From positions 1 through 36,216 of IMG/VR virus record IMGVR_UViG_3300027742_000020: a stretch of 36,216 nucleotides of DNA; one strand, written 5' to 3'. Below, piece by piece: positions 1-36,216 of this stretch. This stretch comes from a virus. The notes under the pieces were generated by a model. The model saw only the letters and a program-made list of their open reading frames with translations. It was not told the DNA's origin and searched no databases. The position numbers and the translations under genes were made by a program. The stretch's first letter is position 1. Each line of letters starts with the position of its first letter.

Positions 1-48
1 GGACTCATAATCCTTTGGTCGTAGGTTCAAGTCCTACTGGGCCCACCA
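1..48 (+). tRNA. 3' part of a host tRNA with CAU anticodon (probably tRNA-Ile2), likely attachment site
   Basis: The window starts inside the anticodon stem. The anticodon loop CTCATAA, the variable loop, a T-arm with GGTTCAAGTCC, and an encoded CCA at 46-48 are visible. The TTTGGTCG after the anticodon loop resembles E. coli tRNA-Ile2 (ileX) more than elongator tRNA-Met, but the missing 5' half leaves this open. A tRNA 3' end directly beside phage lysis genes suggests the prophage integrated here. No second copy of the 3' end is seen elsewhere in the window, so the att duplication could not be confirmed. Confidence 0.85.
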
Positions 49-66
49 TATAAAAGCTATACCATT

Positions 67-97
67 AAAGACTTACAAGAGATTGTAGGTCTTTTTT
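67..97 (+). terminator. Intrinsic terminator of the tRNA transcript
   Basis: A 12-bp stem (67-78 pairs with 83-94, one G-T pair) closes on a GAGA loop and is followed by a T-run. It lies 18 bases after the tRNA CCA, as expected for a host tRNA terminator. The bases from 100 to 185 hold nothing recognisable. Confidence 0.85.
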
Positions 98-189
98 ATT
101 GCCTGCTATTTTTTGTCAGCTAGTAAAAAGTAATCAAATAGTAATCGATATTGAGAATTTTAAAGTAGATCAGACCAAATTTCAGACAT

Positions 190-221
190 AAAAAAGAGCC
201 CCACCGATTAAGGCAGGGCTT
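190..221 (-). terminator. Terminator at the end of the phage late operon
   Basis: On the minus strand a 9-bp stem (AGCCCTGCC with GGTGGGGCT, loop TTAATC) is followed by TTTTTT. It lies 17 bases past the endolysin stop codon and ends the long leftward operon just before the tRNA. It carries the same CATAAAAAAG flank (plus strand) as the hairpins inside the operon. Confidence 0.8.
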
Positions 222-237
222 ATTTAGTTATAGTTAA

Positions 238-819
238 TCAAGCGTACTTACCATAAGCCTGTCTTAGTTTTTCGTCATAATTGTTCTTAGCATACGCTTT
301 GCCATTATAACCACGCGCAAACCCAGCCCAGTCATGGCGCTGTAGCTCATCAACCAAGTTATTAACCTTGATATAACGGATCATAGCCTCTAATTGCTTG
401 GCTTCACTTTCATACATGTCGTTGATGAATGATTGCAGGGAGGGATAACCCAGCGCCTCCCAGTGGTAACCCATAACTTGCCCGATGCCCCATGATGCAG
501 ATTGCAATGCAATATCTCGGTTGTAGCTTGTTGCAATGCGTAGCTTGTCATGCTGCTCACTAAAGCGACCGTAGCCGCCTGAGATGGGATTACAAATACG
601 TGGATGCTTGGCCAAGATACGCAAACGCCAAGTAAACCATCTGATGGCGCCTAGCTGCTGCCAAAACTTATGACGCTCGAATAAGATAGCTGGTTCGCCA
701 GTACTGAAAAACCCGCTGGACCGCGCCTCAACCTCAATAACTGCTTTTAGCGCTGCGTACTCGATACCAGCTTCGTTAGCAGCTTCTTTGATCTGCTGCT
801 CTGTCAGTGTTTTACTCAT
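238..819 (-). CDS. Phage endolysin, N-acetylmuramidase family
   Basis: This 193-aa protein looks like an N-acetylmuramidase of the DUF3380 (PF11860) family, which cuts peptidoglycan glycan strands for host lysis. The N-terminus has the expected short helix with an acidic patch (VIEVEARSSGF, about residues 27-37), where the Glu residues are the catalytic candidates. Then come ILFERHKFW and a central SASWGIGQVMGYHWEALGYPS block (about 108-128), which are typical of the family. No signal peptide is visible, so export should depend on the holin encoded two genes upstream. The start has a strong GGAGG about 6 bases before ATG. It is the last gene of the late operon. Confidence 0.88.
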   Translation of the reverse strand: MSKTLTEQQIKEAANEAGIEYAALKAVIEVEARSSGFFSTGEPAILFERHKFWQQLGAIRWFTWRLRILAKHPRICNPISGGYGRFSEQHDKLRIATSYNRDIALQSASWGIGQVMGYHWEALGYPSLQSFINDMYESEAKQLEAMIRYIKVNNLVDELQRHDWAGFARGYNGKAYAKNNYDEKLRQAYGKYA

Positions 820-834
820 ATTTTCCTCCAGGCA

Positions 835-857
835 TAAAAAAGCCCCAAAATTGGGGC
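835..857 (-). terminator. Terminator-like hairpin between the 51-aa gene and the endolysin
   Basis: A perfect 7-bp stem (842-848 with 851-857) is followed on the minus strand by seven T. The plus-strand flank GGCATAAAAAAGCCCC matches hairpins elsewhere in the late operon. It ends only a few bases before the endolysin ribosome-binding site, so it must be read through or be an mRNA processing/stability element. Confidence 0.7.
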
Positions 858-875
858 CATGTTTAGTGCTGATTA

Positions 876-1031
876 TTATTTATCTGCAATGCGTAGCGCG
901 TAATGCAGAGCGTTGAGTGCGAGTAGACCACGTCGGTAATGGCTTGGTTTGACATACGGTTGGACAATCTCGCTATTTTTAATAGCAATATTTGTCAGCT
1001 GACGGGCTGTTTTGATTAAATTAAATCGCAT
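876..1031 (-). CDS. Small protein between holin and endolysin, 51 aa
   Basis: The reading frame begins MRFNLIKTARQL and ends ALRIADK. AGGAG lies 6 bases before the ATG, and the gene fits tightly between holin and endolysin. It is basic (many R/K), has no clear membrane segment or signal, and I do not recognise it. Its place in the lysis cassette suggests a lysis accessory role, but it is not obviously a spanin: there is no lipobox and no N-terminal anchor. Confidence 0.6.
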   Translation of the reverse strand: MRFNLIKTARQLTNIAIKNSEIVQPYVKPSHYRRGLLALNALHYALRIADK

Positions 1032-1043
1032 GATTTGCTCCTG

Positions 1044-1436
1044 TTATTTGCCAAAAATCGCAAACGCTGCGTCTTTGACCTCTTTGATGATTGCGGATAA
1101 TGGTTTGCCCTGCCATAGCGCAACTGCCTGATACACGATGCCGATTGCCAACATGCCAAAAACCGCCCACACGAGCATGATTGCCCCATGTGTCATGACG
1201 CTATAATCCTGATAACCCATAATCTCTATATGCGCTGCACCGCCAAACAGCGAGATAGTGACAGCGATAGTAAACTTGATTATCACTGCCATATTGATTT
1301 TGATTTTCGCGTCCGTGCCGATGTCTCCTGATAGCATCAAACCAAAAACTGCTCCAATGACAGCAGCAAAAACTTTGGGCAGAAACACCAAAAGCTTTAA
1401 TAATATAATGTCCCAGAACGGGGTGTTGTTTGGCAT
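1044..1436 (-). CDS. Putative holin, three membrane segments
   Basis: The 130-aa protein has three hydrophobic segments at about residues 11-35, 48-68 and 84-107, and a short charged C-terminus (KEVKDAAFAIFGK). This class I-like topology, the size and the position just before the endolysin all point to a phage holin that permeabilises the inner membrane. GAGGAG lies 6 bases upstream of the ATG. A hairpin separates it from the tape measure gene upstream. No dual-start motif is obvious. The family name is not certain. Confidence 0.75.
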   Translation of the reverse strand: MPNNTPFWDIILLKLLVFLPKVFAAVIGAVFGLMLSGDIGTDAKIKINMAVIIKFTIAVTISLFGGAAHIEIMGYQDYSVMTHGAIMLVWAVFGMLAIGIVYQAVALWQGKPLSAIIKEVKDAAFAIFGK

Positions 1437-1460
1437 TGTCTCTCCTCAAATTTTTTCGAT

Positions 1461-1483
1461 AAAAAAACCACTCGAGTGAGCGG
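1461..1483 (-). terminator. Hairpin with U-tract after the tape measure gene
   Basis: The stem CCxCTC/GAGxGG (1468-1483, one mismatch, GAGT loop) touches the tape measure stop codon at 1484 and is followed on the minus strand by seven T. It is the weakest stem of the series but has the same position: after a stop codon and 25 bases before the next start. Confidence 0.5.
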
Positions 1484-4400
1484 CTAGTAACCTGCGATTG
1501 CTTTACTGTCTTGTAGCTGCTGCAATAATGACATCAAAGCGTTTTCTTGGTTTTCTGCAACTTGTACCGGTACTGATGTACCGCCAAGCGTTAAATTAAC
1601 GTCGATAGTTTTTATTGACCGCGGCTGACTATCAAAACGACCATACTCTTGTGTTGTGATTTGAGCCGTTGCCGTCCTCGCTGCTTCGTAATTATCGCGC
1701 TGGCGCTCGGTTTGACGCGCTCTTTCTGCAATTTCAGCAAGATAGACCGACGCTGACTTAAAGCGATTCAGATCAGCTGGGGTCATCATCTGACCATCAT
1801 CAAAACCTTGCAGCTTGCCAAAATTCAAAGCTCCGCCATTAGTACCTTGCTTAGCATACAGTTTGCGCGCCTCCTCAATGGCTGCCGCCTCCGAAAGCCC
1901 CTGAGATTTCAAAAAGTTCTCAACACCTAAACGGGTGCCGAACTGATTACCTTCGACTGGTGCTTTCTCGGTTCCATAAACCCGCAAGTTTTTCAGGGTT
2001 TCGTCACCATCGGCAACCGCCTGGGCTTCTTTGACTGCTTTAATCTTAGCTTGCAACTTATCGTAAGCAGATGATGCCTCATTTGCAGCGCGTACCATAG
2101 CATTACCTGCACCACCTGCACTGCTAGATATGCCGTCGTAAGCCGTGCTAATGTTGTTTACTGAGCGAGTGACATTATCGTTTGCCGTCTTGGCTTGCCC
2201 CATTTTTTCAAATGTGACACGGCCCTGCTCATCAACCGCAACCGTAACTCCTCGTTCGGCCGCCATGCGTTTAGTGACAGCATCAATCACACCACCATTG
2301 GCTGCAATGTTGGCTTTTGCTGTCTTCTCAAACGACTCCTCTAGCTGTTGCGCTGTAGCCTGGCCGTCTCTTTTGACGATATTGTAAGCGTCAGTGTAGG
2401 CGCCTGCGTCTTTTGCTAATTCCTCACGAGTTTTTAAACCCAATAAGCCGTAAGCCTCAGTCACGCCATTAATACCGTCCTTGAGTATGTCCGCTCGGTT
2501 TTGCACTCCCTCCAAGCCGTCCGCAAGCTCTTGGCCAGTTATCTTGCCCTCTTTGTATAACTCATTCCATTTGACAATCAGGGCTTCAATCTCAACTGTA
2601 TTACCGGCCTTATCGGACATTGCAGTCAATGAGTCAACGAGTGCGCCACCTGCGTCATAACCTGCTTTTTCTAAGTCATCAAAGCCACTGACAAGTTCGT
2701 CAAGGCCAGCACTAGATTTCAGAAACTCTTTTGATAGGCCAACACCAACGGCGCCTGCCAACTCGTCAATCTGTTCTTTCGTACGGCCACTAGCGACTGT
2801 TGATCTATTGAGCTGCGTTACTATAACGTTGCCAGTTTCGTCCGCTTGTACTGCCAAGCCTTGCAATGCTGCTGCTTTCTCAAGCTCGGACGTTACTATA
2901 TTGCCATTCTCTGCAAGGCTCTTGGCAGCATACCTTGCAAAGTTCGCCTCAATTTCCTTGTATCGCTCATTGGCGATATTTATGCCAGCAGCAACCTCTT
3001 GGCCTGAAATCAACCCTTGGTTGCCAAGTGCGGTTAGCGAGTTGATAATGTCATCAACGGCGCCTATAGTCTCAGTCTTTGGTATCACATCAGATAGCGA
3101 ATCTGCAACGCTTTTCCCCACCGCTATACCTTTAGCAGCTACCTCCGCGAAACTCTCACCCACGCCTAGATAGGCAGCCTGTACGCCTGTCGCTGACTCA
3201 ATTAAAATCTCGCCCGTCTCACTGATTGACGCCCTTAGATCCTGCTGAGCAAGATCAAGCCGCATGTCATCAGTAATTATCATATCGTTAGCAGCAATCT
3301 TGGCTTGTGCTACTTTGACATACTGTTCTTGCATGGCGTCAGCTGAGTATGAGCCAGCCGCTACCATTTCATCATAAAGCTGCTTAGCGGCATCGGCAGT
3401 TTCAGCCAGTCTGTCTTGCGCGGTTTTATTTACCGCCGCCCAAGCCTTACCAGATGATGATTCAAAATCAAGCATTTGTTGCTCAGACTTTCTGTGTAGC
3501 TCATCTGCCAACCTGTACAGCTCGGCAGCTCGCTCTGAGGTCTGACCCTTTAATGCTGCAAATCCTTCTAAGATACCACCTGTTATTTGCGATATTGATC
3601 CAAAAACACTGTTGGCTAGTATTGATATACCCTTAAAGCCGTCGCTAAGTACACCTAAAGCCAAGCTGGCACCTTGCATTAAGCGTGTGAATAAACCTAT
3701 CTGCCCGCTTCCTTGTTCGATGCCAATAATGGCATTTGTCATATCTCCAAGCGCGTCATAAACATCTTTGACTGTCTTAAACATATCCACAAATGTTATT
3801 AGCAGCGAGTCGAAATGGTTTTCTAGCGTTGCGATAGTTTCTGGGTCCAGATTCTTAATGGCATTACTGATCGATTGCACACCAGCCGCTAAGCGTCCCG
3901 ATTGGTTGACTGTCTCATTAATACTACCAATAAACTCAAACAGTGTGTTTTTCATCAAAATTAATGAGTTACCAAACGTCAGCGGTAGCGTGTTAAATTC
4001 TTCTTGAATGACTTGTGTCTGCGAACGCACTGCATCAATAACGACTTCTGATGTCAGTTTGCCCTCACCTGCCATCTTACGCAGCTCGCCACGAGTTACG
4101 CCAAGACCATCTGCCATTGCTTGAGCGAGTCGCGGTGACTGCTCCATGATCGAGTTAAATTCCTCACCACGTAATACGCCTGACTGCAAACCTTGCACAA
4201 GCTGAATGATAGCCGCATCTGCTGACGCTGCCGTACCGCCTGATAGCTTGATGGCTTCGTTAATTGTCTTGGTAACTGATAGTATCTCTGTCTGAGCCAA
4301 ACCAAGTGATGTTGACGCTTGCGTAATACGTGCAAACAACTCACCTGTATTCTCAAAGCTTGAGTAGGTTTCATTGGCGATTTGCTTGACGCCCTCAAAT

Positions 4401-5308
4401 CCTGAAATAAAAGCAATGCCCTCACCTGTAGCAATCTTGATTCGAGATTCAAGAAGGACAAACGCATCTGCCATTTGTACGATTTCAGCAGCACCAAAGC
4501 CAAATCCAACTGCGGCCAACATGCCTTGCAGATTGCCAAACGCACCTCTTAGGTTGTTGACGCCACCACTTAGTTTTTTGGTGCTAGCATCGGTGCGCTG
4601 TATCTGATTGTCAGCACCGCGCAGTTCTTGCTCAAGTCTTTGTATTTGTGCTTGCGCGGCTCTTGTGACTCGCTCAATCTCAGCAGCAGGGCGACCAGAG
4701 TTGTTTTGAAAGTTAGTTAGTGAGCGACTAATTTGGTCAATCTCACCGCGTATCGTATCTGGTACGCGCACGTTTGCCATGCGGTAGATAGCATTACGCG
4801 CACTATCAGCTGTGGCGCTAGCGCGGTTCATTGAACCTGACAACTCATTAGCAAGGCTTGTACTGGCTGATTTTGCCTCATTCAGCTCTTGCTGCAATCG
4901 ATTAACCCTAGCAGTGGCTTGCTCGATTTGTTCGGGTGATGCGTCAGTCTGTCCGAGCCTTGTAGCTTCTAGTCTTGCGTTGACCAACTCTTGATCCAGT
5001 CGTCCGACTTGCTGCGCTGCTGCACGCATTGCCGCTTCAACCTGCTCACCTGACAAGCTCGCACCAGCCCCCATCTGCCTGAGCTGGTCAGCTGTGGCGC
5101 GTATCTCGGCAGTTAGTCGGCTAGCATCAACATTGCCTAGCTCGGTAAGCATCCTGTCAGCGCGTTCGGTATCAGTAACCATCTGATCGACATTGCGCTG
5201 CACTGACTGAGCATATTGCGTAAATTTATCACGCGCTTGATTGATGCCACTATTAAACTGCTCATTGAGCACGCGTAGCTGTACGCTAAAATCTAAATCA
5301 CCTGCCAT
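1484..5308 (-). CDS. Tail tape measure protein
   Basis: At 1274 aa this is the longest protein in the window. It sets tail length and usually takes part in DNA entry. Residues about 1-250 are helical coiled coil rich in Q, E, R and A. Around 250-440 lies the conserved tape-measure N-terminal domain, with LRGAFGNLQGMLAAVGFGFGA leading into SGVLRGEEFNSIMEQSPRLAQAMADGLGVTRGELRKMAGEGKLTSEVV, as in TIGR02675 proteins. Hydrophobic patches follow (about 520-575), then more helical repeats and a C-terminal region with a beta-rich end. The upstream GTG codon overlaps the ribosome-binding site, so I place the start at the ATG of MAGDLDF, 8 bases after GAGG. It is unusually far downstream of the chaperone genes. 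Confidence 0.93.
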   Translation of the reverse strand: MAGDLDFSVQLRVLNEQFNSGINQARDKFTQYAQSVQRNVDQMVTDTERADRMLTELGNVDASRLTAEIRATADQLRQMGAGASLSGEQVEAAMRAAAQQVGRLDQELVNARLEATRLGQTDASPEQIEQATARVNRLQQELNEAKSASTSLANELSGSMNRASATADSARNAIYRMANVRVPDTIRGEIDQISRSLTNFQNNSGRPAAEIERVTRAAQAQIQRLEQELRGADNQIQRTDASTKKLSGGVNNLRGAFGNLQGMLAAVGFGFGAAEIVQMADAFVLLESRIKIATGEGIAFISGFEGVKQIANETYSSFENTGELFARITQASTSLGLAQTEILSVTKTINEAIKLSGGTAASADAAIIQLVQGLQSGVLRGEEFNSIMEQSPRLAQAMADGLGVTRGELRKMAGEGKLTSEVVIDAVRSQTQVIQEEFNTLPLTFGNSLILMKNTLFEFIGSINETVNQSGRLAAGVQSISNAIKNLDPETIATLENHFDSLLITFVDMFKTVKDVYDALGDMTNAIIGIEQGSGQIGLFTRLMQGASLALGVLSDGFKGISILANSVFGSISQITGGILEGFAALKGQTSERAAELYRLADELHRKSEQQMLDFESSSGKAWAAVNKTAQDRLAETADAAKQLYDEMVAAGSYSADAMQEQYVKVAQAKIAANDMIITDDMRLDLAQQDLRASISETGEILIESATGVQAAYLGVGESFAEVAAKGIAVGKSVADSLSDVIPKTETIGAVDDIINSLTALGNQGLISGQEVAAGINIANERYKEIEANFARYAAKSLAENGNIVTSELEKAAALQGLAVQADETGNVIVTQLNRSTVASGRTKEQIDELAGAVGVGLSKEFLKSSAGLDELVSGFDDLEKAGYDAGGALVDSLTAMSDKAGNTVEIEALIVKWNELYKEGKITGQELADGLEGVQNRADILKDGINGVTEAYGLLGLKTREELAKDAGAYTDAYNIVKRDGQATAQQLEESFEKTAKANIAANGGVIDAVTKRMAAERGVTVAVDEQGRVTFEKMGQAKTANDNVTRSVNNISTAYDGISSSAGGAGNAMVRAANEASSAYDKLQAKIKAVKEAQAVADGDETLKNLRVYGTEKAPVEGNQFGTRLGVENFLKSQGLSEAAAIEEARKLYAKQGTNGGALNFGKLQGFDDGQMMTPADLNRFKSASVYLAEIAERARQTERQRDNYEAARTATAQITTQEYGRFDSQPRSIKTIDVNLTLGGTSVPVQVAENQENALMSLLQQLQDSKAIAGY

Positions 5309-5332
5309 ATGGCGCACCTCAAATTATGGACA

Positions 5333-5361
5333 TAAAAAAAGCCCACCAATTAGGTGAGCTT
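5333..5361 (-). terminator. Hairpin with U-tract before the tape measure gene
   Basis: AAGC-CACC pairs with GGTG-GCTT (5339-5361, one C/A mismatch, AATTA loop). Seven A on the plus strand give a U-tract in the leftward transcript. The flank GGACATAAAAAAAGCCC is the shared module. The tape measure ribosome-binding site follows about 15 bases later. Confidence 0.6.
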
Positions 5362-5378
5362 GTTGATTTATTTGTTGT

Positions 5379-5672
5379 TTATTTAAAGGCGCTTGCCCTG
5401 TCAGGCTTTGGCAGCTTACCGGCTTTAATATGTCTCTCACTAATGTGATAGCGGTTTAAGCTATCACAATCAACAAAAACAACTGGCTTTTTACCTGCTG
5501 TGCTTTTGTTTTCTGACAATCCGGCATAGTGCACCACTTCATTTGGCGCTTTTCTGCCAACTAAATGCACAGCCTTATCTAGTAATTGGTTGATACGATC
5601 AAAACCATCATCGCCCCAAACCTTGTGAGATTTCGGCCACTCTTTTAGCGTCATGTAATTTATGTCTATCAT
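5379..5672 (-). CDS. Hypothetical protein, 97 aa, in the tail region
   Basis: I do not recognise this gene. It is soluble and basic, starts MIDINYMTLKEW and has a Lys/Pro-rich end (KAGKLPKPDRASAFK). An internal GKKPVVFVDCDSLNRYHISE segment reads like a beta strand plus turn. AAGG lies 7 bases before the chosen ATG; a TTG two codons upstream is possible but worse placed. It stands between a zinc-ribbon membrane protein and the tape measure gene, in a spot where siphophages often carry unrelated accessory genes. Confidence 0.6.
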   Translation of the reverse strand: MIDINYMTLKEWPKSHKVWGDDGFDRINQLLDKAVHLVGRKAPNEVVHYAGLSENKSTAGKKPVVFVDCDSLNRYHISERHIKAGKLPKPDRASAFK

Positions 5673-5690
5673 AATCAAGCCTTGTTTTAT

Positions 5691-5915
5691 TTAGTGCTCC
5701 AAACCACATTGCGAGCAGGTCTTCTTGCCACCAATTTTTTTGGTAAAAATATGCCAAATCATAGTAATCAGCAAAAACCACAGCCACAATGTACCTGTGA
5801 TGATTATCAATACAAGATGCATCAGCCAACTTAGTTTTTTGGTTTCTTTGTAGTGCATTGTTCTCTTTTGACAGTTTGGGCAAAACTCCAAACTCTGCTC
5901 AACAACCTTAGCCAT
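5691..5915 (-). CDS. Small membrane protein with a split zinc ribbon, 74 aa
   Basis: The protein has CPNC at residues 12-15 and CSQC at 67-70, which together can bind one zinc, with one or two membrane passes at about 30-55 between them. The pattern resembles small zinc-ribbon membrane proteins encoded as phage accessory genes. The longer frame reaching back to 6071 overlaps the lipoprotein gene, so I chose the ATG of MAKVVEQ, which begins 4 bases after the lipoprotein stop. Function is unknown. Coupling with the lipoprotein suggests they act together at the envelope. Confidence 0.62.
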   Translation of the reverse strand: MAKVVEQSLEFCPNCQKRTMHYKETKKLSWLMHLVLIIITGTLWLWFLLITMIWHIFTKKIGGKKTCSQCGLEH

Positions 5916-5919
5916 GTCA

Positions 5920-6510
5920 TTACTCGCCTGTAAACGCCATTTTATCCTCATCATACCCTCTAAAATTGAACTCAGATTCAACATCGTCAGACAATCCCAC
6001 GATAGGTAGATAGATGGTGGCGCTGTTAGATCGCGTGGTTTTATCGAATAATTCAGCAGATATTTGGTCATTTGCTGGCGTTAACACACCATCAACTCGC
6101 TGTAAGAAATTATAAGATGATATGCCGCCATTAAATTTAATTCTTATTTGGCAGCCCGGAGTACATTTAACCTCCTCAGGCGCAAAGATAGTGAATCTTT
6201 TTGATATCGTACCCACTGCCATTTTTCGTTTTTCCAACTCAATCCATGATCGTTGATTGAGATTTGGAAACTGAGGCACAGTGTACGTGTTTGTAGCATC
6301 TATTCTAGCGGTTAATGAAAAAACGCCCTCAGCATTACTTACGCTGCCGTACTTCCAGTTGCCGTCATCTTTAGAACCACCAGACCCTATAGTGCCGCCT
6401 GCCCCAATAGTTCCGCCATTACCATCACTTACTTGTGGTGGCAGGCTATCGTAACCCCCGCCGCACGCGCTTAGCGCCAACGTCAAACCTATCGCTACTA
6501 ATGCTTTCAT
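5920..6510 (-). CDS. Predicted lipoprotein, 196 aa
   Basis: The N-terminus MKALVAIGLTLALSAC is a lipoprotein signal with lipobox LSAC, so Cys16 should be lipidated. A Gly/Ser-rich linker with repeated GGTIG(A/S)GG follows at about 30-48, then a beta-rich domain to the end with a CTPGC pair near 112-116. It sits inside the tail genes after the frameshifted chaperone and is not an expected structural gene. Phage lipoproteins in such places can block superinfection by masking a receptor (lambdoid Cor is an example), but no homology to Cor is claimed here. Confidence 0.72.
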   Translation of the reverse strand: MKALVAIGLTLALSACGGGYDSLPPQVSDGNGGTIGAGGTIGSGGSKDDGNWKYGSVSNAEGVFSLTARIDATNTYTVPQFPNLNQRSWIELEKRKMAVGTISKRFTIFAPEEVKCTPGCQIRIKFNGGISSYNFLQRVDGVLTPANDQISAELFDKTTRSNSATIYLPIVGLSDDVESEFNFRGYDEDKMAFTGE

Positions 6511-6564
6511 AGCCCATCACCAAAATAGTATTTACTCAATCTTAGTTGATTGTACTTTGTTGCG

Positions 6565-7175
6565 CTAGTCTTTCATAAACTCTTTCCAGCCTTTTGCGTC
6601 TGTTTGTGATACTCTCATCGCGATAGCCATGTCTTTGATGCGCTGTTGATGATCTTTAGCAAATGCTTTAGATAGCCCCCACCATTCACCAAAGCACATA
6701 TCTAAGACATCGGATTCTCGGAGTCCGATTTTGTAGAATGGAAGTAAGCTGTCGAACCAAGTAAAGCCAGTTGTGCCCCCAGTTGTTTTAGGGGTGTGAA
6801 AATCTGACGCATAAAAAAATCGCCACTATGGGCGACGACCTCCTGCATCACTGTGAGCATTTCAAGCGGTTCAAGCTCTCGGTAAAAAGTGGGCGTTTGA
6901 TCTGTCAATACCGATGCCAGTATGACTGTTTCGTCTGTATAGCCGCCAATCAAGGCCAATAATTCACTCTCAGGCAAGCCCTTATTTGCTTTTACGATAC
7001 GCTCAAACTCAGCGACAAAGGGCGTAAATGCTCGTGTCACTTCGTTTAGGTTCTTAACCTTGACGCGCTTAACGCCAATATCTTTTTTTTGCTTTTCTAG
7101 TTTCTTCGTGTCTTGATTCCAAACGCTGTACGTCAGCTCAAAGCTGTAATCAATGTCATCTGTCTTGTCTGTCAT
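6565..7175 (-). CDS. Tail assembly chaperone, -1 frameshift fusion product (GT-like, 203 aa)
   Basis: Ribosomes that slip -1 at T TTT TTT (6813-6819) after residue 121 would leave the first frame and read 82 more codons (YASDFHTPK ... GWKEFMKD) to the TAG at 6565-6567. This makes a 203-aa fusion, as in lambda G/GT, where the extension recruits tape measure and tail tube proteins. The extension frame is open throughout, is rich in Trp and charged residues (CFGEWWGLSKAFAKDHQQR), and has no well-placed start of its own, which supports expression by frameshift. The coordinates cover both segments: 7175-6813, then 6813-6565 re-reading one base. Confidence 0.78.
6702..7175 (-). CDS. Tail assembly chaperone, unshifted form (G-like, 157 aa)
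   Basis: The acidic, mostly helical protein (MTDKTDDIDYSFELTYSVWNQ ...) has the size and composition of a siphophage tail assembly chaperone, which keeps the tape measure protein soluble. The identity rests mainly on the frameshift arrangement at its 3' end and on its place in the tail genes. After the slippery site the zero frame continues 36 codons to TAG at 6702. Its ATG lies 1 base after the stop of the preceding 77-aa gene. Confidence 0.78.
   Translation of the reverse strand: MTDKTDDIDYSFELTYSVWNQDTKKLEKQKKDIGVKRVKVKNLNEVTRAFTPFVAEFERIVKANKGLPESELLALIGGYTDETVILASVLTDQTPTFYRELEPLEMLTVMQEVVAHSGDFFMRQIFTPLKQLGAQLALLGSTAYFHSTKSDSENPMS
6813..6819 (-). promoter_or_regulatory. Slippery heptamer T TTT TTT for -1 frameshifting
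   Basis: Seven A on the plus strand read as TTTTTTT on the coding strand, and the zero-frame codons are GAT TTT TTT ATG. The run therefore matches X XXY YYZ in phase, so both tRNAs can re-pair after a one-base backward slip. A GGGGG run 47-51 bases downstream offers single-codon slippage only and is a weaker alternative. Confidence 0.75.
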
Positions 7176-7176
7176 G

Positions 7177-7410
7177 CTATACCTCTATTTCAACGAATGG
7201 CAGGTCAGGCGCTTCACTGACTATCTGACCATCTCTGATGAATACCTTTGATTGCAGCTCATAAGCTGCGCTTGATTGGACTACCGTATTGCCGCCACCT
7301 TGCATGGTGACGGTATAGCTTGAGCCGTTACGATCAATGACGGTTGCTAGTTGCTTAGCGCCCTGCTCAGTGACGTTTTTAAATAGCTGCCATAGGTTGC
7401 CGCTTGCCAT
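7177..7410 (-). CDS. Small tail-region protein, 77 aa
   Basis: I do not recognise a named family. The protein (MASGNLWQLFKNVTEQGAKQL ... DLPFVEIEV) has a short N-terminal helix and then beta strands with a Gly-rich turn (TMQGGGNTVVQ), a small beta-barrel look. Its start overlaps the stop of the 746-aa tail protein, and the chaperone gene begins 1 base after its stop, so all three are translationally linked. A minor virion or tail-tip role is likely from context only. Confidence 0.7.
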   Translation of the reverse strand: MASGNLWQLFKNVTEQGAKQLATVIDRNGSSYTVTMQGGGNTVVQSSAAYELQSKVFIRDGQIVSEAPDLPFVEIEV

Positions 7411-9650
7411 TAGACAATCTCCTTGTCAAAGTGCCTTTCAACATCAATAGACTGGTCAATCTCTAACGCTCGATTGCTCGATAGACGACCTGTGATAGTC
7501 GTACCGCGCACCATGCCAATCCATGATTCACCATCATTAACGCCGATTAGTGTAGATGGCTTTAACACACCTATATCAGCGATTAGCGGCATTGAGATAC
7601 CGATGTTACCAATATCGCCAGTATCACTGAGTATCGCTTTACCACGACTGATAGCGGCCACTTGGTCAGTCATTAAGTCGCTTGTGACCATTGGTGGCTG
7701 ATAACCACCACTGGTACCAGTGCGTTTGACCAATGCACCAATACCGTTGTCGTTCTCTCCGTACAGTGTCACGCCATTGTACGCAGGCTTATTGACGCGC
7801 CCACGGCTGCGACTGGTAATTAGTGACATTGGCAAGGTCAATAATGGTGTCTGATCGCTCCATTCCCATGATGGGACCGGATAGTTAGCAAGCACATGGA
7901 TTATATCCTCGCTCATATGAGCATTGATAAAGCCACCTGCTGCCTCAGCAATCCACTGCAATGAGTTGATAGGCGTCTTGTTTGAGTAGCTGTAAGTATT
8001 GGCTGGTACATTCCAACCGTTAACTCCGGCAAGCTGCCAATCAAGCGTAAATCCTGACGGTACACCGCCACGGTTAAGCTCGTCCTCTGCAATCTGTCTA
8101 GCACTCATGGCCGTGTCGTACTTAAAGCCACGCTGTGATGAATACGGACTCGCTAACAGCATTGCTCGCGACTTGCCTTTGATCGTTAAGCTACTCTCAC
8201 CAAACTGGATGCTATCCTCGCAACCATCTAAGATGAATCGCCATAGATTGCCATTACAGACGAAATCAACACCTATCTGCGGCTCTCGTGCTGTATCGAC
8301 TTTTGATAGCTCTGACAGTGGGACAGTCGCACTAAATGACCATGTGTAGCTGTTGCTATCAATGCCCACGCTAAAGCCTAGCAGCTTAATCTCACGCCCA
8401 TCATCGGAGCGCGTTAATGACACACTGTTTGTCACAAATATAACTCCTGTTTGGGGCTGCGGCTCAGCACCGTCACTCTCTTTAGCCGTTAATATTAGAT
8501 AGCCGTAAACATCAACATCAATTTCATGTATTGATAGTTTAGTGCGTGGCGATTGACTCTTTGGCGCACACAGCACAACATCAAGCGTTAACGTTGGCGC
8601 TGTTAGCTGCTCTTTAAGTATGACTGTCTGCCACAGAGGAGGCGGCAAGTAACCAACAACCCAAGACGGTAATTTTGCTGTATCAATCAGATTGCGATAT
8701 TGATACCCTGCTAATTTACTCAGCTCAAAACCTTGGCTGCGAATAATCGCATCAAGATAGCTGTATTCGCCTTGCATTTTGCGCTCAGTTTGACGTGCAA
8801 GCATCGCCTCAAAGCTGTACCAGTTGCTATGGCTTGCTTTTTTAGCAGTCTCGGTTTTTAGCTGTGACTTAGTGTCTACAAAGTTTTGCGACTCGTATAA
8901 CTGCTTACTATCTGTGCTAACTCGCTTCGCGCTCTCAGATAGCAGCTGCGCGTCTGTTGATAGCTTAATATTAGCCTCAAACTGAGACTGGCTATCTGTT
9001 GTTAGTAGTTTTGCCGACTCTCTATCATCTGACGCACTGACCGCTGTTAATTTATTGCTCTCAAAACCGCCTGACCTATCCATACCCTGTAATTTTGAGT
9101 GCTGAATATTACTGGATTTATCTAACATAGCGCCGCGAAATACGTTGGGGTCATAATGCCCGATAATCTCAGACTGCACATTGATGTCAGCGTACGTATC
9201 AATACTAATACCGACAACAAACGCTGTCACATTTAGGGATAGCTCAGGCTGTACTACAATCGTGCTGTCTAGCGTGACGTAGCGCGGTTCAGGTGTATTT
9301 GAGCTTAACTCAATACCGCCACCAACTGTTACCACGCCATCAAGACCGACAAAAACATCTTTGTCTATCTCGGATTGCGGGCGACACAAAACCACATCGC
9401 GTATTTGAGATGATGCGCCAAAAATATCCTCAACCAACACAATCTCGGCTGATAACGGCGGCGGTGTATAGCCGTTTGACTCACCGCCAGTTACAGATAG
9501 CGATATATCGCTACTGACAGTGATCGTGCTGTCAATCGTAATTGACATATCATCAATTGGCGCACACAGCACCACGTCAAGCTCAGACAGCGGCTCAGTT
9601 TGTTGCGGCAACACAACATCAAGTGATAAATCTGGGGCCATGTATGTCAT
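7410..9650 (-). CDS. Large tail protein with 14-residue repeats, 746 aa
   Basis: The N-terminal ~165 residues are beta-rich with recurring DVVLCAP-type motifs (near residues 25, 85 and 357). Residues 169-336 are about twelve tandem 14-residue units of the type ESAKLxTTDSQxxF. The C-terminal ~350 residues (YTWSFSATVPLSEL, GFKYDTAMSARQIAEDEL, WIAEAAGGFINA, NGVTLYGENDNG, GVLKPSTLIGVNDG) resemble siphophage tail-tip/hub proteins that carry a gp27-like fold. AGAGG lies 7 bases before the ATG. It follows the lectin-like tail protein and so probably belongs to the tip or fibre complex. Calling it a hub is inference. Confidence 0.8.
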   Translation of the reverse strand: MTYMAPDLSLDVVLPQQTEPLSELDVVLCAPIDDMSITIDSTITVSSDISLSVTGGESNGYTPPPLSAEIVLVEDIFGASSQIRDVVLCRPQSEIDKDVFVGLDGVVTVGGGIELSSNTPEPRYVTLDSTIVVQPELSLNVTAFVVGISIDTYADINVQSEIIGHYDPNVFRGAMLDKSSNIQHSKLQGMDRSGGFESNKLTAVSASDDRESAKLLTTDSQSQFEANIKLSTDAQLLSESAKRVSTDSKQLYESQNFVDTKSQLKTETAKKASHSNWYSFEAMLARQTERKMQGEYSYLDAIIRSQGFELSKLAGYQYRNLIDTAKLPSWVVGYLPPPLWQTVILKEQLTAPTLTLDVVLCAPKSQSPRTKLSIHEIDVDVYGYLILTAKESDGAEPQPQTGVIFVTNSVSLTRSDDGREIKLLGFSVGIDSNSYTWSFSATVPLSELSKVDTAREPQIGVDFVCNGNLWRFILDGCEDSIQFGESSLTIKGKSRAMLLASPYSSQRGFKYDTAMSARQIAEDELNRGGVPSGFTLDWQLAGVNGWNVPANTYSYSNKTPINSLQWIAEAAGGFINAHMSEDIIHVLANYPVPSWEWSDQTPLLTLPMSLITSRSRGRVNKPAYNGVTLYGENDNGIGALVKRTGTSGGYQPPMVTSDLMTDQVAAISRGKAILSDTGDIGNIGISMPLIADIGVLKPSTLIGVNDGESWIGMVRGTTITGRLSSNRALEIDQSIDVERHFDKEIV
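8643..9146 (-). repeat. Protein-level tandem repeat, about 12 units of 14 residues (42 bp)
   Basis: Residues 169-336 of the 746-aa tail protein split cleanly into 14-mers. Examples in register are QHSKLQGMDRSGGF, ESNKLTAVSASDDR, ESAKLLTTDSQSQF, EANIKLSTDAQLLS, ESAKRVSTDSKQLY, ESQNFVDTKSQLKT, ETAKKASHSNWYSF and ELSKLAGYQYRNLI. Common features are Glu at 1, Ser/Ala at 2-3, Lys at 4, Asp/Ser near 9-10 and an aromatic or small residue at 14. The DNA has diverged, so it is an old amplification. Confidence 0.8.
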
Positions 9651-9669
9651 ACGTAAACCTCTTTAAAAA

Positions 9670-11154
9670 TTAGACATACAAGGCCGCCCGCACGCCACCA
9701 TAGCTGCTACCATACGCGCGCGAATAAGTGAAATAGACACGCCAGACGCCCGAGAGCGCACTGGTGGCCCAATGGCCACCCGAAACCGGGCACACATCGT
9801 CCACGCGATCGTCATAAAAACGGTCATGACCAAACAGATCTGTGCCAGACGTACTATTAACGCCAGTAGCAAGAGGAATGCCCGCGCATGAGGCTTGCCA
9901 GTCTTTGCCCGACGTTGCACTTGAGAATACTTGCTGTGTACCGTTGCCCATCTCCAAACCACGAGACGTACCTGTGAGCGCACCAATACTAGCACCCAGT
10001 GACTCATAGTTTGCTGCGATACCCGCTGCACCCCATGCGTCATTAGCTGCCGAGGCTCCGCTTGTTAGTGCGGATGCTTTAGCCGTTGTTTTTAGCGCGT
10101 AGAACGTACCTGATAGTTGTGTGACACCTAAGCAGATCTCGTACATATTGCCGTTGAGATCTGCCACGCCATTTGCTTGCCCGTTATGTGTCGTCTTAGC
10201 AAACGGTAGTGCCGAACCAGTCTTACCAGCATTACTATAGCCTGTTGCAGTGTATTTAACCGTTGCATCATTAACGTCACCCAGCACATTGTTGTTATTG
10301 CCTTTAGGGTAGTTAGCAACGCCCGTCGCGTCATACCATGCGCAGTTATCGGTGCTCGTTGCTGCTTGCGCATGAGCCATAGACAGTAGTGATAACGCTC
10401 GTTGCACAAACAATGTCGTGACAAAAAATTCTGAACCGCGCGTCTTAACCGCGTCAATAGCACCCGCGAAAGTGTTTGCAGGCGTACCTGTTAAGCCGCT
10501 ATACGGATTGTTAGCACTGCTTGAGGATAATGGATTGCTATTTTTGACTGAGCTAGCAATACCGCCATTATTACTTGCTTGATATTTATCAACAAAAAAT
10601 CCGTCTTTGATTTGTCCGCCATCATAAAATGCACGATGTAACGCATACCCTGCGGCATTAGCAGCCTCTACGCTATCAAAGTCATGCTTGCTCTTAACAT
10701 CAAGCGAGTTTAGACCGTAATCAGTTGCGCGTGGACTATCTGCACCGCCCCAACGGTAATAAAACATAGGTATCCAACACATAACAGAACCATCACTGTG
10801 CTGATAGTTACCGTAGTTTTCATGGCCTTCTGTGGTTGTACCTTCCATCTCGCTCATGCCAAGCGGTAGCGTGGCGGTAATGCCTACCCCAAATAACGCC
10901 GTGCCCTGTATGCCGATGTTGTTAATGGTTGTGTTTGCAGCTTCAAATTGATAAGCGCCGTGCGTGATAGGCTCGCAGCCATCTGCTACATATGTAATGC
11001 CGCAGTTTATGTCGGTAATGGGGTTAAATGACCAGTTGCCTGCTGTATCAGGGGTTGATGTGCCGATATGATCGCCCGTTTCCCAGTCAAATAGTAGTAC
11101 ATAATCAACTGGCTCACCGTTATACTTTTTTGCCTTACCCTCAATTTTTGACAT
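9670..11154 (-). CDS. Tail receptor-contact protein with C-type-lectin/FGE-like domain and DGR-type variable C-terminus, 494 aa
   Basis: Residues about 1-70 look like a small carboxypeptidase-regulatory-like beta domain (PDTAGNWSFNPI). From about 85 the protein resembles the formylglycine-generating-enzyme type of C-type lectin fold: GYALHRAFYDGG, KDGFFVDKYQAS, and GVADLNGNMYEI at 329-340, the counterpart of the family's GNVWEW motif. The last ~35 residues (GG at 459-460, then HW at 461-462, SGVW at 468-471, SRA at 478-480, GVRAAL at 487-492) match the conserved frame of variable proteins mutated by diversity-generating retroelements. The fold displays variable residues for ligand binding, so host receptor recognition is likely. 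It is coupled to its neighbours, with GAGG 7 bases before the ATG. Confidence 0.82.
   Translation of the reverse strand: MSKIEGKAKKYNGEPVDYVLLFDWETGDHIGTSTPDTAGNWSFNPITDINCGITYVADGCEPITHGAYQFEAANTTINNIGIQGTALFGVGITATLPLGMSEMEGTTTEGHENYGNYQHSDGSVMCWIPMFYYRWGGADSPRATDYGLNSLDVKSKHDFDSVEAANAAGYALHRAFYDGGQIKDGFFVDKYQASNNGGIASSVKNSNPLSSSSANNPYSGLTGTPANTFAGAIDAVKTRGSEFFVTTLFVQRALSLLSMAHAQAATSTDNCAWYDATGVANYPKGNNNNVLGDVNDATVKYTATGYSNAGKTGSALPFAKTTHNGQANGVADLNGNMYEICLGVTQLSGTFYALKTTAKASALTSGASAANDAWGAAGIAANYESLGASIGALTGTSRGLEMGNGTQQVFSSATSGKDWQASCAGIPLATGVNSTSGTDLFGHDRFYDDRVDDVCPVSGGHWATSALSGVWRVYFTYSRAYGSSYGGVRAALYV
9673..9777 (-). other. Candidate DGR variable repeat (VR)
   Basis: This 3' end of the lectin-like gene is clearly more GC-rich than the flanking sequence. 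The residues where DGR proteins vary are encoded here by codons ending in C or T: CAT, ACC, CTC, CGT, TAT, ACT, TAT, TAT, GGT, AGC, TAT, GGT. The residues between them fit the invariant frame. That is what adenine mutagenesis of AAC/AAT template codons leaves behind. No template repeat or reverse transcriptase gene was found in the window. Confidence 0.62.
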
Positions 11155-11155
11155 A

Positions 11156-11497
11156 TTAAATCCTCACCTTTAGCCCAACGATGCCCACATAGCCGCCTTG
11201 GTAGATTTTATCTTTGTTGAGCACTATTTCAGCGGCAGTATAGTTAGCAATAACTGCACCAGTCGCATCAAGCAGTTTTGCCGACGTTGGCACTCCTGAT
11301 GCAATAGCGATGGCCTCAGGCGGCGTTTTAAACGTCAAAACACCGCCTGTAACACTAAGTTCGACTGGGTTAGTTAACGCAAGCTCAACTGCAAGCGTTG
11401 TATCTATATAGACTGACAGCACTGAGTTTGTGCCGACATTAAGTTTGTCAGCAAGTCCTTGCAGCATCGCGTTTTTTGCATCATCACTTAATATCAT
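11156..11497 (-). CDS. Small tail-associated protein, 113 aa
   Basis: The protein (MILSDDAKNAMLQGLADKLN ... GGYVGIVGLKVRI) is a compact alpha/beta domain with hydrophobic strands and no signal or membrane segment. Proteins of this size often sit between the large tail/fibre genes of siphophages as assembly or connector proteins, but I cannot name a family. Its ATG overlaps the stop of the upstream 1210-aa gene (TAATG), and the lectin-like gene starts 1 base after its stop, indicating translational coupling and shared stoichiometry control. Confidence 0.7.
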   Translation of the reverse strand: MILSDDAKNAMLQGLADKLNVGTNSVLSVYIDTTLAVELALTNPVELSVTGGVLTFKTPPEAIAIASGVPTSAKLLDATGAVIANYTAAEIVLNKDKIYQGGYVGIVGLKVRI

Positions 11498-14400
11498 TAC
11501 TCACCCCTGTCTCTATCAATATTAGCGTGATAACCGATTGTAAAATCATAGTTATCTTTGCTACTGCCTTGGTGCTGCTGGATTGCATTGCCGATCCACA
11601 CCGGATATTTAGCGGCAGCGGTGTTTAGCCTGACCACGTTGTTAGCCGACCAGCCGATGCCCCATGCTGCTTGCGGTATCGTAAAATACGGATAACCTGT
11701 CATCGGATTAATAGGCGCTGTTAACGTGGTGGTTGAACCTGTACCAATCTCCCCCACCGTCTCACCGATAATGCGGAATGATGTAGCACTCGTAAATACT
11801 AATGCCCAACGCTCCTCGATCGAGTCACGATTAGTCACTACGATAGGATTATTAGTCACTTGCAACTGTGACGTTGCCTTATCGCCGATTAACGTATCGC
11901 TAAAACCACCATTACCCCATGACTTTTGACTAAACACGTTATACGCACGCGCTTGCATATCACCAGCTAATAGCATTGAGCTAAAAACTGCAGCTGTGCT
12001 GTAATCATGCGTGATGGGCGTTGATAGCGTGACGCGACCTGATATATCTGTCTCAATAACCAGAGCAATATCCATAATGCGATATTTAGCAGTTAATGGC
12101 GCGGTATAAAACGACATATCAAACATGCCATTGAGCGTTAAAGTGCCTGCATCTAAATCGACATCAAGATAATCAAAGCTCACTTTTAAACCATTAGCAT
12201 CGACTACGCTAACATCAGACAAACGCTCAAAGCCCAAATCAAACTTATCGTTTGGCACGTTGGTTGGTAACTGCATCGTCTTAAGCTCGGTGATCGCTAT
12301 TGAGTCACCTTTGCGGACAAACGGCACACGACCATCTGTCGGTAGTCGCACTGGATCAAGTCCTATTAACTCTTTATCAAGTGGCAAGTAGCTGTAGGCA
12401 ATCGCGTTATAGCGGATACTGTCAGGCTTTACATAGATTGGCTGGTTTACGTACTCAACACCCCCATCAGTATAAAAATACTCTGAGTCATACCAAGCAT
12501 CTTCAGGCGTAAAAGTCACACCGCTAAGGTCCGATACTTTATGTTTGTGATAAAAATACAGAGCCACCACACCCGCTTTAAAATCAACCGTACCATGTGC
12601 AAAGCTGTGACCAGTGATATTGCCCTGCTCATCGGTGGCCAGTGACAACATTGTTCCGTCTGCAAGCTCAGCGGTGATCTGTAATGACGCTTCTTTAAGC
12701 GGGGCCACTGGCGTTCTAAATATCAAGTTAGCAAGCGGTACAGGGTCATTCTCACGCAGCATTGATTTTAGATTGACTGTGTTTTGCTGATCTATTTGCC
12801 ATGTCGTTAGCTCAATGACACCAGAGTTATAGTCAATACTACCGACAACATCAGCACCGTTTTTTACCCTGCCGTTATCATCACGTAAATTAAACCCGAC
12901 AACATCAACAAACACTGAGCCGCTGACTACTGGCGCCAATACATCTTGCGGTAGAGCTAGATTAAGACTGCTTACTTGTCCTGTAGTGGTGGCTGCCTCT
13001 GTCGTAGGTGCGGTTATGGATTTTGCTAAAAAATCAACGTTGCCAATTTTAAACGGCTCAGTTTTTTGTGTGATCTTAAATACTGGAGACACACCTGGTC
13101 GCGCTAATACATCAACGCCGCTAACCTGTTTTGACACTTTGACTTTAAAGCTAGCCGTACCTGCTGACTTATCAAGCGTGCTGCTTAATAGTTCGACATT
13201 CCACTTTTGCGAGGCGTTACCATTAAAGGGTTGCCAAAAAAAGTCGCTACTACGATACACTGTGTTCCCTGAGTAGAGCATTTTGTCAGAATAAGCAGGA
13301 TATAAAACATTATCTATTTTTAATGAGGACCCGTTGTCGCTTAGTATGATATTGATATGACCTGCATAACCTAAATCATCTCTGCCCATCACTAAGCTAA
13401 ACTCAACACCAGTAACCGATTGGTCAAAAGTAATCGTTTTTTCATAAATGCCATCGCTGATATCAGGCGAATCTTTGTACTTTGTCGTTAAAACATTAGA
13501 TTCAATGATGCGCTGATAAGACAGATTAAATACCGTGTCTTTAGCCACTGTCGAATTTGGCGCAATGCTTAAACGGCCATCAATAAATGTGCCTGTTGCA
13601 TCACCTGTGATTACGCCATTGCTAGCTGTCGCTGTCTTATCGGTTGCCCATGTAATAGTAATATCGCCGCTTACTTTGTCTGCAACATTAATAACGTGAT
13701 AAGCAGCAGGTAACGTCTGCTCTCCATACTTAACCGTATTTAGATCAACGCCAAATGAGTAAATAATATAACTAGCAGCGTCAGGTATAGCAGCAGTGGT
13801 AAGCAATACCGTCTTGCCCTGCACCGTACCACGCCCGTTACCGTCGTCATCAATCAGATTGCCACGACCATCGTCATGTACGAGATAATTATTACCGCCT
13901 ACTGTATAAGTGATTTTAAGACTGTTTGGCACTGGCTCGGCACCAAGCTCGCGCACGTAGTTATAACCTGCATTGTCATCGACCACTTGATAATCAGTCT
14001 GCGCCACGCGGGTAAACTCGCTCGCGGGTTTGTAGCTACCCGTTATTGTGTTAACGCCTGATAACCCAGTGCCGCTGTACCATACGATTTGACCGATGCC
14101 GTATTTGATTGACGCATAAGCCACACCTTGCCCGTCTACCAGCTCGCCATCACGGTCTGTCAGCTGCGTATAGTTAACATTGAGTGACAATGTGCCAACC
14201 GACACCCCGCTTGGTAAATTAAACGCTGTGTTGGTCGCAATATTGACCGACTGACTGATATTAATAACGCCATCGCCACGCGCCTGAGTGGCTATCTGAT
14301 TCGCTGGGTCGCGCTGTAAAATGGGCGTCTCAACTTGGGTGCTTGGTACGACTTGGGTATAAATAGAGTTAAGGCGTACTTGGCGTGACTGCATAGCGAC

Positions 14401-15129
14401 AACTGGTTCAGCCAATTTTGATGCGCTGTAGTATTTAGCAGCATCAGCGACACGAGCCTCACGCAAAATAGCACGTCTGCTCGTTGATGCGTTTTGATAA
14501 AACTCAGGCACGGTTAAACCATTAAACGTCTCGTTTAACGTGTCGCCAAACTCAATGGTCACCACATTACGTGTCACTGTCTCACTAGCGGTACGTTGAA
14601 ACTCACGCACCACTGTATCGACTTTTAATGGTCGCAGGTACTGATAAAACTCGTCAGACTGGCCCTCGTTTTGCACAATGACCAGAGGCTGGCCGACTGC
14701 CGGCACAGCATCTTTTAAACCAAGAGATAGCTGAATTACGCGCTGACCCGCAAGCTGTGTCTCTAGCAAATGCCCTGCCCACTTGGTGCCAAAGGCTAGA
14801 TAGCTCTCAATCTTGTTTTGAGCGTCCGAGCGTCTATCAGCAAATGACGTGGCTTTAAATGCAAATACGCTGATATTCGGATTGTCAGGCAGCTCCGTAA
14901 ACAGTATACGAGTCGCTTGCAGTAGCTCAGCATTAGCCGTCTTAACTGCTAGAGAGACTTTACGCAGACGCACACGGCCAAGTAAGCGGTCAATGTCTGA
15001 CACGTCGGGGAATAGGTTATTAGATACGCCATCTACTACAGCCTCAGCAGTGGGCAAGCCGCCGCCCTCGTCTGTGTCGTTCATGACCTCAGACTTTAAA
15101 ATCTCTAAATCGTTTTGAGTAATTGCCAT
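11497..15129 (-). CDS. Very large tail/baseplate structural protein, 1210 aa
   Basis: The N-terminal ~270 residues are mixed alpha/beta (PDVSDIDRLLGRVRLRKVSLAV). Most of the rest is a chain of beta-rich segments ending in Gly-Asn turns, as in multi-domain tail or fibre proteins. The pattern VSGSVFVDVVGFNLRDDNGRVKNGADVVGSIDYNSGVIELT repeats in looser form, suggesting stacked Ig-like or fibronectin-like domains. A TTG five codons upstream is possible, but the ATG of MAITQNDL has GGA 7 bases before it. I do not recognise a family name. Lying between the tail tube genes and the lectin-like protein, it is probably a tail-tip or fibre scaffold. Confidence 0.72.
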   Translation of the reverse strand: MAITQNDLEILKSEVMNDTDEGGGLPTAEAVVDGVSNNLFPDVSDIDRLLGRVRLRKVSLAVKTANAELLQATRILFTELPDNPNISVFAFKATSFADRRSDAQNKIESYLAFGTKWAGHLLETQLAGQRVIQLSLGLKDAVPAVGQPLVIVQNEGQSDEFYQYLRPLKVDTVVREFQRTASETVTRNVVTIEFGDTLNETFNGLTVPEFYQNASTSRRAILREARVADAAKYYSASKLAEPVVAMQSRQVRLNSIYTQVVPSTQVETPILQRDPANQIATQARGDGVINISQSVNIATNTAFNLPSGVSVGTLSLNVNYTQLTDRDGELVDGQGVAYASIKYGIGQIVWYSGTGLSGVNTITGSYKPASEFTRVAQTDYQVVDDNAGYNYVRELGAEPVPNSLKITYTVGGNNYLVHDDGRGNLIDDDGNGRGTVQGKTVLLTTAAIPDAASYIIYSFGVDLNTVKYGEQTLPAAYHVINVADKVSGDITITWATDKTATASNGVITGDATGTFIDGRLSIAPNSTVAKDTVFNLSYQRIIESNVLTTKYKDSPDISDGIYEKTITFDQSVTGVEFSLVMGRDDLGYAGHINIILSDNGSSLKIDNVLYPAYSDKMLYSGNTVYRSSDFFWQPFNGNASQKWNVELLSSTLDKSAGTASFKVKVSKQVSGVDVLARPGVSPVFKITQKTEPFKIGNVDFLAKSITAPTTEAATTTGQVSSLNLALPQDVLAPVVSGSVFVDVVGFNLRDDNGRVKNGADVVGSIDYNSGVIELTTWQIDQQNTVNLKSMLRENDPVPLANLIFRTPVAPLKEASLQITAELADGTMLSLATDEQGNITGHSFAHGTVDFKAGVVALYFYHKHKVSDLSGVTFTPEDAWYDSEYFYTDGGVEYVNQPIYVKPDSIRYNAIAYSYLPLDKELIGLDPVRLPTDGRVPFVRKGDSIAITELKTMQLPTNVPNDKFDLGFERLSDVSVVDANGLKVSFDYLDVDLDAGTLTLNGMFDMSFYTAPLTAKYRIMDIALVIETDISGRVTLSTPITHDYSTAAVFSSMLLAGDMQARAYNVFSQKSWGNGGFSDTLIGDKATSQLQVTNNPIVVTNRDSIEERWALVFTSATSFRIIGETVGEIGTGSTTTLTAPINPMTGYPYFTIPQAAWGIGWSANNVVRLNTAAAKYPVWIGNAIQQHQGSSKDNYDFTIGYHANIDRDRGE

Positions 15130-15156
15130 GTCGTCATCCGTCAAATTTTAGGCATT

Positions 15157-15179
15157 AAAAAAGCCCTAAAAATAGGGCT
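15157..15179 (-). terminator. Hairpin with U-tract before the 1210-aa tail gene
   Basis: A perfect 7-bp stem (AGCCCTA 15162-15168 with TAGGGCT 15173-15179) is followed by six T on the minus strand. The flank GGCATTAAAAAAGCCC matches the module seen elsewhere. The next start codon is 27 bases on. Confidence 0.68.
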
Positions 15180-15195
15180 AAATAAGTAAGGAGTG

Positions 15196-15627
15196 CTACT
15201 CGCTCGGTATCTCTAAGAATCTAAGTGTTACGTTGTAATAATCGGTCAGTTTTGGGCTGTTCGTACCCTTGACTGGAGTTGCTTCAATTGCCTTTTGTTC
15301 TGTGTCAAACATGACTTTCACGCGCTTTACAGCATCATTGGATAGATAATCCAGCCAAAACGTCGCGCCCAGCTTGTCACGCTCAGATTTGAGCGCATTG
15401 ACCGTTTCTCTTGTCAGAACCCCATGACCCGCAGGCGCTTGCATCGTGTACGGTCTGCCAGCTTTACGCTCTGACTGCTCGACGATCATTGTACCGTCTA
15501 GCGCGTACTTGGTATTTGATACGACAGCTGACCAGTCGTGCTCACCTTCTGGGTAAAGACTATCGGACAAGACAATAACCGCGCCCGTGGCTGTATTTGT
15601 CAGTTTGGTTTGTGCATTAGTACGCAT
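15196..15627 (-). CDS. Tail-region protein, 143 aa
   Basis: I do not recognise the family. The protein (MRTNAQTKLTNTATGAVIVL ... NVTLRFLEIPSE) reads as a beta-sandwich-like domain with a central helix (LTRETVNALKSERDKLGATFWLDYL). It directly follows the tail tube gene and is flanked by hairpins on both sides, so it may be translated at its own level. A minor tail or baseplate-proximal protein is the best inference. Confidence 0.7.
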   Translation of the reverse strand: MRTNAQTKLTNTATGAVIVLSDSLYPEGEHDWSAVVSNTKYALDGTMIVEQSERKAGRPYTMQAPAGHGVLTRETVNALKSERDKLGATFWLDYLSNDAVKRVKVMFDTEQKAIEATPVKGTNSPKLTDYYNVTLRFLEIPSE

Positions 15628-15681
15628 AATGAGTCCTTTTTATTTGAGTAAGCCATCGCAACGCAATGACTTAATTAAATA

Positions 15682-15712
15682 AAAACAGGCCCATGTGATT
15701 TCACATAGGCCT
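15682..15712 (-). terminator. Long hairpin with U-tract after the tail tube gene
   Basis: A 12-bp stem with one mismatch (15687-15698 with 15701-15712, loop TT) is followed by a T-rich tail on the minus strand. It sits 6 bases after the tail tube stop codon and is the strongest stem of the series. It may attenuate transcription below the abundant tail tube gene. Confidence 0.72.
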
Positions 15713-15718
15713 ATGTGG

Positions 15719-16465
15719 TTACAGCTTCACAATTTCATACATGGCTTCTTCGGCTTCGTCATACATCAAGTCAGCTTCAAGTTCCATCTCGCTAAAATCA
15801 TCGCCAATTAAATCGTAAGCATCTGCTGGTGACAGCTTAGCGCGATATGCTGTGACGACTTGCTTATCTTTTTGACCAACTTTGTTTAGACCATTAACGC
15901 GGATGCGGTAATAATCAACATCATCTGTCATGGGTTTCATGATTGTGGCGGTGCCGTAGCTGTACGCAACTTTGATCGGTGATGCGATTGTCTGTACGTG
16001 CGTCATTTCAAGAGTGCCGTACTTCTCATCAATCGTGTAGTCAATACCTTCAACCAAGGCCAATGGTGTTGCATCTGTGCTGTCAGTAATGACAACATCG
16101 CTGACGTTCTTATGTTTCAAAAAGATAATATCGCCAATAGCGTCAACTTCGTGCTCTTCATCTGTCACTGAGCCTGTCGCAACTTCCGTGACTGTCGCCT
16201 GTAATGCTGCTTGCATGGCTTCAAGACGGCGCTCGCTGAGGGTTAAGCTAAAAGTAGCGGATTTATCCCCTTCTGACTTGTCCCAAGTTTGGTTTTTACC
16301 TGAGTGATATTCTTTTAACTCACTCTCATTCTCGACTGAGTGATTAAAGGCGGCGGCTGATGCCACGCCCACCCAAAAAGGCTTGCCCTCTACGCCGTTC
16401 TTAACAGCGGTAAAATACACTTTACCGTTACCGATAAATGCGTGTGATTGTTGTTTATCTGCCAT
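15719..16465 (-). CDS. Major tail tube protein
   Basis: The 248-aa protein has the look of a siphophage tail tube subunit: an N-terminal strand set (HAFIGNGKVYFTAVKNGVEGKPFWVGVASAAAFNHSVE), a WDKSEGDKSATFSLTLSE segment, and a beta-rich C-terminus with a DDVDYYRIRVNGLNKV stretch. It polymerises as stacked rings around the tape measure. Its position after the tail terminator candidate and before the large tail proteins fits. The strong hairpin just after the stop also suits a highly expressed gene. No Ig-like extension is visible. Confidence 0.8.
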   Translation of the reverse strand: MADKQQSHAFIGNGKVYFTAVKNGVEGKPFWVGVASAAAFNHSVENESELKEYHSGKNQTWDKSEGDKSATFSLTLSERRLEAMQAALQATVTEVATGSVTDEEHEVDAIGDIIFLKHKNVSDVVITDSTDATPLALVEGIDYTIDEKYGTLEMTHVQTIASPIKVAYSYGTATIMKPMTDDVDYYRIRVNGLNKVGQKDKQVVTAYRAKLSPADAYDLIGDDFSEMELEADLMYDEAEEAMYEIVKL

Positions 16466-16477
16466 GTTACTTATCTC

Positions 16478-16900
16478 CTATGGCGTAATAGTGGTTTGAA
16501 AAGTGAGTGGATATAATGCAAACGTACTAAAGTAATCAGGCCGCCCGCTGGTCGATGTGCGCTCTAGTGGGTCGTGATAGTCGTCTAGCTCATAACCTTG
16601 CACATGATTGATAACTTTACTCACAAGCTCGCCTGACGACTCCATGAGCGCCTTAACGTCTGTTTGTGCCGCTTGGTTACTCACAGCGACAACAACCGTC
16701 CATTGCTGCACGTCACGGCTGTCTATTGAGCCGTTAGCGTTAGGATTGTTGCCAGTGTTGATGACGTAGAGCGCGGGTGTGACGTTTTTATTGATATTGT
16801 TGATACTAGCGACGGTGCCAACGTGCTTAATACCCCACTCGTCAGCTTTCGCCTCCAGGTGCTCGATCAGGCCAAGACCTACTGCAAAATAATTACTCAT
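16478..16900 (-). CDS. Probable tail terminator/completion protein
   Basis: The 140-aa protein (MSNYFAVGLGLIEHLEAKAD ... YPLTFQTTITP) has the small alpha/beta layout of tail terminators such as lambda gpU or the Mu gp37 type: a helical N-terminus, TPALYVINTG strand, QWTVVVAVSN strand, then a helix and a final FALYPLTFQTTI strand. It starts by ATGA overlap with the gpG-like gene and comes directly before the tail tube gene, the usual place. The assignment rests on position and secondary-structure impression. Confidence 0.65.
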   Translation of the reverse strand: MSNYFAVGLGLIEHLEAKADEWGIKHVGTVASINNINKNVTPALYVINTGNNPNANGSIDSRDVQQWTVVVAVSNQAAQTDVKALMESSGELVSKVINHVQGYELDDYHDPLERTSTSGRPDYFSTFALYPLTFQTTITP

Positions 16901-17334
16901 AAGTCCACGTCCATAATTCGATTGATAATATTAAGCACTGACGCCCTATCGTTGTCATTCATTCCCATGTACGGCCTAGCGGGTATATCGCCCCACAAGT
17001 GCGGGAATATCGCCTTTTTACCGCCGTAGTGCATCATGCGAGCGTAAACAACGTTTGTACCCCACTTGACGCCATCAGGTAGCGCAATATAGGTCAATGA
17101 CGCCATGAGTCGACCAGTGTCACGCAGGGTATCACCTTCGTCCTCAATAGCCCTTAATGACGGTAGCCACGGTTGGCGCTGTAGATCATGCTGATTGTAA
17201 AAACGCTCCTCAGTTTGATAGACCATCTCAGCGCCAGCCATACGGCTAAACTTTTGCATCTTTTTACTATCAAAATACAAATCGCCTAGCCGCCTGATAA
17301 TCTCGTCACCACCTGATAGCTCTGCATCAAACAT
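16897..17334 (-). CDS. Phage virion morphogenesis protein (Mu gpG-like)
   Basis: The 145-aa protein matches the phage virion morphogenesis/tail completion family of PF05069 in its main features: RFYNQHDLQRQPWLPSLR near the middle, DTGRLMASLTY, then GTNVVYARMMHYGGKKAIFPHLWGDIPARPYMGM near the end. Members help join head and tail. The stop overlaps the next gene (ATGA). It follows the DUF1320 gene with an 8-base gap, an order typical of Mu-like head-tail connector blocks. Confidence 0.85.
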   Translation of the reverse strand: MFDAELSGGDEIIRRLGDLYFDSKKMQKFSRMAGAEMVYQTEERFYNQHDLQRQPWLPSLRAIEDEGDTLRDTGRLMASLTYIALPDGVKWGTNVVYARMMHYGGKKAIFPHLWGDIPARPYMGMNDNDRASVLNIINRIMDVDL

Positions 17335-17342
17335 GACTCACC

Positions 17343-17780
17343 TCACTTAATGCTAGGCATCTTGGCAAAAACGTCATCACCAAAAATTTGACCAGGATAG
17401 CTACTGCCAATTGGTACGGCAGGCTTAACGTAGGTCTTTTGCTGCTCCTCAGCTGTCAATGGCTCAGCAAAAGTAACATTGGCTTTGCCTGCACCAACGT
17501 CTTGCAGCCATTTAAGCGCCTCTTTATAACGTGACTCAACCTCATCGGTTGGCTCATTCATATAGAGCAGGTGGCGAGCAATGTCAGCGCACACCAGTTT
17601 TAGATGCTCAGTCTTATTCAATGGCGTTTGATAGCGTATGGATAAGTAACTGTTCATCTTCTCTGATGCGTCACTGAGCGCGTTAGTGACTGCAAGTAAC
17701 CCGTCACTGTGCATCGACTCAAGCTCAGCAATAGCCAATGCTCCAAAGCGGCTGATTAAATCGTCATGAGTCGCATACAT
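17343..17780 (-). CDS. DUF1320 head-tail connector protein (Mu gp36-like)
   Basis: The opening MYATHDDLISRFGALAIAEL and the central YLSIRYQTPL...LVCADIARHLLY are hallmarks of the DUF1320 (PF07030) family, represented by Mu gp36, which forms part of the neck. The 145-aa length is normal. It is closely packed between the SAP/HeH-like small protein and the gpG-like gene. Mu-type connectors together with a lambda-type capsid show that the module is mosaic. Confidence 0.88.
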   Translation of the reverse strand: MYATHDDLISRFGALAIAELESMHSDGLLAVTNALSDASEKMNSYLSIRYQTPLNKTEHLKLVCADIARHLLYMNEPTDEVESRYKEALKWLQDVGAGKANVTFAEPLTAEEQQKTYVKPAVPIGSSYPGQIFGDDVFAKMPSIK

Positions 17781-17783
17781 GGC

Positions 17784-18065
17784 TTAGTCCTTCGGAAAGC
17801 GTGCGATTAGCTCAGCTTTTGTATCTGAGTCGTTGTACTCAATTTCCTCTTCATCGAGTAAGGCTGTTAGCTCGGCTTTGGTCAGCTTTTCTAGCTCGAC
17901 CACTTCGCCACCTTCGCCAGTATCAACATCTTCGCCTTCGACGGCTTCAGCTTCTACAATAGCGCCTTTACTTAGTAAGAACTTGGCACGTTTTTCGGTC
18001 AAGCCTTCAACCACTTCACCAGTCTTAAAACGGCCTACCGATTGTTTTGCAATATACTTAGACAT
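17784..18065 (-). CDS. Small acidic protein with HeH/SAP-like C-terminus, 93 aa
   Basis: The N-terminal half (MSKYIAKQSVGRFKTGEVVEGLTEKRAKFLLSKGAI) resembles the small beta/helix domain often found just after phage capsid genes. A very acidic linker follows (about 40-60), then LTKAELTALLDEEEIEYNDSDTKAELIARF, a helix-extended-loop-helix motif of the HeH/LEM/SAP kind. GGAG lies 6 bases before the chosen ATG; a TTG four codons earlier overlaps that site. The role is probably in the head-tail interface. Confidence 0.75.
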   Translation of the reverse strand: MSKYIAKQSVGRFKTGEVVEGLTEKRAKFLLSKGAIVEAEAVEGEDVDTGEGGEVVELEKLTKAELTALLDEEEIEYNDSDTKAELIARFPKD

Positions 18066-18075
18066 AATTTGCTCC

Positions 18076-18102
18076 AAAAAAAGCCCTGTGATTAGACAGG
18101 GC
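18076..18102 (-). terminator. Hairpin with U-tract after the major capsid gene
   Basis: A 7-bp GC-rich stem (GCCCTGT 18083-18089 with ACAGGGC 18096-18102) is followed by seven T on the minus strand. It lies 18 bases after the capsid stop, and the ribosome-binding site of the next gene follows immediately after the T-run. Confidence 0.72.
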
Positions 18103-18120
18103 GATTAAAGTTAGTTGATA

Positions 18121-19215
18121 TTAAAGAGTGATAAAACCAGTACCACCAGCGGCACCATTTTTATTGATGGTCACTGGCAGTGGGCTTGAATCAGCGATAA
18201 ATTTATCGACAGATGGGTCATCGCTAAATACATGGTATGGCATCAATTCCATTGCTAATTTAGCAGGGTTTTTGCGATGCTTAATCATGCAATAGTAAAG
18301 CGGATTATCTAGCTCAGAGATTAACCAAAAGCCATCTTCTGGAATCATTAGCTCGCTTGTACCATCTTCTTTTTCAAACTCAGCGTCATACGTCCAAAAG
18401 TTAATACCGTCTACCGTACCGCGTAGGGTTGCAGTAGTTTCGCCACCAAAACCGCCATCAAACACACGGGTCGCATTGGTGTCTTTTGACGCTGTGAATT
18501 TGTCGTTAAATTCTTTGTTGTCTGCCATCGCGTCAAACACGCGGCTAGACATTTGAGCATCAACTGGGCGGCGCTTACCATGCTTGACCAAGTTTTTGAC
18601 AATCTGGCGAATGTCTTGATACGGAGTGGCGCCTTGTTGATCCCAAGCAATAAGCGGCGTAAATGTTAAGTCAGCATGACGACCAAAGTTAACAGTCACA
18701 CCCGCATTGTCATCACCTTGCACAACCACTTTGCCATACAGTAAAGCATCTCGGCACATCATAGTGACACGCGCTGCTAACGATTGGCGGATAGTCCAGT
18801 AAGACACGGCGGCGGCCATTTCCCACTCATCTTGCATGGTTGGCGGTGTACCAATAGCATTAGTCGCAATGACGCGCATATTCTGCAATAGCTTTTGCAT
18901 CTTAGCGTCAATCTTGCTTAACGGCTCAACGACACATGCGGGCTTAAAGTAAGGCGCTGGAATGTAATCAACATTCAATTGCACTTTGTCTTTAATGACG
19001 CGACCTTGCGCGGTTGGCAATACAGCAGGCGCTAATGGAATGTAGGTTTTGATATCGCCTACTGGCACCTTATCTTCACCGTTTAGATAAATCGGGTTAC
19101 CAAAATAGCGGTCACGGAAAAAAGTATCAACGGGTCTACTTAGATCATAAACCGCGCCAAGTTCTTCAAAAGATGCGGTATCAATTTGCACATCTTCAAT
19201 GTTAAAAGTTGCCAT
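18121..19215 (-). CDS. Major capsid protein, lambda gpE family
   Basis: The 364-aa protein fits the phage major capsid protein E family (PF03864; lambda gpE is 341 aa). Visible family features are PVDTFFRDRYFGNPIYLNGEDKVPVG near 28-53, the YIPAPYFKPACVVEPL stretch, long helices at about 105-165 (QNMRVIATNAIGTPPTMQDEWEMAAAVSYWTIRQSL), the DLTFTPLIAWDQQGATPYQDI segment and a C-terminal HYH-like KHRKNPAKLAMELMPYHVFSDDPS. The preceding decoration and protease genes complete a lambda C-D-E block. Confidence 0.93.
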   Translation of the reverse strand: MATFNIEDVQIDTASFEELGAVYDLSRPVDTFFRDRYFGNPIYLNGEDKVPVGDIKTYIPLAPAVLPTAQGRVIKDKVQLNVDYIPAPYFKPACVVEPLSKIDAKMQKLLQNMRVIATNAIGTPPTMQDEWEMAAAVSYWTIRQSLAARVTMMCRDALLYGKVVVQGDDNAGVTVNFGRHADLTFTPLIAWDQQGATPYQDIRQIVKNLVKHGKRRPVDAQMSSRVFDAMADNKEFNDKFTASKDTNATRVFDGGFGGETTATLRGTVDGINFWTYDAEFEKEDGTSELMIPEDGFWLISELDNPLYYCMIKHRKNPAKLAMELMPYHVFSDDPSVDKFIADSSPLPVTINKNGAAGGTGFITL

Positions 19216-19227
19216 AAGTTAAATCCC

Positions 19228-19608
19228 CTATTTGACTACGCTAAGCGTAATTGGTAATGAACGATTAGCGTGCGCACGGGCTGCTAACTTTTGTGTTGGT
19301 GTCAATGCAACGCCGTTTAGTTTGACTTGTGCCACATCAAACTTACCTGCTACATAGACTGGCATTTCAACGCCAGCGGCAATTTTGGCAGTTGCTTGCT
19401 CAGCGGTCACATCGGCAAGACAAATAACATGCCAATCCGCTTGTGCGCCTGTTTCAGTATTACTGTGAGTCGCTACGTTGGTGCCAGCAGCAATCACCAA
19501 TAGGTCACCGCGTTTGTATGCTGTAGCAGCGGTAGGCACTACGCTATCAGTGATAGGTGCAACATCAACAGCTAACGGCTGCTCAGTTGTATAGTTGAAA
19601 TCAACCAT
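19228..19608 (-). CDS. Head decoration protein, lambda gpD-like
   Basis: The 126-aa protein resembles lambda gpD-type decoration proteins (PF02924), which trimerise on the expanded capsid and stabilise it. Features are the beta strands around YKRGDLLVIAAGTNVA, a DWHVICLADVTAEQATAKIAAGVEMPVYVAGKFD core and a C-terminal LPITLSVVK. Its ATG overlaps the stop of the protease gene (both at 19608), and the capsid gene starts 12 bases after its stop. Confidence 0.85.
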   Translation of the reverse strand: MVDFNYTTEQPLAVDVAPITDSVVPTAATAYKRGDLLVIAAGTNVATHSNTETGAQADWHVICLADVTAEQATAKIAAGVEMPVYVAGKFDVAQVKLNGVALTPTQKLAARAHANRSLPITLSVVK

Positions 19609-20006
19609 TATTTAACTCCTTGTGCTTTAGCTGCTTCAACAGCTGCTAGAATTTTACTTTCACCACCTTCACGGCCATTGGTTGCTTGCGCTTTATCCAA
19701 ACCATCTGGTAGCTCAGGCGCTTTCTTTTCGACTGGTTTTGCCATAAATTCAGCGACAGCAAACTGTGCATCGTCCATCGCTTTAAACGCAGTAACTTGC
19801 TCGTCGGTAAACTCACGACCAGTATCAGCAGCTAGCTTATCAATGGCAGCTTGGCGTGTTGATTCTTGCGTCTTTGCTAGTGCGTCCTTAGCTGCCTGCG
19901 CCTCAGCCTTAGCATCAGCAATCTTTTGATCAGATGCAGCTTTATCAGACACTGCCTGTTCCTCTAGCTGCTTAATTTTGGCTTGCGCCTTCTCTAACTC
20001 GTTCAA
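19608..20006 (-). CDS. Nested scaffold protein from an internal TTG start (Nu3-like), 132 aa
   Basis: Inside the protease gene, GAGGAG (20013-20018 on the complementary strand) stands exactly 6 bases before an in-frame TTG at residue Leu273. Translation from there would give a 132-aa protein beginning with the coiled coil (LNELEKAQAKIKQLEEQ...) and lacking the protease. Lambda makes its scaffold Nu3 the same way, from within C. The site falls exactly at the domain border, which makes chance less likely, but no direct evidence of initiation is available. Confidence 0.55.
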   Translation of the reverse strand: MNELEKAQAKIKQLEEQAVSDKAASDQKIADAKAEAQAAKDALAKTQESTRQAAIDKLAADTGREFTDEQVTAFKAMDDAQFAVAEFMAKPVEKKAPELPDGLDKAQATNGREGGESKILAAVEAAKAQGVK

Positions 20007-20822
20007 GTCGTACTCCTCGGGGTTATTGTTGCTCTGTTTGGCTTGGCTTGATGTTGATACGCTGTCTGCTATCTCATCAATCAAACCTAATTCTTTTGCG
20101 CGTGTCGCATCGAAACACCGACCTTCAAGCGATGCAATCGTGTCAGCGTTCAAACTGCGATAGCTTGCTACGTGCTCAAAAAACTCTTGAGCATTAGCAT
20201 CTACACCAGACTGTATTTCTGCCAATTGCTCGTCGGTCAGTGGCTCATCATCACCAAACACGGCTTTCCACTTCCCGCTACGGATATTAGTCACCGTGAT
20301 ACCTATTTGCTTTAGGCGGCTTACTTGCTCAGTGTGCTTGACTATCGTGCCGATGCTACCTATACCTGCAAACTGTGCCGCTACGATACGGTCAGTCATT
20401 ACAGCTATGCGATAGGCAGCTGAGTAGGCATTACCACTAACAAACGTCTGAATAGACTTTGTATTGTCCGCTATCGCTTCATCAACTAGATGCTGACCTT
20501 TGACGTATCCACCAACGCTATCAATGTCTAAGACAATGCTAGTCACTGTGTAATCGTCATTGGCTTGCTGAATGTAATTCGCTAAGTTTGCATAGCCTGT
20601 TACACCCCATGAGCGATAATCACTTGAGGTTTCAGGTACTAGCAGACCGCGAACATCGATAGTCGCTACGCCATTCTCAACCGTATAAGCTGCTTCACTA
20701 CCATCATCGCTATGACGTGATAGCGCTTTGAAGTCGATAGATGCGAGCTCACCGTTTAGATCGTGGCAAGCCATGAGCGCATGACTGTTGATGTCGCGCT
20801 TAATCTTTGCTTGTAAGTTCAT
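19608..20822 (-). CDS. S49-family head maturation protease with C-terminal scaffold domain
   Basis: The first ~255 residues are a ClpP/SppA-like S49 peptidase comparable to lambda gpC. Signs are the IVLDIDSVGGYVKG strand-turn (96-108), NAYSAAYRIAV with Ser134 as likely nucleophile, GIGSIGTIVKHTE at 153-165, and RSGKWKAVFGDDEPLT, where Lys184 or Lys186 would be the general base. After a Ser/Asn-rich linker (255-270), residues 273-345 are a charged Ala/Lys/Glu coiled coil, the expected scaffold. It cleaves scaffold and portal-associated parts during head maturation. The decoration gene overlaps its stop. Confidence 0.9.
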   Translation of the reverse strand: MNLQAKIKRDINSHALMACHDLNGELASIDFKALSRHSDDGSEAAYTVENGVATIDVRGLLVPETSSDYRSWGVTGYANLANYIQQANDDYTVTSIVLDIDSVGGYVKGQHLVDEAIADNTKSIQTFVSGNAYSAAYRIAVMTDRIVAAQFAGIGSIGTIVKHTEQVSRLKQIGITVTNIRSGKWKAVFGDDEPLTDEQLAEIQSGVDANAQEFFEHVASYRSLNADTIASLEGRCFDATRAKELGLIDEIADSVSTSSQAKQSNNNPEEYDLNELEKAQAKIKQLEEQAVSDKAASDQKIADAKAEAQAAKDALAKTQESTRQAAIDKLAADTGREFTDEQVTAFKAMDDAQFAVAEFMAKPVEKKAPELPDGLDKAQATNGREGGESKILAAVEAAKAQGVK

Positions 20823-20834
20823 ATTTCACCCATT

Positions 20835-20862
20835 AAAAAAGCCTTATCATTTCTGATAAGGC
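20835..20862 (-). terminator. Hairpin with U-tract before the protease gene
   Basis: A perfect 9-bp stem (GCCTTATCA 20841-20849 with TGATAAGGC 20854-20862, loop TTTC) is followed by six T on the minus strand, 12 bases before the protease ATG. Confidence 0.72.
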
Positions 20863-20930
20863 TACTGTTTTATACGTCTATCAGGCTAAACTCATTTTTT
20901 CTAAAATTTAATGTAATATTTCTCCAAAAC

Positions 20931-20962
20931 AAAAAAACCTCATCAAATGATGAGGTTCTTTA
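20931..20962. terminator. Bidirectional terminator at the end of the inserted membrane-protein cassette
   Basis: The near-perfect palindrome AACCTCATCAAATGATGAGGTT (first 9 and last 9 bases pair; 20936-20957) has seven A on one side and a T-rich run on the other. It lies 37 bases past the stop of the membrane protein gene. Together with the hairpin at 20841 it isolates the cassette from the protease gene. Confidence 0.78.
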
Positions 20963-20998
20963 TTCATAAAATTGAGAAAAAATAGTTAAGTTAGAGTG

Positions 20999-21781
20999 TC
21001 ATTTTTTATCTGTCAATAAAAAGTCTTCTGAATACTCAGCATCAAATAAAGAGATAGTTTCAATTTCATCAATGCGAATCACTAATTTAAAGTCCTGCAT
21101 CTTTTTCCAGTCTATCTTGAACTCTGAACCATCCCAATCAATAAACTTATTTTTCTCGTACACAGGCATATACTCACAGTTAAGCTTCATATCTAACGTA
21201 TCTTTATCACGATAACCGCTAAAGAAAGGAATTATTAAAATATTTCCTAAATCAGTATTTTCAAATTGCTCCCCGAGTACCATGCCGACATAAACTTTGC
21301 GAGATTTCATAGACACTTTAACAGATGAATTCGATTGAAGAGACTGGATGACAACATTAAGAATGCCATCCAAACTCTTTAATAAGTCATATTTATCCTT
21401 TGAAAAATCAATTTGAATTCTTGCTTCGCAGATTACCCATGATATACAAGCTGTAGCAATTGTCATCACTACATAGTGAAGGATGTCTTTTTCACCTTCA
21501 ACTAAAAGTAAAAGGTTTTCTCGAAACCTTTTACTTAGATTAACAGTAATATCAAGGTAAGATAATATAGTAACTTCTAATGTTAAAATAATTAAAAGTA
21601 CGACTAACGTACAGAATGAAAAAATTAAAATCCCTAATAATATAGAGATGATTCCATGTTGAGCTAAATATACATAGGATTCCCATCCCACACTGCGCTT
21701 GAGGATATTTTTCTGATAAGGTACTGAAGAAGCATATCGGTATCCTAAAACTAGAACAAACATGATTAAAAGCAGACCCAT
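20999..21781 (-). CDS. Membrane protein of an accessory cassette, 260 aa
   Basis: The protein has hydrophobic segments at about residues 2-17, 44-75 and 103-118, and a soluble C-terminal domain (about 120-260) rich in charged residues, with beta strands such as SRKVYVGMVLGEQFENTDLGNILIIPFFSGY. I do not recognise a family. The gene is clearly more AT-rich than the head genes around it, sits between the minor head and protease genes, and has a promoter upstream and a terminator downstream. This is the profile of a moron, possibly expressed in the lysogen, with superinfection exclusion or defence as the leading but unproved idea. Confidence 0.68.
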   Translation of the reverse strand: MGLLLIMFVLVLGYRYASSVPYQKNILKRSVGWESYVYLAQHGIISILLGILIFSFCTLVVLLIILTLEVTILSYLDITVNLSKRFRENLLLLVEGEKDILHYVVMTIATACISWVICEARIQIDFSKDKYDLLKSLDGILNVVIQSLQSNSSVKVSMKSRKVYVGMVLGEQFENTDLGNILIIPFFSGYRDKDTLDMKLNCEYMPVYEKNKFIDWDGSEFKIDWKKMQDFKLVIRIDEIETISLFDAEYSEDFLLTDKK

Positions 21782-21787
21782 ATAATA

Positions 21788-21991
21788 TTATGCCTTTTGT
21801 GAGTCTAATTTAATCTTACTCAAAGCACGGATCTGATTTTGAACACCTGTACGTACCTCAGGATTGTCATAATTTAACCATACGTTACCTTGATCATCCA
21901 TAACTAATCGTTCGTTTTCACTAACGACTTTTTTTGGTCTATCAAAAGTCAATACTCTCATTAAAAATCCACTGCGGCTGTTAGTATTCAT
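21788..21991 (-). CDS. Small protein of the accessory cassette, 67 aa
   Basis: The protein (MNTNSRSGFLMRVLTFDRPKKVVSENERLVMDDQGNVWLNYDNPEVRTGVQ...) is soluble, charged and unrecognised. GGAG lies 9 bases before its ATG. The membrane protein gene starts 6 bases after its stop, so the two form an operon. The DDQGNVWLNYDNPEV segment looks like a small beta hairpin. The close pairing hints at a regulatory or partner role for the membrane protein. Confidence 0.6.
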   Translation of the reverse strand: MNTNSRSGFLMRVLTFDRPKKVVSENERLVMDDQGNVWLNYDNPEVRTGVQNQIRALSKIKLDSQKA

Positions 21992-22048
21992 GGTAACAAA
22001 CTCCTTTAGTGGCTAGGTTTGGGTTTAAAATATCATAATTATTAATAT

Positions 22049-22077
22049 ATATTACTCACATATCTCACCGGTATCAA
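22049..22077 (-). promoter_or_regulatory. Predicted sigma70 promoter of the membrane-protein cassette
   Basis: On the minus strand TTGATA (22077-22072) and TAATAT (22054-22049) are separated by 17 bases: 5/6 and 4/6 matches at ideal spacing. The region between the cassette and the minor head gene (21992-22158) is strongly AT-rich and otherwise empty. The promoter faces the 67-aa and 260-aa genes. Confidence 0.55.
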
Positions 22078-22158
22078 TCTATAAGCTACATAAGGCTAAT
22101 ATTAACTATAATAAACTTATAGAAGTTTACAGTTATTGTTTAAATAGCATAATTAACT

Positions 22159-22956
22159 TTAACTCTCTTCCTCAATCAATGCATGAGCCTCATCAATCAT
22201 CAAAGCAAGCTCAGGCACTGGCTGCGCTAACATCACTGTGATAGCCGCTTCAATGCGCTGTCTTGCTGCTAATATCGCGCCTGACTGCTGATAGTACGTA
22301 ATAGCAAGCTCGGCTATCTTGTCATTGACTAGTTTGTTCATGTTGCCCGTGTACTGAGCCGGTGTACCGCCAATCCAACCTTCATCGTTCGGCACATTGG
22401 GCAAATCATCATCGGCGGTTATGCCTTTTGCTTGAGCTTGAGACTCAGTTAAGGACCGCATAATGCAGCGACAACGATACCCATCAGGCGCATAATGTTT
22501 CTGCCAAAATGGGTCGTCAATATGTCTGATCACGCCATCTAGCACCTTATGAGCTGGGCGTTGTCTAATATCATTGATACCGTCACGCATCAGGTATGGG
22601 CGTTCATCTTTATTTTGCTGTTGCTGATACCATCGACCACGGCCATAAGCACCTTGAATGTTGGTTCTAAAGATATTGTCTAGCCGATGCCTTGGTAGGT
22701 TAATATCAATATCACCTTTTTTTACAGCGTTTTGAAAGTCTGCGAATGTACCGCCACTGTCGAGTTGGTCATTGACCAAGCCCATGACATGCTTAATCTG
22801 CTCAGTCTGCCCTAGCCCTGCGATAGATACCGCTTGCTGACGCTGTATGGGCGTCATCACGTTGTAGTATTCATCAGGCAAAACCACGTTACGGTTTAAA
22901 GCGTAAGCAATAGCTTCGATAAACTTTACGTCAAATGCTGCTGTTGTCGTTGCCAT
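22159..22956 (-). CDS. Phage minor head protein (Mu gpF / SPP1 gp7-like)
   Basis: The 265-aa protein carries the PF04233-type core: RLDNIFRTNIQGAYGRGRW at about 91-109, an RPAHKVLDGVI strand near 132-142, and the family's zinc-like ending HYAPDGYRCRCIMRSLTESQAQAKG at 154-178. Such proteins enter the procapsid with the portal and can assist DNA ejection or packaging. It is shorter than Mu gpF, which is common in this subtype. It normally follows the portal gene directly; here a HEPN-like gene has been inserted between them. Confidence 0.85.
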   Translation of the reverse strand: MATTTAAFDVKFIEAIAYALNRNVVLPDEYYNVMTPIQRQQAVSIAGLGQTEQIKHVMGLVNDQLDSGGTFADFQNAVKKGDIDINLPRHRLDNIFRTNIQGAYGRGRWYQQQQNKDERPYLMRDGINDIRQRPAHKVLDGVIRHIDDPFWQKHYAPDGYRCRCIMRSLTESQAQAKGITADDDLPNVPNDEGWIGGTPAQYTGNMNKLVNDKIAELAITYYQQSGAILAARQRIEAAITVMLAQPVPELALMIDEAHALIEEES

Positions 22957-22982
22957 TGGTTACTCACTTTATTTTGGACAAT

Positions 22983-23010
22983 AAAAAAGCTCATCCATTA
23001 GAATGAGCTT
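22983..23010 (-). terminator. Hairpin with U-tract after the HEPN-like gene
   Basis: An 8-bp stem (AAGCTCAT 22987-22994 with ATGAGCTT 23003-23010) has six A upstream and a T-rich run downstream on the plus strand, so it could act in both directions. The flank GGACAATAAAAAAGC matches the repeated module. It separates the HEPN-like gene from the minor head gene. Confidence 0.7.
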
Positions 23011-23079
23011 TCAATTTTTTGTATTAATGCAATGTGCTGAGTATTTTAGAAAAAATTAGTGGTCAGAGCGCTCAATATG

Positions 23080-23715
23080 CTAATTAGGATAGTAATACTC
23101 ATCTGTGTAGAAGGCATTTGATGACTTATAAAGTGATTCTACCAAGCGATAAATAATATTAATATCGGTAAGATACTGATACCCCTTGGTCTTACCATAT
23201 TCAAAAATATACCTAACTTGCATAAAAGTATTTGAGTAATCAGACAAATCTGCTAGTAAACTCCTTCCTGTATCAATGGTATAACGTCCCGTCAAATAGT
23301 CATACAAGTCTTTATCATGCTCCAAGTAAGACTTTAATAACTTTCCTAAATCGTGACGCGCCCACTTTTTCGACGAATGAACTTCTTTATCAATTAAAAA
23401 TTTTATAGGCCTATCACCCGCTTCCTTTTCAGCTTTTGTCTGAACCATCTCTTCGTACTTTTCATCCACATCAGGATGAAAGCCCTTTAAAAACAACTCA
23501 GCTGAGAGAGCCAACAGAGTTAGCATAGGATAAGGAGTATCCGTAGGTCTATCGTCGTCTAACTCATATAGACGTTGTGCTGTAAGAAAATAAGCAGTTG
23601 CATGGGATAAAATCGTAGTATCTAACGCTGGAACAACAACATTAGGAGTAACACTGGTATCAGTATAGCCAAGATAACGTTCTTCCAGCTTTTTCTGTAA
23701 TGCTACTAAATCCAT
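23080..23715 (-). CDS. HEPN-like accessory protein, 211 aa
   Basis: An all-helical protein inserted between portal and minor head genes. LTLLALSAELFLKGF (about 65-79) followed by KKWARHDLGKLLKSYLEHDKDL (about 116-137) resembles the E-x3-K ... H-x-L pattern of many HEPN proteins, including AbiV-like abortive infection factors. The classic RNase motif R-x4-6-H is not obvious, so nuclease activity is not claimed. The gene is AT-rich relative to its neighbours, has 143 bases of untranslated leader and a terminator hairpin downstream: an independent cassette. A role in defence against other phages is inference. Confidence 0.62.
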   Translation of the reverse strand: MDLVALQKKLEERYLGYTDTSVTPNVVVPALDTTILSHATAYFLTAQRLYELDDDRPTDTPYPMLTLLALSAELFLKGFHPDVDEKYEEMVQTKAEKEAGDRPIKFLIDKEVHSSKKWARHDLGKLLKSYLEHDKDLYDYLTGRYTIDTGRSLLADLSDYSNTFMQVRYIFEYGKTKGYQYLTDINIIYRLVESLYKSSNAFYTDEYYYPN

Positions 23716-23858
23716 AAAACCGCCTTAGAGTCAAATAAGCTAGGAACAAAGGTTTAATAAAAACAACCCAATGCAAAGCCAATATAACAGGCACTATGGC
23801 AACAATGAAGCAAAATTTAGCTAGATTAGAGATATCAAGATAACTACAGTATTAGTAG

Positions 23859-25382
23859 TTACACCTCACTCGATTCATCAGCAAAACCATGTAAATCAGC
23901 GACCGCTAACGAGGTATTAACCAACTGAGTAAACTCGCTATCAGCCAATCCCTCACCGCATAGGTTAAATAGCGACTCACGTAAGCTGTCAGCGTCCGTA
24001 GCGTTGCTTATAGCTGATAGTACTGCATTAGAATCAAAAGGCTGTACGCTTAATTCAAGCGCATCATCTGCGACTTGTTCAAGCTCTTGCTGTTCATCAG
24101 TAAACTCACTATCACTGTCAGCTGCTTTAAATGGCAGCCATGTTTTGCTAGCCATTGACGTATAGCGATTGGCTTGTGCTGACGTTGGCAATTTAATAGC
24201 GCCTTGTCCATCACCGTAATCCATGTGCGAGATATGCTGCTCGTTATAGCCATGCTCGTCTACAAAATAAGACTTGGTGAAGCGAACACCCATCTCATGC
24301 GCTTTTTTATCTGCGTCTAACTGCTCTTGGTTGATGAACTTCTTAGCCACCCACTTAAACTCAGGCGCTTCAAACCCATTAGCGGTACAGATAACATCAA
24401 TGAACCGTTGAACGGCTTTAAGAGCGTGCTTACGGTCGCCGCTAAAGATAATCTCTTGCTGCTCTTGATGTATCTTGCCTTGGCCATATGTGCCGCCATT
24501 GTCAGTGCCGCTTGTGAGCGTTTGGCCAAGCAAGTAGGTTGTAATACTTTGCTTAACAACATTGTCGTAGCTCACAAACGCCTTGCCATCACTGGTAGCT
24601 GTGACTGGTGTTACATCCTCATCAATGCCGATAGTGACGACGCCTGAGTTGTGGGCCGCCAGTATTGCATCTGCAAATTTCTGCGCGTCATCCTCAGTTG
24701 TTGCGTCAGTCTTACCGATAAGCAATGGAGAACCGAAACGCTCCAAGAACTTAGACCAAAAACGCCAGCCGTTGGTTTTAAAATAATGCAGCCAGTAAAC
24801 ACGGCTTAGTATCGACTTGCCTTTGGGGTTTAGATACGTTGGCTTATGCTGCTGGTACAGATAGCGATAATAAAAGTCCTTTTGATCACTAATCATGACC
24901 GGCTGACTACCATCGTTCGGGAACCATTGTAGTGCACCGCCAGCTAATGGCTCAAACCACTGGATAGGCTTAGACATCATTGAAGTAACTGCATTACGTC
25001 CCTTATCATCCTTACCCCATAACTGCTCAATGACATCATAGCCGTACCACTTGCTAAGCGATGAGCCTTGCAAGATCGTTCCAAGATGCAGGTCTAGTTG
25101 CTCATAGATAAATTCAGCAACATTGCCCTCACTCGGTGTAATCGTATAAGCAGCATTACTCAGCTCTTCTTCACGTATATCAATCGCTTGATCGATATCA
25201 GGATCCGTCAGTAATGTCTTTAGTGCGTGACGGCTGATACCCGCTTTCTTAAGTATCTCGTCAGTGTCAGTACGGATCAGGTGACGGTAGAAGGTCTTGC
25301 CTCTTAAGTCTGTCACCTGCTCTTGACTTAACGCCTTACCTGCTGTGACACGGTAACGCGGCTTTTCAGTTATATCATTCAT
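23859..25382 (-). CDS. Portal protein, Mu gp29-like (DUF935)
   Basis: The 507-aa protein matches the DUF935/Mu gp29 portal family (PF06074). Family-like stretches are ISRHALKTLLTDPDIDQAIDIREEELSNAAYTITPSE at about 49-86, GSSLSKWYGYDVIEQLW, LHYFKTNGWRFWSKFLERFGSPLLIGKTDA (about 199-228), and a C-terminal acidic tail. It forms the dodecameric vertex through which DNA is packed. Its start overlaps the end of the terminase gene by 4 bases, as usual. A 7-bp inverted repeat (GTAACTAC / GTAGTTA) spans its stop codon. Confidence 0.9.
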   Translation of the reverse strand: MNDITEKPRYRVTAGKALSQEQVTDLRGKTFYRHLIRTDTDEILKKAGISRHALKTLLTDPDIDQAIDIREEELSNAAYTITPSEGNVAEFIYEQLDLHLGTILQGSSLSKWYGYDVIEQLWGKDDKGRNAVTSMMSKPIQWFEPLAGGALQWFPNDGSQPVMISDQKDFYYRYLYQQHKPTYLNPKGKSILSRVYWLHYFKTNGWRFWSKFLERFGSPLLIGKTDATTEDDAQKFADAILAAHNSGVVTIGIDEDVTPVTATSDGKAFVSYDNVVKQSITTYLLGQTLTSGTDNGGTYGQGKIHQEQQEIIFSGDRKHALKAVQRFIDVICTANGFEAPEFKWVAKKFINQEQLDADKKAHEMGVRFTKSYFVDEHGYNEQHISHMDYGDGQGAIKLPTSAQANRYTSMASKTWLPFKAADSDSEFTDEQQELEQVADDALELSVQPFDSNAVLSAISNATDADSLRESLFNLCGEGLADSEFTQLVNTSLAVADLHGFADESSEV

Positions 25383-26650
25383 CTATACGTCCGTTTGCCA
25401 GCAGTGGCTCTGTATCGTTTAGTATTAGCACCACGCTTCATAGTGCGCTCGTGTGCATATCTGAGTGAGTCAATCAAATGGTTATGCTTATCGATAATTT
25501 CAGGCAATATCTCGCCGCTTAATCGGTCCGTTTTGTAGCTGTACAATCGGAACTCTTTTGCGGTTGCCGTGCACCTTGGGTGAATGACGATCTGCTTATA
25601 GCCTTTTAGGTGAGCAATGCCATCCTCAACACTACCCTTACCTTTAACGCATGCCTTAATTTTTGGTATGCCGTTACGCTTTAGGTAGCTGATTGATTCA
25701 GGTCGAGCGTTATCAGCTATCACCTCGTAGTTTTCAATGCCTGGTATATTATCTTTCAGGTAGTCTGGTGTGTCGTCAATCTCAAGGCCAACCTTGCACG
25801 CCTCATACTCAATATAAAGTATGTTGTCACTGACCCATGAGTTTGTCGCGCCTGTTGGATCCGTAGAAAAACCAAAATCCAAACCGTTATATGGACCGTT
25901 CCATGTTGGGTGTCTTTCAAACTCTCTAACAACAAACTTACCGTTAAATATCTGGGCGTCCGAAGCTTCGAGATAAGCACCTTCCCAAATCCAACAATAG
26001 GTCGCATCGTCAAGGTTAGCTTGATCACTTAAGCGTTCTTGCTCAAGCACATCAGGGAAGAATGGGTTATCGTCATAATTCATCTCAACGATGAATTTAT
26101 GCTCAACCTGTCTGAAGCGCTTGTCTGTTGCACTATCCTTATTTTCAGGATTCCATGTTATCCAAACCTCTGAGTCATCTTCACGTACTGTTGGTAATAG
26201 CTTGCGCCATGCAGCCTCACTGACGTTCTCAGCTTCATCCACCCAAGCGAGTAGTATGCGTGACTTACCTTTGATGCTGTCCAAGTTATGACGTAGGCCA
26301 GTAAAGGCATAAGCAACACGCCTATTTTTAGTGCGAACGTATTTCTCGCCAATCTCATAGTAATCATTAAGCCAATCTACTGATCGTATTGCTTGCTTAA
26401 TTTCTTCAAGTGAAGATTCTTCAAGTGAGTTCATATACTCACGGCCGCATAGGATTATGCCGCTAGCGCCTGCTTCGGCCAGTCGATAACCCTCTACGGC
26501 TGTCATCAATGCGAATGTACGTGTCTTAGCACTACCACGGCCACCATAAGCGCCTTTATAGCGAGACTTGGACTCAAAGACTGGTATAAGCTTGTCAGGT
26601 ATGACTACATCGGCGTAAATTTCATCATTTAATAGCTCGCCCATTTTCAT
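25379..26650 (-). CDS. Terminase large subunit, PBSX type
   Basis: The 423-aa ATPase-nuclease drives DNA packaging. Walker A is GGRGSAKT at 36-43, Walker B is LLAWVDEAE at 133-141, and the coupling motif is ITWNPEN at 164-170. The RNase-H-like nuclease follows, with GLDFGFSTDPTG (Asp258), IADNARPESI (Asp313) and HLIDSLRYA (Asp394) as metal-binding candidates. The layout agrees with TIGR01547/PF04466 PBSX-family terminases. The start overlaps the small subunit gene by 26 bases, and the stop overlaps the portal start by 4 bases. Confidence 0.95.
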   Translation of the reverse strand: MKMGELLNDEIYADVVIPDKLIPVFESKSRYKGAYGGRGSAKTRTFALMTAVEGYRLAEAGASGIILCGREYMNSLEESSLEEIKQAIRSVDWLNDYYEIGEKYVRTKNRRVAYAFTGLRHNLDSIKGKSRILLAWVDEAENVSEAAWRKLLPTVREDDSEVWITWNPENKDSATDKRFRQVEHKFIVEMNYDDNPFFPDVLEQERLSDQANLDDATYCWIWEGAYLEASDAQIFNGKFVVREFERHPTWNGPYNGLDFGFSTDPTGATNSWVSDNILYIEYEACKVGLEIDDTPDYLKDNIPGIENYEVIADNARPESISYLKRNGIPKIKACVKGKGSVEDGIAHLKGYKQIVIHPRCTATAKEFRLYSYKTDRLSGEILPEIIDKHNHLIDSLRYAHERTMKRGANTKRYRATAGKRTYR

Positions 26651-27101
26651 CTACCTTTGGTGCCACCAGTCTAATTACTGTCGGCTTGGTCGCCATTGAT
26701 CCATCACTAGACGTGTTATCAACTTTCTGCTTATTCGTAAACACTTCGCCCACGTCCTTAGCTGCTTGCTCAAGTAAGCTTGCCGCCAATGGCCTGTTCT
26801 TTGATTTCTCAGCATCACGCGCCATACGGTCAAGCATGTTTAAGCGATATGCTTTATTGGCAATCGGTATTGCTTGGATGTCATTGTTAAAGTCATCGCG
26901 GAATTGCTTGAATAGGTCCTTCCATTTCTGAGACAAATTAACTGCAGCTGCTTTGCCAGGGTCGTAGTTCGATACCTGCTGTCTTGTAACTTTCAGCCCG
27001 TCAAATTCTTGATTGACAGCTTCCACTACTTCGGATGGGGTCATATAGGTAGCAAGCCCTTGTACAATAAAGGCCTTAACCTTATTGTTAAGGGTCGCCA
27101 T
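26625..27101 (-). CDS. Terminase small subunit (DUF2280)
   Basis: The 158-aa protein begins MATLNNKVKAFIVQGLATYMTPSEVVEAVNQEFDGLKVTRQQVSNYDP, an HTH domain characteristic of DUF2280 (PF10045) small terminases. A helical middle (SQKWKDLFKQFRDDFNNDIQAIPIANKAYRLNMLDRM) provides oligomerisation, and a flexible tail follows from about 120. It recognises the packaging site, which is often within or just upstream of its own gene. It overlaps the large subunit gene. Confidence 0.88.
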   Translation of the reverse strand: MATLNNKVKAFIVQGLATYMTPSEVVEAVNQEFDGLKVTRQQVSNYDPGKAAAVNLSQKWKDLFKQFRDDFNNDIQAIPIANKAYRLNMLDRMARDAEKSKNRPLAASLLEQAAKDVGEVFTNKQKVDNTSSDGSMATKPTVIRLVAPKVDENGRAIK

Positions 27102-27133
27102 AAATGCTCTCTCGTATCGCTAAGTAAAGGTAA

Positions 27134-27697
27134 TTAGTATTTTATTTGCGGCTCACAATCTTGCAGCTCAGCCATGCGCCTGACTGCTTCATCACCGCCA
27201 TATCGTCTGACGACTCCAAAGAACTCCTCAACATCGTGAGCTATCAATTCGAGCTGTGGTCTGCCGTCTGCTTTGAATGAGGGGTCACCAAACATATCTG
27301 GTTTATGTCTCATGTGATAAATCTCATGCTCAACCAGTGCGGCAAACTCAGCGTCTGTACAATCACGGCAATAATTAGAATCAAGCGTGACCAAGTATTC
27401 AGGCACATCACCCAATGTATCTTCAAACCACATTTCCTGACGCATCTTCTTCCAACCACCCGCCATCATCATGACCTTTTCGCACTGGCCTAATATCTGC
27501 TTACCAGCTTTGATGTATTCACTTTGGGCCCACATAAACGCTATTTCAGTTACTGAGTATTCCATCAAATGTCTATGGTCTTCGTTAAACCACTCATGGT
27601 CGGGGTTGAGTATCGTGGCGTGTAGCCATTCATATATTTCAGGGGCTGCCATTAGTGGGCGTAGATCGTTGGTTGGTGGCATTGGTCTTTTCAACAT
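27134..27697 (-). CDS. Putative phage metallopeptidase, 187 aa
   Basis: HEIYH at residues 124-128 is a zinc-protease HExxH motif. A third ligand is probable in PQLELIAHDVEEFFGVVRRYG near the C-terminus. The helical N-terminal part contains HLMEYSVTEIAFMWAQSEYIKAG. This resembles the putative metallopeptidase domain (PF18894) carried just upstream of terminase genes by many siphophages. It also has a CRDC pair near 110-113. The ATG chosen has GGAGG 5 bases before it. The substrate is unknown. Confidence 0.82.
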   Translation of the reverse strand: MLKRPMPPTNDLRPLMAAPEIYEWLHATILNPDHEWFNEDHRHLMEYSVTEIAFMWAQSEYIKAGKQILGQCEKVMMMAGGWKKMRQEMWFEDTLGDVPEYLVTLDSNYCRDCTDAEFAALVEHEIYHMRHKPDMFGDPSFKADGRPQLELIAHDVEEFFGVVRRYGGDEAVRRMAELQDCEPQIKY

Positions 27698-28008
27698 GCT
27701 CACCTCCAATCAGCGTGCATAAAATAAAGCAAACCCGCCATCTTGACGGGTTTATATAAGCTTGGGGCGGGAATAAGCCGCTTCATATTTCCAAGCTTGA
27801 GGTCAACGTGATTGCTTGAATTTAGGCGCGTGTCAAAGCCTGTGCTTCTCTACATGTAAACCTCTGCAATTGGCGACAGCGTGTCTCACTGCCAGTCTTA
27901 ATTAATCCGCCCGCTCTGGCTTGGGTGCTTGCTCCCTCGTTAAAGGCTCACCGCAGATATAAAAAATGCCCTGCACAATCAAGTGAGGGCAAACTGGTTA
28001 ATAAAATA
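27698..28008 (-). other. Non-coding leader between the phage tRNA and the metallopeptidase gene
   Basis: About 310 bases without a convincing gene; the best frame is 28 codons with a weak ribosome site. It holds two terminator-like hairpins, near the tRNA (27961-27990: TGCCCT..CAC with GTGAGGGCA, one bulge, six T after it) and near the metallopeptidase start (27731-27753: AAACCCG with CGGGTTT). Between them is an 8-bp inverted repeat AAGCTTGG/CCAAGCTT (27758-27765 and 27791-27798) and other short pairing segments. Its location just upstream of the terminase block makes a cos/pac site or a structured leader RNA possible; neither is shown. Confidence 0.5.
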
Positions 28009-28084
28009 TGGTGCGCCTAGCAGGGTTTGAACCTGCGACCAAAGAATTATGAGTTCTCTGCTCTAACCGCTGAGCTATAGGCAC
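28009..28084 (-). tRNA. Phage-encoded tRNA with CAU anticodon (Ile2 or Met)
   Basis: The 76-base gene folds fully. The acceptor GTGCCTA pairs with TAGGCGC (one T-G), the D-arm is GCTC/GAGC, and the anticodon stem GAGAA/TTCTT carries loop CTCATAA. The variable loop is TGGTC, the T-arm GCAGG/CCTGC has a TTCAAAC loop, and CCA is encoded. From the anticodon loop through the T-loop it closely resembles the host tRNA at the window start, including TTTGGTCG, so it is probably a tRNA-Ile2 whose C34 needs lysidine. It starts immediately after the stop codon of the 52-aa gene and would be cut from the late transcript. Confidence 0.92.
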
Positions 28085-28243
28085 TTAATTATTACAAAAC
28101 TCAATCTTATCCACAAAATCTTGAGCGCCTTCCACGCCTCTATTAGCTCTGTCTCGTAGAAACTGTAGCCAATAAGCTTTGGCGCACGACTCTGTGACCT
28201 CATGATAATAATCATAGGCTTTTTGATTGGTTAGTTCGCACAT
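28085..28243 (-). CDS. Small protein upstream of the tRNA, 52 aa
   Basis: The protein (MCELTNQKAYDYYHEVTE ... DFVDKIEFCNN) is helical and unrecognised. The open frame extends to 28315, but that part would run across a terminator hairpin, while the chosen ATG has AGGG 5 bases upstream. The stop codon abuts the tRNA 5' end. It is the first gene after the predicted late promoter. Confidence 0.6.
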   Translation of the reverse strand: MCELTNQKAYDYYHEVTESCAKAYWLQFLRDRANRGVEGAQDFVDKIEFCNN

Positions 28244-28268
28244 AGCATCCCTGCTAAATTTTGGACGT

Positions 28269-28302
28269 AAAAAAGCCCGATATCGGATATCCGGCATCGG
28301 GC
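28269..28302 (-). terminator. Second of two tandem terminators after the late promoter
   Basis: GCCCGAT (28275-28281) pairs with ATCGGGC (28296-28302). The loop contains a further palindrome, CGGATATCCG, so the stem can extend or fold as a cruciform. Six T follow on the minus strand. The plus-strand flank is GGACGTAAAAAAGCCC. Confidence 0.75.
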
Positions 28303-28316
28303 AAATCATAGGCAAT

Positions 28317-28346
28317 AAAAAAGGCGGTTAGTATTAACTAAACGCC
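28317..28346 (-). terminator. First of two tandem terminators after the late promoter (tR'-like)
   Basis: GGCGxTTAGT (28323-28332) pairs with ACTAAxCGCC (28337-28346), with one mismatch and an ATTA loop, followed by six T on the minus strand. It begins about 34 bases after the predicted transcription start. Confidence 0.75.
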
Positions 28347-28386
28347 TGAATCGGGTTGGCTTCACTTACAATCGCCAGTGTGAGAA

Positions 28387-28416
28387 ATAGTACTCTAACG
28401 GCTGTCATGTTGTCAA
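28387..28416 (-). promoter_or_regulatory. Predicted late promoter (PR'-like)
   Basis: On the minus strand a perfect TTGACA (28416-28411) and TACTAT (28392-28387) are 18 bases apart. The stretch 28347-28455 has no gene. Two intrinsic terminators follow within about 110 bases, then the 52-aa gene, tRNA, terminase and all virion genes. This is the geometry of lambda PR'-tR', where an antiterminator must act. Confidence 0.62.
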
Positions 28417-28455
28417 TAGCTGCTTACTATTACCCTATTTACCCTTAAATTCACT

Positions 28456-28875
28456 CTAATCAAACTGACTTGGGTCTTCTAAGAACTCATTAACTACTCT
28501 GCGAAACTCAATAGGGTTAGTAATAAAAGGAATAGGAGTTCTAATGCCACCAGTACCAGAAACTATTACTGTGCCATAATTAAAGATCCGCCCCATAATC
28601 CCTTGATTGATAATCAAGCCTTCTACTTTTTCCAAACGCAGCTCAACAGTATCTCTTCTAATAAAACCTGTCTTCGCAATAACTCGCTTATTTGTCAAAG
28701 CTAGTTCAGTTGTCATTACACGCACCACTGCAATAACAAAAAATACTATTCCAATTAAAAACGATATAGTTAACACCCCCAGTGTAATCATTGCCCACTG
28801 GGACCACCATGACACCTTAGCATTTTTAATAACTCGTTCGTTAGTTGTTAGATTACTATCAATATAGTTGGCCAT
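28456..28875 (-). CDS. Bacterial PH-domain (bPH2) membrane protein, 139 aa
   Basis: A hydrophobic hairpin at about 24-52 is followed by a bPH2-type domain (PF03703, YdbS/YdbT-like): TELALTNKRVIAKTGFIRRDTVELRLEKVEGLIINQGIMGRIFNYGTVIVSGTGG at about 56-110 is the family core. These proteins sit in the inner membrane with the PH domain in the cytoplasm. The ATG of MANYIDSN is preferred over an upstream one in an AT-rich leader. It stands between the late-regulator candidate and the late promoter and is flanked by gaps, so it is probably a lysogen-expressed accessory gene. Its role in a phage is unknown. Confidence 0.75.
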   Translation of the reverse strand: MANYIDSNLTTNERVIKNAKVSWWSQWAMITLGVLTISFLIGIVFFVIAVVRVMTTELALTNKRVIAKTGFIRRDTVELRLEKVEGLIINQGIMGRIFNYGTVIVSGTGGIRTPIPFITNPIEFRRVVNEFLEDPSQFD

Positions 28876-28956
28876 TATCTTTATACCGTAAATAAATAGA
28901 AACAATAGTAACTTAATAGATACATTAATAGCAAACAGAAGTAGGAATATTTAGCT

Positions 28957-29523
28957 TCAATTTAATCTTTTACGATAATCGCTGATGTCTTGCTCTATCA
29001 TTACTACCAAAGCTTCAATATCAGCCAAAATACCCTCTTGGTATTTTAGCCACAATTTGCTATAACTGCTGGCTGGCACGTTGATACCACTGAATAATAA
29101 TCGTCCCTCAACCGTATACAATCCCCACAAATCGTATAGCTCAAAATGCAACGTCATGCGTGCTACAAGCTTCGCTAACTCCTCCAAGGTGTGATAGCTG
29201 CCTTTCGGTGCTTGTCTCTTATCCTCAGCGCATCTAGCTATCATTCGAGCTGCTAAATAGTTAACTATCACATCAAATGACGCTGAACGATCCCACAACT
29301 CGTTATCCCCCCAAACCAGTAAAGACGCCAACGCTTTAGCGTGACGACTCTCAATCAATCCAATAGCGGCCGCCTTGTCTTCCCAATTAACCTCAGGAGG
29401 CAATCCACCGCTACCAATATCAAACTTAACCGTTTTAGCGCCCATACCCTGCTTTAACCAATCGCCATGCTGCAATTCTAAGCGTGGGCTGGTAGCAAAT
29501 CGTTGACTCAATATTTTATTCAC
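28957..29523 (-). CDS. 188-aa protein in the position of a late regulator (Q-like by context)
   Basis: I cannot name the family with confidence. It is soluble and mostly helical: KAAAIGLIESRHAKALASLLVWGDNELWDRSASFDVIVNYLAARMIARCAED (about 50-101), then EELAKLVARMTLHFELYDLWG. It is the last gene of the leftward early region, just before the late promoter with tandem terminators, which is where lambdoid phages encode antiterminator Q. No zinc finger is visible, so it is not a classic lambda Q. It could equally be a DNA-binding late activator. Confidence 0.6.
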   Translation of the reverse strand: MNKILSQRFATSPRLELQHGDWLKQGMGAKTVKFDIGSGGLPPEVNWEDKAAAIGLIESRHAKALASLLVWGDNELWDRSASFDVIVNYLAARMIARCAEDKRQAPKGSYHTLEELAKLVARMTLHFELYDLWGLYTVEGRLLFSGINVPASSYSKLWLKYQEGILADIEALVVMIEQDISDYRKRLN

Positions 29524-29708
29524 TCGCCTTGCTCCTCAATAATTTTGTTTAGTGCATCTCTAAACGCGACAAGTCTATTTCTTGGTATGGAAATCCCATG
29601 CTCATAAGGCGACTTATCATCTCTAACAAAAATCTCATCATCGTCTTTGTACGAATGAAAATTAAAATCATCAAAATTCACATCGATATCTACTAATGGC
29701 TTAAGCAT
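29520..29708 (-). CDS. Small acidic early protein, 62 aa
   Basis: The protein (MLKPLVDIDVNFDDFNFHSYKDDDEIFVRDDKS ... NKIIEEQGE) is strongly acidic in its first half and helical at the end. I do not recognise it. Its ATG overlaps the stop of the 54-aa gene upstream, and its stop overlaps the start of the 188-aa gene, so translation is coupled. Acidic small early proteins are often DNA mimics or inhibitors, but this is only a possibility. Confidence 0.62.
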   Translation of the reverse strand: MLKPLVDIDVNFDDFNFHSYKDDDEIFVRDDKSPYEHGISIPRNRLVAFRDALNKIIEEQGE

Positions 29709-29865
29709 TGCTCACCTCCAATGTAAACTGCTCTAAAAACTCATATTTGAATAACGGCTTGATAAATCCATCCTGCTGGTAATACACGTAGTGATCATCA
29801 ACTCGCAATACTAAGACACGCTGTCCAGTCTCATTATTGATATAGATTTGGTCTTTGCTAATCAT
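29701..29865 (-). CDS. Small early protein, 54 aa
   Basis: The frame MISKDQIYINNETGQRVLVL ... EQFTLEVSNA is a compact beta-rich domain (two YYQQDG-type turns), resembling small SH3-like phage proteins in general form only. AGGT lies 6 bases before its ATG, its stop overlaps the next gene start (AATGCTTAA), and GGAGG near its 3' end serves that next gene. Confidence 0.58.
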   Translation of the reverse strand: MISKDQIYINNETGQRVLVLRVDDHYVYYQQDGFIKPLFKYEFLEQFTLEVSNA

Positions 29866-29890
29866 GGCTGCACCTATACTTTTCTATACG

Positions 29891-30235
29891 TTAAAAGTCT
29901 CGAACATCCCAACCACCGCCGTTCCTTTTCGTCTGCTTCATGACCGCTAAAAACTTAAACGGGAACTTGTCAGCAGCAACTTTAATCTTCACTAACGCGT
30001 CGTCAGTCCACTGCCCTTTCACTTCGTGTATTTCCAATTGGCCATCTGAGCGCATGACCAAGAAGTCTGGCTTATAAAACGTGTTGTCTGCTAGCCGTAG
30101 GTTGATGTTGTCAAAAGAGTAATAAGCGATCTCACCTGCTCGTTTTAGCAGCTCCAAATGCTGTGCGTAGGCCTTCTCAGTACCATTCATTTGTCCTGAC
30201 TTCATTCGCCCTAATGCTTGTATGCTTTTTCTCAT
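29891..30235 (-). CDS. DUF1064-type phage nuclease, 114 aa
   Basis: A small PD-(D/E)xK nuclease of the DUF1064 kind (PF06356). Glu20 lies in the opening helix (NGTEKAYAQHLELLKRAGEI), Asp57 in YKPDFLV, and Glu71-x-Lys73 in HEVKG, which together form the expected metal site. The C-terminus ends in KFPFKFLAVMKQ, typical of the fold. It could resolve branched DNA during replication or recombination. The ATG overlaps the upstream TGA (TGATG); a GTG one codon earlier is possible. Confidence 0.82.
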   Translation of the reverse strand: MRKSIQALGRMKSGQMNGTEKAYAQHLELLKRAGEIAYYSFDNINLRLADNTFYKPDFLVMRSDGQLEIHEVKGQWTDDALVKIKVAADKFPFKFLAVMKQTKRNGGGWDVRDF

Positions 30236-30432
30236 CACTTACCATCCTTTAAATTAATATCGCCATATTCATGCTTAAACGCTGTTCCGTCGCTATTCCA
30301 CTTCACATATTCATCGTGGTACGGATCCCCATCAACTACTCTCAACCTGCCTGAATATCCTCGATATACGTTATCTTTAGGGTGGTAGGCAGTTTGCAGA
30401 CCTGCGACTGAGTGGCCTTTGGTGGTTTTCAT
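30235..30432 (-). CDS. Small basic early protein, 65 aa
   Basis: The protein (MKTTKGHSVAGLQTAYHPKDNVYRGYSGRLRVVDGDPYHDEYVKW...) has many aromatic residues and short strands, and I do not recognise it. It begins 2 bases after the stop of the zinc-ribbon gene and overlaps the nuclease start. Its Lys/Arg/Tyr content would suit nucleic-acid contact, but no motif is present. Confidence 0.6.
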   Translation of the reverse strand: MKTTKGHSVAGLQTAYHPKDNVYRGYSGRLRVVDGDPYHDEYVKWNSDGTAFKHEYGDINLKDGK

Positions 30433-30434
30433 GC

Positions 30435-30608
30435 TTAGTACCTATTCGCTAAGTTTTCGTAATTGACTTCAACTACCGTTCTCACCTCGATAACTTCTTC
30501 GCAGTCTTGACACTCGACCTCAAATTCATCACCGTCACAACCGCCGTTCTCCAACCAATCGGCAGTGTCTTGAACCGCACCACACGCGTTACACTTAAAA
30601 TCATTCAT
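30435..30608 (-). CDS. Zinc-ribbon mini-protein, 57 aa
   Basis: CNAC at residues 6-9 and CQDC at 33-36 form a zinc ribbon, with an extra Cys24. The remainder is acidic and ends VRTVVEVNYENLANRY. The start overlaps the stop of the upstream 62-aa gene (ATGA). Such mini-proteins occur in phage early regions as regulators or adaptors; no specific target is inferred. Confidence 0.68.
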   Translation of the reverse strand: MNDFKCNACGAVQDTADWLENGGCDGDEFEVECQDCEEVIEVRTVVEVNYENLANRY

Positions 30609-30793
30609 GCGCTCAATCTCCGTAATTCTGCCAATTTATCTATCGCACGCTTTTTAACCTCTTCGTTCCAGTTAGATTCAGCGTCGTTAGGATCGTCAAA
30701 CGGCTCCACAACCACCTCCTCCCCATCAATCGATACAGTTCCTGACAGCTTTCCGTATCGACAGCTCAACGTGTGCATATAAACCTTGCTCAT
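30605..30793 (-). CDS. Small early protein, 62 aa
   Basis: The protein (MSKVYMHTLSCRYGKLSGTVSIDGEEVVVEPFDDPNDAESNWNEEVKKRAIDKLAELRRLSA) has a beta-hairpin N-terminus and a C-terminal amphipathic helix. I do not recognise it. It overlaps the replication gene upstream by 4 bases and the zinc-ribbon gene downstream by 4 bases. Confidence 0.62.
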   Translation of the reverse strand: MSKVYMHTLSCRYGKLSGTVSIDGEEVVVEPFDDPNDAESNWNEEVKKRAIDKLAELRRLSA

Positions 30794-31791
30794 ACCGCCT
30801 CCTGCATCTGATTTAACAGCCTGTCGTAGGTCTCATCTTGCATTTCACCAGGCATGTGCTGCTGGCTGATATGATCATAAGTCTGCTGGACACTCATACC
30901 GGGCAACGGCTCTTTCCATAAACCGTTTACCATGACCGATGTACTGGGGTTTGGCTTAGCTTGAGTTGCTGGTTTGCTGTGACTAGGGTGATAGACGGCT
31001 GGCAGATCACTGTCATGGCCTTCTGATTTGCTAGCAGTGGTACCACTCCAATCTTCATTGTCGATGTTGAATCTAGCTGGCTGTGACTGAGCTTTAATTT
31101 TCTGCTGACGTATGTAATCGCGCTTGATCCAATCCGTGAGCACATCCTTGCGTCTGCCCTCAGTCCTGATGTATGAACCCTTTTGCTCTTCCTCAGCGTA
31201 GTAGTTTTTGAATTTTTTCAATTGATAATCGTAGTCTGCTTGACTGATGGCTGGTACTGGTGGTGCTCCTAGCATGAGCATGGCATTAATTTCAGTAAGC
31301 TCTGGATGAACCCAATCTGCAATCGAATCAATCACTGAAAAATCACTCGCGCTATTATTATTACTATTCTTTGGTTCTTGGTTTATGGTTATTGGTTCTT
31401 GGTTAGGGTTATTTTGGCTTTTATTTGGCAACCCATTAGAAACCGACTGGGTTTTTTCTGGGTCATTCTTACGAGGTCTGCCCCCTTTTTTGCCGTTTTC
31501 ACGGTTTTTCTGAGCATTACCATGGTATTTAGTGATCTCACAATCTATGCGTTTGTGCCTAAAACCGTCATCACACTCATAAAAGAAGTCATCTAAGACG
31601 TTTTTAAGCATAGTTTCGTGTTCTGGGTTATCCAACATTAAGCGACGCATAACCCAATGGGTTTTTTTAGGTATTGGTTTTTCGTCCATGTAATAGAGGT
31701 CTATTAGCATGCGGTAGATGTAATGCTCCATCGGTTTTAAGTGTTGAGTATCTTTACGATAGTCTTTGATGTTAAAGCTGTAATAGTGCAT
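30790..31791 (-). CDS. YdaU-like phage replication protein (DUF1376), 333 aa
   Basis: The N-terminus MHYYSFNIKDYRKDTQHLKPMEHYIYRMLIDLYYMDEKPIP is the typical opening of DUF1376 (PF07120, YdaU) proteins, a winged-helix DNA-binding domain. GKKGGRPRKND near 104-114 is a basic AT-hook-like link, followed by an Asn/Gln-rich spacer (about 115-145). A second domain (about 165-235) with QADYDYQLKKFKNYYAEEE and TEGRRKDVLTDWIKRDYIRQQK looks like the DnaT/helicase-recruiting part of phage initiators. It probably loads the host helicase at the phage origin. No separate helicase loader gene follows. Confidence 0.8.
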   Translation of the reverse strand: MHYYSFNIKDYRKDTQHLKPMEHYIYRMLIDLYYMDEKPIPKKTHWVMRRLMLDNPEHETMLKNVLDDFFYECDDGFRHKRIDCEITKYHGNAQKNRENGKKGGRPRKNDPEKTQSVSNGLPNKSQNNPNQEPITINQEPKNSNNNSASDFSVIDSIADWVHPELTEINAMLMLGAPPVPAISQADYDYQLKKFKNYYAEEEQKGSYIRTEGRRKDVLTDWIKRDYIRQQKIKAQSQPARFNIDNEDWSGTTASKSEGHDSDLPAVYHPSHSKPATQAKPNPSTSVMVNGLWKEPLPGMSVQQTYDHISQQHMPGEMQDETYDRLLNQMQEAV

Positions 31792-32525
31792 TACACGGCC
31801 TCCAATTCTCTTGAACGTTCTTGCTGTAGTAGTTTGGCTATCTGAGTGACCCCTGAAGGCGTGAACCTAACCTTGGGCGCTGTACGGTCACGACCATCGC
31901 CACCAATGAAGCAGGATAGCTTCTGTGTGACAAATCCTTGGTCAATACGGTGCGAATAAGCATTAAGGGCACCTGAGTGGTCGCGGTACATAAAACGTGC
32001 ACTTGCTGGCTTATTTGGATTGGTGCACCAGGCTACAAATTCATTTTGACCCATGCCTACCGCCTTTGCAGTTTCACGAATACCAGTTGAGCCTTTAGCG
32101 TGACTAATGGCATCTAATGCAGCTGCTTTTGGCTGTAATTGCTTGATTTCAGCATTGGCGCGCTCTTTTGCTTCCTCACTCGTTACTAATGCTTTTAACG
32201 CTGATAAGTAGTCTTGTGGCAGTGCTACGACTGGCTGTGCTGCTTGCTGTTCTAATTCAGCCCAACGACGGTTGATACGAATACGAATGTCAGCGCGGTA
32301 GCCTGTGATTAGATCTATCGTTTGTTCTTTGCTTAATAAATACTGACGATAGCTTTGACCGTTATCAGCGACATAATCTGACTGCTCAACTTTGAGCAGT
32401 GCCATTTGCGCATAACTTTCGTTCAGACTGTCAATATCACGGCAAACATTGCGATGGTCTTTATCGCAATGCTCAGCTATTTCACGGCTGCTCATTGTCT
32501 TTATGTTTTGCGTTAAAATACTCAT
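31791..32525 (-). CDS. Rha-type regulatory protein with C-terminal ANT domain
   Basis: Residues about 1-85 (TMSSREIAEHCDKDHRNVCRDIDSL ... YLLSKEQTIDLITGYRADIRIRINRRWAELE) match the Rha family (PF09669). Residues about 125-240 (LDAISHAKGSTGIRETAKAVGMGQNEFVAWC ... FVTQKLSC ... KVRFTPSGVTQIAKLLQQE) match the KilAC/ANT antirepressor domain (PF03374). Such fusions act on lysogeny decisions or bind regulators of other phages. GGAG is 8 bases before the ATG. The stop overlaps the replication gene. A plus-strand-oriented terminator lies in its leader. Confidence 0.88.
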   Translation of the reverse strand: MSILTQNIKTMSSREIAEHCDKDHRNVCRDIDSLNESYAQMALLKVEQSDYVADNGQSYRQYLLSKEQTIDLITGYRADIRIRINRRWAELEQQAAQPVVALPQDYLSALKALVTSEEAKERANAEIKQLQPKAAALDAISHAKGSTGIRETAKAVGMGQNEFVAWCTNPNKPASARFMYRDHSGALNAYSHRIDQGFVTQKLSCFIGGDGRDRTAPKVRFTPSGVTQIAKLLQQERSRELEAV

Positions 32526-32572
32526 GTGCTATACTCCAATTTCTAACTATTAGCTTTGGTGGTTAGTAGATA

Positions 32573-32607
32573 AACCCTGATCAGCTCGAACTGGTCAGGG
32601 TTTTTTA
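32573..32607 (+). terminator. Strong terminator oriented to the right, between early genes read to the left
   Basis: AACCCTGATCAG (32573-32584) pairs with CTGGTCAGGGTT (32591-32602): 12 bp with one T-G pair, loop CTCGAA, then a T-run on the plus strand. For leftward transcription the U-tract is short. It can therefore stop antisense transcription, or work as a weak leftward attenuator before the Rha gene. Confidence 0.72.
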
Positions 32608-33084
32608 TTGCTCGTTTAACTCGTAGCGAATTACTCTTTGATTTCCCCCCTTTATACTGCTCACCGTATAACCCACCTCGCGTATCTGCGACATGATATT
32701 GCTCAAATACGATTGCGACATATCAAAATCGCCTACGTCATAAAAACCATCTTCTTTAATCTGCTCTAAAATCTGCTGGCCTTTCTCCGTTGGCATTTCG
32801 CTGGTTGTTTGAGGTCTGCCAACGTTGCGTTTTACGACCCTTGCACAGCTTGTCACGTTGCTTGCTCTGCCTAACGAGTCAGCTATTCCTTTTGGTCGCC
32901 TCCACACGATTGGGTTTGCTTCATTGCAAGGCTTAAAACCCATCATCATTAAGATTGCTCGTACTGATGACTTGTTTCGTATGTCATCAAACTCTCTATG
33001 TTTAACCACCCCATCAATTGTTTTTTGCACCACTATTGATTCAATCTTGCTGTAGAGCGGGTTGTTTATTTTCTTGCTATACAT
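32605..33084 (-). CDS. Winged-helix-like early protein, 159 aa
   Basis: I do not recognise a family name. The protein (MYSKKINNPLYSKIESIVVQKTIDGVVKHREFDDIRNKSSVRAILMMMGF...) has a basic middle with KRNVGRPQTT (AT-hook-like GRP). Its C-terminal domain, QQILEQIKEDGFYDVGDFDMSQSYLSNIMSQIREVGYTVSSIKGGNQRVIRYEL, looks like a winged helix with its recognition helix and wing. GAGG lies 5 bases before the chosen ATG; the longer frame to 33168 overlaps the upstream gene. DNA binding in replication control or regulation is likely. Confidence 0.68.
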   Translation of the reverse strand: MYSKKINNPLYSKIESIVVQKTIDGVVKHREFDDIRNKSSVRAILMMMGFKPCNEANPIVWRRPKGIADSLGRASNVTSCARVVKRNVGRPQTTSEMPTEKGQQILEQIKEDGFYDVGDFDMSQSYLSNIMSQIREVGYTVSSIKGGNQRVIRYELNEQ

Positions 33085-33086
33085 AC

Positions 33087-33323
33087 CTACCTCGCAAAAT
33101 GGATCAGTGTGTAAACGACAATGGCCGCGCAGACGATCACAAAAACAACTTGTTTGATGCTGTGCCAAAATTGCAGGTTGTTATCACGCTTGCGCTGCTT
33201 TTCTTCTTCAATTGTTTTCATGTTTTGCGCCTTAAGATTGTCCCGCTTGGTCTGTTCGATATCTTGTGCCAGTGATAAGTGAGCCTGACGCTCGTTAAAT
33301 AACTCCGCGCTGTTCGAGTGCAT
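33087..33323 (-). CDS. Small coiled-coil protein with C-terminal membrane anchor, 78 aa
   Basis: Residues about 8-48 are a highly charged helix (ERQAHLSLAQDIEQTKRDNLKAQNMKTIEEEKQRKRDNN), and 56-74 (IKQVVFVIVCAAIVVYTLI) form one membrane segment near the end. This is the layout of tail-anchored mini-proteins. It overlaps the 58-aa gene upstream by 29 bases. The next gene's ribosome site begins around its stop. Function is unknown. Confidence 0.65.
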   Translation of the reverse strand: MHSNSAELFNERQAHLSLAQDIEQTKRDNLKAQNMKTIEEEKQRKRDNNLQFWHSIKQVVFVIVCAAIVVYTLIHFAR

Positions 33324-33471
33324 CGAATACTCCCAATTGTCCGTAGTGTTCGTTGTACTGAGCTTTTAGCGTGGCAATGGTTGCATCGGTAAACATCAAA
33401 GCTGGGATGGGGTTAATTGATTGGTGACAGCATTTGCCGTCGGTTTGGTTTGGGCAGTCGTCGCAGGTCAT
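33295..33471 (-). CDS. Cys-rich mini-protein, 58 aa
   Basis: The protein MTCDDCPNQTDGKCCHQSIN...LGVFDALEQRGVI has CxxC at 3-6 and CCH at 14-16, a possible metal site. Its ATG overlaps the CII stop (ATGA), so it is translated with CII, and its end overlaps the next gene's start. I do not recognise it. Confidence 0.62.
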   Translation of the reverse strand: MTCDDCPNQTDGKCCHQSINPIPALMFTDATIATLKAQYNEHYGQLGVFDALEQRGVI

Positions 33472-33836
33472 AACGTGCCCCTTGGACGATAAGTACCCTC
33501 TGCAATCTGAGCTTTGGCATCATCATGAAAGAAATCGTCAACCTCTTCTAAGCGCTGAAAATTGTCCTTTGCCAAACGAAATAAAATATCAATCTTAGCC
33601 GCGTCATAGCACTTCATATTTGCAGGTACAACCTTGAGGCCAAGCGATGCAAGCATCTTGCAAAGGTTTGCAAGGTGATGCTCTTTAAGGCGTGACACGG
33701 TGCTACTGTCAATACCAATTGCTTTTGCAAGCTCCGCCTGACCATCCTTATCAATGGCTTGCAACACCTGAGTTTGCATATTGCGTGACCATGCAAGCTG
33801 TTCGTCTGATAATTGACATATAGATTTGGTTGTCAT
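33468..33836 (-). CDS. CII-like transcriptional activator
   Basis: The 122-aa protein resembles lambda CII (PF05269; lambda CII is 97 aa). The HTH lies in residues about 24-55 (VLQAIDKDGQAELAKAIGIDSSTVSRLKEHHLANLCKMLASLGLKVVP), with recognition helix around SSTVSRLKE. It has a longer C-terminal tail. CII proteins activate repressor establishment and integrase promoters and so steer the lysis-lysogeny decision. The position directly after the Cro-like gene is the standard lambdoid order. Confidence 0.85.
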   Translation of the reverse strand: MTTKSICQLSDEQLAWSRNMQTQVLQAIDKDGQAELAKAIGIDSSTVSRLKEHHLANLCKMLASLGLKVVPANMKCYDAAKIDILFRLAKDNFQRLEEVDDFFHDDAKAQIAEGTYRPRGTL

Positions 33837-33838
33837 GG

Positions 33839-34039
33839 TTATGCTTCCTCTGTTATGTAGTTATCGATGTGCTTCACAGCATCTATTTTCTTTTGCATAA
33901 AAATGTCAGGGTGAGCAATTTTCGCGTCTCTTGAGATACCGCGGGCAAGCCAGTTATGAACTGTGGTGTAGTTGTAGCCAAGTGCGTCTGCAATAGCTTT
34001 AACCCCGCCAAGCTTTTCGATTAAATCTTTATCAGTCAC
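33839..34039 (-). CDS. Cro-like repressor, 66 aa
   Basis: The protein VTDKDLIEKLGGVKAIADALGYNYTTVHNWLARGISRDAKIAHPDIF... is a small HTH protein of the YdaS/Cro type, with recognition helix near NYTTVHNWL. The open frame runs back to 34081, but that part lies in the operator region. The GTG start at 34039 has AGGA 7 bases before it. It is divergent from the CI gene and is the first gene from the predicted PR, so it should repress CI expression and early genes during lytic growth. Confidence 0.85.
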   Translation of the reverse strand: MTDKDLIEKLGGVKAIADALGYNYTTVHNWLARGISRDAKIAHPDIFMQKKIDAVKHIDNYITEEA

Positions 34040-34055
34040 TGTGTATTCCTTATTT

Positions 34056-34147
34056 TTCACACTATAGGGTAAATAATACACACAGTGTGAATAAAAAGCA
34101 ATCAGTAGTTTTCATAGTGTGCAACATCGTGTTCCACACAGCGTGTA
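34056..34147. promoter_or_regulatory. Operator sites of the immunity region
   Basis: Four related sites built on CACAC/GTGTG lie between cro and cI. They are CACACTAT at 34058-34065; the full palindrome CACACAGTGTG at 34079-34089; CATAGTGTG at 34113-34121 (inverse of the first); and ACACAGCGTGT at 34136-34146. A further partial copy, TCACTGTGTA (34036-34045), overlaps the Cro start. The repressor promoter is uncertain; TAATAT at 34151-34156 is a possible -10 on the plus strand. Confidence 0.68.
34073..34101 (-). promoter_or_regulatory. Predicted PR promoter for cro and the leftward early operon
   Basis: On the minus strand TTGCTT (34101-34096) and TATTAT (34078-34073) are 17 bases apart. The palindromic operator CACACAGTGTG occupies the spacer next to the -10, so repressor binding would block RNA polymerase directly. 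Confidence 0.65.
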
Positions 34148-34187
34148 AAATAATATTAATTTGAACAATGAAAAAATGAGGTGGTTT

Positions 34188-34904
34188 ATGGACCCAAGCA
34201 TGGTTAGGCTACAAGAGGTAGCGGGGACAAATAAAAATTCTAAAATCGCCCTAGATTTAAACGTGGGAGCGTCAACAGTAACCAACTGGGCAAAGAGAGG
34301 TGTTTCTAAAGAAGGGGCTTTAGCTGCAGCGGAGAAATACAACGCTGATGCCAACTATATTTTGAGTGGCTCATTACCCACACCTACTGTTAGCGATCTA
34401 AAAGCTAAGATACTGGAGATGCAAAGCGGTTCAGCAGATACCGTAAACAAAGACACACCAGAAGGTACCAAGAAAGTGCCAGTTGATCATGGTATGTCGG
34501 GTCAGATGCCAGTAATTAGTTGGGTAGCGGCAGGCAGTTTTTCGGATGTGATGCCAGTGACAATAGATGACGCTATTGAATGGATAGATAGACCTAGCAA
34601 TCTATCACCTAGAGCCTTCGGCTTGATCATCGAAGGTCGTAGCATGTGGCCTGAGTTTAAGCCTGGAGAGATTATCTACGTTGAGCCTGATATCTCGCCG
34701 TTAGAATTGAAGGATGGTGCGCTAGTCGTTATTCATTGCAATGATGACAAGCAAGCGACGTTCAAGCAGCTTATTATTGGCGATAGCCCTGAGGATATGT
34801 ACCTAAGACCACTCAATCCAGAATGGCCGGATCAGAAGATTGTGCCGATGGGCGAATGTATGCTCGTTGGCGTTGTGGATAGCAAAATTACTAAGTATAG
34901 GTAA
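34188..34904 (+). CDS. CI-type repressor, LexA/S24 self-cleaving, 238 aa
   Basis: The N-terminal HTH (about residues 16-38, KNSKIALDLNVGASTVTNWAKRGV) binds the operators. A linker follows to about 105, then an S24 peptidase domain. The cleavage site is Ala115-Gly116 in WVAAGSF, the nucleophile Ser152 lies in IEGRSMWPEF, and the general base Lys193 lies in ATFKQL. RecA-stimulated autocleavage after DNA damage would induce the prophage. The frame opens at a TTG at 34161, but GAGG lies 6 bases before the ATG at 34188, which fits the usual N-terminus. It is the only long plus-strand gene of the switch. Confidence 0.93.
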   Translation: MDPSMVRLQEVAGTNKNSKIALDLNVGASTVTNWAKRGVSKEGALAAAEKYNADANYILSGSLPTPTVSDLKAKILEMQSGSADTVNKDTPEGTKKVPVDHGMSGQMPVISWVAAGSFSDVMPVTIDDAIEWIDRPSNLSPRAFGLIIEGRSMWPEFKPGEIIYVEPDISPLELKDGALVVIHCNDDKQATFKQLIIGDSPEDMYLRPLNPEWPDQKIVPMGECMLVGVVDSKITKYR

Positions 34905-34909
34905 TAGGC

Positions 34910-35020
34910 ATGAAATCATTTGAGTGCTACTGGATTGAGCATTTCTTAAAGTTCGCCAAGCCAGTCGACACGCTGCCATTAGGATGGTGCGTATATCGTG
35001 AAGCAGTAGATTTCGAATAA
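34910..35020 (+). CDS. Mini-protein after the repressor, 36 aa
   Basis: MKSFECYWIEHFLKFAKPVDTLPLGWCVYREAVDFE is a short frame starting 5 bases after the repressor stop with AGG upstream, and the next gene follows 15 bases later. It is aromatic-rich and unrecognised. The tight packing supports it being real, the short length does not. Confidence 0.42.
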   Translation: MKSFECYWIEHFLKFAKPVDTLPLGWCVYREAVDFE

Positions 35021-35035
35021 CACAAGGATATGGTT

Positions 35036-35533
35036 ATGCTTTTAGATAGAGAAATGCAGCTTTCAATGCTAACGGAGCTGAGTCAGGTTTACCCCTCACA
35101 AATTGATCTCAGTGAGAAATATGACTATGGAACTGATGAATATTATAAGTTTATTGCGAACCTAGCTTACCTTAAAGATCATAAGCTCATTTCTGAAAAC
35201 AGTTTGTTAGTTTCTAAGTCGCTGGATGGTGATGGCTTTCATCCTAATTTAGGCTCAATCACGCACACTGGCATGGATTTCCTTGCAGACGACGGTGGGC
35301 TATCAGCTATCTTAGGCGTGGTAACAATCAAATTTGAAGCTGAACAGTTCAGAACAATCTTAGAGTCAATGATTCTATCATCTAATCTGCCGACTGAGCG
35401 TAAACAGACAATGATTGATACGCTTCGAGAGCTGCCTGCCGAGAGTATAAAACACCTGACAACGAGAATTGTGGATGTGGGTTGGGACAATCTAGACTCT
35501 CTAATGACGATAATTCAAAACAGCCTTCTTTAG
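35036..35533 (+). CDS. Hypothetical prophage protein, 165 aa
   Basis: The N-terminal ~80 residues (MLLDREMQLSMLTELSQVYPSQIDLSEKYDY...YYKFIANLAYLKDHKLISENS) look like a winged helix, then SITHTGMDFLADDGGLSAILGVVTIKF links to a helical C-terminus. Similar proteins are common beside repressors in gamma-proteobacterial prophages, but I cannot assign a function. AAGGA lies 6 bases before the chosen ATG; another ATG lies 2 codons earlier, too close to that site. It is probably cotranscribed with the repressor and expressed in the lysogen. Confidence 0.72.
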   Translation: MLLDREMQLSMLTELSQVYPSQIDLSEKYDYGTDEYYKFIANLAYLKDHKLISENSLLVSKSLDGDGFHPNLGSITHTGMDFLADDGGLSAILGVVTIKFEAEQFRTILESMILSSNLPTERKQTMIDTLRELPAESIKHLTTRIVDVGWDNLDSLMTIIQNSLL

Positions 35534-35687
35534 CTATCTGCTTGAATTTTAAATAACCAATTGGATGAGTGTAGTCACCAACGGGTACGTAGAATTCATC
35601 ATGATCGACATCTATATTTTCAATATAAATTTGAGTTGAGCAATCACTTAATCTATTTTCAACGAGAAGTAAGGTTTCAATTTTCAT
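35382..35687 (-). CDS. Possible small protein convergent with and overlapping the 165-aa gene, 101 aa
   Basis: The minus-strand frame MKIETLLLVENRLSDCSTQIYIENIDVDHDEFYVPVGDY... has GAGG 7 bases before its ATG, and its first ~51 codons lie in otherwise empty sequence. The rest runs antisense through the last ~150 bases of the 165-aa gene. Either the genes truly overlap tail to tail, or the C-terminus is a chance extension of a truncated gene. I do not recognise it. Confidence 0.42.
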   Translation of the reverse strand: MKIETLLLVENRLSDCSTQIYIENIDVDHDEFYVPVGDYTHPIGYLKFKQIAKEGCFELSSLESLDCPNPHPQFSLSGVLYSRQAALEAYQSLSVYAQSAD

Positions 35688-35716
35688 AAGTAAGCCTCAT
35701 TGGTTTTACGCGTAGA

Positions 35717-35739
35717 AGCCAGCACGCTTGAGACTGGCT
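35717..35739. other. Short inverted repeat upstream of the IS-truncated gene
   Basis: AGCCAG (35717-35722) and CTGGCT (35734-35739) are inverted repeats 11 bases apart, between two divergent reading frames. No U-tract follows, so an operator or mRNA hairpin is more likely than a terminator. Confidence 0.3.
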
Positions 35740-35755
35740 AACAAGGAGAGTAATA

Positions 35756-35910
35756 ATGGCGGATAGTATGAACATCCAAGGACCAGTAGAAATAAAAGAT
35801 AACAGCGCTGAGCGTGTTGCCTTTGATCTAATGTCTGTTATAGCTGGTAAAGAGAATCCAACTATGGGTAGTGATTGCCAAGCGAAAAAAAATAGTAATA
35901 GGCTTTACTA
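35756..35910 (+). pseudogene. Small phage gene cut by the IS element
   Basis: MADSMNIQGPVEIKDNSAERVAFDLMSVIAGKENP... starts with AAGGAG 7 bases upstream of ATG. The frame continues a few codons past the likely IS boundary to a stop at 35938 (ending SQSHLKVL), so its native C-terminus is probably lost. The N-terminal part resembles short phage proteins of unknown function that precede excision or recombination genes; this comparison is weak. Confidence 0.5.
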
Positions 35911-36216
35911 TAGTCAATCCCACTTAAAAGTGTTATAAACTAATTATCAAACCTAATTGCTATCATAAAGACCATGACTTACTCCCTAGATTTTCGCAAA
36001 CAAGTACTAAAAAGCTTAGACAAGGGTATGACTTTTGCCGAGGCAGCTGAGTTTTATAATCTGAGCCCAACCACCATACAGAACTGGAAGCGGCGTGTTC
36101 ATAGCAAAACAACCAGACAAACCAAGCCCTATAAAATACCAGATGACGTGCTACTTAATGATGTCAAAGAACATCCTGATGATTACCAGTATGAGCGAGC
36201 ACGTCGTCTAAACTGT
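35909..36216 (+). mobile_element. Left end of an IS630-family insertion sequence
   Basis: A TA dinucleotide (35909-35910) precedes TAGTCAATCCCACTTAAAAGTG, a plausible left end that contains the palindrome CACTTAAAAGTG, about 60 bases before the transposase start. IS630 elements insert at TA. The right end lies outside the window, so the boundary is an estimate. Confidence 0.6.
35974..36216 (+). CDS. IS630-family transposase, N-terminal part
   Basis: The 81 visible residues (MTYSLDFRKQVLKSLDKGMTFAEAAEFYNLSPTTIQNWKRRV...YQYERARRLN) form the HTH DNA-binding domain of IS630-type transposases, with the typical motif AEFYNLSPTTIQNWKRR. The DDE catalytic domain lies beyond the window edge. Whether it is intact, or expressed by frameshift as in some members, cannot be seen. 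If the IS lies between the repressor region and the integrase, it may have damaged the integration module. Confidence 0.88.
   Translation, partial: MTYSLDFRKQVLKSLDKGMTFAEAAEFYNLSPTTIQNWKRRVHSKTTRQTKPYKIPDDVLLNDVKEHPDDYQYERARRLNC

Follow-up and report, generated by a model that had tools for sequence, protein, structure and literature searches.

The prototype of the diversity-generating retroelements (DGRs) is that of Bordetella phage BPP-1, in which a hairpin just downstream of the variable region (VR), with a loop of four bases and the loop consensus GRNA, is needed for efficient homing (PMC3240598). Deletion of this hairpin impairs homing in E. coli severely, though not fully (PMC12875486). 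The locus analyzed here lies in a virus record from IMG/VR of 36,216 bases without end repeats, which we refer to as the window. Like BPP-1 with its Mtd, it has a tail protein of C-lectin fold with a C-terminal VR, hypervariable codons of the AAY type and a GC-rich VR end, and relatives of the window also possess the GRNA-loop hairpin. In contrast to BPP-1, the window has no reverse transcriptase (RT), Avd, template repeat (TR) or hairpin, and the fold match to Mtd is distant (Z 12.5). The closest solved fold is TaqVP of Thermus aquaticus (PDB 5VF4, PMC6328139), whose VR sits at the same C-terminal place; TaqVP, however, shows 20% identity and is served by its own DGR. The Psychrobacter-type DGR of contig L041 and of P. 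faecalis DSM 14664 (L025) shares the target family, and the L041 TR is a near-template of the window VR, but these DGRs have the full order VR-hairpin-avd-TR-RT and reside in other phage backbones. A VR-bearing target without a working adjacent RT was described in Pseudogulbenkiania, as a distal target beside a mutated RT (PMC3521204); there, the target is presumed to be served by an intact RT at another place in the genome, whereas none is known for the window. Finally, Psychrobacter phage vB_PmaS_Y8A (Y8A) has the same backbone, slot and anchor of about 70 aa, but a ConA-like lectin head and no DGR-type VR.

The target gene encodes a product of 494 aa (Table 1). Its last 35 codons on the minus strand are positions 9673-9777, as the sequence-only reading stated, and contain the invariant frame GG-x-W, SGVW, SRA and GVRAAL. 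The next gene does follow directly after the target stop, with a spacing of 19 bases instead of the 20 given by that reading; its Y8A homologue is annotated as 'Mu-like prophage tail protein gpP'. The relatives found suggest Psychrobacter as the host group of the window phage.

Table 1 Features of the target gene and its surroundings in the window.
Feature	Position	Strand	Basis
Target gene: putative tail-associated receptor-binding protein, FGE-type C-type-lectin fold, DGR variable-protein family	9670..11154	-	ORF, AF2 model, Foldseek, profile match
N-terminal anchor, aa 1-71, phage backbone	10942..11154	-	56-69% identity to same-slot genes of L055, L056, L058 and Y8A
Module, probably imported, aa 72-494, common to DGR target genes of other phages	9673..10941	-	67-86% identity
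VR proper (template-homologous stretch)	9682..9780	-	Gap-free alignment to L041 TR
IMH-like GC-rich 3' end of VR, GGCGTGCGGGCGG, identical to L041 template	9684..9696	-	Alignment; function by analogy
Intergenic stretch; site of avd leader, hairpin, TR and RT in relatives, none here	9651..9669	-	Hairpin test negative; no RT/avd/TR
Preceding backbone gene, 113 aa, position conserved in relatives	11156..11497	-	Comparison with backbone relatives
Next gene, Mu gpP-like tail protein of phage backbone	7410..9650	-	58-71% identity to L055-L058

We collected related target genes from viral contigs and bacterial genomes. In seven relatives of the first set, a second copy of the VR is located about 560 bases downstream, adjoining RT and Avd (identified by PF00078, PF22296 bAvd and phrog_3206), and the VR and this copy differ at hardly any position other than those with A in the copy. 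The closest relatives of the window (L002, L003, L004 and L024; 85-86%) have no second VR copy downstream. A template predicted from the VRs of these relatives, TCTGGNNNGTCAAYTTCNNNAAYTCGCGC, was used as a search pattern and matched one contig only, L041, at a site with an avd gene on one side and a DGR-type RT on the other; the pattern fixes some sites of this match, and the gene context is its independent confirmation. L041 carries a complete cassette in the order VR-hairpin-avd-TR-RT, and its repeat, flanked by avd and RT, contains AAY template codons. A search with the pattern of the VR scaffold gave two further loci, L142 and L143, both matching by chance.

In the alignment with the L041 TR, mismatches of the window VR fall on 14 of 24 template adenines and on 4 of 69 other bases (Fisher p=2.4e-7). 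The mismatches are thus sharply confined to template adenines and not evenly spread, and the scaffold codons of the VR are near-invariant. The claim that variable codons end in C or T holds for all 14 codons with a template A at position 1 or 2. However, the earlier codon list contains CTC (L467) and GGT aligned to template GTT, neither of which derives from an adenine according to the closest template, and it omits GCC (A463). The proposed extent of 9673-9777 also needs correction, since template homology spans 9682-9780 and fades near 9797, with codons 491-494 lying beyond it. The tract is indeed GC-richer than its surroundings (61.9% vs 49.0% in the whole gene). The last ~33 codons of the target gene are a genuine DGR variable region, far beyond chance, and the adenine-site differences together with the C/T-ending codons indicate that it was made by a DGR of the L041 type. 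By analogy to BPP-1, positions 9684..9696 may act as an IMH-like element.

A Pfam search of the target protein gave no match, so that a structure was needed to establish its fold. The AlphaFold2 model, built for aa 69-494 from an alignment of 41 sequences (pLDDT 85.5, pTM 0.90), matched TaqVP with a Foldseek E of 1e-11 (Z 28.2, rmsd 2.9 over 293 residues), followed by Mtd (Z 12.5), TvpA (2y3c, Z 11.2) and formylglycine-generating enzymes. 5VF4 was also the sole match in a profile search of PDB sequences (E 4.5e-7). The model thus agrees with the earlier description of the gene as lectin-like, with a predicted C-type-lectin fold and the VR at the C-terminus, and the protein probably serves as a receptor binder.

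Two parts of the protein have different relatives. Matches to L002, L004, L006, L007, L024, L025 and L060 begin at aa 72-79, while four backbone relatives keep the first ~70 residues at the same slot and continue into unrelated sequence, which in Y8A is the ConA-like lectin; in L057, a fifth backbone relative, the anchor is absent altogether. No RT or DGR cassette was found in the whole records of the backbone relatives. A shared anchor with unrelated heads, together with matches to DGR phages that start only at aa ~72, points to a swap of the head module. We considered L062 as a DGR phage of the same backbone on account of a long alignment from aa 12 and rejected it, its N-terminus and flanks being unrelated. 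In another relative of the target (L063, G015:C22:44-1588), the last ~30 residues are replaced by unrelated sequence, i.e. the VR end was swapped out.

The sequence-only reading had described a DGR variable region without its retroelement, and both parts of this description are supported. In the window record, the search for RT yielded neither a PF00078 nor a tblastn match, there was no match to Avd, and the search for a second copy of the VR, as for a TR, returned only the VR itself. The TR that matches the window VR sits in another phage, L041. A TR like that of L041 was not found in plasmids, nor was the window junction TTGTATNNNTAATTTTTAAAGAGG found in viral contigs.

The GRNA-loop hairpin is likewise absent just downstream of the window VR. 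Its form with a Watson-Crick stem in the relatives is GGCGGC-GATA-GCCGCC, and short-stem forms with tandem G.A pairs are CTGAGC-GATA-GCGAAG, GGGAGT-GATA-ACGACC and CCGAAC-GATA-GTGAGG. The first of these, at L041:194-220, has two Watson-Crick pairs beside the GATA loop and then tandem G.A pairs. Stems of this kind, which differ from the published GC-rich stems of 7-10 bp, covary between DGR-bearing loci. The hairpin separates the two classes of loci (Fisher p=2e-11): 54 of the 55 DGR-bearing loci have it, against L005 alone among the 13 without a cassette, and it turns up in 1% of shuffles. This fit is inflated because the motif was defined after viewing these sequences, although the loop equals the published consensus GRNA. 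L139, the 55th DGR-bearing locus, has the hairpin with one G.T pair.

These loci come from a wider profile scan that yielded 80 loci, pooled with the earlier ones after removal of identical stretches. TR and RT are kept in 55 of them, 13 are cassette-free, 10 are partial, mostly owing to contig ends or the TR threshold, and two are too short. The cassette-free class comprises loci with the target end and at least 1.5 kb downstream without a cassette, except L004 (0.7 kb), and accounts for about one in six classifiable loci, with near-identical copies (L011/L012) still counted. The distance from the VR to the downstream TR and RT does not exceed a few kb in any of the 55 cassette-bearing relatives. 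Intermediate states occur as well: L005 has an intact hairpin and no cassette, L024 and L002 have a truncated leader, and L021, a true relic among the partial loci, retains only the last ~84 residues of the RT, whose remnant begins 20 bases behind the stop of the target. In this degraded DGR (L021:9603-9873), an ATG stands just before the RT remnant and the hairpin is still present.

Near-identical pairs allowed a comparison of VRs. The active pair L019/L020 has most of its 28 differences inside the VR. Among cassette-free pairs, L002 and L003 show no difference in 4.2 kb, and L011 and L012 have one of 11 differences inside the VR. Between L004, L024 and the window, only seven of the 78 positions preceding the VR differ, while the A-sites differ at 16-20 of 24. 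Near-identical bases before the VR with divergent A-sites imply that the three VRs were written or exchanged separately, which speaks against a frozen VR; the differences call for separate captures, for local gene conversion once the lineages had separated, or for trans homing, and capture or local recombination is enough. L002 and L024 have the same post-VR junction and different VRs, and a recombination tract covering the last ~60 codons is visible upstream between them. This tract explains their VR difference, if not uniquely, so that we rejected the divergence as proof of trans homing.

A DGR RT of this type occurs in 3 of 105 Psychrobacter genomes. One of the Psychrobacter genomes (G102) contains three DGR prophage loci on contigs C9 and C12 (L060, L061 and L062); the two on C12 are ~35 kb apart and have the same target and VR, possibly as tandem prophages or an assembly duplicate. 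No DGR RT occurs in the P. nivimaris genome from which L024 comes, and a search for a TR with that of L025 returned chance matches only. The only RT there, a chromosomal protein of 480 aa (L027) beside a uvrA-like gene and a SWIM-like protein, is retron-like according to the St85/Ec67 models and lacks DGR context, and was dismissed as a trans-acting DGR.

In L002/L003, L024 and L004, the cassette-free target is located inside a split P2-type sheath gene (L024:9144-11925, L002:557-3302, L004:3780-6520). The order is an N-half (~183 aa), an Ig-like and DGR-lectin gene in the -1 frame, and a separate C-half (~199 aa); in L024, both halves have PHROG tail-sheath matches and the C-half matches Phage_sheath_1C. 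In L024, L002 and L004, the N-half ends in CCG GGA AAG TAG, which provides the slippery heptamer G_GGA_AAG in the right phase. The Ig-like part of the target frame in L024 has no start codon and would therefore be entered only by a -1 shift. Comparison with shuffles shows a better stem after GGGAAAG for L024 (z -3.5) and L004 (z -2.1); the stem of L002 (z -0.7) does not stand out. The GenBank phage MF417929.1 (L144:1942-4570, Bracchivirus) has the same split and the same GGGAAAG heptamer and phase with an unrelated insert; the arrangement thus recurs with different adhesin-like inserts. Fusions of sheath N-half, Ig and DGR-lectin, displayed along the tail, are predicted from these reading frames.

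Taken together, we consider it likely that the module of aa ~72-494 was captured from a DGR phage without the cassette and is now frozen. The 3' end of the target would have been written by adenine-directed mutagenic retrohoming in another, DGR-bearing phage of the Psychrobacter type. The receptor-binding module, which extends from aa ~72 to the stop codon, would then have been brought by recombination into the slot for the head in this Mu-like-headed siphophage, where it replaced a different binding head on the conserved anchor of ~70 aa. Neither the avd-TR-RT cassette nor the homing hairpin that follows the VR would have been transferred, and the window phage would thus carry one fixed, intact receptor-binding variant. 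This direction of transfer is the one we infer, and the window VR appears to be inactive at present. Between the two options put forward by the sequence-only reading, a frozen relic is favoured over a DGR acting from outside, because the homing hairpin is missing, same-backbone phages show no DGR at the slot, relatives without a cassette are frequent, and near-identical pairs of such relatives lack the VR differences of the active pair.

Ongoing diversification of the window VR in trans, with a host DGR or that of a co-resident prophage as the source, is unlikely. DGR prophages do co-reside, with three DGR RTs in G102, the IMH-like end of the window VR exactly matches the L041 TR, E. coli supports homing on a separate replicon (PMC12875486) and distal DGR targets have been reported (PMC3521204). 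Yet no GRNA hairpin was found after the window VR, the RT type is present in only 3 of the 105 Psychrobacter genomes, L024, the closest cassette-free relative in a sequenced genome, is without a DGR RT there, and near-identical cassette-free contigs do not show VR differences of the active type. Slightly less probable still is that the cassette was once present in the lineage of the window phage and was deleted in place instead of being left behind at import. No same-backbone relative has a DGR at the slot, and the window retains no scrap of avd leader, hairpin or RT, in contrast to L005, L021 and L024, even though such relics (the L021 RT remnant, the L005 hairpin, the truncated leader of L024 and L002) show that decay occurs among relatives. 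We give little credence to a cassette in a part of the phage genome beyond the 36-kb record: the record may be a fragment, as terminal repeats are absent and relatives measure 40-46 kb, but TR and RT follow the VR within a few kb in every cassette-bearing relative, and complete or larger backbone relatives have no RT. Phage tips evolve fast, and ordinary diversifying selection on the receptor-binding tip might produce a variable end with no DGR ancestry; the adenine-site bias (p=2.4e-7), the near-invariant scaffold codons, the AAY template codons in a repeat flanked by avd and RT, and the TaqVP fold leave this explanation with almost no probability.

A DGR target as such is of a known kind; the captured, recurrent variant without cassette and hairpin is new, as far as the open-access papers that were searched show. 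Since the GRNA hairpin is so closely tied to an intact cassette, it can be used at sequence level to tell living DGR targets from dead ones. Surveys for DGRs take the RT as their starting point and so easily overlook variable regions that have been stranded. We tentatively suggest, as a possibility rather than a probability, a shared pool of DGR-made receptor modules, from which phages without a DGR repeatedly capture ready variants or convert only the VR of a captured copy, such that the retroelement of one phage would supply host-range variation to unrelated phages, in siphophage heads as well as in split tail sheaths. Should DGR products pass between phages without their machinery, the retroelements of other phages would be the source of some of the host-range variation in phages that lack a DGR.
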